Below are positions 1 to 41,058 of a DNA stretch of 41,058 nt, piece after piece (positions within the stretch are counted from its first letter, which is position 1; the number at the start of each line of letters is the position of its first letter). Below the pieces are notes generated by a model. It was given only the letters and a program-made list of their open reading frames with translations. It made no database searches and was not told where the DNA came from. A program made the position numbers and the translations under genes. The DNA is from a virus, in the IMG/VR virus record IMGVR_UViG_3300034110_000061, positions 1 to 41,058 of that record. One strand, 5' to 3'.

Positions 1-724
1 ACACCACCTGATCGCCGGATTGCGGCGGCGCAGGCAGCGCGTAGCGCCCCCACTCGGTGTTATCAACAGGCCAAGTGCCGCCCTGTGTTGCGTTGTTGGC
101 TCCCGAGACGCTAGGTAGTACCGTCCCGCTTCCGCCCGCAAGTGACGCTTCCCACCGGTCAGACCCTGCACCGAAGCCGGTTACTTCCAGATACTTGAAC
201 GAGAGGTCTGAGGTGAACGACGTAGATCCTTTCCTGAATAGTGCATTTAGCGGCACTGTCGTCGAGTCGGGATAGGTAAACGTGCGCGATTGGAACAGTA
301 CGCCGTCACGGTAGAACCGCAACGCCCCGCCAGCGTCATGCTCGATCCGATATACGTGGAAATTGCTATCGTACAGGCCATAGGCTGCGTCTGAGAAATA
401 AACGGTTGCGTTGTTGACTGATATCTGAAACCGACCACTTGGCGTGAAGTAGACCCCGTGGACCGCCGATACCGAAACCTGCCCGAAAAGGGTCTGCCCC
501 TCTGCTGAGATCGACATAGCGATTTCAAATTCAATCGTGTATGTGTCAGTACCATAGTTCACGGTCAGCGGCGTTGCTAGAGTCATGAACCTAGAGGGCG
601 ACATGCCAACTTTTAAATACGCCTCAGTGGGTGACGTCACAAGCTCTGTGCCGCCAACCCCCGTATACGGTGATGACTTTCGCGTCGCGAAAGGGATCGC
701 GCCGATAGGTTTTAAACCGTACAT
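1..724 (-). CDS. LamG/concanavalin-like tail fibre protein, 3' end cut by window edge
   Basis: An open minus-strand frame starts at ATG 724 and runs without a stop to base 1, giving at least 241 residues (MYGLKPIGAIPF...). It carries on the leftward chain of fibre genes and overlaps the stop of the preceding gene by 13 nt. Residues about 60-170 look like a LamG/concanavalin-A-type beta-sandwich: alternating beta strands ending in FHVYRIEHDAGGALRFYRDG, which resembles the typical 'W-H-H-I-A-V ... L-Y-V-D-G' ending of that fold. Such domains bind glycans or act as structural parts of phage adhesins, so a receptor-binding or fibre-tip role is inferred. The C-terminus is missing, so oligomerisation or chaperone domains cannot be judged. 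The reading frame is clear; the function is a fold-level guess. Confidence 0.75.
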   Translation of the reverse strand, partial: MYGLKPIGAIPFATRKSSPYTGVGGTELVTSPTEAYLKVGMSPSRFMTLATPLTVNYGTDTYTIEFEIAMSISAEGQTLFGQVSVSAVHGVYFTPSGRFQISVNNATVYFSDAAYGLYDSNFHVYRIEHDAGGALRFYRDGVLFQSRTFTYPDSTTVPLNALFRKGSTSFTSDLSFKYLEVTGFGAGSDRWEASLAGGSGTVLPSVSGANNATQGGTWPVDNTEWGRYALPAPPQSGDQVV

Positions 725-1215
725 GACAGCGCCCACAGCTCAGGCAAACGGTGATACTCACCATCATCCGGCATGGCCTTGACTAGCGTTTCTACGCGGT
801 CGCGCTCGCCTTGCATATCACTATAATAATCAGAGAACATTTGTTCTTTCACTAAGACTTTAGCTTTAAGCTCTTCAACAGTGATGCCGCGCCTTCTTGC
901 AATACCAACAAGCATTGAAACGGGTTGAATCCCCCGAGCCTCTGCAACCTGAGTTGGCCAAGATGCTTGCTCACTTTTCGGGATGCCGCTGAGGACTAGC
1001 TGTATTTGGTTTTCAAGCCAATCGTTGATCTCGGCAAACTTCTTCGCCTTCTCTACCGCCCATGGGTTGTACTCTGCGATCTTGGCGTTTACCAGTTCGT
1101 CAGGAGCATTCGACTCCCACTTGGCGGCGCCATTCTCATAAACTTCGCTAAGGGTGATCCCAAACGACTGCAGGTACTCGCCGAGTCCTGCGCCCTTCTC
1201 GGTATAAACGATCAT
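712..1215 (-). CDS. Tail fibre assembly-like protein (Tfa/DUF4376-like)
   Basis: The 167-residue product starts MIVYTEKGAGLGEYL. ATG 1215 overlaps the TGA of the upstream fibre gene as ATGA, and an AGGGGG ribosome binding site lies about 10 nt upstream, so I prefer it to the longer frame from 1242. The middle, EINDWLENQIQLVLSG followed by ...SWPTQVAEARG, resembles the DUF4376/Tfa-like C-terminal helical regions of proteins encoded beside tail fibres ('W..Q..EA.A'). Those proteins help fibres fold or trimerise, or cap them. Its position between two fibre-like genes fits a chaperone for one of them. Similarity is by motif and position only, so the family call is moderate while the gene itself is firm. 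Confidence 0.75.
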   Translation of the reverse strand: MIVYTEKGAGLGEYLQSFGITLSEVYENGAAKWESNAPDELVNAKIAEYNPWAVEKAKKFAEINDWLENQIQLVLSGIPKSEQASWPTQVAEARGIQPVSMLVGIARRRGITVEELKAKVLVKEQMFSDYYSDMQGERDRVETLVKAMPDDGEYHRLPELWALSCTV

Positions 1216-2066
1216 AAATAGTACCCCCTGAACCCTACGCACGGCGTTGGCGTGTTAGATGTGCGTGATAGTGCGTTGAACGTGTTCTGCGGTATTGCAT
1301 CGATGTTGATGCCTGTTTGGAACAATCCGCATATCTGGTCACCGCAAAGGTCTTCCCAGTACATATTATTTGACGTGTACTGCGAGCTGTTGCCCGTCAC
1401 ACCATTGGCGTGCGTAGAGACAACCCCGATCATGTACGCCCCTTCTGGTAGATAGAAGTTAGTATTTATGATCTTTTCGCCAGTGGTCGCGCCGCTGACC
1501 TCGCCGATTTCGAATGCAAGCGGGAACGTCGAGTTATAGCTTTGCGTGTCAGGCTGGCGGACGAAGTTATATAGGACCAACTTGATGCGTGAGCCGGCCA
1601 CTGCAGTCGTCACCTTGATGCCGATGCTAGTAATGAGCTGCGGACACAGCTGCAAGTGTGGTGTAAAATACATCGTACCTGCCGTCATGGTCATAGCACC
1701 ACGATAGCCAATATTTGCTGATGTGTTCTTCCAGTTCAGCGTATTGAACCAATCAGGGCCGTGCGCCCGGCTTTCCGTTGGGTAGAACACCTTCTTAGCT
1801 CCGGCAGGGAAATCCACCTTATCGCGGCCAGTTGAACCGTCGCGCACATACACCCGCACTAGCGTCGTGCTGTTTAGTAGATAGCCTTTGCCCTTTTCCC
1901 AGTTACCGGCGCCGTCCTCGATAACGTATGGCACGATCAGATTTAGCGGCACCCGTTCATGAAAAGCCCGAGAGCCGACGATCCCTTCATCGATGTTGGT
2001 GTAGGCACCTTGCAGCGTAAAATTGCCGGTTCCAGTGCTTACACTGGTTTCGATTATTCTGTCCAT
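1212..2066 (-). CDS. Probable tail fibre / receptor-facing structural protein
   Basis: A 284-residue protein starting MDRIIETSVSTGTGNFTLQG. It is rich in Thr, Asn, Gly, Ser and aromatic residues and has no signal peptide, membrane segment or enzymatic motif that I can see. The opening pattern 'ET..STGTG.F.L.GA' recurs at the N-terminus of phage fibre or tail proteins that attach to the particle. The body looks beta-rich (LITSIGIKVTTAVAGSRIKL, then YLPEGAYMIGVVSTHANG). Cys residues gather near the C-terminus (DLCGDQICG, PTPCVGF). The start overlaps the DUF1353 gene by 13 nt, and the stop forms an ATGA junction with the Tfa-like gene. A fibre role is inferred from composition and from the Tfa-like and LamG-like neighbours. 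Confidence 0.7.
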   Translation of the reverse strand: MDRIIETSVSTGTGNFTLQGAYTNIDEGIVGSRAFHERVPLNLIVPYVIEDGAGNWEKGKGYLLNSTTLVRVYVRDGSTGRDKVDFPAGAKKVFYPTESRAHGPDWFNTLNWKNTSANIGYRGAMTMTAGTMYFTPHLQLCPQLITSIGIKVTTAVAGSRIKLVLYNFVRQPDTQSYNSTFPLAFEIGEVSGATTGEKIINTNFYLPEGAYMIGVVSTHANGVTGNSSQYTSNNMYWEDLCGDQICGLFQTGINIDAIPQNTFNALSRTSNTPTPCVGFRGYYL

Positions 2067-2377
2067 CTAAACAGCCTTTTAATTTTATGGTAAGCCGTAA
2101 CGCTGCTATACGCGGCGAACGCGCGCCACTTAGGCACGCGATACGCTAGCAACGCTAAATAGAATTCTTGGTGCGCCGTGTTGCGGTGACGACTCAGAAA
2201 GTAGTCATGCAGGCACGACGCTTCGAACGCTTCGGTTGCAGGGTCCATGAACCACCACAACACACGCGGAACGGATGCCCCATCGAACACGAAACCGGCC
2301 GGCACTGGGCCGAACGATTCAAGCAACATCCATTTACGCTTACCGATCTTCTCGGTCTTGATCGTGGGCATCGACAT
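2054..2377 (-). CDS. DUF1353 family protein, lysis-associated
   Basis: A 107-residue protein with the DUF1353 pattern: a short N-terminal beta region, the core VPAGFVFDGASVPRVLWWFM, then ASCLHDYFLSRH with the conserved His-Asp pair, and helical segments (EFYLALLAYRVPKWRA). DUF1353 proteins are common in phage genomes, often near lysis or tail genes; I know of no firmly established reaction for the family. The gene begins 1 nt after the endolysin stop and is plainly co-transcribed with it. Family assignment is confident. A role in lysis, such as modulating the endolysin or remodelling peptidoglycan, is inference from position alone. Confidence 0.87.
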   Translation of the reverse strand: MSMPTIKTEKIGKRKWMLLESFGPVPAGFVFDGASVPRVLWWFMDPATEAFEASCLHDYFLSRHRNTAHQEFYLALLAYRVPKWRAFAAYSSVTAYHKIKRLFRWTE

Positions 2378-2378
2378 A

Positions 2379-3071
2379 CTATGCGGCCCCTATCATGCGT
2401 TTGCGGTATTGTGCATACGCGATCCAGCCCGCCAGCAATACGGTGCCAACACCGAACACGACTTGCACCACATCACCGCTGTCAAAACTAGACTTAGCAT
2501 TCTGCCAGTGGGCAAAGAAGGTCGGCAGCACTTCGGTTAGTTGTGCAACACCTAAACCACCGGCACCGATTGCACCGGCTGTCTCAGTCGTGACAACTGG
2601 TTTGACTTGTCGAACGACGCCAGCGCGGCGCAGACCTTCTTCGATCACGTCGTTAGCATACCAAGTGTTTAAGTTCTTGATCGGCCCACAGCCACACTCA
2701 TGACGAATGATGCCGCTCACGATGTGGAACAGATGATCGTAGTTGTGAACGTCGATACCTTCGTCGTCCGGGCCAACGTTCAAGAACTTAGCCACGCCCA
2801 TCGCATAAGCGTCAGTGTTGTTCTCGACTGACGGTGCCCAACGACTGATGATCTCTTCGACCGTATCGATGCGGCTGCCGTCTGCGGCTTTGCGTTTGTC
2901 TTGGTAAGTGATAAGTGTGCGCGCGATGGCACGAATGCCATCAACCGGCGATTTGAATTGAGCGAACCGACCGTCAGTCTGTTGCGCGGCTAAGCCTTGC
3001 CACGGTTGGCCTAGCTCAATGTTTCCCGGATTGTTGTTCCGAATCCCGCGCGGGGCTTGCTGTTTCGACAT
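2379..3071 (-). CDS. Endolysin (P5-like/PHA02564 type) with C-terminal membrane helix
   Basis: A 230-residue peptidoglycan hydrolase. The N-terminus RGIRNNNPGNIELGQPWQG is the hallmark of the P5-like lysozyme group; the Glu right after PGNI is the candidate catalytic acid. The sequence then continues as an all-helical domain to about residue 150. Residues about 200-221 (QVVFGVGTVLLAGWIAYA) form one hydrophobic helix followed by YRKRM, so the enzyme is probably anchored in the inner membrane with a basic cytoplasmic end. The Chi-like phage Enc34 encodes an endolysin of the same design (catalytic domain first, membrane helix last). The start at 3071 has an AAGGTGG ribosome binding site and lies 56 nt inside the preceding coiled-coil gene, which suggests coupled translation. 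Confidence 0.87.
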   Translation of the reverse strand: MSKQQAPRGIRNNNPGNIELGQPWQGLAAQQTDGRFAQFKSPVDGIRAIARTLITYQDKRKAADGSRIDTVEEIISRWAPSVENNTDAYAMGVAKFLNVGPDDEGIDVHNYDHLFHIVSGIIRHECGCGPIKNLNTWYANDVIEEGLRRAGVVRQVKPVVTTETAGAIGAGGLGVAQLTEVLPTFFAHWQNAKSSFDSGDVVQVVFGVGTVLLAGWIAYAQYRKRMIGAA

Positions 3072-3462
3072 AGATTTTTTCCACCTTTTCAGTTTTATTG
3101 ATCAATGTGTACGCTTGAAGCCCTTGCATTGCAATGGTGGCAATAAACATCCACAGTAAATTTCTGCCGATAGCGCGGATGCCTTCGATAATTGGTTGGT
3201 TAGCTGCGCTGGTGATCTCAAGTTTCTTGACGCGCTCGTCTAGCAGTTCATGTTTGATAAGTAGATTATTATGCGAACGGTCTACCTGATCGTGCTGTTC
3301 AATTAGTACACGCAGATTAGCTGTCAGGCCGTGTAGCTCTGTTATCAGCTGATTTGATGTCTCAAAAGTCTTCGTCCATAGACCTTCCATCTGCTCCATG
3401 CGATTCTCTTGAATCCCCACTTTCAATGTCAGGGCGGCTAGCAGTTCGGTGTTGTCGGCCAT
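3016..3462 (-). CDS. Coiled-coil protein with C-terminal membrane anchor (lysis cassette)
   Basis: A 148-residue protein. Residues about 1-90 are charged and heptad-like (ENRMEQMEGLW, KHELLDERVKKLEI), predicting a coiled coil. Residues about 100-119 (RNLLWMFIATIAMQGLQAYT) form a single transmembrane helix, followed by a 28-residue polar tail. This layout recalls XhlA-type haemolysin/holin-accessory proteins, which are shorter. It lies between a multi-pass membrane protein and the endolysin, and its last 56 nt also encode the endolysin start. It could be a holin partner, an antiholin or a spanin-like protein, although classical i-spanins carry the membrane helix at the other end. No lipobox or signal peptide is visible. 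Confidence 0.75.
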   Translation of the reverse strand: MADNTELLAALTLKVGIQENRMEQMEGLWTKTFETSNQLITELHGLTANLRVLIEQHDQVDRSHNNLLIKHELLDERVKKLEITSAANQPIIEGIRAIGRNLLWMFIATIAMQGLQAYTLINKTEKVEKIYVETASPARDSEQQSGKH

Positions 3463-3473
3463 GGCGAAATACT

Positions 3474-3950
3474 CTAAAGGCGTTTAGTAATAGATTGCCT
3501 GCTAGTATAAGCTGAACCAGCACGAGTATACAAACCAAACCTGTCAAGTAATCCACCACCCCATGCACTCCCTACAATCGCAAAAACTATGTCAACCGGC
3601 ATACTGACTGACTGGCGCAACTCATGCAGCCAGTTGAATACGTAAAAGCGGCCGATTTCATCAACAAGTTTTAGCCCTTCACACATTAAACTAGTGAATA
3701 TTATTAGCGCATACGTCAGCGCTATTATGTTGGAAATCTTATGAAAACTTGATATTTGACAGCAACAAGCAATTATCAGCGTGTCTAGCGCCATTTGTGC
3801 GCCGTAATAGACTGCCGGTTCGTGAACAGTCAGCGACCTAAGAACGATATAGGTGAAGTAGTAAAGCAGAATGACCAAGCAGAGGTTTAACCCCCTGCCA
3901 GTCACCAGCCACAATACAAAAAGCAGTATTGCCGCTTGTTCGTTGCTCAC
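3474..3950 (-). CDS. Multi-pass membrane protein, candidate holin
   Basis: A 158-residue protein with three to four hydrophobic helices: about residues 5-18 (AAILLFVLWLV), 20-36 (LNLCLVILLYYFTYIVL), 52-64 (ALDTLIIACCC) and 73-92 (NIIALTYALIIFTSLM). The C-terminal 60 residues are polar. GTG at 3950 is the likely start: it overlaps the TGA of a 19-codon leader ORF as GTGA and has an AGGA box a few nt upstream. It is the first sizeable gene of the lysis cassette, ahead of the coiled-coil protein and the endolysin, so holin is the best guess. It is longer than most holins and I do not recognise the family. Confidence 0.75.
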   Translation of the reverse strand: MSNEQAAILLFVLWLVTGRGLNLCLVILLYYFTYIVLRSLTVHEPAVYYGAQMALDTLIIACCCQISSFHKISNIIALTYALIIFTSLMCEGLKLVDEIGRFYVFNWLHELRQSVSMPVDIVFAIVGSAWGGGLLDRFGLYTRAGSAYTSRQSITKRL

Positions 3951-4006
3951 TTTTCCTGTTCCTTTGGCGGGATAGGATCGTCGGTCGGGGTGTCTTTATC
4001 TGGCAT
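3947..4006 (-). CDS. 19-residue leader ORF upstream of the lysis genes
   Basis: ATG at 4006 has a textbook AAGGAG ribosome binding site 7 nt upstream. The frame encodes MPDKDTPTDDPIPPKEQEK, a very polar, proline-rich peptide, and ends in TGA overlapping the GTG start of the membrane protein gene (GTGA). The strong binding site and exact coupling make it likely to be translated, either for its own product or to set the rate of ribosome entry into the weakly started lysis gene. It is too short for composition tests, so its status as a functional gene is uncertain. Confidence 0.45.
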   Translation of the reverse strand: MPDKDTPTDDPIPPKEQEK

Positions 4007-4027
4007 TTTGTAACTCCTTGTAATTGC

Positions 4028-4057
4028 TGAGGTGCTGGCCATCATGCCAGCACCTCA
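4028..4057 (-). terminator. 12-bp hairpin between fibre and lysis genes
   Basis: A perfect inverted repeat with 12-bp arms (TGAGGTGCTGGC / GCCAGCACCTCA) and a 6-nt loop lies between the stop of the Ig-repeat fibre gene and the lysis leader ORF. No U-run follows on the minus strand, so it is a poor classical intrinsic terminator. It may be partial, an RNA-processing site, or a 3'-end stabiliser that separates fibre from lysis mRNA. Confidence 0.55.
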
Positions 4058-4069
4058 ATCATATACTAG

Positions 4070-7000
4070 CTAGTTGTTGTTTGCCAGATAACTACTATAC
4101 GTCTCAGCGGCCACGATAATATCGGCCGTTGCAAAGATCGATGGGTCACTCGCTTTGTGTACCTTGAACACGTAGCGGCCGCTGACTAGTGAGTCAAACC
4201 GGCTTGTCGTTGTCAGGCTAAGCGCAACCATAGACGACAGCGGCAACGCGGTATCTGCAGCCAGACCGTTAAGCGCTGGACCCCACACAATCGAGTAACT
4301 GAGTACGTAGTCCACGCCATTGGTTCCGGTCAGGTATCGACCGTTGCCCATGCCTGACTCTGTGCTGTATGACGACGAGCCGTCAGGACGGAACACCACA
4401 AACGCAGTCGAGGTGACTGGGTTGCGTGTGTCGTTGACCACGAAGTCGTGCGCGTCAGCTATGCCCAATCCCGGCGCGATATCAGAACCCGGCGGCGGCG
4501 TTGCTACTTCTGTGATCATGAGCATGGCGCTGTCTGCTGTCCCGGTGCCGAGGTTGTTGGTCGCCGTCACGCGCACGAACACCTTAGCGCCTACGTCGGC
4601 GGACTGCGTCACATACGTAGTGCCCGTGGCACCAGCGATCTCTGCTAAGTACGTTTCGCCAGTCATGCCGAACGTCAGTCGATACCACTGATATGACCAT
4701 GTCTGCGGCGCATTGCCGCCGAACACCGTGCCTGTGACCGTCAGACCAGAACCAACGATAGAACTACCGCTGATCACTGGCTGTGTCGTTATGTATGGGA
4801 TCGAACCCTCTATCGCCACGGCATTGGACACAGTAGTCAACGATCCCACCGGGTTGGTCATAGTCTCGGCTAGCGAAATCTGCGATCCGGCATCGCTTTC
4901 ACGCACCGCGTAGGTGTCGCCGGTTTCGCCGACTATAGCTACACCGTCACGACGCCACTGGTTAACCTTAGTGAACGGGCCGTCACCGCCGTAAATACCT
5001 TGATATCGATAAACAACGTTACCGCCCTTGAACACCTGCGGCGGCGTTATAACGAATAGCGGCGTGGTGCCTATCAGGATGACGTTAGAGTTTGCCGAGA
5101 TGGTGCCGACATCATTGCTGATGTACTCGGCGCAGCTGATTGATTTGCCGTCGTCCTGCTGCTGCACAGTGTATGTCGTGCCGGTTGCCCCTGCGATAGC
5201 TGTGCCGTTGCTCAGCCACTGACGGTTGATGTTCAACGGCTGTTGGCCACTGTACGTGCCCGGTGTCAGCGTCAACGTTCCGCCGATAGACTTATCACCG
5301 GCAATGCTCGGGACAGTGGTTATCGATGGCGCAAGGCCGCTGACCCGCAGCACGTTAGATGACGCAGTCACGGTGCCTAACGGGTTCGATATTGTTTCCA
5401 GACAAGTGATCGACGTACCAAGGTCATCGGTCTGCACGACGTATGTTGTGCCCGTTGCGCCCGCGATGTTAGCACCGTTGCGCTGCCAGTTGCGCGTAAC
5501 TGTCATCGGCGCGTCGCCGTTGTACGTGCCCGGCGTCACACTCAGTGTTGAACCGACCTCTACTTGACCGGATATCGACGGGTTGTTGATGATGATCGGC
5601 GACCCATAGCCCATGATCTGATTGTTCGTGTAGAAGTCACTAGACCCCGTGGCATTAGTGGCCGTGACTCGGCAGTCTATCGATTGCCCGATATCATCTT
5701 CGGTAACGGTGTACGGGCTGGACGTCGCGCCGGGAATATCCACGCCATTGCGTCGCCACTGCACAACAATCGTCATCGGGACATCGCCGCCGTAATCACC
5801 TTGAACCAAGTGCATGATCCCGCCCAGTGATGGTGTGCCGTAGATCGACGGTGCCGTCAGCAAGAATGGCGCTTCACCAAAGTTAACGATGATGTTGTTT
5901 GTGGTGACCGACAGCGCCCCGGCTTGGTTTGTTGCTGTGACCACCATGTCAATTGAGTCGCCCGGATAGTCCGTTCCGACTACAAACTCCACGCCCTGAA
6001 CCTCAGAAGGTACGCCGTTGACCCGCCACACGTAACTAATCACCAACGGGATATCACCACCAAACGATCCGAGATCAGCGCGATACGTTAGGATCAGCTC
6101 GTTTGTTTGGTAGATACTCGGTGCCCTAAGCAAGAACGGTGCAACGCCTGCGACGTCGACCGCACCTGAACCGCCTTTAAAGATGTATGACTTGTCGCCG
6201 TCACGGTGCAGCGTCAGCGGGTTGCCCGTCGGTGCTGACTGTGTGAACCGGTCCGAGTAGGCTTTAGGCCAATCGGTACGCACGCCGTCAGCAATTGTGT
6301 AGATGTTCGTGAAGACTGCCGGGAACAGATGCTTATAGACTGTGACATCTGACTCAGCCGCCACGGCACCCGAGACGTTCATCTCACACGCCGCGCCGAA
6401 GCGCAACCGATTGCGGACAGTCGGCATGACATCGCCGACCGGGCTTTCAGCGTCGATCTCTACGCGGTCGATCACGGTCACGCCATCTTTGACAAGCTCA
6501 ATGCGCTTCATCGCCGTGCCGTTATCCGGTGCCGCTTGGGTAAAGCGCAGGATGTAATCGCCGCTGCTGAACGTGATAGCGTCGGTCTGGAATACGAAGT
6601 AGTCACCGCCGTCAAAGCCTGTGCGCTGCAGCCTGACGATAATGTCTTGGTTTGTGATGTCATCCACGTCAACGAACATGAATTGCAGCGTGAATAGGTG
6701 TTCTTCGAACGTGGCGCCCGTTGCTTGGTGCATGCCGCTGTGATCGACAATCGTATAGAAGCCGTTCCAGTTTGTGCCATAACGCCGCGTCAGTGCGCGC
6801 AATTCGCAGTGTGACGGTGCTAGCGCGATCCTGAAACCGACTTCTAGTGCATGACCCTGCAGCTGGCGCATGATGTGCGTCGACGTCTCAAGAGACTTGC
6901 GGTGTTGCATTGAGCCATCGCGCAGGTCACGGAACGTGTAGACCACTTGGAAGCGGTTATCTTCGGTCATGCCTGCTTTTTCTAGCCGCAGAAAGGGGTA

Positions 7001-7537
7001 CTGTACGCCTGTCGGGTACGCCACTTCGAAGCGGTCGCGCTGCAGTCGCATGAAGATGGCGTCGTCTTGCACATAGAAAAGCATGATGTCAGCGTCAACG
7101 CTGCTTGAATCGCTTTTTATGTCGAAGTCCATTACCGGCGTGATGCCTGTCTCTGATATCAGTTTGGTAGTGATCGCACCTAGCTGGCTGTCATAGAACC
7201 ACAGGAAAACGCCGCCAGCCGCTTTGCGGTACGAGACGGCAGGTCTACCAAGGTTGTCAAACGCCAGTGCTAGATCGGATATCGCGGCGGCCTCTTCGAA
7301 CAGGGTGACTGGGCTGCCCCAAGTCGTACCGTCGATGGCGCCGCGAACCACCACGTAACCGCTGTCTTGGTACACTATCCAGTTGCGCATATCGAGCCGG
7401 CCATCGGACTGGGACAGCTCTGCGGCACCGACGGCCACGTCGTATGCCGACCCGAAGCGCTGTTCTGGCAGCGGCTGTGCGTAGTTCTTGAATATGTGCG
7501 GCTTAGTGTCGCATGTCCAACTACCAACAGGGATCAT
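4070..7537 (-). CDS. Large tail fibre protein with six Ig-like repeats
   Basis: A 1155-residue protein. Residues 1-460 are a unique region: residues 50-200 look beta-propeller or fibre-like, and residues 300-460 look like a beta-sandwich carrying FVFQTDAITFSSGDYILRF. Residues about 465-1010 are six tandem Ig-like domains of roughly 88 residues. Each starts near 'P.i...PSI.G....G..l', has a central 'QW.RNG..I.GATG.TY.V...D.G..I' block and ends in 'V.ATN..G.....SN'. Residues 1020-1155 form a distinct C-terminal domain. Stacked Ig-like domains on siphovirus fibres bind cell-surface glycans weakly or act as spacers. The start has an AGGGG box 8 nt upstream. It is the last gene before the lysis hairpin. 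A fibre role is well supported; the receptor is unknown. Confidence 0.9.
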   Translation of the reverse strand: MIPVGSWTCDTKPHIFKNYAQPLPEQRFGSAYDVAVGAAELSQSDGRLDMRNWIVYQDSGYVVVRGAIDGTTWGSPVTLFEEAAAISDLALAFDNLGRPAVSYRKAAGGVFLWFYDSQLGAITTKLISETGITPVMDFDIKSDSSSVDADIMLFYVQDDAIFMRLQRDRFEVAYPTGVQYPFLRLEKAGMTEDNRFQVVYTFRDLRDGSMQHRKSLETSTHIMRQLQGHALEVGFRIALAPSHCELRALTRRYGTNWNGFYTIVDHSGMHQATGATFEEHLFTLQFMFVDVDDITNQDIIVRLQRTGFDGGDYFVFQTDAITFSSGDYILRFTQAAPDNGTAMKRIELVKDGVTVIDRVEIDAESPVGDVMPTVRNRLRFGAACEMNVSGAVAAESDVTVYKHLFPAVFTNIYTIADGVRTDWPKAYSDRFTQSAPTGNPLTLHRDGDKSYIFKGGSGAVDVAGVAPFLLRAPSIYQTNELILTYRADLGSFGGDIPLVISYVWRVNGVPSEVQGVEFVVGTDYPGDSIDMVVTATNQAGALSVTTNNIIVNFGEAPFLLTAPSIYGTPSLGGIMHLVQGDYGGDVPMTIVVQWRRNGVDIPGATSSPYTVTEDDIGQSIDCRVTATNATGSSDFYTNNQIMGYGSPIIINNPSISGQVEVGSTLSVTPGTYNGDAPMTVTRNWQRNGANIAGATGTTYVVQTDDLGTSITCLETISNPLGTVTASSNVLRVSGLAPSITTVPSIAGDKSIGGTLTLTPGTYSGQQPLNINRQWLSNGTAIAGATGTTYTVQQQDDGKSISCAEYISNDVGTISANSNVILIGTTPLFVITPPQVFKGGNVVYRYQGIYGGDGPFTKVNQWRRDGVAIVGETGDTYAVRESDAGSQISLAETMTNPVGSLTTVSNAVAIEGSIPYITTQPVISGSSIVGSGLTVTGTVFGGNAPQTWSYQWYRLTFGMTGETYLAEIAGATGTTYVTQSADVGAKVFVRVTATNNLGTGTADSAMLMITEVATPPPGSDIAPGLGIADAHDFVVNDTRNPVTSTAFVVFRPDGSSSYSTESGMGNGRYLTGTNGVDYVLSYSIVWGPALNGLAADTALPLSSMVALSLTTTSRFDSLVSGRYVFKVHKASDPSIFATADIIVAAETYSSYLANNN
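4508..6145 (-). repeat. Six tandem Ig-like domain repeats (~264 nt each)
   Basis: Within the large fibre gene, codons about 465-1010 consist of six diverged in-frame copies of an 88-codon unit. Units 3 and 4 are the closest pair (shared GTTY, N.QW..NG and SN.VG/PLGT positions). Units 1, 5 and 6 are the most diverged, and unit 6 carries an insertion before its AEIAGATGTTY block. The pattern indicates growth by duplication followed by divergence. Confidence 0.85.
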
Positions 7538-7539
7538 TG

Positions 7540-8433
7540 TTAGCCCCTCACAAGCGCATATTCAAAAGTAAAACTGAAAACTTTAGAACTATCTTTAGGG
7601 ATCGCCGGGCTGAACCCCAATTTATAGAACCCTTGAGACGGTGACAGCGCTGTGATACCGCCCGCTACGTTCGCAGTGTTGATGCCGCCCGTGACTCTGA
7701 TCCGGTATTGCCCCGGCGAATTAGGAGTCAATTTAGTCGACCCGTCAGTAGAACTCGCATTGCCGCTAGTCATGCTTGGGGTGACACCGTGACTATTCAA
7801 CGCCCCGTTGTATACGGCAAATTGACCGTGGATGCCGCTGATCAGCGCGGGGAATGCTAATGGGTTTGCGTGAGCGCGCCGCGCGGTCCAGTTGTGCGCA
7901 GTACCATTGATGACGACCGTGCCTGTGTAGTCTTGGTCCACGCCTGAAATAATCAAACGGTACTGAACGACCAATTGGTCATCTGCAGTCAGCGTTATCG
8001 TGGTCGGTAGGCCGCCTGAGTCGGTGATCAGCGCGCGCGTCTGTACCGTGTTGGCATTAGCGAACGGGATGCGCAAGCCGATCTCCGACAAGTTGCCCAC
8101 CACGGCCCCGAGCGCAAACGTGGCTGACAGCGTGTTGACTGACTGCCACGCGCCGCCGACAACACTTTGCGAGTATGAGTTAGCCGCAGTCCGTGTCGCA
8201 AGCTGGTTCACTAGCGCGGTCTGTGTTGCCGCTGGCGGCGTGGTGCCCGTACCAACGCAGATATACGGGGTCGAGTTATCCCACTGGTTGCCGGTGTCTA
8301 GCGTGAAATCGAAGAAGCTATCTAGGATCATGTTCTTACGATAGCCGGATGTGAACTTCTCGTGACCATCACCGCCCAAAACCGTGACGCAGTATTCACC
8401 TCTTACGGTGTGTTTTATTGCAGCATTACTCAT
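7540..8433 (-). CDS. Virion (tail) structural protein
   Basis: A 297-residue protein (MSNAAIKHTVRGEYCVTVLG...). The segment WDNSTPYICVGTGTTPPAAT followed by QTALVNQL is a pattern I associate with phage baseplate or tail-fibre network proteins ('i.vGtGtt.pa..qtaL'). The rest is beta-rich, ending in FKFTFEYA-like strands (VFSFTFEYALVRG), with no enzymatic motif. Its start overlaps the upstream stop as ATGA, and only 2 nt separate it from the Ig-repeat fibre gene. A likely role is linking the tail tip to the large fibre. Structural nature is fairly sure; exact function is not. Confidence 0.8.
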   Translation of the reverse strand: MSNAAIKHTVRGEYCVTVLGGDGHEKFTSGYRKNMILDSFFDFTLDTGNQWDNSTPYICVGTGTTPPAATQTALVNQLATRTAANSYSQSVVGGAWQSVNTLSATFALGAVVGNLSEIGLRIPFANANTVQTRALITDSGGLPTTITLTADDQLVVQYRLIISGVDQDYTGTVVINGTAHNWTARRAHANPLAFPALISGIHGQFAVYNGALNSHGVTPSMTSGNASSTDGSTKLTPNSPGQYRIRVTGGINTANVAGGITALSPSQGFYKLGFSPAIPKDSSKVFSFTFEYALVRG

Positions 8434-8888
8434 GTAAGTGTTACCTCTGTGATGTTCGGCGCGCTAAGGGTGACCCCTGTTTCTGGCGGCTGTTCGTTGA
8501 TATTGACTAAAACCATTGTCAGCGTGAATTGCGTTATGGCCGGCGCGCCAAGTGTTACGCCGCTTTCTGGCGTTTGCGTGTTGTGCGTGATCAGCACGGT
8601 ATCTAATTCAAACGCAGATATCACCGGTCCTGATACCGACAGTGGCATCTCTGTTTGTGGCCCAAGTTCGTTAAGCTCTAGCCGGATGTCCGCGATACTA
8701 GGTGCGGACAGTCCGAGGTAGTCGTCGTGGTTCGGTATCTCGTCCAAGCTGAAATCTACGACAGCTGGCGCAGACAGGCCGATGGGGCTGTCCGTCAGTA
8801 CGACAGGGTACAGCCGGGAAACCAAAGCCATCTTGACCGTGTTGCGGAAACCCTGACCGACTGTCGTGTATAGCTTGCGCTGGTCCAT
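8430..8888 (-). CDS. Small tail protein with five LSAP-type repeats
   Basis: A 152-residue protein starting MDQRKLYTTVGQGFRN at ATG 8888, which shares a base with the upstream stop (TAATG) and has a GGGG box about 6 nt upstream; the longer frame from 8918 has no such support. After a 35-residue head come five copies of a short motif 'L-S/G-A/G-P-x-I/V-x-x-F/V-x-L' at residues about 38-48, 60-70, 84-94, 113-123 and 141-151. They are separated by acidic, Pro/Glu-rich linkers, and the last copy ends the protein. Similar 'GAP-x-hydrophobic' repeats occur in tail-associated phage proteins of unknown role. It is probably a particle component near the tail tip. Confidence 0.78.
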   Translation of the reverse strand: MDQRKLYTTVGQGFRNTVKMALVSRLYPVVLTDSPIGLSAPAVVDFSLDEIPNHDDYLGLSAPSIADIRLELNELGPQTEMPLSVSGPVISAFELDTVLITHNTQTPESGVTLGAPAITQFTLTMVLVNINEQPPETGVTLSAPNITEVTLT

Positions 8889-9397
8889 TAGTACCCCACA
8901 TGACCTGTGACGATCCACTCGGTAGCGTTTCGGCTTTCGATGCCGATTGTTGCGCCCTTGCCGTAAGTGCTTGGTGTGCTGTCGTCCGGGTGGATCAGCG
9001 TGATGCCGTCAGCCGGCACCAGCGTCACGATGCCGTCACCGATTTGCGTGAAGAAGATTAAGATCCCTTTCATCGGTTCTGTCATGCCCGTCACAGTCGG
9101 CGCACCGACCGTAATCGTCACCGGGTTGCCAGATGTGCAGCATAGATGGTTTACATGCTGGTTGCCGGTCACCGTGATCGCGGTTGCTGCGGTGTCCACC
9201 ATCACCATGGTCGATAGGAATAAACCGGCGTTACGAAAGCGCGTTTCTAGTGTTGGTTGCGCCGGGTAACCCTCGACCTGAACCATGGTATTTATCGGGC
9301 CGAAATACACTTCCGCGATTGCATCCGAAACCCTCGTCGCCTTTTGTGCGGCGACAAGCATCTCAGGGTATAAACTTGGATAATTCAGATCCGGCAT
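8888..9397 (-). CDS. Tail-tip associated structural protein, unknown family
   Basis: A 169-residue protein (MPDLNYPSLYPEMLVAAQKA...). Residues 1-60 are helical with YFGPINTMVQVEGYPAQPT; residues 65-169 look like a beta domain with TVTGNQHVNHL and GIESRNATEWIVTGHVGY. The C-terminal half recalls small beta-sandwich or pectate-lyase-like end caps of phage tail proteins (e.g. 'GD G.vTlvpa.GvT...'). It directly follows the J-like tip gene and is coupled to the LSAP-repeat gene. No enzymatic motif is evident. A structural role is inferred from position. Confidence 0.75.
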   Translation of the reverse strand: MPDLNYPSLYPEMLVAAQKATRVSDAIAEVYFGPINTMVQVEGYPAQPTLETRFRNAGLFLSTMVMVDTAATAITVTGNQHVNHLCCTSGNPVTITVGAPTVTGMTEPMKGILIFFTQIGDGIVTLVPADGITLIHPDDSTPSTYGKGATIGIESRNATEWIVTGHVGY

Positions 9398-9407
9398 TGC
9401 GCGCCTC

Positions 9408-11717
9408 TTATATCGTTAAGTTGAATGTGTGTTCTAGTTTAATCGATTCGTCACCGTCGCGCATCGACCAAACCTTCAACGTTGCCGGGCCTGACACTGC
9501 ACCAGACAAACCAAGTTGCCCCGTAGTGCCGCTGATGCTGTTAAACGACCCAAGCTGTAATGAGCCTTGCCGTAACTCGCCGTGATACGACGTGCCTGCT
9601 TCTGGTGTTATGCTAGCATCGCTCCACTTAATCTGCACAGGTATTTGCTGCAGTAGGCGGTTGCGGTGTGCCCATGTCACGGCAATCGTTTGGCCGGTTG
9701 TCTTGGTTAACGCTGCAGGAAACGACTGACCGTCGAACTTAACATCGCCGGGCGGATATGGTCGGTTAAAACGGCCACTCAATGTGTCGGCTACTTCCGG
9801 CACGTCAAACGGCGAGAACTCACCGCGCGGCGTAATCATAGCGGGCTTGTACGTGACCAGCTCACCGACCGACCGCGTTGTCGAGTCTTTGGCAAACCGA
9901 TCCGTCGCGATGAAGTACAGGCGCGAACTAACCGGCCAACGACGGGGCGGCGTGTCCATCAATCCGCGATCAACCGTGAGCGTCGCGCCACTTAGCGCCG
10001 TTATCTGGCATATCTCTTCGTTAACACCGTCAGTCACTAAAAAGAAATCACCGACTAACACGTCAGAAAGTCTGATGGCACCTGACGCAGCTACGGTCAT
10101 CGTTCCGCTGCCGGCTAACGCTTCGACCTGCAGTACGGCTGTTGGTGTCATGCCGCCTGTCGGTCCCGGTTGCCACTGCTGACCGTTCGGCGTGTTGGCC
10201 AGTTTGTACAAGTTAACACGGACTAGCCCCGGCGTCGGATCAGCCACAATGGCCGTAGAGTAGGTATCTTCCGGCGCAACTAGGTCAACGCTTGCTACGC
10301 GCTGCATCACAAACCAGAAAGGCAGCTCCCACAAGTAGGTATAGTCAAACGGCGTCGGGTTGTAGATGACATTGCCTGATCCCGGCTCCTGCGGTTGCGT
10401 GAACGTGGCTTGCTCTTGGCCGAATACGTCTTCGCTCAGTGATAGCCGGATGTCAGCGCTGTTGTATGCCGGGAATGACAGGTCGACAACCCGCATGCGG
10501 ATCGACACGATACCTAGATCCGGCCATGAGAATTCTACAACTGATCCCGGCACCAACTTCCAACCCGATTGATTGACCGTACCTTCGACCGTTGACATGG
10601 TTGCGGCAGCTAGCAGTAAGTCGCGCTGTGCCAAGCGTTGCGCGGTTGCCTCACTCCGCACGCCGATATAGGTGCGCTCCATCTGTGCGACCGTGCCTTG
10701 CGCTTGGATGTTGGCCAAGTCGTGAACCGTGGTTGACTGGTACTGCTCGTTTGCCGGGTTGACGTACTTAGCTGAAATTTCGTTGTAGGTTTCGCCGATA
10801 GCCTTACGCTTGTAGTCGGTCAGTTTGAAGTTGTCCGGGGAGATCGTCAGCTCGACAGGGTCGCCCGGCCGGATCAACCGCAAACAGAATTTGTTAGTTT
10901 GTGGATCGCTGTACGTCGTGGCGTTGATTGTCTCTTTGATTTCATCGATAAACGTTTCGACGGCTTGGTCATCCGCCAGCACCATGCTAAGGCCAAACGA
11001 CTCTGCGTACAGCTGATCAGCGGCTGCAGCGAATTGCACGTCATCAACCGAGCTAGCCGGGTTGCCCAAGCCCCATTGGTCGTTGATGTAGGCTTCACGG
11101 ATGATATGCGCGGGGTTCATGCCATACATGAGTTCGGACACTTCCACCCCGTCGCCAGATAAGCCGACATAGATTTTTGACCGCTCGACATACCAGTCCG
11201 TTGTATACCGCTCGACATCGAATGACAGGTCTTTCATATAGGCGTTGTTGCCGACGTTGCAGGCGTACAGGTTGCAAACCGCCAAGCCGCGATAGTTGAC
11301 GGCGATATCAGGGAATGACGGCCGGTTGTTTATGTCGCGCCACTGCTGCGCTAGAATCCATCGCGGGTCGGTCTGGTTAGTGATGGTGCCGACTTCATCC
11401 ATGCGCGTGATCACTGCCTGCTTGTCGTATGTGCCGTCTGACAGCACGCCGGTCATGGTTTGTTTTGGCCCACCGAAACCGAACTCGAACCAACCTTCGA
11501 CGCCGCCTTCTGACTCGTCACCGCCGAACAGCGCCGCGTTTTCAACGTAGAGCATTTCGGATTCGACGCCGTCCGTTATTGCAAGGTCACCGGTCCACGC
11601 GATTTTCTCGCCGAACCATACTGCTCGAAACTTGTCTATAGGGCCGTGCGCTATGCCGTAGTGCATCGTCGCGAAATACTTAAAACCGACCGTGACTTGA
11701 TTCTTTGACTTACCCAT
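9408..11717 (-). CDS. J-like tail tip / central hub protein
   Basis: A 769-residue protein starting MGKSKNQVTVGFKYFATMHYG. It has the marks of the phage tail-tip attachment (TipJ-like) family: an N-terminal beta hub region, then NPAHIIREAYINDQWGLGNP (about residues 200-225), SFGLSMVLAD...FIDEIKETIN, and a C-terminal series of beta domains with GETYNEISAKYVN and fibronectin-like strands. These proteins form the hub at the tail end through which DNA leaves and which often contacts the receptor. It is shorter than lambda J (about 1130 residues), so extra receptor-binding domains may sit in the following genes. It overlaps the preceding small gene by 8 nt, as in other J-like loci. Confidence 0.88.
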   Translation of the reverse strand: MGKSKNQVTVGFKYFATMHYGIAHGPIDKFRAVWFGEKIAWTGDLAITDGVESEMLYVENAALFGGDESEGGVEGWFEFGFGGPKQTMTGVLSDGTYDKQAVITRMDEVGTITNQTDPRWILAQQWRDINNRPSFPDIAVNYRGLAVCNLYACNVGNNAYMKDLSFDVERYTTDWYVERSKIYVGLSGDGVEVSELMYGMNPAHIIREAYINDQWGLGNPASSVDDVQFAAAADQLYAESFGLSMVLADDQAVETFIDEIKETINATTYSDPQTNKFCLRLIRPGDPVELTISPDNFKLTDYKRKAIGETYNEISAKYVNPANEQYQSTTVHDLANIQAQGTVAQMERTYIGVRSEATAQRLAQRDLLLAAATMSTVEGTVNQSGWKLVPGSVVEFSWPDLGIVSIRMRVVDLSFPAYNSADIRLSLSEDVFGQEQATFTQPQEPGSGNVIYNPTPFDYTYLWELPFWFVMQRVASVDLVAPEDTYSTAIVADPTPGLVRVNLYKLANTPNGQQWQPGPTGGMTPTAVLQVEALAGSGTMTVAASGAIRLSDVLVGDFFLVTDGVNEEICQITALSGATLTVDRGLMDTPPRRWPVSSRLYFIATDRFAKDSTTRSVGELVTYKPAMITPRGEFSPFDVPEVADTLSGRFNRPYPPGDVKFDGQSFPAALTKTTGQTIAVTWAHRNRLLQQIPVQIKWSDASITPEAGTSYHGELRQGSLQLGSFNSISGTTGQLGLSGAVSGPATLKVWSMRDGDESIKLEHTFNLTI

Positions 11718-11910
11718 TTTGCTGTTCCCGTCTGTTGGCCGCCTCGACTACGCGAAGCCCGAGCGGGCAGCCTGTTTTTATGATTGTTTCAGCATCGATG
11801 CCCTCGCGGACAAACGCCGCCCAGTCCAGACCGTTGGCAACGAACCACTGCCGACCGCCTTTGCAGCACAGCCCTGCTGCGGTTATGTCACCGTGGCGGA
11901 CCTTACACAT
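11710..11910 (-). CDS. Small conserved tail-locus protein
   Basis: A 66-residue protein (MCKVRHGDITAAGLCCKGGR...). The pattern 'V...D...AG.C..G.R.....HGLDW..F...GI.AE......G..L.LRVVE.A' is one I recall from small proteins found between the membrane-type accessory gene and the J-like gene in many siphoviruses; here it reads QWFVANGLDWAAFVREGI and LGLRVVEAA. The function is unknown. Tight 8-nt overlaps on both sides point to tail assembly. Confidence 0.8.
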   Translation of the reverse strand: MCKVRHGDITAAGLCCKGGRQWFVANGLDWAAFVREGIDAETIIKTGCPLGLRVVEAANRREQQNG

Positions 11911-12130
11911 CGCGTTTTATTTCTCGCGTGAACCGGCCGCCCATGTATAGGATGTTTGGCGACTTGACGCGGACACGGCCAAACACGACCGGCACGGAAC
12001 GGCCCGCGTCCACTGTCGGCGTCTCTAGCGTTTGCGCTTTCTGTTGGTTGTTCTTGGGCTTCGGCATCAACGCATAGCTGATACCGGCTGACACGATCAT
12101 GATGATGATCATTATTACCCACTGCGGCAT
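11903..12130 (-). CDS. Small membrane-helix protein ahead of the tail tip gene
   Basis: A 75-residue protein starting MPQWVIMIIIMIVSAGISYA; ATG 12130 has a GGGGAG ribosome binding site 5 nt upstream, so I reject the longer frame from 12295. Residues 4-22 are a strongly hydrophobic helix, followed by a polar linker and 'RSVPVVFGRVRVKSPNILYMG', which resembles the first beta strands of J-like tip proteins ('vPvvyGtvrv.spNi.w.gd'). It may be a split N-terminal piece of the tip protein or a tail-assembly factor. The overlap with the next gene is 8 nt. Confidence 0.8.
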   Translation of the reverse strand: MPQWVIMIIIMIVSAGISYALMPKPKNNQQKAQTLETPTVDAGRSVPVVFGRVRVKSPNILYMGGRFTREIKRDV

Positions 12131-12140
12131 ATTGCTCCCC

Positions 12141-12986
12141 TTAGAATGTGTTGTTTCTTGACGGATCGACTTCCGGGATGTTTGGGCATCCGCCGAAGTT
12201 GCTGGCATTCGCAAACCGGTCGCGGCATGTCGTGAACGTGTGGTCACAGCCTTTCGCGATAGATACTTCCATGTCAGGCAGGATGCCGACGGCATAAGAT
12301 AGCATCTTGACTATGTATTCGCGAGGTCCGACGTTTTCGGCCTCGATGATTGTGCGCTGCACCAACATACCGTCAGGCATCACAACGTTGATGATACCAC
12401 CGGCGACCGTGCTGTCGGCGATACCGTGCGGCAGCGACGTCAACCGGACACGAATGCGCAGCGATGAAACCACCTCAAGGACTATGCCCGTCTCGCTGTG
12501 AAGCTCGATAGGCACCTTGCAGCCTGTGTCGCCATATAGGACGTGCGGGCAGCCCGGTTGATACTTACGGCGCATCACTCGGCGTTGCAGCGTTGACAGC
12601 GTTGGTGTGCAGTGTAGCGTTGCTTCGCCCACGCCGTCAGTCTGCAGCGATACGACGCGGCCGGTCCACTGTACGACGTAATCGTTTTCGATATAGTCGC
12701 CGCGATAGATGGTCACGCTTACCGGTTGTGCTGGCGGTGCCACCGTAAAAAGGCGTGCAATTTCCGATAAAATTGGGACCAGGATCTCCAAAGGCTGCCG
12801 CTCCATGGCCGCTGTGACGTTGATCGCGCCGTATGACATTGGTGCTGCTTGCCAGCTGCGACCCAGTGTAAACAGGTGCGTAGTTGTGCTGCAGTACCTG
12901 AAAGCCTTGTTCTCGCCATAGGTGAATTCGTACAAGTACGCGATCCGGCTGTCGCTTTCGCTGTTCTGTGTTTGATCGTAAGACAT
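12141..12986 (-). CDS. Phage tail protein, BR0599/DUF2163 family
   Basis: A 281-residue protein. ATG 12986 shares its last base with the upstream TGA (TGATG), with an AGGCGG box just upstream; a GTG one codon earlier is possible. The N-terminus IAYLYEFTYGENKAFRYCS and the C-terminal Cys-rich signature GCDHTFTTCRDRFANASNFG followed by GCPNIPEV are diagnostic of the BR0599/DUF2163 family. A further Cys pair lies mid-protein (YQPGCPHVLYGDTGC). These proteins form part of the tail tip, between the distal tail and hub proteins. The order large tail protein, BR0599, small proteins, J-like is conserved in this class of phage. Confidence 0.87.
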   Translation of the reverse strand: MSYDQTQNSESDSRIAYLYEFTYGENKAFRYCSTTTHLFTLGRSWQAAPMSYGAINVTAAMERQPLEILVPILSEIARLFTVAPPAQPVSVTIYRGDYIENDYVVQWTGRVVSLQTDGVGEATLHCTPTLSTLQRRVMRRKYQPGCPHVLYGDTGCKVPIELHSETGIVLEVVSSLRIRVRLTSLPHGIADSTVAGGIINVVMPDGMLVQRTIIEAENVGPREYIVKMLSYAVGILPDMEVSIAKGCDHTFTTCRDRFANASNFGGCPNIPEVDPSRNNTF

Positions 12987-15900
12987 CACGCCGCCTGTAC
13001 TGTTGTCATGTTTAGTTTAATTTCTGCTTTGTCCGGGGTTATGTAGTTGACCGCCACGACATCGCCTATCATCCGCACACGCAACACCATGCAGACCATT
13101 GCTGATTGCTTAATAGTTTCACCGACAAACAGCGGCCGGTCAAGCTGCAGCGCCGTCACCCCGCCTGTCAACTCATTAGCTGCGGTTACACCGGCAGGCG
13201 TTACCGAGCCGTCAGGCAGCACGACGGCAATGGCCGCGTAGTCCGCCAGCAACGTGCCCGCGCTCGTCAGCGGTCCGGTAAGTACATTCAGAACATCACC
13301 GCCGGCTTGGTCGCCTGCTAGCGTAAGGTCGCGCATCAACGTTGGCCACCAAAATGGCTTTTGCGTGCCATTGGTTCTGTTGATGAAACCTAGCGCCTCT
13401 GTGATCTCTTCGCGGTTAAACAGTGTCCATGTGCGGCTAATCGAGATCCGGGAAGTGTCCTCGCCGGTGTAGAACAAGATCGGGCCATCGTCTTTGCTGA
13501 TGCTGTCGAACACCCAGTCGCTACCGACGTCGACCGCTGTGCGCCAGTTGTTCGCTCGGGTGACGATCTCTAGGTTCTCGCCTTTCTCGAATGTCTGTGC
13601 GGGCTGCAACACCGGCAGACTGATGGCGTCGTATTGCGGCAGCACGTCATAGCCTACCGGCCGCGCGGACGTTGTCGGCGTAGCGCGTGAGATTATCTGA
13701 CTAGCGAACATCGCGCCCAAACTGATCGGCACCACTTCTGCGTATTGGCCGTATGACTTCTGCAGCGGCGTTGCTAGATAGAGCGTGTTGCCTGCGCGGT
13801 AACTAACGATGGCCGTCTCGGCGACATCACCGTCCTTGATCAGCATGCGACTGCCGACAGTCAGTTCGTCAGCTGGCGGCGTGGCTAGTGTTATGGTTTC
13901 AACGCCTGCAGGCAGGTCAACCCCGGTTGCCGTTGCTAGTCGCCACTCAGGAAACATGATCGGCCGGTTTTGGTATGCTTGCAGTAGCGCCACGCTGTCG
14001 GCCGCTGCTTTGCTGTACTCGGTTGACGTGTAGCTCATGCGGCGGCGCGGCTTGACCCTAGTAGCGATCCGCTGCTCTTTGCCCGACCGCGATGTCGCGA
14101 TCTTAGTGCTGAAAACATAAGTTTCGACATACTGAGAACGCCAGTTCGGCTCTACCAACCACGGCAGCGGCGCCATGAATACGTCGTCTTGCTCCGTCTG
14201 GCGCAACAGGAATGCGTTAAGGCCGTTAAGCCACTTCTCGCACCGTTCAACTAGCAGCGGCATCGCCATGATGTCCGGTTGCGCCCACCGATGCGCCTTA
14301 GCGATAGCTGACGTTATTTCGCCGTGCCACGCGCCGTACCAAACCTGCTGCGATGGGTTCGGGCTAAACGTTCCGGCCATAGTTCCCGTCTCGATGTACA
14401 GCACGTCAAACAGTGCAATAACTTTATGCAACATGGCGCGCGTTTGCATCGAATATGTGTTCTCGCCGTTTTGGCGACCTAGCTGGTCGATGTCTATCAC
14501 CACGGACAAAATCTGTGCCGCCATTGACGGATCAGGGTATTCAATCGATGGTGTTTGATTCAGATAGAAGTCAGTAGGCGGACCATACGGCGGGTACGTC
14601 GTGACTGTTTGCGCCGCTGGATCTAGTACCGCTGCACGCATGATCGAGTCATCCCAAGAACTCAGGAACGCAGGCCACATCGGGTGCCACGTTGCAGGGT
14701 CCATCAACCAATTGTACATAGCCGACACTTGGGTAGATATGGCCAAGCTGTGTACGTCCTGCGTCGTTAGCGTTTGCAGGATCTTGTATTGCTGGTCACC
14801 GTTGTTGTTGTATGTCGTCGGCGCGCGATAGCCGTAAGTGCCTGCGGTGCCGTAGGTGACTGCATCCGGTCGATCCGGGTAGTAAACCGGTTTGAACGAA
14901 AACTCGTCAAGCGATTGCCTGAGTAGGTCATCCATCGGTGTGGCTTCGGTTCGTTCATACTGCCTGAACATGACGACAGGCTGATCCGCCAGCACAATCG
15001 GTCCTTGCCATGTCGATTGACCATTGCGGATGCGCTGTTGATACGGCAAACCGTTCAACTCAGCTTGCGGGTCAACTATATACACGCTGCCGATATACGC
15101 CAAGAAGTAGCCCGGTGACGTGATGCGGATTTCAGCGGCCACCTGTAGGCCGTCCGGTACTGTTTCACCCGGTACGCCTGACAGCGAGAACGCCGTCGCT
15201 GGTATGTCCTGTGTGCTGTTCTCGTCGGTGCCAACGGTCAGGGTTGCGAAGTACCATGCGCCATTGCCGTCGTACACGCGGATCTGTGCGTCGACTTCAA
15301 CGTTTGCCCACACGTTCACGCGGATGACCGTTTCTGCTGCGAAAACGAAAGGCTTGATTTCGGCCCGTGCGCCTGCGTGCGTGCCCGACGTCTGTGTCGG
15401 TGCTGATATGACTAGCGCGCCAGTTTTGTCGACGGCGAACTCGGGTTCCGGGATGCGGTCGGTAATGATCGACTGACCGGCTGCAACTAGTGGGGCATCC
15501 GCCCATGTCCGCGCAAACCAGTGTACTTGACTGAGTTCGTCGATATCATCTTGCAACTGGTTGTATAGCTGCGATGGTATATCTGACCACTGCGGATCGC
15601 CTGACAGGTATGCTGCCTTATTCAGCACGCGATCTACTTGCTCAATTAGGCCGGTGTGCGTCCAAGTATCAATCGATTTAACTTGTGTGAATGCCGACCA
15701 CGTTGTCACCTCTACGCCTTCTGGCAGCGATACTGCGGACGGCCGCGCGTAGACAACTAGTACCGGACCATTGACCGGCTGTTGTATGCGAACAGTGGTG
15801 ACGCCGCCTACTGTCGAGAATTCGAAGACTGTGTACTCTTCGCCGCTGGCTAGATCGGCAAACGGGTGCGGCCACTTGAGCGATGCGTCAGTCGACATGA

Positions 15901-16249
15901 CCCGGAAGACTTGCCGGGCTGATCCGGTGAACGTAACTAAGCCATGCACTGCAGTTCCAGCGACGCCGTACTCGACCACTTCTGCGGTTGCGTTGTCTAA
16001 GCTGACGCCAGTTGCTACGGCCGCATCGCCGGCACTTGTCGCGCGCTGTTCGAAGATGCTGTCGGTTGCGGCTTGTAGGTACTTGATAGCTGCGGTCAGG
16101 TCAGCGGCTACACCCCTTGCGGCGTAGCTGTCTAGCAGACCCTCGATTACACTTAGTTGCGCGTTAGCGGTGTTGATGTTGCCGGGCATGCCGCGAAACG
16201 GGTTACCGTCCATCGCGGCTTTTATTAGGTTTTTCTTGTTAATAAACAT
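12986..16249 (-). CDS. Large minor tail protein (1087 residues), unknown architecture
   Basis: It directly follows the tape measure gene with a 3-nt gap. The N-terminus (MFINKKNLIKAAMDGNPFRG...) leads into a helical segment and beta-rich domains (about residues 100-420, with VRVNVWANVEVDAQIRVYDG). A helical (alpha-toroid-like) middle follows at about residues 460-700, with regular Trp/Pro-rich segments (WLMDPATWHPMWPAFLSSWD; GAWHGEITSAIAKAHRW). The C-terminus (YDVLPQYDAISLPVLQPAQT; EALGFINRTNGTQKPFWWPT) resembles minor tail proteins that interface with the tail tube. By position it should replace the distal tail protein and perhaps carry a cell-surface-active module. I see no catalytic motif I can name. 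Confidence 0.82.
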   Translation of the reverse strand: MFINKKNLIKAAMDGNPFRGMPGNINTANAQLSVIEGLLDSYAARGVAADLTAAIKYLQAATDSIFEQRATSAGDAAVATGVSLDNATAEVVEYGVAGTAVHGLVTFTGSARQVFRVMSTDASLKWPHPFADLASGEEYTVFEFSTVGGVTTVRIQQPVNGPVLVVYARPSAVSLPEGVEVTTWSAFTQVKSIDTWTHTGLIEQVDRVLNKAAYLSGDPQWSDIPSQLYNQLQDDIDELSQVHWFARTWADAPLVAAGQSIITDRIPEPEFAVDKTGALVISAPTQTSGTHAGARAEIKPFVFAAETVIRVNVWANVEVDAQIRVYDGNGAWYFATLTVGTDENSTQDIPATAFSLSGVPGETVPDGLQVAAEIRITSPGYFLAYIGSVYIVDPQAELNGLPYQQRIRNGQSTWQGPIVLADQPVVMFRQYERTEATPMDDLLRQSLDEFSFKPVYYPDRPDAVTYGTAGTYGYRAPTTYNNNGDQQYKILQTLTTQDVHSLAISTQVSAMYNWLMDPATWHPMWPAFLSSWDDSIMRAAVLDPAAQTVTTYPPYGPPTDFYLNQTPSIEYPDPSMAAQILSVVIDIDQLGRQNGENTYSMQTRAMLHKVIALFDVLYIETGTMAGTFSPNPSQQVWYGAWHGEITSAIAKAHRWAQPDIMAMPLLVERCEKWLNGLNAFLLRQTEQDDVFMAPLPWLVEPNWRSQYVETYVFSTKIATSRSGKEQRIATRVKPRRRMSYTSTEYSKAAADSVALLQAYQNRPIMFPEWRLATATGVDLPAGVETITLATPPADELTVGSRMLIKDGDVAETAIVSYRAGNTLYLATPLQKSYGQYAEVVPISLGAMFASQIISRATPTTSARPVGYDVLPQYDAISLPVLQPAQTFEKGENLEIVTRANNWRTAVDVGSDWVFDSISKDDGPILFYTGEDTSRISISRTWTLFNREEITEALGFINRTNGTQKPFWWPTLMRDLTLAGDQAGGDVLNVLTGPLTSAGTLLADYAAIAVVLPDGSVTPAGVTAANELTGGVTALQLDRPLFVGETIKQSAMVCMVLRVRMIGDVVAVNYITPDKAEIKLNMTTVQAA

Positions 16250-16252
16250 TTA

Positions 16253-19200
16253 TCACCCTAACACTGATTTGATTGTACTGCGGTTCGCCTTGATCATGTT
16301 GATGATCGCTCGTTGTCCTGCCGGGGTTGCCGCACCTTCGGCCACTACGCTGGACGAGTCAATCGCGTTGATGATCGTAGTGTTGTTCGGTGCCATTGGT
16401 GCCATGCTGGCGGGCTTGGCGTTCAGGGCGTTGTTAGGATCATCTTTCGACAGCACCTGTTCGCCTTTTTGCAGTATCGTTGGTATCTCGTCCGACCGCA
16501 AGCCGGGAAAACCGCCTGAGTGAAAGCGTGGCGCGCCTGCAAACCATGACGGCGACACTGACCGTGACTGTATGCCGCTGCCACTGGTGAAGTCGCCAAC
16601 CATGCCACCGTTGTGCTTGGCCGTGCCCCCCATCGATGCTGCCGCGTTGGCTACACTGCTTGTGCCGCCGCTGATGGCATTCAGGATCATCTGTTGTAAA
16701 ATTGCTTTGGCAATCTGCATTAAGAAGTCAGCAAAGAACTGCGCAACGGTTGCCCCTAGCGACTTCAACGCATCGCCCCAAGTCATTGTGCCTTGAGCCA
16801 CGCTGACTAGTGAGTTTTTAACGTTTTCTAGCGCGCCATCCATCGCACCGAGAACCCCATCGACGACCATCGTGTCCATCTTCGTATAGGTGCCGTTGAC
16901 GTTTTTAAGCCCTGCGCCCATCTGCGCGATCTGTGCGTTAATGGCGGCAAACTGCTCCGGCGTTAGTGAGGCTCTGATCGTTTCCACGAATGCTTGCAGG
17001 TTCGCTAGTGCCGTTGTGATGTTGCCGTTCATTTCGGTATTGATGGCGATCACGCGCTTGACTAGTTCGTCCTCGCTGATTAGCCCGGCTTCGCGCAATG
17101 CGTTTTGTTCTTCAATGAGTGATTTGCGGATCGCCATTTGTGAATTCACGACGTCTTGCAACCGGCCTAGCTCTTCGATCTTGGTCTTCTCTTTCAGATA
17201 CTCGCCGTTTGCGTCACGCAGCTTCTCTAGTTTGTCCTGCAGCGCTTTGCCTTCTGTACCGCCGAGCGCTTTGGCTTTGTTGATCAGCTCGTCATATTTG
17301 GCCGACATTTCAGTCAGTACCGCTTTTTGACGGTCTAAAAACGATGCAGACGGGTCGATGGTCGCAGCCTTGCGCTCAACTGCTGCGTTTAGTTTGTTGT
17401 ACTCTTCGGTTAGGTTCTGGACGCGGGCAGCACGGTCATCATCGCGCTTGCCTTGTTGGACGTTGAACTCGCGCGTTTCCGCTTCTTTGCGCAATGCAAC
17501 CAACGCCTGCACGCGGGCGAGTAGTGCCGGATCGCCGATTTCTTTGGCCGTAGTCAGTAGACCTTTGAACTCTTCATCGATCAGCGCAATGCGGCCGGTC
17601 AGGCTCTGCCGCATCTCAAGTTCTCGGGTTGCCTTGTTGGTCTTCTTGGCGGCCTCTTCGGCTTTTTCCAGTGTTTTGGTCAGCGCGGCTATGTCCTGAT
17701 CACGCTTGGTGACTCCGGTGCCGGGGTCTTGCGTGAACTGGAATGCCGCCGGGGCTTCTGGCCGCATTGGCGACACGGGCGTCGAAGCGCCGGGAACGTT
17801 GATGCCGGTAGACTCTTTAATCTTGCGGGCGAAAGCATTGGCCTCATTAATCATGCGGGCATACTTCTCGCGGTCGACTTGCTCCATATTGCCTTGCAGC
17901 TTGACCCAATCGTCACCCATCTGCCCCCACACCTTGCCGAGTTCGTTTGATGTGGTTTTGCTGCTGTCGACCATGGCGTCGCCGCTTTTGCTGACGACAG
18001 TAGCCATGCTTTGACCGATGCCCGGCACAAGCGACAACAGCGCTGATAACTCGTCTTTGAACTCAGTGAACGAATCCTCGCCGATGCCGTCCACTATCGC
18101 TTTGTTGATGCCTTTCATTAGGTCATGCGTCAATGCCGGCACTGATAGGAACAGCGCCTTGATGACATCCGGGATCATCTTGAATGCGTTGATTAGTGTG
18201 TCGATGGCCTTGCGTCCGATCTCGGTGTTCTCATACAACCAAGAACCAATCTCGAATGCTAAGACCGCCGCGCCAACAATCGGGATAAACCGCAACAGCG
18301 TTGATAGTGCTACGCGCAAAACAGTGACCGCAGTTGTGGCCCCGCCCACGCCGGCCGCCACGGTGCCTAGAGTTGCACCGAACCCGGACAGTGCTGTTAT
18401 GCCTCGGCGAGCCCACGATACCAGTGTCATGACATTAGACACTAAGCCGACGACGTATTTAGCAACCTGCAGGCCGAGTATGGCAATGATAACCCGCTTG
18501 ACCGTATCTAGGTTCTCTACGGTCCAGACCACGGCGTCAGCTAGTGCCGAGAACCCTTCCGCGATACCTTTGGCCAATTCCTTGCCGTCTTCTGACTTCA
18601 AGAACTCTGTTATTTTGGTCAGGGCGTTGGCATACGCATCGATAAAGCCCGCGTCAGCAATTGCCAGTTTGAACATGACCTGTGCGTTTTTGAGGCGGTT
18701 TTCGGCCGCGCTGACTGACTTGTCAGCCGCTGCTAGTTGTGCATCGATGCGTGCCGCGTTAGCTGCAGCAAAGTTGATGATCTCGCGTGATGATACCTGA
18801 CCACCTTCTAGCGCTTTGTTCAGCTCGGCGATGCTTCGGCCGGTTGCTTCTGCGAATAGCGATACCGCACCCGGTAACCGCTCACCCAACTGCCCGCGAA
18901 GCTCTTCTGCATACACTTGGCCTTTTGAGATAACCTGTTCGATTGCCCTGAACGTGCCTTCCATGTCTGCGGCGGATAGCTGCAACACGGCGGCTGACTT
19001 GGCGAATGATTCAAAGATAAACTTTGTTTCTTCCATAGTCATGCCGGCTGCGCGCGCGGACACGGCAAATTTTGAGTAGCTTGGTGCCAGCGTCTCGATT
19101 TGAATACCGAGTTTGTCAGCTAGTCCGATCATGTATTCCCATTCTGCATTCTGTGCCGCTTGGGATTGTCCGACTGCTGTGCCGATTTTGATCAGTGTTT

Positions 19201-20638
19201 GTTGGCGCAGCTTGTACGCATCGATAGCGCCTGACGCCAGATTCAGAGTGCCTTGTAGACCGACATAGGCGGTGGCCAGTGCGATGACCTCACCGCGAAT
19301 ACGTTGAAACAAGCTAAGCGACTCACGGCCGCTGGCGGCGAAGCCTTCCATAAGCGGCGTTGTCGTTTTCGCTGCAGTGCCTTGCTCCCGGATGGCGGCG
19401 GCAGACTTCTTGGCAGCTGCAACGGATTTATCTGCTGCGGTTACTAGTTTTGCCTCTGCTTCGGCCAGATTGCGCGTGTCCACGCCGGCTTGTCGCAGCG
19501 CGGCTTGCGACCGCTTGGCTGCATTGCCTAACTGGTCCATCGATTTGGCGGCTGCTGCCAACCGCTGTTGTGCTGCGGCAAGCTGCGCGCCTAGCCCGCT
19601 GACGTCTGCCCCGGCAACCGATAGCTGCTGTGCAAGATCGCGAACCTCTGCTTTAGCCGCATTGTACTCAGTGCGTGCCGCACGGACGGCAGCTGCTTGG
19701 TTGCGGAACTGATCGACCAACCCTGCGACGGCAACAATGCGCTGCTGTGCTGCGGCCAGTTCTTTAATGTCAGCCTTCATCTCTGACAACGGTTTGTCAG
19801 CTTGCTTGGCTGCGTCTGCCAGATCCTCGACTTGACGTGCTAGGCCGTCGACGGTTGTACGTGCCTGCTCAGCCGGGGCGATGATTGTTTGCACGGCAGA
19901 CCCGACAGCCTTGCTGTCAGTCGCTACGGTGTTGACCACGCGGCCTAGTGTCTTGTAGCCGCGCGCCGTGGCCAACGCTTGATCCGCTTGTCGTTGCAGA
20001 CCTTCTACCACTTTGCGGCTGTTGGCGTCGGCTTCGTCGGCTTGCTTCTTAGCCGCTGCATTGGCCGTAGCCATTGCTTTGTTCCCGGCTAGGTCAGTCA
20101 TGACCTTGTCTTGGCGCTCTAACGCTGCGTTGATCGTGTTGACGCTGGCGGCGAACTGCGCTTGTGAGTCTTTGACCTGCTCGGTGCTGATGCCGTACCG
20201 CGTAAGCTCGGCGGACGTTCTAGCTAAAATGTCCTGCCGCTTAGTCTCAGCATTGCTCATGCGCTCGACCGCTTTGGTCGCGGCAATGATTGCGTTTTCA
20301 GCTTTCTTGGTTTTTGTCTCGGCCTTGTCGTATTCAGCGACTAAACCGGCAAGTTTTTGGCGGGCCGCATCCGTTTTGGCTTTGGCCTCGTCAAGTGCTT
20401 TGCCTTGATTCTCAAACGTGTTAGTCAGCGCGTCTAGCTTTAGAAGTTGTTTGCCCACATCCGCTAAACGGTCGTAGGTTTTTTCAAGATCGCGGGCAGA
20501 GCCTTCGCCCTGTTCGGCGGCCTTCGCCTGTTCTTCTTGTACTTTGGTCAGCGCGGCATACGTGCTGATTAAGTCTTTAAAAGTTTTCTGCGAGTAGTCC
20601 CGCGCCCTGATCCTGAGTTCAACGTCTTTATTAGCCAT
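16253..20638 (-). CDS. Tail tape measure protein
   Basis: A 1461-residue protein. Residues 1-440 are almost wholly alpha-helical coiled coil rich in Ala, Gln, Lys and Glu. Residues about 445-640 carry the tape-measure domain, including AIEQVISKGQVYAEELRGQL and GERLPGAVSLFAEATG. Residues 716-800 contain hydrophobic helices (VIIAILGLQVAKYVVGLVS; FIPIVGAAVLAFEIGSWLY) that may enter the host membrane at DNA injection. A further coiled coil spans about 980-1290, and a hydrophobic stretch follows near residues 1340-1390. Its length should set tail length; at about 0.15 nm per residue this predicts roughly 200 nm, a long Chi-like tail. ATG 20638 lies 8 nt inside the end of the frameshifted chaperone frame. 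Confidence 0.95.
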   Translation of the reverse strand: MANKDVELRIRARDYSQKTFKDLISTYAALTKVQEEQAKAAEQGEGSARDLEKTYDRLADVGKQLLKLDALTNTFENQGKALDEAKAKTDAARQKLAGLVAEYDKAETKTKKAENAIIAATKAVERMSNAETKRQDILARTSAELTRYGISTEQVKDSQAQFAASVNTINAALERQDKVMTDLAGNKAMATANAAAKKQADEADANSRKVVEGLQRQADQALATARGYKTLGRVVNTVATDSKAVGSAVQTIIAPAEQARTTVDGLARQVEDLADAAKQADKPLSEMKADIKELAAAQQRIVAVAGLVDQFRNQAAAVRAARTEYNAAKAEVRDLAQQLSVAGADVSGLGAQLAAAQQRLAAAAKSMDQLGNAAKRSQAALRQAGVDTRNLAEAEAKLVTAADKSVAAAKKSAAAIREQGTAAKTTTPLMEGFAASGRESLSLFQRIRGEVIALATAYVGLQGTLNLASGAIDAYKLRQQTLIKIGTAVGQSQAAQNAEWEYMIGLADKLGIQIETLAPSYSKFAVSARAAGMTMEETKFIFESFAKSAAVLQLSAADMEGTFRAIEQVISKGQVYAEELRGQLGERLPGAVSLFAEATGRSIAELNKALEGGQVSSREIINFAAANAARIDAQLAAADKSVSAAENRLKNAQVMFKLAIADAGFIDAYANALTKITEFLKSEDGKELAKGIAEGFSALADAVVWTVENLDTVKRVIIAILGLQVAKYVVGLVSNVMTLVSWARRGITALSGFGATLGTVAAGVGGATTAVTVLRVALSTLLRFIPIVGAAVLAFEIGSWLYENTEIGRKAIDTLINAFKMIPDVIKALFLSVPALTHDLMKGINKAIVDGIGEDSFTEFKDELSALLSLVPGIGQSMATVVSKSGDAMVDSSKTTSNELGKVWGQMGDDWVKLQGNMEQVDREKYARMINEANAFARKIKESTGINVPGASTPVSPMRPEAPAAFQFTQDPGTGVTKRDQDIAALTKTLEKAEEAAKKTNKATRELEMRQSLTGRIALIDEEFKGLLTTAKEIGDPALLARVQALVALRKEAETREFNVQQGKRDDDRAARVQNLTEEYNKLNAAVERKAATIDPSASFLDRQKAVLTEMSAKYDELINKAKALGGTEGKALQDKLEKLRDANGEYLKEKTKIEELGRLQDVVNSQMAIRKSLIEEQNALREAGLISEDELVKRVIAINTEMNGNITTALANLQAFVETIRASLTPEQFAAINAQIAQMGAGLKNVNGTYTKMDTMVVDGVLGAMDGALENVKNSLVSVAQGTMTWGDALKSLGATVAQFFADFLMQIAKAILQQMILNAISGGTSSVANAAASMGGTAKHNGGMVGDFTSGSGIQSRSVSPSWFAGAPRFHSGGFPGLRSDEIPTILQKGEQVLSKDDPNNALNAKPASMAPMAPNNTTIINAIDSSSVVAEGAATPAGQRAIINMIKANRSTIKSVLG

Positions 20639-21301
20639 CTGTTAGCGCCTTAATTGATTTCCGATATTCCTTAGCGCCTGCTTTTCCGTTCAGCACCGCG
20701 CCAAGCATTTGATACATGAGCATCGAGTCGCTGGCGGTCATGTGATCCATTCGCGATCTGACGATCTCTGCTTCTACCCATACTGTCGCTATCGGATAGC
20801 GTTGCGCGTGTACGTGGCCTTGCGACAGTAGCAAACTGACGTCAATGCGCAGGTTGCGCACGAACGCCATGATCTGTTCTTTGGCGGTTAGCTTGTTGGC
20901 CCCATTGCTGTGCGCAGGTCGGTCAGTTCCGCCACGAACTTTTTTAAGCCAGCCACGTCATCAAACGACAAACGGCCAATCTCTTTGACTAATTTGATTT
21001 GATCGAAAAACTTAATTTTGGCGGCTTTATCCACCATGTTGGGTTCGTCTGCTGCCAGTGCGATGATGTGCGCGGTCAGTGCCGGGGCGTCCTTAACGAT
21101 GTTCAGTACGAACTTGCCGAGTCCGATTGCCGAGATGCCTTCACCGTTGCTGTTCTCGTACATATCGACCAGTGACTCTAGGTCAACTAGGTGAACTGAC
21201 ATGAGCGATGAAACGTCTTGAATTGATAGGCCGCGAACGGTCAGCGTGGTTTTGCCGATCTCGATGGTTGTGCTTGCTGGTTGGTAATCTGATAATGACA
21301 T
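20631..21301 (-). CDS. Tail assembly chaperone GT fusion made by -1 frameshift
   Basis: This is the predicted 223-residue fusion. Ribosomes read gpG to Lys121 at the slippery heptamer A AAA AAG (20945-20939), slip back one base, and continue as VRGGTDRPAHSNGANKLTAK into the 79-codon frame that ends at 20631 (MAFVRNLRIDVSLLLSQ...). The -1 frame is open from the slip site to that stop, and the downstream frame has only a weak ribosome binding site of its own. In lambda the rarer GT form bridges the tape measure and major tail proteins during tail assembly. The location between the major tail and tape measure genes matches that system. The actual frameshift frequency cannot be known from sequence. 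Confidence 0.85.
20888..21301 (-). CDS. Tail assembly chaperone G (unshifted product)
   Basis: A 137-residue zero-frame product (MSLSDYQPASTTIEIGKTTL...), started from ATG 21301 with an AGAGG box 7 nt upstream. The segment TLTVRGLSIQDVSSLMSVH is typical of pre-tape-measure chaperones. The last 16 residues, after Lys121, are read only when no frameshift occurs. It coats the tape measure protein during tail assembly and is not expected in the virion. Confidence 0.88.
   Translation of the reverse strand: MSLSDYQPASTTIEIGKTTLTVRGLSIQDVSSLMSVHLVDLESLVDMYENSNGEGISAIGLGKFVLNIVKDAPALTAHIIALAADEPNMVDKAAKIKFFDQIKLVKEIGRLSFDDVAGLKKFVAELTDLRTAMGPTS
20939..20945 (-). other. -1 ribosomal frameshift site A AAA AAG
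   Basis: On the coding strand the zero frame is GGC TTA AAA AAG TTC, so the heptamer A AAA AAG sits in the right phase for a -1 slip. It is the same heptamer used by E. coli dnaX and among the most slippery known in E. coli. I find no convincing upstream Shine-Dalgarno stimulator or strong downstream hairpin by eye. Confidence 0.85.
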
Positions 21302-21361
21302 GGTTTGCCTCTTCGATGGTTTTAGTTATCCCGTATACTTTAGCCAATCCGGCCGCCATAT

Positions 21362-21387
21362 ACAACAAAAGCGCCGTGAGGCGCTTT
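21362..21387 (-). terminator. Intrinsic terminator after the major tail gene
   Basis: An 8-bp stem AAAGCGCC / GGCGCTTT with a 4-nt loop is followed on the minus strand by a T-rich run (TTTTGTTGT). It lies 24 nt beyond the major tail protein stop and 66 nt before the chaperone start, in the only sizeable gap of the tail operon. It would let the abundant major tail protein be made in excess of the downstream chaperone and tape measure. Confidence 0.8.
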
Positions 21388-21411
21388 CCTTGTTCAACCG
21401 TTCCGCGTGGA

Positions 21412-22563
21412 TTAGCTGAATACAACGTTTTGGCTTGTGCCTTCGTACACTGTGCCAACCTTCTCGGCCATTGCAGTGACGCTCAACGTTGCCGCTGCAG
21501 CTGCTGTCAATGTCGTGGTGATGACACCGCTTGCGTTGGTTGTGCCAGACTCGACCGACAGTGCGCCGCCCGTGCCGTTGGTGTTGAACTGCACCAGCTG
21601 ATTAGCTACAACGTTGTTGTTGCCGTCACGTACTGTTGCCGTCACTACCACGCCTGCGCCGCCTGCAGTGCCGGTGCCTGACGCAGCGGACACGTTAACG
21701 GTGCGAACGTTAGCGAGGTTCGAGCTGTCTACGGTTGCAGCGCTACGCACGTCAACGTAAACCGATTCACGCGCACCAAGTTTCAGTGCTTTGAACGTGA
21801 AGCCCATTACCTGCCATTCGTCGCCTTTCAGTGCGTATTCACCGTCTGGCGAAATAGACACTTTCGGGTAGAAATAGTCTTTGTTGTCGCCGACCGGGTT
21901 ATCCGCGATGAAGCGCAATGAGCCGTAGGCCATCTGGTTTTTGCCGATGATCACACTGCGTTGCTGTGCTTCAACATCGTATTGCGCTACTAAGATTTTG
22001 CCAGCTGGCACAACTGCAGTAGGTTCGATGTACACACGGCCTAACTCTAAATCAACTTCGTAGTTGCCTGATGCAGTGATCACGGTTACAGCTGGATCGG
22101 TAGTGATGTCGCCAGTGGTCAGCACAGCGCCTGTGTTGGCGTAGCCGATCTTGACGTTATCAACGCGGCGCACGCCTGTCGGGTTGTCATCGCTGGCACC
22201 TAACTGGTAGTGGCGGCCTTTGGTCAGCAAGCCTAAAACGTTATCACGCAAGCCTGTGCCTGACAGATGCGTAACATTCTGATGCTCGCCCAAGAAGAAA
22301 AGCGCGATGTTTTCAGCGGTGATGTCATCACAGGTGAAAGCGCCGGTGCTGTCTACTTGCAGGATCACTGATGCGTCAAGCTGGCGGATGCCGCGTTCTG
22401 CTGAGTAGTGGTCCAAGTTCTCTACTTCGTTTGAAGGCGAGAAAGTTGGTGTGTTGCCGAGATAACGTTCGCCGGTTGGCGTGTTGGTGCCCGGTGCAAA
22501 TAAGTTGAAATACACTCGGCCACGGCCTACCGTATATTCCATGTTTCTTTCGATATCACTCAT
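21412..22563 (-). CDS. Major tail (tube) protein with C-terminal Big domain
   Basis: A 383-residue gpV-like tail tube protein. Residues 1-280 form the tube domain (MEYTVGRGRVYFNLFAPGTN; GERYLGNTPTFSPSNEVENL, typical of the family). Residues about 283-383 are a bacterial Ig-like (Big_1-type) domain: VNVSAASGTGTAGGAGVVVT, then VQFNTNGTGGALSVESGTTN and TLTAAAAATLSVTAM. Lambda gpV carries an analogous surface Ig domain that decorates the tube exterior. Chaperone G/GT and the tape measure follow, as expected. Identification is strong. Confidence 0.92.
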   Translation of the reverse strand: MSDIERNMEYTVGRGRVYFNLFAPGTNTPTGERYLGNTPTFSPSNEVENLDHYSAERGIRQLDASVILQVDSTGAFTCDDITAENIALFFLGEHQNVTHLSGTGLRDNVLGLLTKGRHYQLGASDDNPTGVRRVDNVKIGYANTGAVLTTGDITTDPAVTVITASGNYEVDLELGRVYIEPTAVVPAGKILVAQYDVEAQQRSVIIGKNQMAYGSLRFIADNPVGDNKDYFYPKVSISPDGEYALKGDEWQVMGFTFKALKLGARESVYVDVRSAATVDSSNLANVRTVNVSAASGTGTAGGAGVVVTATVRDGNNNVVANQLVQFNTNGTGGALSVESGTTNASGVITTTLTAAAAATLSVTAMAEKVGTVYEGTSQNVVFS

Positions 22564-22568
22564 GGTAA

Positions 22569-23120
22569 TTACCCCAGTTTATTGGCTACGTGCCAAGGTT
22601 CAGTCAAACTATATGCAATGTCTATCCGCATCGGCAGATAGAAAAACGCTAATGATGATACATCACCGTCAGCGGGTCTAACAACTGGCGCGCCTAACTT
22701 CACTGAGGTTGCCAAGTTATAAATGCGATACTTGCCGGGGAACAGCGGCAGACCTTTTGCCCCAGTGGCACAATAGTCGGACATGCGGCGCTGAACATCT
22801 GCCAACAAAGCATAGACTGCATCGGTCGGGTGTGTCGCCTCAATGATACCTTTTGACGGGTCTTTGGCCCAACCTTGTACCAATAGCGTCCACTCGCCTT
22901 CCTTGACGACCGAGCCTTCTGGATCGGCGAATGAGTTGCTAGCCGGCGCGGGCGCTTCAATGATCGAAATCATCGGCGGTGCATCGCTTGTGCTTGAGAA
23001 CACCCCACGTCCGCGAAACACCTTGCCGCGCAAGTCATGTTCGTAGCCGTTGTTTATGCTTATGTTCTCTAAATCTTCTGTGATCCGTTTCAGGATCTGC
23101 AATTTGATGTGGTCAGCCAC
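22569..23120 (-). CDS. gpU-like tail terminator / minor tail protein
   Basis: A 183-residue protein located between the gpZ-like gene and the major tail gene, exactly where a tail terminator is expected. Its start overlaps the gpZ-like stop by 8 nt. Segments LQILKRITEDLENISINNGY and VVKEGEWTLLVQGWAKDPSK, with a conserved central beta sheet (DAVYALLADVQRRMSDY), fit the U-like fold that caps the growing tube and joins it to the head. The assignment relies on order as much as on motifs. Confidence 0.75.
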   Translation of the reverse strand: MADHIKLQILKRITEDLENISINNGYEHDLRGKVFRGRGVFSSTSDAPPMISIIEAPAPASNSFADPEGSVVKEGEWTLLVQGWAKDPSKGIIEATHPTDAVYALLADVQRRMSDYCATGAKGLPLFPGKYRIYNLATSVKLGAPVVRPADGDVSSLAFFYLPMRIDIAYSLTEPWHVANKLG

Positions 23121-23727
23121 TTGTTAGCCTCGCGAATTGTCGGTCGAATTCTGCTGCTGTTATGTCGGCTATCGCCTGCGCTTGTTCAACAGCTACCGTA
23201 GAGAATACCTGATCTACGCTCGGCCCGTACAGTAATTGCACTTTGTCTTTAACTAGCCAATGCTTTCGGCTGTTGTCTTTCTTGCCTGCGATGTCTTCGC
23301 CCGGCTGTACGCGCACGGCTAGACCTACGTTGTAGCTGTCTTCGCTCACAGATGGGCCGCGACGCAGTTTAACTAAGAACGCTTTGCGCAGCATCCGGGT
23401 TCGGCCGCGCTGCACGCTGACACTGACACCGGCTTTGCCGATTGGCGCGCCGCTAGCGAAGCGTGCGAGGCTTGTTGCACGTTTTCTGCCAACGATGACG
23501 CCCGCTAGGTTTTCCGGTGTGGCATACATGCCGATTGCTAGTCGATCTCCGGTCAGGTATTCAGCCGAGAATGCGACCTCGTCCATTATCTTGGAACGGA
23601 TCAGCTTCATACCTTTGCCACGGATCGTGTCGTTGATGGCCATAGAAGCGGCTTTCGCCGTTAGTTCCGGCGCTAGTTTGAAAAACTTGTCTAGGTCTAG
23701 CAGTCCAACTGCTTCAATCCGTGCCAT
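23113..23727 (-). CDS. gpZ-like tail completion protein
   Basis: A 204-residue protein. I choose ATG 23727 (MARIEAVGLLDLDKFFKLAP), which gives a 14-nt overlap with the head-joining gene; the frame could extend to 23781 but those upstream codons lack a ribosome binding site and lie within the neighbour. The early segment 'L..L.KF.KLAPEL...AA..AINDTIRG...K..RS.I..EV' is typical of minor tail protein Z. Many Lys/Arg residues follow (VGRKRATSLARFASG). These proteins complete the tail-to-head connection. Confidence 0.82.
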   Translation of the reverse strand: MARIEAVGLLDLDKFFKLAPELTAKAASMAINDTIRGKGMKLIRSKIMDEVAFSAEYLTGDRLAIGMYATPENLAGVIVGRKRATSLARFASGAPIGKAGVSVSVQRGRTRMLRKAFLVKLRRGPSVSEDSYNVGLAVRVQPGEDIAGKKDNSRKHWLVKDKVQLLYGPSVDQVFSTVAVEQAQAIADITAAEFDRQFARLTSG

Positions 23728-24079
23728 ATCGCGCCACGGTCCATGTTGTTGATACAGGCCCATCGTCAGGCTCTTGCGCATCTAACTGGAAAATTGCAGT
23801 TTCAAAGCCGGGGGATTCAATGCGGATATAGTCACCGCGCCGCAACTCGATGCCGTCTACGGCCAGTTGCTCACGGTCGAAAATAAGGCGGTCAATGCCG
23901 CTGATCACTTCCGAGTAGCCAGCGTTGCCGCTAAGCTGCCCGGTCAGTGTCAATTTGTTGTGCCACCGCACAGCCACTGGCGACGTGATGTCGGTGTCTA
24001 TGGCTGTGTGCGATGCCTCATAGCTGAACGTGTTATGCACGATCCGGCGAAGCTGTGCGCGTAGGTGGCCCCAACTCAT
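23714..24079 (-). CDS. gpFII-like head-tail joining protein
   Basis: A 121-residue protein. The C-terminal half (FDREQLAVDGIELRRGDYIR then IFQLDAQEPDDGPVSTTWTV) matches the gpFII pattern '.LRRGD.l.i......V....PDDG....L.', seen in the lambda protein that prepares the head for tail attachment. Its start shares a base with the upstream stop (TAATG). It is followed by the Z- and U-like genes, the same order as lambda FII-Z-U. Confidence 0.82.
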   Translation of the reverse strand: MSWGHLRAQLRRIVHNTFSYEASHTAIDTDITSPVAVRWHNKLTLTGQLSGNAGYSEVISGIDRLIFDREQLAVDGIELRRGDYIRIESPGFETAIFQLDAQEPDDGPVSTTWTVARYGTD

Positions 24080-24426
24080 TATAGGTCGTCTTCTTCGGCT
24101 TTAGTAGCTTTACCGCTTTTCTTGGCGGCTGCGGCTGCTTCGGCTTCTGCTTTGGCCTTCGCTTCGGCTTCTGCTTTTGCGGCGGCTTCGGCTTCTGCTT
24201 TTGCGGCGGCTTCGGCTTCTGCTTTTGCGGCGGCTTCGGCTTCTGCTTCGGCTTTCGCTACGATGGCAGCGGCTTCGGCTTCATCCAGTTTGCCGATGGC
24301 GTTAGGGTTGATCTCATTGATCGCTTTTACTTCTTCGTCAGTGAAATCGAAAATGCTGTTAACTGGCGGGCGTACACGCGCACCGTCGCGATAAACTACT
24401 ACTGATTGCAATACTTTACGTTTCAT
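24079..24426 (-). CDS. FI-position protein with AEAEAAAK repeats
   Basis: A 115-residue protein located between major capsid and FII-like genes. Residues 1-50 form a small folded part (SIFDFTDEEVKAINEINPNA). Residues about 53-105 are an almost pure Ala/Glu/Lys helix built from AEAEAAAK units, ending in an acidic tail AEEDDL. Proteins at this position range from lambda FI (packaging accessory) to Ala/Lys/Glu-rich connectors. A long single helix or coiled coil is predicted. Function is inferred from position only. The gene follows a hairpin 30 nt upstream of its start. Confidence 0.8.
   Translation of the reverse strand: MKRKVLQSVVVYRDGARVRPPVNSIFDFTDEEVKAINEINPNAIGKLDEAEAAAIVAKAEAEAEAAAKAEAEAAAKAEAEAAAKAEAEAKAKAEAEAAAAAKKSGKATKAEEDDL
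24161..24247 (-). repeat. 24-nt coding minisatellite (three perfect copies plus partial)
   Basis: Three identical 24-nt units occur at 24161-24184, 24185-24208 and 24209-24232, followed by a 15-nt partial copy, with degenerate copies on either side. Each encodes AEAEAAAK. Perfect identity at third codon positions points to recent slippage or unequal recombination, so copy number probably varies between relatives. Confidence 0.9.
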
Positions 24427-24456
24427 GGTTTTTAGTTTCCGATTGGCTAAAAGTTA

Positions 24457-24476
24457 CAGGCGGGTCACCCCGCCTG
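24457..24476 (-). terminator. Hairpin after the major capsid gene
   Basis: Stem CAGGCGGG / CCCGCCTG (8 bp) with a 4-nt loop lies 12 nt past the capsid stop; on the minus strand it is followed by TAACTTTTAG. The U-run is weak, so partial termination or mRNA protection is likely, consistent with a need for far more capsid than downstream connector. Confidence 0.6.
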
Positions 24477-24488
24477 CCGCTCTGCTCG

Positions 24489-25541
24489 TTATGGTGTTAC
24501 GAAAAGTAATACCGAGCTATTTGGGTCAACTGGCACCATCAATGGCGCTGATTGCGTCATGATGTATTCAACCGATGGATCTTGGTTGATCCAGTTTTTC
24601 GGATATTTAGAAACGGCTTGGTAGCCGATGCCCGCTTCCATGATCGCGCCGAAGCAGCGAACACCTTCGATTGCGTCAGTTGCGCCCCATACGGCGTTCT
24701 GAGGCATCAAGTATTTAAGCACACCGTCAATGTCTTTGTAACGTTGCGTGTTAACCCAAATATTGATGCGACCTGCACCGTTCACACCAGCGATACTGCC
24801 CATGAATTCAACGCCTTCGAGGCCGTCCCAAACGCGGGTTACTTCGGTAGTAGAACCACGGATGTCGATTTTCATCAACTCGATGATTTCGGTTTTGTGT
24901 GCTTCCCAGAACAGGTTCCAAGCGTCGCCGCCCATTACCCAGTCACGCACAACAGCGCCAGATTGTGACTTGTCAGACACCATGAAACGTGCGTCTTTCA
25001 GGTCGTCCATCGGGTTGCGTGACGTATTGCTTGCACGCCAGTCGACAGTAATCGTCAGCGCAGGGTCGCGGCCGAAGTCAACGCGAGTTTTCGGGTAGTC
25101 TTCGCCTTCAACATCACAGTAGCCATACAGCGCCGCTTGTGCCGCCATCCACTCTAGGCGGTTGTCGATTGACATATCTTGTTTCATCACAAGATGTGTG
25201 ATCACAGCTGCGCGTTTCTGCGCGTTAGACAGTGTGCCGCGCAGGGCTGATTCACCCGGTTGCACCGGTAAAACCATGTTTGGATCAACAACGTTTTTTG
25301 GTTTCAGATACGCTGGCTTAAATGCCAAACGCGAGAAACCTTCTTCACGCATCACGCGACCTTGTGCAACCGGTGCCACGAATGGCGCAACTTGGTTGTA
25401 GTTAGTCGATACGCGGTCGAATGCGATTTCTTCCGACTCGAACGCGATCTCGCGGTTGAAGAACGTTAAAAAGAATTTAGGCAGAGCCTTGACCTTACGG
25501 GTTACACCGATCAGATCCTGAGTAGTAAATAGTCCTGACAT
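24489..25541 (-). CDS. Major capsid protein (gpE family)
   Basis: A 350-residue protein of the lambda E type. The N-terminus MSGLFTTQDLIGVTRKVKAL and the segment 'FF......F.SEEIAFD.V', followed by 'A.FV.P...G.V....G', are characteristic of the family; then LGTLSNAQ-like (LRGTLSNAQKRAAVITHLVM) and VVRDWVMGGDAWNLFWEAHK. Length equals the usual 340-350 residues. It directly follows the decoration protein gene, as in lambda (D-E). HK97-fold capsid identity is secure. Confidence 0.95.
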   Translation of the reverse strand: MSGLFTTQDLIGVTRKVKALPKFFLTFFNREIAFESEEIAFDRVSTNYNQVAPFVAPVAQGRVMREEGFSRLAFKPAYLKPKNVVDPNMVLPVQPGESALRGTLSNAQKRAAVITHLVMKQDMSIDNRLEWMAAQAALYGYCDVEGEDYPKTRVDFGRDPALTITVDWRASNTSRNPMDDLKDARFMVSDKSQSGAVVRDWVMGGDAWNLFWEAHKTEIIELMKIDIRGSTTEVTRVWDGLEGVEFMGSIAGVNGAGRINIWVNTQRYKDIDGVLKYLMPQNAVWGATDAIEGVRCFGAIMEAGIGYQAVSKYPKNWINQDPSVEYIMTQSAPLMVPVDPNSSVLLFVTP

Positions 25542-25557
25542 TTCGTATGCCCCTAAG

Positions 25558-25944
25558 TTAGCCGACTAAGCTGCCGATTTTGATTGTTTTCAAGCCAGCG
25601 AAAGCGGCTTTGCGTTTTGCAAGCGTGTCTAGCGATGCGTGCCAGCCTAGTGCTTCGTGGTTGAAATAACCACCTGAGTACAGGGAAACACGCGGTTGCG
25701 TGGTCTGGTGCGCAGCGAACAACGCGACGCCGGCTGCAGTTGCTTGCGGCTGGCCTGTTGCAGTTGGATCGTGCGGAACGTATAAGCCCGACGAATTCAA
25801 CGCGATTACTTGATATTCGGCAATAGCTGCTGCTGCGACGCCCTGATCAGTGATGATCGGTGCTTCACCAGCAAACAACTGAACCGGGCCAGCGTAGGTG
25901 CCGACTGTGCGGCTGCCTGCTAAATGTTCTGATGTTACGGACAT
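25558..25944 (-). CDS. Head decoration protein (gpD family)
   Basis: A 128-residue protein with N-terminal SEHLAGSRTVGTYAGPVQLF and C-terminal YSGGYFNHEALGWHASLDTL, both typical of the lambda gpD trimeric head-stabilising protein, which sits on the capsid threefold axes after expansion. It is slightly longer than lambda gpD (110). It lies between the protease/scaffold gene and the capsid gene. Confidence 0.93.
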   Translation of the reverse strand: MSVTSEHLAGSRTVGTYAGPVQLFAGEAPIITDQGVAAAAIAEYQVIALNSSGLYVPHDPTATGQPQATAAGVALFAAHQTTQPRVSLYSGGYFNHEALGWHASLDTLAKRKAAFAGLKTIKIGSLVG

Positions 25945-25961
25945 GATTTAACTCCAGTGAA

Positions 25962-26366
25962 TTACAGTTTGTTGCCAGTAGCTAACGTGTAGCTGTGTGC
26001 CAGTAAATCCGCACCTTTCAGCTCGGCGTTTTCGCTGCCTGCAGCGTCTGAACCGATCTCAGGGTTTGGGGTGTTTGCCATCGCTGCGCTGAACGTCGTA
26101 GCAGCGGCGGCCACCGGTGCTGCAGGTGCTGCGGCTACTGGTGCTTTGCCTAAGATCGCTTTAGCGTCTTCTGCTGACATATCCGTCCCGAACGCTAAAT
26201 GATCCGCTAAATCTTTACGGCCTTCTGCTTCCGCACAGGTCGTGATTTCGCGAATACGTTGACGCTCTGACACATTGTTCGCCACCGGCGCGGCTGCGAC
26301 TGGTGTTGCCGGTGCTGCTGCTGGTGCTGCGTCAGCGGCTTGCGGTGTTGTAGTGGTAGTGGCCAT
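25962..26366 (-). CDS. Nested scaffold protein (Nu3-like), internal start in the protease gene
   Basis: Codon 297 of the protease gene is ATG at 26366, preceded by TAGGAG with an 8-nt spacer, an excellent ribosome binding site inside a coding frame. Starting there gives a 134-residue Ala/Pro-rich protein (MATTTTTPQAADAAPAAAPA...) with the segment NVSERQRIREITTCAEAEGR and a helical end (KGADLLAHSYTLATGNKL). Lambda Nu3 is made from the 3' part of C in the same frame in just this way. The sequence supports internal initiation; the relative amounts are unknown. Confidence 0.75.
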   Translation of the reverse strand: MATTTTTPQAADAAPAAAPATPVAAAPVANNVSERQRIREITTCAEAEGRKDLADHLAFGTDMSAEDAKAILGKAPVAAAPAAPVAAAATTFSAAMANTPNPEIGSDAAGSENAELKGADLLAHSYTLATGNKL

Positions 26367-27254
26367 CTCTGACGCTCCTAGTTGCTTGGTTAAAAAATCA
26401 CTAATGGCATTTGACGGCGATGCGATGCCATCAATTAGCCCTAATTCCATCGCTTGATCTACATCATAGCACCGGCCTTCGGTATCATGCACGACCTTCG
26501 CGTCAATACTCCGGTTTTCTGCAACCAACGCGACAAACTTCTCGCGGGTCTTATCCACTTGTGCTTGCATCTCTGCGCGTACTTCCGCTGGCAGCGGGCC
26601 GAACGGGTTGCCGTCGGTCTTATGTTCGCCAGACTGCACAAGCGTTATGTCAAAACCGTAGTCAGCAAGCATCTTGCTCATGTCAACGTGCATAGTCCAC
26701 ACACCGATTGAGCCTACGCCGCCTGTTGGCGTAACGTAGATCGCATCGACAGGCGCTGCCAGCATATAACTTGCTGAGTAACAACCCGAGTCGACTACGG
26801 CCATTGTTGGTTTTACGCCGCGACATTGCGCGATAATCTCGCTAGTTTCGAATGCGCCTGATACTTCGCCGCCGCCTGAGTCGTGATCATACACAATCAG
26901 TGAGACGTCAGGGTCTTCGACCGCTGCGCGCGTTAGGCGTTGGATGTAGTTGTAACCTGTCACAAAGCCGTAGGTCGAACCGAAGCGGTTGATTAGCGTT
27001 CCGTGTACCGGGATGATGGCAACGCCATCCTGAAAGGCGAACGGTTTGCGCTGTGCATTCTGATCAAAACCGTATGCCGCGCAAAGCTGCTTAGTGACGC
27101 GCTCTTCGGTAGTCTCTTCGTCGGCAGTGTCTTCGCTCGCTAAAAAGCGCGTCATGTTTGATTGAAAATTAGAGTTGTTCGGTGCTACTAACAAAGGGCC
27201 ACCGCTCATGCGGCTTAATACCGTAGCGGCGGTTTGGTTAATCTGTCTTGGCAT
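25962..27254 (-). CDS. S49 prohead protease with C-terminal scaffold region (lambda C type)
   Basis: A 430-residue protein starting MPRQINQTAATVLSRM at ATG 27254, which has an AAGGTG box 6 nt upstream and overlaps the portal gene by 17 nt; the longer frame from 27326 lies deeper in the portal gene. Residues about 75-290 form an SppA/ClpP-like S49 peptidase: DSGGGEV, then the nucleophile Ser160 in DSGCYSASYMLA, and the candidate general-base Lys212 in QSGEHKTDGNP. Residues 297-430 are Ala/Pro-rich and helical, a scaffold-type tail that is also translated separately. In lambda the same arrangement (C/Nu3) gives prohead assembly and processing. Confidence 0.92.
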   Translation of the reverse strand: MPRQINQTAATVLSRMSGGPLLVAPNNSNFQSNMTRFLASEDTADEETTEERVTKQLCAAYGFDQNAQRKPFAFQDGVAIIPVHGTLINRFGSTYGFVTGYNYIQRLTRAAVEDPDVSLIVYDHDSGGGEVSGAFETSEIIAQCRGVKPTMAVVDSGCYSASYMLAAPVDAIYVTPTGGVGSIGVWTMHVDMSKMLADYGFDITLVQSGEHKTDGNPFGPLPAEVRAEMQAQVDKTREKFVALVAENRSIDAKVVHDTEGRCYDVDQAMELGLIDGIASPSNAISDFLTKQLGASEMATTTTTPQAADAAPAAAPATPVAAAPVANNVSERQRIREITTCAEAEGRKDLADHLAFGTDMSAEDAKAILGKAPVAAAPAAPVAAAATTFSAAMANTPNPEIGSDAAGSENAELKGADLLAHSYTLATGNKL

Positions 27255-28875
27255 CGTCTGCACCTTGGTTGTCTTGTGCGCCCTGTTCGGCTTGATCGGC
27301 TTGATTGCCTTGATTATTTGCGCCACGCATGCCGAATGTCAAGCCGAGTTCTTCGGCGAGTTTCTGTTCGCGTGCGCGTTGCACGAATACTTTACGCCAA
27401 TCGTTGCCAAGTCTAGCCGTTTCCTGTTCTATTGTCGAGAAACCAGAGTCGATACGCATTTGCGCCGCTTCCGTTTCTTTCTTCTCGTCAATCTGGCCGC
27501 GACTAGCACCGATCCACTCACATTCGCTGAACGCATCGCGCATCAACGGTTTGTAGAAATCAGCGATAGTCATGCCGGCAGGCAGCGGCAAGTTGCCGTT
27601 GTTGATCTCTTCTTCCACCCACAGTGAATAAATGACAGTAGCCATTTTGTCAGCTACTAACTTTTTGCGGGATTGCATGTATTTTTCAGTTTGCGCCATG
27701 GCTGCACGGGCCGAACTGTAGTTCGTTTTCGTGAAGTCGCGGGCAAACTCTTCATACGACATGCCAAGAGACGCCGCCGTGTGTCTAAGTAATGATGCCT
27801 CGAAGTCAGTGCCAACGCCCCCCGGCGTTCCCATAGGCTTGAGATTTAACTTAGAACCCGGCGGCAAGTGCGCGAGCTTAGATCCATCGATGTGCAGATT
27901 TTTGGCAGCGGCCATGTACGTCGAGAGAAATTCAAGATAGCCGGTCATGTTGCCAGCGCCGGCACCTTCGACGCCAGTGCCGCCACTGCCTGCGCCCATC
28001 ATCGCGTATACAGCTTCTGGCGGCAGATCAGATTCTAGCACAGCGGCTACTGATGCGTTGACTACTGCGTTTTGCAACGTGATTTCGGAAAACTTTTTAG
28101 TCATCCGCATATTTTTGAGCGCAGCAACCATGTCGGCGATGCCACGGCTTTGGTGTGGTAGCAGCTGTTCGATGATGTGGATCACCATCGGACGGCCCCA
28201 CGGCTTCGACGCAGGAACGTACTTCCAGCGATACGAGTCAATCGACAACACGCCATCTCCGGGATGCGACTGCCTGATCCAGTACCCTTGTGGTGCGCCA
28301 AAACGGTCAATCACCACGCCTTTGCGTAGCTTCTCGTCGTCGTATTTAGCGTCAGGGTTTGACAGGCGGATCGGATCGAACATCTGAATAGCTGTTTTGC
28401 ATGGGCGGTTTGGATCGCCGGTGATCCACTCGACTGACGCCGTCACTTCGCCTTTAAGCATAAACATGCCGATAGCTAATCGGATCATCCCGGTCAAGGT
28501 GTTCATGCGGCTAGCGTCCAGCCAGTTCGACGGGCTTTCGGCCAACAGGTTGAACCGGTTTTCGGCAATCCTTTGGAACTCTTCGGCCCATGCTTCCGTA
28601 GCGCCGATAACTTCCCAATTCGGTTTGGCATTCAGTACGTATCGCGCACCGACAATGCTGTCGCGGTGAATTGACACGGCACCAATCGCCATGCCGTCAT
28701 TCTGCACCATATCAACGGCGCGCGCGTCTGCGGTGTCTTTGTCTGCCGATAGTTGCTGATTGATTGATGCGCTTGATGGGTTCCAGCTCGCCAGCTCGCG
28801 TGATGTGCGGTCTGCGCCTTCATACCCGCCGACGGCCTGTTCTTTCGATGGCGTGACGATAGTTAGGTTTTCCAT
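27238..28875 (-). CDS. Portal protein (lambda B family)
   Basis: A 545-residue protein with lambda-type portal marks: the N-terminus with SRELASWNPSSASINQQLSA and DTADARAVDMVQNDGMAIGA, then VSIHRDSIVGARYVLNA, ITGDPNRPCKTAIQMFDPIR, a stem/crown region rich in helices, and EEFARDFTKTNYSSARAAM, the most conserved element of this portal group. It forms the dodecameric DNA entry ring. The start shares a base with the gpW stop (TAATG). The C-terminus is Gln/Asn/Asp-rich (NNQGNQADQAEQGAQDNQG). Confidence 0.95.
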   Translation of the reverse strand: MENLTIVTPSKEQAVGGYEGADRTSRELASWNPSSASINQQLSADKDTADARAVDMVQNDGMAIGAVSIHRDSIVGARYVLNAKPNWEVIGATEAWAEEFQRIAENRFNLLAESPSNWLDASRMNTLTGMIRLAIGMFMLKGEVTASVEWITGDPNRPCKTAIQMFDPIRLSNPDAKYDDEKLRKGVVIDRFGAPQGYWIRQSHPGDGVLSIDSYRWKYVPASKPWGRPMVIHIIEQLLPHQSRGIADMVAALKNMRMTKKFSEITLQNAVVNASVAAVLESDLPPEAVYAMMGAGSGGTGVEGAGAGNMTGYLEFLSTYMAAAKNLHIDGSKLAHLPPGSKLNLKPMGTPGGVGTDFEASLLRHTAASLGMSYEEFARDFTKTNYSSARAAMAQTEKYMQSRKKLVADKMATVIYSLWVEEEINNGNLPLPAGMTIADFYKPLMRDAFSECEWIGASRGQIDEKKETEAAQMRIDSGFSTIEQETARLGNDWRKVFVQRAREQKLAEELGLTFGMRGANNQGNQADQAEQGAQDNQGADDAKTD

Positions 28876-29102
28876 TAGAAAAAGAACCCCATAGGCCCGC
28901 GCACGGCGGATGACCCGGCGCGCGCTAAGGATGATTCAAGTTCAGCGATGTATGTGTTAAGTTGCGACACGTTTGCTGTGTTGAACTCGACCCGTTCACC
29001 ATTATTGTCGACGATGACGCGGGGTGCTTTGCCCGTCATTAGCTGGTGCTTAGCTTCCTTCGCTTGTTTCAGCGCGATCTGAATATCAGTTTTGCAGGCC
29101 AT
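28875..29102 (-). CDS. gpW-like head-tail joining protein
   Basis: A 75-residue protein (MACKTDIQIALKQAKEAKHQ...). Pattern 'L..A..A.H.L.TG.A.......G..VEF..AN...L..YI..L' is the gpW signature (KAPRVIVDNNGERVEFNTAN; QLNTYIAELESSL). gpW stabilises packaged DNA and is needed for tail joining. It is placed between terL and portal, exactly as in lambda (A-W-B). Confidence 0.92.
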   Translation of the reverse strand: MACKTDIQIALKQAKEAKHQLMTGKAPRVIVDNNGERVEFNTANVSQLNTYIAELESSLARAGSSAVRGPMGFFF

Positions 29103-29105
29103 TGA

Positions 29106-31199
29106 TCACCCCAGTTGTGCTGCTAGTTGACTAATATCATACGTGCTGTTTTGTTTTACTGCAAACCTTCGCGCCGTGTCTGGATTTCTAACCATTGAGT
29201 TGTTATCCCAATCGTCTGCCCACCGTGGCGGGTCTTCCCAGTTTAGCGCCTCGACGTTCAGTAGTTTTGGCGAAATACACATCGCCAGCATGTAGCAGCT
29301 CAAGTCCCACTCTTCGTTCCTTATGTTGCCGGTATTTTCCCACTGCCCTTTCTCGTTCCGCGTCTCTGCGCACATCTCAGCGAAGAAGTCGTCGGGCAGC
29401 CAATCTGGCATGTGAAACATCCCTTTGCCCGGCTCAACCACATCTAACCGGCCATTCAGCATGTCTTTAATCAAGTTCGAGCCTAAGAATAAAACCGGAA
29501 TGTCGCCGCGCGCGCCTGACGCATTGGTTTTGCGCTGTGAGTCCGGGAAGCCTAGCCGCGTGCGTGGTGCGCCTTTAGTTGGATCGCCTTTGACCAGTAC
29601 AAAACGGCCGTGCTTGCTATCAGCTTTTAGTTTGCGATAGAAGTCGTATGCCTTGTCTGTTACACCGGCTCGACCGCCTGAGTCGCACGCCGTTAACTTG
29701 ATGGCCATCATCCGGCCACTTCCGTCATCGAGTTCATATTCTTTTTCCATGACGCCAGAGATCAGCAAGTCCCAATCCTCAAGGTAAGCCGACGGCTTGA
29801 CCATGTACCGGTCACCGTCAACGTCAACACGTTCAGACTTTCTGATCTCGAAGGTGTCAACGACATACGTGTCAAACGGTGTGCCCGCGCCAATGCCGTC
29901 TACGCGCACCCTGAATGAGTTTTTCTGCACGTCGACCATAGCCACTAGGAACCGCGCGCCGACCGGGACTTTTTTGACGCCGACGTCTTCTGCCCGCGCG
30001 TGTAGCGTTTCAGGCAACCTGACGTTGTCCATGTCAACCGGGCTGTATGGTTCGCCCATGTCCGTATTCCAGAACTTACGCAAAGCGTCATCTGACTTGG
30101 TCCGTTCGTAAGCATCCATCGCGTCTAGGTACATCTGCACCAATTTTTGCCACGTCACGAATGCTGCTGCAGTGCCGCGCAGCCAGAATGATGCGAACGT
30201 CGTGCGCGGCTTCTCGCCTTCAAGTTGCCCGTTGCTGTTGACTCGCATGCCGTCGGGAACCCACATACCCCAAAGCTGCATCTCTTTGCGTTCATCCGGT
30301 GCGATCTTCTCGTCGCAGTGTGGGCAGACCATGTGCGTGGTTAGCGAAATTTCGTAGTTTGAGTTTAGCGCACCACGGGACCACGTAAGGTGTGAGAACA
30401 GACCTTCAAAGTAGGTGTTGCAGTGCGGGCACGGCCACTGCCAACGTCTGCGGTCACCACGATTGTACAGGTCCATGATGCCGGTACACGGCGGCGCTTC
30501 GTGTGGCGTTTTAGGTGACCACTTCAAATTCGTTATAGCGCGTGACGGCGACGATTCAGCCGCGCACATGCGGAACGAGTTAAAAGTCGTAGTACGTTTG
30601 TCAGCAAGGTCGAACGGGCTACCGTCGCCGTCGACGTCTTCCGGCATCCGGTCATAGTCCGTCATGATGACGCGGCCGATTGGACGACCGGCCAACTCTG
30701 TGACCGACGGCCATGACAGCGACAGCATCATCCCGGATATGTAGTGTTTGTCGTAGGTGTTGTCGCTGTTGCCGGATGGCAGCAAGCATGCGCCGATCTC
30801 CGGGCTATGGCGGTGCAGACGGTCAATACGGCGCATCGAGAAGTCGCGCGCGGCGCTACCAGTCGGGCAGTAGATGATCGTGTCCATCGGTTCTACGCGG
30901 ATGTTGTACGCGGCGCCATTCACGATGATGGCGTCGGTCTTGCCTGACTGCGCGGGGCCAACAAACGCCATGTTTGTATAATCCCGGCTCGACAGCATGT
31001 TCATCGGCTCGATCATATAAGGCGCGATGCCATTATCCCACGGGCCGACGTAACTACCGGGGTTGTTTACTTTACGGTACTTGCTGGCGGCCTCGGCGAC
31101 GCTGATCCGTTCTGGCGGGCGCAACTGCTCCGCCATCTGCAGGATTATTTCATCGAGACTTTCAAAGTTCTTCGTCTTGTAGTTCGCTGCTGTCGTCAT
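29106..31199 (-). CDS. terL: Terminase large subunit (lambda GpA family)
   Basis: A 697-residue packaging ATPase/nuclease. Walker A is GPAQSGKT at residues 81-88, Walker B-like VIMTDYD at about 177-183. A zinc-ribbon pair CPHC...CPHC lies near residues 265-305, a regular feature of GpA proteins. The nuclease half has VAMVDVQKNSFRVRVDGIGA with acidic residues typical of the RNase H-like fold. The ATG at 31199 lies 38 nt inside the terS gene and has an AGGGA box 6 nt upstream. Relatives cut at cos sites; by analogy this phage is likely to have cohesive ends, but no cos is evident here. Confidence 0.95.
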   Translation of the reverse strand: MTTAANYKTKNFESLDEIILQMAEQLRPPERISVAEAASKYRKVNNPGSYVGPWDNGIAPYMIEPMNMLSSRDYTNMAFVGPAQSGKTDAIIVNGAAYNIRVEPMDTIIYCPTGSAARDFSMRRIDRLHRHSPEIGACLLPSGNSDNTYDKHYISGMMLSLSWPSVTELAGRPIGRVIMTDYDRMPEDVDGDGSPFDLADKRTTTFNSFRMCAAESSPSRAITNLKWSPKTPHEAPPCTGIMDLYNRGDRRRWQWPCPHCNTYFEGLFSHLTWSRGALNSNYEISLTTHMVCPHCDEKIAPDERKEMQLWGMWVPDGMRVNSNGQLEGEKPRTTFASFWLRGTAAAFVTWQKLVQMYLDAMDAYERTKSDDALRKFWNTDMGEPYSPVDMDNVRLPETLHARAEDVGVKKVPVGARFLVAMVDVQKNSFRVRVDGIGAGTPFDTYVVDTFEIRKSERVDVDGDRYMVKPSAYLEDWDLLISGVMEKEYELDDGSGRMMAIKLTACDSGGRAGVTDKAYDFYRKLKADSKHGRFVLVKGDPTKGAPRTRLGFPDSQRKTNASGARGDIPVLFLGSNLIKDMLNGRLDVVEPGKGMFHMPDWLPDDFFAEMCAETRNEKGQWENTGNIRNEEWDLSCYMLAMCISPKLLNVEALNWEDPPRWADDWDNNSMVRNPDTARRFAVKQNSTYDISQLAAQLG

Positions 31200-31767
31200 C
31201 GTCTTCCCTTGGGGTGAACTGTTCTTTTATTTGGTCAGCTGCGCGGTTTAGTGCGTCGTCCATCAACTCGATCATGCGTTCGCGCTGTTCTGGCGTCAGC
31301 ACGGTATCACGCTCGATGCTGTCGCGCGTTAGCATCCATGACATTTTCAGCGCCTGCATCAACTCGCCAACTTTGATGATGACGTCGGTTGTGTGCCAAA
31401 GCTCTTTCTCGCGCAGTTCATATTCTTGTTTTGCCCGCAAGCCGGTCCAGTATTCGCGGCTAAGCGCTGGCGGCAAGTCCTTGTGGTTCATCTTCCTGAT
31501 GTACGTCTCTACATCATAGATCGGCTTCACGACATGCGGGGCGACATCCTTGATGCGAAAGATCGGATAGCCGCCGCGCGTACCGGACGGCGCAACGTCT
31601 CTGATCTTATCTTCTAGGTTCCTGCGGTCAATAGCGAATATTTTGCATAACTGCGTTTGGTTACAGCCGTCCAAGATCATCGCGTGACTTTCTTTGTCTA
31701 GTGTGTTGGTTCTGGCGGCGCGGGCGCTTGTTGCCGCTGCGCGTTGTTGCTTGGTTAACTCAGCCAC
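31162..31767 (-). CDS. terS: Terminase small subunit (Nu1/DUF1441-like)
   Basis: A 201-residue protein with a GTG start at 31767 and GGAG 8 nt upstream; the frame could run to 31917 but that part overlaps the helicase gene and looks non-coding (HSQRHRRRK...). A winged-helix/HTH segment occurs at about residues 30-70: GCNQTQLCKIFAIDRRNLED then DVAPSGTRGGYPIFRIKDVA, typical of DNA-recognising small terminases. The rest is helical (EYWTGLRAKQEYELREKELW) and ends in an acidic tail EDDDDSSELQDEEL. It overlaps the helicase gene by 13 nt, tying packaging to the replication operon. Confidence 0.87.
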   Translation of the reverse strand: MAELTKQQRAAATSARAARTNTLDKESHAMILDGCNQTQLCKIFAIDRRNLEDKIRDVAPSGTRGGYPIFRIKDVAPHVVKPIYDVETYIRKMNHKDLPPALSREYWTGLRAKQEYELREKELWHTTDVIIKVGELMQALKMSWMLTRDSIERDTVLTPEQRERMIELMDDALNRAADQIKEQFTPREDDDDSSELQDEEL

Positions 31768-33266
31768 TTTAATTTCTCCGCTATTTGCGCTTTTATTTTC
31801 ATGTGTGCCCGTTTTAGTCGAGCAAAAAACCAGTCTTGAATTTGCTTTTTCTCGGTCAATCGACGCATTACTTTTTCGTCGTCGGTGCCTTTGGCTATGA
31901 GGTGGAAAAACCGGCATAGGTGTTTTTGCCCTTGTCGGTCAATGCGGCACCGGATCTGCTCATAAAGCTCGAGCGACTGCGGCATGTCAAAAAAGATCAT
32001 GTTGCGGCCGCCTTTCTGTAGGTTCAGGCCGTGGCCTGCAGACTGCGGGTGTATCGCAAGCATTTGAATTTTGCCTTTATCCCACAATGGCACCTGTGAT
32101 GCCTCTTTGTCTAATGTGACTAGTCTAGGGTACTTCTTCTGCAATCGCTCGAGCGTTGACTTAAACCAATACACAATCAGCGCCGGTTCGCCGTCTAGCT
32201 CTTCTAGCAGTGCGTCAAGGGCATCCATCTTGTGATCGTGTAAATGGATCACCTCTTTTTTAAGGATGACCGTGTCTTCTGTTCCGGGCTTTATCTCGCG
32301 CCATGACCTATAGATGACGCCGCTAGCCATCTGCAGCAACTTGGTTGCAAGCACGCCGGCTGACTCAGCTTCGATGACATGGCCTTCGCCAACCGAGTTG
32401 ATGACATCTATGGTGAACTCGGTTGCCATTTGGCGATAGCGTGCTTGCTCCGCTTTGCTGAGTTCGACCAGTTTTATGACGTCCTGAAACCCTACCGTTG
32501 TCAGGTAGTCAGCGGCTTTCATCTCAAGGGTTATGTCGCTGATCTTGTCAATAATTTGTTGTTTCGCGTCAGGCCGGATCGTGTGCTTGCGGCTGAATGA
32601 ATTGAATGTGAAATAATTCTGCTCAAAATGCGTGATGAAACGGCCGAACCGCTCGCCTTCATCTAGCAGGAAAATTTGCGAGAACAAGCCGTGGTAGCCT
32701 TCGGCCACTGGCGACGCTGTCAGCTCTACTAACCGTTTGATGCGCGGGCGCACGCGGCGCAGTGCTTTAAATCGGCTGCTCTTGTGGTCCTTGAATGAGC
32801 TTGATTCGTCAATAACAACCATGTCATACGGCCAATTTTTGCCGTAGTATTCGACCAGCCAGTCGATGTTCTCGCGGTTGATAATGTGGATCGGCGCATC
32901 GCTGCGCAGTGCGGCGATACGTTTGGTTGCATCCCCTGTCGCTAGTGAGTGGCGCAGCAAGCACAAGTGGTGCCAGTTTCTTATCTCGGCAGGCCAAACC
33001 TGATTTGCCACCTTTAGCGGCGCGATGACAAGTATCTTTTTGACGGCACCTTCGACCCAAAGCTCGCTAATAGCTGACAGCGTGGTCACGGTTTTACCCA
33101 TGCCCATATCAATGAATAAGCCGCAAAACGGCCTAGAGATGATGAACTCGCGGCCGACGTGCTGGTATTGGTGCATTTGGCTACGGCTTAAAACCGCGTT
33201 CTCTATGCGCGCAATATCGCGATCAGAGTAAGCGGTAATCATCGAGCGTTCTTCTTGCTGTGTCAT
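31755..33266 (-). CDS. SNF2/DEAD-type helicase
   Basis: A superfamily 2 ATPase of about 503 residues (start MTQQEERSMITAYSD; the second ATG at 33242 is a possible alternative). Walker A GLFIDMGMGKTVTT is at about residues 49-62, motif II VVIDESSSFKDHKS at 150-163, HGLNLQKGGRNMIFFDMPQS (motif V region), and motif VI EQIRCRIDRQGQK at about 437-449. This group of compact SNF2-like helicases is common in phages next to VRR-NUC and PolA genes and probably remodels DNA or protein-DNA complexes during replication or recombination. It overlaps the VRR-NUC gene upstream and terS downstream. Confidence 0.93.
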   Translation of the reverse strand: MTQQEERSMITAYSDRDIARIENAVLSRSQMHQYQHVGREFIISRPFCGLFIDMGMGKTVTTLSAISELWVEGAVKKILVIAPLKVANQVWPAEIRNWHHLCLLRHSLATGDATKRIAALRSDAPIHIINRENIDWLVEYYGKNWPYDMVVIDESSSFKDHKSSRFKALRRVRPRIKRLVELTASPVAEGYHGLFSQIFLLDEGERFGRFITHFEQNYFTFNSFSRKHTIRPDAKQQIIDKISDITLEMKAADYLTTVGFQDVIKLVELSKAEQARYRQMATEFTIDVINSVGEGHVIEAESAGVLATKLLQMASGVIYRSWREIKPGTEDTVILKKEVIHLHDHKMDALDALLEELDGEPALIVYWFKSTLERLQKKYPRLVTLDKEASQVPLWDKGKIQMLAIHPQSAGHGLNLQKGGRNMIFFDMPQSLELYEQIRCRIDRQGQKHLCRFFHLIAKGTDDEKVMRRLTEKKQIQDWFFARLKRAHMKIKAQIAEKLKWLS

Positions 33267-33501
33267 AGTTATCCCACACAAAAACTAATGCGCCAGCTTT
33301 GCGCATATCTCTGATCCTGACTTGCTGTTGGCGGCGTGCTTCTTCGTCTGGCGCCTTTATCTCGCCCCAAAGGGTCACGCCATCTTTGATGAACACGCGA
33401 TCTGGCATGCCCCGTTTGCCGGGGCTCACGACTTTGGCTACAAACCATCCTGTAGCCTCGGCATATTGCCAGATGTCTTTCTCTACCTTTGATTCGCGCA
33501 C
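33223..33501 (-). CDS. VRR-NUC domain nuclease
   Basis: A 92-residue protein, GTG start at 33501 with AAGGA 6 nt upstream. It is a stand-alone VRR-NUC (PD-(D/E)XK) domain: ESKVEKDIWQYAEATGWFVA, then GKRGMPDRVFIKDGVTLWGE with the catalytic GMPD-Asp, and EIKAPDEEARRQQQV with the Glu-x-Lys; the C-terminal VFVWDNYDTARRTLDDY is usual. VRR-NUC enzymes cut branched DNA such as Holliday junctions. Its overlap with the SNF2 helicase gene of up to 44 nt suggests the two act together. Confidence 0.93.
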   Translation of the reverse strand: MRESKVEKDIWQYAEATGWFVAKVVSPGKRGMPDRVFIKDGVTLWGEIKAPDEEARRQQQVRIRDMRKAGALVFVWDNYDTARRTLDDYRLL

Positions 33502-33503
33502 GA

Positions 33504-35531
33504 TTAATCCTTCTTATAGAACGGGCCGGCCCATCCGGCCGCGCCTAGTGGTAGACCGGGTGCCCACGATATAGCGGCGGTCATCAACTCGATTAGCCTT
33601 TCGACCGTGTGTTCGGTATCTTCGATGGGCGCTTCGGTGATGATCTCGTCGTGTACGTGCATTGCAATCCTGAAACCGTGTTTATCGGCCCGCAGCATGC
33701 CATAGCACAGGATGTCACAGGCGATAGCTTGTACGATGTTTTCAATCAGCTTGCCGCCATGGGTGACAATACGAACCCATCCGGTACTACTAGGCGGTTT
33801 ACCCATGTAGCTGACTTGCTGCTTTTCGTAGCTCTTATCGCCAAATTTAACCGTTCTCTTTTCTATGCGAGGATCGAAGTAGTACAGACGACGGCCCGAC
33901 GGCAACAGTATGCACATAAACGGTTTTCTGTACTCAAAAGTAACTTTGCCCGCGGTAACGTCGGTTTTCATTCGTATGCAGCGCATGGCGGCGTTTTCTA
34001 AAGTCGACCAGTAGTCCACGATTTCAGGGCACAGCTCACGGAATGCCTTTACGGACGAGTGTGATTGATCGCGCGTCAGTTCGATGCCCATGTTTTCGGC
34101 ATAGCCCCACAAGCCTGTCTTTTTGCCCGCTTCCTTGCCGTCGGTGACGATGTCGCCGCCGCCGAGCCGGAAGCCGGCGCCCAGTGTTGCGGGTTTGGCG
34201 TTTGACCGGTGCGGTTTCGTGTCTTCGTATGGGATTTTTAACCACTGCTCTGCGAAGGCGCGGTACAAGTCACGACCTGCTTTCAGCGTACCTAGCATCC
34301 ATTCGCAATCCGTCAGCCAGCCGATCACGACAGATTCAATCGATGATAAGTCCGCGACGCGCAGCTCATATCCGGGGCGCGCCACTAGTGCTGAACGTAT
34401 GCAGCCAACCAGTGCAATCATCGGATCACCGACCAATAGTTCCAGCCCGTCTAGATCCTGGTCCTCTATCATTTGGTTAGCCATCGTTAGCCACCGGTCA
34501 TTCTCAAGGATTTTCGGTGTCCTTGTAAAATTCTGCGTTTGTAGCCGGCGACCTGCCCATCTCCCGGTGCGTTGCGCCCCGTAGTATTGCAGCGAGTACC
34601 TGAAAACCTCGTCGTAGCCGCATGACGCTATCATGGCTTTGTATTTAGCCAGTGATGATTTGCCTGACTTGCCGCGTAGCTGCAGCACCTCTACGACTTT
34701 AGCGTCGACCGATGACGGGTCTTTCTTGTGGCTGCTAAGTACCTTCGATACGGTGTCTTTGCGGATGTCTTGGAACGGGTAGCCGCGTTCCTGCAGCCAT
34801 GGCAGCAACTGCGCCGGGGAGTTCGGGTTGGGCAGTTGCGTCACGTTGGACATGATAGCGGTGATTCTATCCTTGTAAGGGTCCGCAAGCGCCAGAGCTC
34901 CGCGCGCGTGACGGGTGTTGATTTGAATGCCGTAGTCATTGATCTTCTGGTCAAGCGCATATAGCCGCCACTGGCGCTGCAGGATTGGGAACTTGATCAA
35001 GTGCTTGTGGATAGCCATTTCAGCTACGGTGTCATTCCAGTTGTATTCTAAAAATTGCTGCCACAACTCAGGATCGGTGAACCGGTCACGCCACTTGTGC
35101 GGCTGGTTTTTGGTAACCCGTTGCGGCTCTGAAAATGCTTTGATCAGTTTCAGGCCATCTGTTTTGATGTTTTTAAGGCCCATCGCGCGACCGACTGATA
35201 GTAAGTCGCCGTTGAAACCTAGCATGTATGCGAGAACCATGGTGCAGCGCCACGACTCGATAGGCGAGTTTATTTTAAGGACGTGCTGTGTCATTGTGCG
35301 TTCGAATTGCGCGTTAAATGCCCACTTCTCGACGTGTGGGTCGGTCAGCGCGTCGCGCAGTTCCGCAGGCATGTAACCCGCCGTTGCATCGTACTGCTGA
35401 ACAGAACCATGGTTAATTGCGTATGACGCCATAAGCACGCGGGTAGATGGGTGCTTGGCGTATAGGTCCAGTCCCTTCGTCTTTAAGTTGACTTCGCTGG
35501 CGGATTCGTAATCGAGGTTTAAAAAATCCAT
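33504..35531 (-). CDS. Family A DNA polymerase with 3'-5' exonuclease
   Basis: A 675-residue replicative polymerase. Exonuclease motifs: Asp7-x-Glu9 (LDYES), Asn73 in AFNAQFERT, and Tyr163-x3-Asp167 (YNWND). Polymerase motif A is RVADLSSIES (Asp394, Glu399), motif B is AKPATLGAGFRLGG (Lys446), motif C is MHVHDEI (Asp628, Glu629). All catalytic carboxylates are present. By my alignment the position equal to E. coli Phe762 is Leu450. There is no 5'-3' exonuclease domain. AGGT lies 5 nt before the ATG. A terminator sits between it and the upstream ssDNA-binding gene. Its usual partners DUF2815, DUF2800, VRR-NUC and SNF2 surround it. Confidence 0.95.
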   Translation of the reverse strand: MDFLNLDYESASEVNLKTKGLDLYAKHPSTRVLMASYAINHGSVQQYDATAGYMPAELRDALTDPHVEKWAFNAQFERTMTQHVLKINSPIESWRCTMVLAYMLGFNGDLLSVGRAMGLKNIKTDGLKLIKAFSEPQRVTKNQPHKWRDRFTDPELWQQFLEYNWNDTVAEMAIHKHLIKFPILQRQWRLYALDQKINDYGIQINTRHARGALALADPYKDRITAIMSNVTQLPNPNSPAQLLPWLQERGYPFQDIRKDTVSKVLSSHKKDPSSVDAKVVEVLQLRGKSGKSSLAKYKAMIASCGYDEVFRYSLQYYGAQRTGRWAGRRLQTQNFTRTPKILENDRWLTMANQMIEDQDLDGLELLVGDPMIALVGCIRSALVARPGYELRVADLSSIESVVIGWLTDCEWMLGTLKAGRDLYRAFAEQWLKIPYEDTKPHRSNAKPATLGAGFRLGGGDIVTDGKEAGKKTGLWGYAENMGIELTRDQSHSSVKAFRELCPEIVDYWSTLENAAMRCIRMKTDVTAGKVTFEYRKPFMCILLPSGRRLYYFDPRIEKRTVKFGDKSYEKQQVSYMGKPPSSTGWVRIVTHGGKLIENIVQAIACDILCYGMLRADKHGFRIAMHVHDEIITEAPIEDTEHTVERLIELMTAAISWAPGLPLGAAGWAGPFYKKD

Positions 35532-35540
35532 GATCGACCT

Positions 35541-35574
35541 GTAAAAAATAAGCCGGTGTTAACCGGCTTGTTTT
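35541..35574 (-). terminator. Terminator between the ssDNA-binding and polymerase genes
   Basis: Stem AAGCCGGT / ACCGGCTT with a 4-nt loop at 35550-35569 is followed on the minus strand by ATTTTTTA, a good intrinsic terminator; TTTTAG on the other side would also serve the plus strand. It fills the 56-nt gap just before the polymerase start. Partial read-through would give much more ssDNA-binding protein than polymerase. Confidence 0.82.
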
Positions 35575-35587
35575 AGTTGATGGTGTG

Positions 35588-36202
35588 TTAGATTTCGTCT
35601 TCGTCGTCGCTGAATCCAGCTTCTTCGTCGTCGTCATCGTACAAGCCTTCGTCGTCGATGCCGCCTTCGCCGAACTGCTCACCGTCAGCTTTCTTGCGGA
35701 CAGATACTAGGTTCGCGTTAATGCGTTTACCGAATTTGTTGTCTTGGAACCACAACCGGATCAACACGTTTGCGTAGCACCCTGAGTACACTTCATTTGC
35801 GATGTCCAATTCAGACTCTAGGAGTTCGCCATTAATGTCGCGCACTTTCGGGCGGCGTTTTTCGCGGGCATTCAGTGTCCATGCGCCTTCATACTCTTCT
35901 TTGTCAGCGTCGTCACCGTCGCGTAAACAAAGTTTGTCTTTAGCGACTTTGGCGTCTTTATTATCTTTCTTGATCTGCTGGAAAGCCTTGACCAGTTCGT
36001 CTTTGATACCTACGCTCGTCTTTTTATCCATGATGCACGTCACAGAGAAAGAAGGTTGCGCCGGGGTGCCGTCGTCGCTGGTGCCTGCGTATGGTTTGTC
36101 TAAGTGGGCGTAAGACAAACGAACGTTTTCTAGCATGAAGATATTGCCTTGGTACACTTTACCGCCTGCGACTTTGCGCAGCAAAACTGGTTTATTAGCC
36201 AT
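35588..36202 (-). CDS. ssDNA-binding protein (DUF2815 family)
   Basis: A 204-residue protein starting MANKPVLLRKVAGGKVYQG at 36202, with AAGG about 12 nt upstream; the longer frame from 36274 reads through the end of the neighbour and is not favoured. FMLENVRLSYAHLDKPY, then PSFSVTCIMDKKTS, are typical of DUF2815, an OB-fold family of which the phage Enc34 member binds ssDNA. The tail after residue 175 is strongly acidic (GLYDDDDEEAGFSDDEDEI), like the C-terminal tips of SSB, T4 gp32 and T7 gp2.5. It should coat ssDNA and recruit the nuclease and polymerase encoded on either side. Confidence 0.9.
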   Translation of the reverse strand: MANKPVLLRKVAGGKVYQGNIFMLENVRLSYAHLDKPYAGTSDDGTPAQPSFSVTCIMDKKTSVGIKDELVKAFQQIKKDNKDAKVAKDKLCLRDGDDADKEEYEGAWTLNAREKRRPKVRDINGELLESELDIANEVYSGCYANVLIRLWFQDNKFGKRINANLVSVRKKADGEQFGEGGIDDEGLYDDDDEEAGFSDDEDEI

Positions 36203-36239
36203 TCTAATTTCTACCTTTTCACAATTTACGTTTTCACGA

Positions 36240-37559
36240 TTATAGGTCGTCGTAGTCATAGTCGTCAGAGTCATCTAACGCCATGTCGTCGAACTCCCCG
36301 TTAAACACTGGCCGCTTGTCTGATAGCAGAACCAGTGTTGGACGTCCTCGCGGCCTATCGATATCACTTTCGATAAGCAACGGGATGAACTTCTTAGGGT
36401 ACTGCGGAAACTTCTCCCGGATCGCCTCTTCAATCTGTGCCGGGCTGCGCATTGACGTTTCGAATATCTCGCCGTCATCCAGCCCGATCAGGCGCAGCGT
36501 TTCTGCTGCACGGTCTTCATTCTTAAACGAACGGTACGAGCGAGATTCTACCAGTTTGTGACCGGGGATCTCGGTTCCCTGCAGCGCCAGTCGCTCTGCA
36601 TGTTCGTCAAGTGACTTAAAAAATGATTCAATCAGCCTGCGGTATGGCAGGATTTTTGCCATCTGCTTAGGCGTCAGTCTATCAGTCGACATCGGGGTCA
36701 CTCTATATTTGCCGTTCTCAAAACTAGCCAACAGGTCCGCGATTTCTTCGCTGCTGTACTCTTTGTCTAGGTCAGCGAACCGACCTTCTACCAGAGCATC
36801 CATCGTGCGAAGCATGGCGGGGCAACGGCCTTTAATCTTACACCACATGCAGCCTTTTGGCGTCACGCGCATCGGCGCATTTAAGTCCCACGCTTTCGCT
36901 GCGCGTTCGCGTAAAAACTCGGCGAACTCTAACAGATACTCGCGACTTACTGTCCACGTTTCATAAATACCCAACCGTGGTTGGCAAATACGGATGACAA
37001 TCTCTTCAAAATGGTACTGCGCGTCGTACAGCAAGAAGAACCCGAGCGCATACATAAGCCCCTGCGTGTTCCCTTCGGCGTGTACGTCAACACCCTTGCC
37101 ATATTTGAAGTCAGTGATCACCAGTCTACCGGGGCAACATGCCGCGTGGTCCGCCGTGCCGCCCTGATTTGGGATCGGCGTGTACTCACTGAACCAAACT
37201 CGCGTCTCGACGTAGTGGTCGCCATCTAGGTCACGGCACCAGTCGACATACTCTTCGATGAAATCCATCATCGAGTGCGTGACTTCCACGTAAAACGTTT
37301 CACCGTTTTCAACGTGTTCGATGGTAGTACCGATCAGGTGCTTGGGGCGCTTACCGCTCTTTTGCCACTGCTCAGCGATGCCGTGCGCGACTGTACCCTC
37401 GACAGCTTCAAAACTGCTGCGGTCGGGCTCCAACATATTCGCAATAAGGCTTTTTGCACAGTAAAGCCACATTGCCGAAGATGACGGACCGAAAACCGAA
37501 TGGCCCGAAGCGTTGTACGCCTCGGCCATTGCGGAAAGACTGAAAAGGTCTTTTGACAT
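36240..37559 (-). CDS. DUF2800 family nuclease (Cas4/AddB-like PD-(D/E)XK)
   Basis: A 439-residue protein. His59 (EGTVAHGIAE), Asp137 (QGGTADHAACC) and Asp150-x-Lys152 (VITDFKYGKG) form a RecB-type nuclease site, followed by the Gln-rich NTQGLMYALGF motif. Four cysteines, Cys34 (WLYCAKS) before the nuclease core and Cys237, Cys240 and Cys246 (GCMWCKIKGRC) after it, match the spacing of the iron-sulphur cluster in AddB and Cas4. It would resect or trim DNA ends in replication or recombination. The C-terminal 16 residues are acidic (DDMALDDSDDYDYDDL). It lies 3 nt after the small acidic protein gene. Confidence 0.92.
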   Translation of the reverse strand: MSKDLFSLSAMAEAYNASGHSVFGPSSSAMWLYCAKSLIANMLEPDRSSFEAVEGTVAHGIAEQWQKSGKRPKHLIGTTIEHVENGETFYVEVTHSMMDFIEEYVDWCRDLDGDHYVETRVWFSEYTPIPNQGGTADHAACCPGRLVITDFKYGKGVDVHAEGNTQGLMYALGFFLLYDAQYHFEEIVIRICQPRLGIYETWTVSREYLLEFAEFLRERAAKAWDLNAPMRVTPKGCMWCKIKGRCPAMLRTMDALVEGRFADLDKEYSSEEIADLLASFENGKYRVTPMSTDRLTPKQMAKILPYRRLIESFFKSLDEHAERLALQGTEIPGHKLVESRSYRSFKNEDRAAETLRLIGLDDGEIFETSMRSPAQIEEAIREKFPQYPKKFIPLLIESDIDRPRGRPTLVLLSDKRPVFNGEFDDMALDDSDDYDYDDL

Positions 37560-37562
37560 CGA

Positions 37563-37943
37563 TTAGATATCGTCTTCGTCGACTTCGTCTTCTTCAACTG
37601 CGTTAAGCAGGTCTTGCGCTTGTTTGAAAACGACTTCGGCGTTTGCGTCAGACACGTCGGCTAGCTTCAACTGCGTGCCAGACACTTTTAATGCTGATTT
37701 AGCAGCTTCAACGCCTTTGGCATCGCGCAATTTTTGAATTGCTTGAGTAGCTTGGTCAACTGTAACAGCTGATTTTTTAGGGGCTGTCTTAGCCGCAGGC
37801 TTAGCCGCTGGTTTCTCAGCTGTTTTGTCAGCCGCTTCACTCTTAGTGTCTGCTGCTTTAGTTGAAGTGCCGCCAGCTAATAACTTGCCTAACAGTTCGT
37901 TCGTTTTTACTTGCTCAGCAAGGATGTTTTCTAAAATACCCAT
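37563..37943 (-). CDS. Small protein with Ala/Lys linker and acidic tail
   Basis: The first gene of the leftward operon, 126 residues. Residues 1-25 are a helix (MGILENILAEQVKTNELLGK). Residues about 26-58 are a low-complexity Ala/Lys/Pro/Thr linker. Residues 59-112 form a compact helical unit (VDQATQAIQKLRDAKGVEAA; KSALKVSGTQLKLADV) and the end is EEDEVDEDDI. An acidic, hydrophobic-ended tip resembles SSB-type protein-interaction tails. GGAG lies about 9 nt before the ATG. I do not recognise the family; a replication-accessory role is inferred from position and tail. Confidence 0.8.
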   Translation of the reverse strand: MGILENILAEQVKTNELLGKLLAGGTSTKAADTKSEAADKTAEKPAAKPAAKTAPKKSAVTVDQATQAIQKLRDAKGVEAAKSALKVSGTQLKLADVSDANAEVVFKQAQDLLNAVEEDEVDEDDI

Positions 37944-37994
37944 TTGTAAAACTCCGGTTGGTTGGTTAGTTGTCTTCGTTAATCGACGTTTTAG

Positions 37995-38023
37995 AGACTA
38001 AATGTTCGAAATCGACTTGTCAA
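37995..38023 (-). promoter_or_regulatory. Leftward sigma70-type promoter for the main operon
   Basis: On the minus strand a perfect -35 TTGACA (38023-38018) is followed, after exactly 17 nt, by a -10-like TAGTCT (38000-37995; four of six bases match). Transcription would begin near 37988, about 45 nt ahead of the first gene. It is the best promoter match in the control region and precedes the entire leftward gene chain. Confidence 0.65.
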
Positions 38024-38039
38024 ACTTTTTTGTCAGATT

Positions 38040-38081
38040 CTTTCAAAAATTAGGCATTATCTTTCAAAAACTAGGCATTAT
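38040..38081. repeat. Two 21-nt tandem repeats
   Basis: Two adjacent 21-nt units (38040-38060 and 38061-38081) share 20 of 21 bases, each ending in TAGGCATTAT. They are AT-rich and lie upstream of the leftward promoter and beside the replication genes. They could be operator half-sites, iterons or an unwinding element. Confidence 0.85.
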
Positions 38082-38086
38082 GCCTA
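38072..38086. promoter_or_regulatory. Palindrome TAGGCA-TTA-TGCCTA
   Basis: The second tandem repeat runs into its own inverted copy, making a 15-nt palindrome with 6-bp arms and 3-nt centre; a further partial half-site TAGGCC follows at 38090. This gives three related half-sites in about 40 bp, the usual pattern of a repressor-binding region. It could equally be a short cruciform at an origin. Confidence 0.6.
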
Positions 38087-38105
38087 TTTTAGGCCACTTT
38101 ACGTG

Positions 38106-38134
38106 TTGCGTTGTGACACATTGTGACACATAAT
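38106..38134 (+). promoter_or_regulatory. Candidate rightward promoter
   Basis: TTGCGT (38106-38111), a 17-nt spacer and CATAAT (38129-38134, five of six bases) make a plausible plus-strand promoter. It would start transcription near 38141, ahead of the HTH and primase genes. The left arm of the large inverted repeat lies inside it, so a protein bound there would block it. The -35 match is only partial. Confidence 0.5.
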
Positions 38135-38166
38135 CTGTGCCGTGATGTGTCACAATCTGTCACAAC
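38110..38166. promoter_or_regulatory. 22-bp inverted repeat, operator-like
   Basis: Two arms (38110-38131 and 38145-38166) are reverse complements at 21 of 22 positions, around a 13-nt centre. Each arm contains two direct copies of a TGTGACA-type element (TTGTGACACA is tandemly repeated at 38111-38130), so four sites exist in symmetrical pairs. The array covers the rightward promoter and ends 21 nt before the HTH gene start. It is the most structured non-coding signal in the window; the obvious candidate ligand is the adjacent HTH protein. Confidence 0.85.
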
Positions 38167-38187
38167 CTAATAAGGGAGTAAGTTTTA

Positions 38188-38469
38188 ATGAATTTTCCAG
38201 CTTGGGCGGTAGATAGTCCAGTTAACCGGCTTCGGTTCCTGTGCTTGTTTCTCGCCAGTCATGCGGGGGTAGATGGTGTGGCTAGTTTGGCACGCATATC
38301 TAAACTGAACCGCCAAACTATTTATAACGGGATAAACCGGGGGCAGTTCTCACCAACTGCAGCTAAAGCGTTGACGGCTTGCGTTCCGTCGGCCAACGTC
38401 CCGGCGCATTGGCTGATTTTCCCGGAAGGGATCATCATTGTTGATGGGGTGGCAGATGTCCAAAGTTAA
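38188..38469 (+). CDS. Small HTH protein, candidate regulator of the divergent region
   Basis: A 93-residue plus-strand protein with a GGGAG ribosome binding site about 9 nt before its ATG. The segment VDGVASLARISKLNRQTIYN followed by GINRGQFSPTAAKALTACVP reads as a Cro/YdaS-like helix-turn-helix ('..la....v.r.tiy..i..g..sp..A..L'). The C-terminus PAHWLIFPEGIIIVDG is compact and may be a dimerisation strand. It sits directly beside the inverted repeat and is co-transcribed with the primase gene, overlapping it by 14 nt. Autoregulation and control of replication are inferred. The family is not certain. Confidence 0.8.
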   Translation: MNFPAWAVDSPVNRLRFLCLFLASHAGVDGVASLARISKLNRQTIYNGINRGQFSPTAAKALTACVPSANVPAHWLIFPEGIIIVDGVADVQS

Positions 38470-41035
38470 CTATTTTGATAAGTACGGTCCACGCCTGCTG
38501 TCATCCGGGTTTAACTGCGTGCCGATTATCTCGGGCCTGTCTTCACACAATCAGGCGGGCAAAGCGCCGGCGGTGAAGGGCTGGCAGCGCATCGACTTTA
38601 ACCAACAACTACTAAATCACTGGATCACTCAGTACCCACGTTGCGGTATTGGTATTCAAACCCGGTTCACCCCGGCTGTCGATATTGACTGTCCTGACGA
38701 AGAAGCTGCAAGCCACATGCGCCAATTTGTCGAGGAAAAACTAGGCAAAACGATGGCGCGGGTTGGCCGGGCACCTAAGTTGTTGATGCTGTACCGCACC
38801 GAAGATCCGTTCACTAAGGTTAAGTCACACACATGGCTTGATGATTTCGGCGGCCGCCAAGCAGTCGAGATACTTGGTTCGGGTCAACAGTTCGTTGCGT
38901 TCGGTATTCACCCGGTCACCAAAAAGCCATATAAGTGGGTTACTGAGTCGACGCCGCTTGAATGTGATATCGATCTAGACCTGCCAATCATCACACTTGA
39001 AAATGCACGGGACATCACGCGGGCTTTCGACCGCTACGCCAAAGGTCGCGGCTGGACACTGGACCGAGACACGCCCCCTATCAACGGCGGTGACGAGGTT
39101 GACGCTTGGGGTGTTGGTATCGGCGATGATGATGACTCATTTGACGCCGAAGACCTGTTGATCCGGTGGGAAGGCACCGCAGAAGAGCTGGCCGAAATCT
39201 TCGAAGACTTGCCACCGGAAGATAGTTACGACAAGTGGTTCCCGGTACTGGCGGCGTTGAAAGATGCCGAGCGCGAACCGGACGAATTCAAAGAGATCGC
39301 ACGCGACTGGTCTGCTCGGTCGGATAACTACGACGAACAATCATTCGAAGACAAGTGGGAAAACGGTGCATTTGGTCGTGTTAGCGGCCGCGTCGCCAAT
39401 ATCCACGGCATTGTAAAGCGTGTTGCCCGTATTCGCCGTGAAAACGAGGTGATCGACAAGATTATCCCGGATTTCAATGACTGTTTAAGCATGAAAGATT
39501 GGATGTTAGCGGCAGAGCGGATGGCTGAAACTGAGGTTTTTGGTCCAGTTCGTGAATTAGCGGTCGAAGTAGCAACCGAAGCGTATAAACGGATCAACAA
39601 CGTCAAGCGCGTGCCTAAGTCGGCCATTGACTATCTGGCGTTTGATTTCAGCAAGTTTGACCCGCCAGCTTGGTTGGCCCCGTGGGTTTTCGACAGTATT
39701 CGCGGTGATTTCGTTAACCGTCGCAGCTTCCAACCTATCGGCCCGTACTCATTCAACCTGTTGAACGCACGCGCCCTGCGCGAGATGGGCATCAAGAAGA
39801 AAGCCGATATGTTTGCGTCGGAAGACTACCCGATCCCAATGGTTGACGGCTTGATGTACTTCCCTGCCATGCACGGCAGCATGCCAGAAAACCGACATGA
39901 AGCGGTGATCGGTCAGGCTGGTCCCGAGTTTTTCAGCTATATGGGCAAAACGTATTTAAACACGTTCGACCCGTCGACGCTGCCGGTGATGCCTGATACT
40001 TATTCGAAAGCAGACCAAGCGGCCATAGCTGTCGTGATGAATTTCTTTGAGGTTGAATTCCCGAACGAGCGCGAACGGCGTTACGTGATGGATTTTCTAG
40101 CGTGGATTATTCAGCACCCGACACGTCGGATCAACTATGCCCTGCTTATCGTTGGCTGCGAAGGCTCGGGCAAGTCAATCATCAAAAAATTTATGACGTA
40201 TCTACTAGGCGGAACGCGAAACGTCGGCACCGTCTCAAACACGGTGTTGCAGAAGTCGTTCACCTCATGGATGCACGGCCATATTTTAAAGGTAATCGAG
40301 GAAATTTCAATCCCCGGCCACCGTTACGACATCGTAAACCTGCTGAAAGAACCAATTACAAACGAAACCATGCAGACGGAAGGCAAACACCGTGACGCTG
40401 ACGAAGGCGTAAACACCGCCAGCTATATGATGTTCACCAATGAGCCGGGCGCGGTTCCAGTTGGCGAAGAGTCACGGCGCTACCTTATTGTTTCAAGCGC
40501 GTTTGAAGTTAAATCGCAAGTTGTGTCATTCATGGAAGAAAACCCGCGATTCTTTAAACGGTTTGAATTGGCGTTCATGCGCCATGCCGGGGCGATTAGA
40601 AAATACTTTAGTGAGTGGCAATTCTCTGACGATTTTGACCATGAAGGCCATGCGCCAAGTGGTACAAAAGCCAAGGCGGTGATGCGTCATATCAACACAG
40701 ATTCTCTAGTCGAAGCGCTGGAAACTGCCATCGAATCAGGTGACATTTCAGGTGTCACCAAAGAGGTGATCCACGCATCCGGGTTGACTAGTTTGCTGTA
40801 CAATATCGGCATGAAGTCCAGCGCGCAGGTCGCACACCGTTTAGCCCGTTTGGGCTTCGAAACACCGGGCGAAGGGCGGCCGCGAGTGCGTTTAAGTGGT
40901 GTTTTAGGCACTGTTTACATCCACCGCGACTACTTAGAGCAGTTCGGCGGCGACAATTTGGACCTAGTTGCCGTAGCACGTCACTTGCAAAATCACGCAG
41001 AATTTGCAGCGGATCGAGAATTTGACGAAGTTTAG
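38456..41035 (+). CDS. Primase-polymerase / helicase fusion (NrS-1-like, DUF5906)
   Basis: An 859-residue protein starting MSKVNYFDKYGPRLLSSGF at 38456 (GGGG box about 6 nt upstream), overlapping the HTH gene by 14 nt. Residues about 10-180 are a prim-pol domain with Asp76-x-Asp78 (TPAVDIDCPDEE), SGQQFVAFGIHP (His152) and a downstream Trp. Residues about 245-310 fit a PriCT-2 domain (DLPPEDSYDKWFPVLAALKD). The C-terminal half is an SF3/DUF5906-type helicase: Walker A VGCEGSGKS near residues 567-575, Walker B LKVIEEIS near 610-617, then sensor-type MFTNEPGAVPV. It should lay primers and unwind DNA for the family A polymerase. It is the only large gene on the plus strand. Confidence 0.93.
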   Translation: MSKVNYFDKYGPRLLSSGFNCVPIISGLSSHNQAGKAPAVKGWQRIDFNQQLLNHWITQYPRCGIGIQTRFTPAVDIDCPDEEAASHMRQFVEEKLGKTMARVGRAPKLLMLYRTEDPFTKVKSHTWLDDFGGRQAVEILGSGQQFVAFGIHPVTKKPYKWVTESTPLECDIDLDLPIITLENARDITRAFDRYAKGRGWTLDRDTPPINGGDEVDAWGVGIGDDDDSFDAEDLLIRWEGTAEELAEIFEDLPPEDSYDKWFPVLAALKDAEREPDEFKEIARDWSARSDNYDEQSFEDKWENGAFGRVSGRVANIHGIVKRVARIRRENEVIDKIIPDFNDCLSMKDWMLAAERMAETEVFGPVRELAVEVATEAYKRINNVKRVPKSAIDYLAFDFSKFDPPAWLAPWVFDSIRGDFVNRRSFQPIGPYSFNLLNARALREMGIKKKADMFASEDYPIPMVDGLMYFPAMHGSMPENRHEAVIGQAGPEFFSYMGKTYLNTFDPSTLPVMPDTYSKADQAAIAVVMNFFEVEFPNERERRYVMDFLAWIIQHPTRRINYALLIVGCEGSGKSIIKKFMTYLLGGTRNVGTVSNTVLQKSFTSWMHGHILKVIEEISIPGHRYDIVNLLKEPITNETMQTEGKHRDADEGVNTASYMMFTNEPGAVPVGEESRRYLIVSSAFEVKSQVVSFMEENPRFFKRFELAFMRHAGAIRKYFSEWQFSDDFDHEGHAPSGTKAKAVMRHINTDSLVEALETAIESGDISGVTKEVIHASGLTSLLYNIGMKSSAQVAHRLARLGFETPGEGRPRVRLSGVLGTVYIHRDYLEQFGGDNLDLVAVARHLQNHAEFAADREFDEV

Positions 41036-41058
41036 CCCCGAAAACGTGTAACTCGTTG

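Follow-up and report, generated by a model that had tools for sequence, protein, structure and literature searches.

The divergent intergenic region of a Casjensviridae phage contains a repeat of four half-sites that is very likely a regulatory protein-binding site, and that probably serves as a composite operator through which an HTH protein negatively autoregulates the promoter of its own HTH-primase operon. The analyzed window (41,058 bases, one virus record) is a genome fragment of a Chi/Enc34-like siphophage and was placed in Casjensviridae by its proteins. The features of the window that are discussed below are the following (coordinates, strand, description):

38013..38018, minus strand: -35 hexamer TTGACA of a probable leftward promoter for the replication/recombination genes, assigned by alignment with relatives; its -10 is poor
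38039..38086, no strand assigned: second candidate operator region, a 21-bp direct repeat in two copies (TCTTTCAAAAATTAGGCATTA) running into the dyad TAGGCATTATGCCTA
38106..38111, plus strand: candidate -35 hexamer TTGCGT of the rightward promoter, 17 nt before CATAAT
38110..38131, plus strand: left arm (operator 1), tandem pair TTGTGACACA TTGTGACACA with a period of 10, in the -35/-10 spacer
38129..38134, plus strand: candidate -10 hexamer CATAAT
38136..38139, plus strand: possible fifth half-site, degenerate (TGTG only), keeping the 10-bp register of the right arm, a weaker repeat seen in the sequence
38145..38166, minus strand: right arm (operator 2), inverted tandem pair, approximately +5 to +26 of the predicted transcript
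38174..38178, plus strand: ribosome-binding site GGGAG of the HTH gene, from the sequence
38188..38469, plus strand: 93-aa Cro-fold HTH protein (phrog_7401), the proposed autorepressor, assigned by family match and model
38456..41035, plus strand: primase-polymerase/helicase (Prim-Pol, PriCT-2, DUF5906), assigned by domain content

The two arms, of 22 nt each, are complementary at 21 of 22 positions and enclose a 13-nt loop; at the sole mismatch, the left arm has C and the reverse complement of the right arm has G. When the whole window was scanned without gaps, the repeat at 38110-38166 was by far the strongest inverted repeat, with a score of 19, followed by an unrelated inverted repeat at 4028-4057 with a score of 12; the maxima in six first-order Markov simulations, 41 kb each, were 10-11. 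Of 200 dinucleotide-shuffled versions of the intergenic region, none reached the arm repeat, and the tandem repeat of the left arm was reached in none of 1000 shuffles. The repeat is real and non-random, and the scan, simulations and shuffles bear out the preliminary description of this region, which had reported 22-bp arms with 21 matches. The element had been delimited there as 38106-38187; the feature proper occupies 38106-38166, and the remaining segment, 38167-38187, consists of the leader and the ribosome-binding site.

Exact TTGTGACA half-sites are located at 38111 and 38121 on the plus strand and at 38148 and 38158 on the minus strand, i.e., the four symmetric half-sites, proposed earlier as tandem pairs, are exact copies of one word. 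This word has five exact copies in the window, four of them in the arms and the fifth at 26958; the full site, which the preliminary description had suggested to look for elsewhere in this genome, is single-copy in the window. The four TGTGNCACA-like units are centered at 38116, 38126, 38150 and 38160, with 10 bp spacing inside each arm. Each arm alone is near-palindromic (16/19 and 14/19), and the arms also match as direct repeats (15/19), because TGTG-N-CACA is self-complementary. Therefore, “two operators, each a tandem pair” describes the site equally well as “22-bp inverted repeat”. A simple-sequence duplication or inversion without function would be an extremely improbable source of this structure: tandem 8-bp TGTGACAG copies are found elsewhere in locus L083 and in unrelated contigs, but the four near-identical units have dyad symmetry and are placed on a promoter, and independent tandem repeats are found on the homologous promoter in other lineages.

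Casjensviridae-type proteins of the window are the DUF2800 exonuclease, Enc34-type SSB, PolA, helicase, terminase, portal, capsid and the products of tail genes. The terminase has its best match (64%) in Aeromonas phage phiWae15, and the Prim-Pol primase is 44-47% identical to those of the nearest relatives; no relative was found closer than ~47% primase identity. Close relatives of the HTH protein and of the exonuclease were not found in IMG/VR, and a contig profile search with the primase alignment produced distant matches only, mostly partial, among which the upstream regions of L140-L142 and L184 were inspected. The start codon of the primase (ATG 38456) was picked by comparing relatives; it overlaps the stop codon of the HTH gene and, therefore, the two genes, judging from their layout, are probably co-transcribed. 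The HTH and primase genes, both on the plus strand, are opposed to the genes for the DUF2800 exonuclease, Enc34-type SSB, PolA, helicase and terminase, as in the Casjensviridae module. This divergent arrangement is the family standard, seen across many Casjensviridae genera, and the repeat sits in the divergent intergenic region, upstream of the conserved HTH-primase pair. It should be noted that the primase is inverted relative to the HTH gene in two Aeromonas phages (L009, 3767-6430, and L055, 6489-9167), in which the conserved operon is broken.

The candidate promoter TTGCGT-17-CATAAT matches the consensus at 8 of 12 positions only, i.e., it is weak, and a stricter promoter scanner reported none at the rightward site, the candidate being below its threshold. 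The assignment is backed despite the weak consensus because its position equals that of the promoters of relatives, in which the -10 begins 35-59 nt upstream of the HTH ATG (eleven upstream regions). The left arm fills the spacer of this candidate, consistent with the earlier suggestion that one arm lies between the -35 and -10 of the HTH/primase promoter, and also extends into both hexamers, by two bases at the end of the -35 and by three at the beginning of the -10. Transcription would start near 38141, inside the loop of the repeat. The leftward promoters of relatives are of the TTGACA-17-TATTAT/CATAAT type, and the window hexamer at 38013-38018 aligns with them.

The location of the start bears on a highly improbable explanation, in which a longer transcript through both arms forms a hairpin that acts as a terminator, attenuator or mRNA processing site. 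The full sequence could form a very stable fold (-31.1 kcal/mol, z -6.1), and GCGC-type dyads are frequent in the leaders of relatives. However, this reading is weak because the predicted transcript holds the right arm only, and the folding of its leader is ordinary (z 0.39 versus shuffles). In addition, the scanner found no terminator at the repeat, and a hairpin does not need internal tandem repeats. A start inside the loop, together with a leader that has no special folding, favors action at the DNA level.

A replication origin, with the arms as iterons or as a cruciform to which replication proteins bind beside the primase gene, is very unlikely here. The repeat adjoins the primase gene, its AT-rich flank carries two 21-bp direct repeats, and the cumulative GC skew has a minimum at 37-38 kb; however, this minimum proves nothing because it coincides with the change of gene direction. 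This coincidence, the absence of a DnaA box in 38096-38175 (at least 4 mismatches), and the lack of a comparable repeat in most relatives with homologous primases make the origin reading weak. The arms are, moreover, placed exactly on promoter elements.

Negative autoregulation, the reading that we favor, would operate as follows; here we infer binding by this HTH protein, the sign of its effect and the timing. The HTH protein, expected to share a transcript with the primase, would bind as dimers to both tandem pairs of half-sites, one dimer covering the -35/-10 spacer and the other covering the first ~25 transcribed bases. Once enough HTH protein had accumulated, RNA polymerase would be excluded or blocked, and the primase would be produced in a burst early after infection and then capped. 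Repression is preferred over activation because the operator overlaps the core promoter and the start. In RNA-seq of the related flagellotropic siphovirus JS26, replication genes are expressed mid-infection, and no mention of this promoter was found there (PMC8754663). The term “switch”, applied to the element in the preliminary description, is an overstatement: nothing points to a lysogeny switch, chi, a member of Casjensviridae, is described as lytic (PMC4342425), and simple negative autoregulation suffices. As for a partner in a lambda-type switch, the divergent 126-aa gene matches only phrog_7721 (function unassigned) and has no Pfam HTH match.

The 93-residue product, previously recognized as an HTH protein, is confidently modeled as a Cro-fold HTH. 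It matches phrog_7401 (E 1.4e-13), the same phage protein family as the HTH proteins of relatives, to which no function is assigned, and a tblastn comparison with JC01 gave 3e-8. A Pfam search produced no significant match for the window protein; the HTH proteins of relatives match the Cro/C1-type HTH_26 profile. AlphaFold returned a confident five-helix HTH model (pLDDT 90.1, pTM 0.83), the structural neighbors of which are mostly Cro/CI-type repressors (also SinR) and R-M controller proteins. The best neighbor is Xfaso-1 Cro (Z 6.8); since this value is under 8, the Cro-like assignment holds at the fold level only. E-values of a Foldseek search with the model were not significant (best 0.32). 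The predicted structure has a Cro/lambda-repressor-like HTH fold and supports a Cro-like DNA-binding protein.

Among known systems, the closest operator geometry is that of ArdK of plasmid R388, a 102-aa KorA/TrfB-family repressor that acts on TTGACA direct repeats at the -35 (PMC9723621), i.e., a short HTH repressor is paired there with direct repeats at a promoter -35, as is proposed for the window. ArdK accepts spacers of 3-5 bp (4 bp in the wild type) and inverted repeats too, and acts on five promoters (PMC9723621). TTGACA-N4-TTGACA of ArdK and GTGACA-CATT-GTGACA of the window (38113-38128) have the same 10-bp period and spacing, with 2 mismatches, whereas the window has two opposed tandem pairs in a single-copy site, and its HTH protein models as Cro-like. 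Because the operators look alike, membership of the window protein in the KorA/ArdK family was tested, and was rejected: there was no match to KORA (PF16509) at E 1, BLASTP against ArdK gave E 3.9, and hhalign gave a probability of 7.9%. As a control, ArdK of R388 matched KORA (PF16509) at 2.9e-28. KorA and ArdK are absent among the structural neighbors listed for the HTH model, which proves nothing. Judged by its sequence, the HTH protein is not a KorA/ArdK member, and the window site works like that of ArdK at the operator level only.

Classical Cro/CI operators are single dyads of ~14-17 bp, in arrays, located between two opposed regulators. The window system resembles the Cro/CI repressors (Xfaso-1 Cro, 434 Cro, P22 c2) in the predicted HTH fold and in having operators over the promoter beside the regulator gene; however, the window sites are 10-bp tandem pairs, and the divergent gene is no recognized repressor. 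R-M controller (C) proteins, e.g., C.Esp1396I, are small, Cro-like and encoded first in their operons, and they bind a weak promoter at two neighboring dimer sites (PMC6237814). They are among the structural neighbors of the window HTH and share with it the small Cro-like fold and paired sites. Conversely, C-boxes are located upstream of, or partly over, the promoter and also activate, whereas in the window one site occupies the spacer and the other follows the predicted start. No R-M genes were found among the window neighbors searched, the partner gene being the primase. Literature titles and abstracts contained nothing relevant on TGTGACA with phage repressors, and a search for promoter-level control of the Chi/Enc34-like replication module found no paper. 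The site is very probably of an ordinary autoregulatory kind, with an elaborate and unusual layout that makes it a new variant.

We compared the upstream regions of the HTH gene from 55 loci, window included (53 non-redundant). The window arms were absent from all other upstream regions extracted, and in a blastn search of 50,697 phage records the intergenic region had chance-level matches only. The complete four-site array and an L083-like promoter were also sought, and nothing was found. Three IMG/VR contigs with exact tandem-arm matches (L012-L014) were judged to be unrelated, as they have single arms only and do not encode the tested phage proteins.

Tandem repeats with a period of 8-10, reached in none of 1000 shuffles, are present in 5 of the 53 upstream regions (the window, SNUABM08, L020, L022 and L083). 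All of them lie within the -35/-10 region or overlap it, with their ends 36-67 nt upstream of the ATG. The repeated words differ among most of these five promoters: TTGTGACACA in the window, TCTGGTACA in L020, TGTCTTAGA in L022 and TGTGACAG in L083, two copies each, and ATGGGACAA in Erwinia phage pEp_SNUABM_08, in two copies with a third copy in the spacer. The repeat-bearing promoters have a TTGCNT or TTGTCT -35, and most relatives with no repeats have TTGAC. Poor conservation of the arms, named earlier as a refuting observation, is seen in part: the arm sequence is kept in no relative found, at the primase identities given above, although the architecture of tandem sites recurs. The original proposal of operator-like DNA on the promoter of an HTH/primase-polymerase operon stands, with the operon conserved across Casjensviridae and tandem half-sites recurring in distant relatives. 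The best explanation would be an autorepressor operator that evolves fast between related phages.

The Gwanakrovirus-like group (pEp_SNUABM_08, L017-L022) has the homologous operon with 9-bp tandem half-sites in or around TTGCCT-17-CATNAT; unlike the window, it has other words (TGGKACA, TGTCTTAGA) and no further complete tandem pair beyond the start. In this group, L017-L021 have a common recognition helix, RPDVLSRFMREG, and a common half-site, TGG[GT]ACA, whereas L022 has another helix, RADNLSRHIREG, and another word, TGTCTTAGA; this correspondence is the best evidence that the HTH protein reads the repeats. In L018, direct and inverted copies of the half-site are combined as in the window, with the inverted copy inside the spacer. 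Outside the Gwanakrovirus group, half-site and HTH protein do not track cleanly: L083 has tandem TGTGACAG copies in the corresponding spacer and shares TGTGACA with the window, its HTH protein being 28% identical to that of the window; the HTH protein of JC01 is 65% identical to that of L083, yet the JC01 promoter has no repeats.

This loose link between HTH protein and half-site in L083, JC01 and the window would be expected if the operator were bound by another protein, i.e., a host regulator or a second phage regulator from the ~20 kb missing in the fragment, which we consider rather unlikely. Several relatives encode a further HTH protein beyond the primase, and the -35 boxes of the repeat-bearing promoters, being different from TTGAC, could suit an activator. 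On the other hand, CRP and FNR dyads have at least 3 mismatches, and a LexA-like match is poor (2 mismatches) across the region; ArgR and TyrR sites also have no good match at the repeat. Furthermore, the window has only one copy of the site, which fits local autoregulation.

Under autoregulation by the HTH protein, the window site and its counterparts in relatives would be a testable set of matched repressor-operator pairs for studies of how regulator and operator change jointly, in a large group of phages (Chi/Enc34-like) that are used and studied as lytic phages. It may also be that a Cro-like protein uses direct repeats here. A broader proposal, which is tentative and unlikely as it stands, is that HTH-primase promoters of Casjensviridae are governed by a small Cro-fold repressor that resembles ArdK in reading tandem direct repeats instead of one dyad and in tolerating inverted copies, with rapid turnover of the words and with the architecture, tandem sites of 8-10 bp in the spacer of a weak promoter, kept or re-invented. 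If true, the window would have the most elaborate form, two opposed tandem pairs, and a Cro-fold protein with head-to-tail direct repeats as the natural operator would be unusual.

Other sites were seen in these regions. In the second candidate operator region of the window, the dyad TAGGCATTATGCCTA at 38072-38086 has 7-bp arms and a 1-bp center, and TAGGCC is found at 38090. This cluster (38039-38086) precedes the leftward promoter, at the position of the GGTACC dyads found in most Casjensviridae. GGTACC-centered dyads are located between the divergent promoters in JC01 (L007), SLP-22 (L011), SeWh-1 (L048), SAP012 (L046), L059, L061, L072, SNUABM_08 (L054) and A18P4 (L055); those of SLP-22 and SeWh-1 are 13-15-bp inverted repeats 35 bp apart. 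They seem to mark a regulatory site common to the family and apparently not yet described. In addition, the HTH leader of Chivirus, Jacunavirus, Zhonglingvirus and others (e.g., L048, L046, L061, L083) contains a GCGCAnnTGCGC-type dyad immediately after the -10, at the position that the right arm takes in the window; this dyad is a possible operator or leader hairpin. In L083, three TGTGACAG-type copies are found in tandem at 6410-6440, ~300 nt past the end of the primase match. In L013 (IMGVR_UViG_3300022209_000009), an apparently unrelated phage contig, TTGTGACACATTGTGACACA is located near 6941, directly upstream of a leftward short ORF that is HTH-like by eye. The inverted repeat of the window at 4028-4057 is a perfect 12-bp repeat (TGAGGTGCTGGC/GCCAGCACCTCA) with a 6-nt loop, located between genes ending at 4070 and starting near 3950, and is probably a terminator or boundary hairpin.
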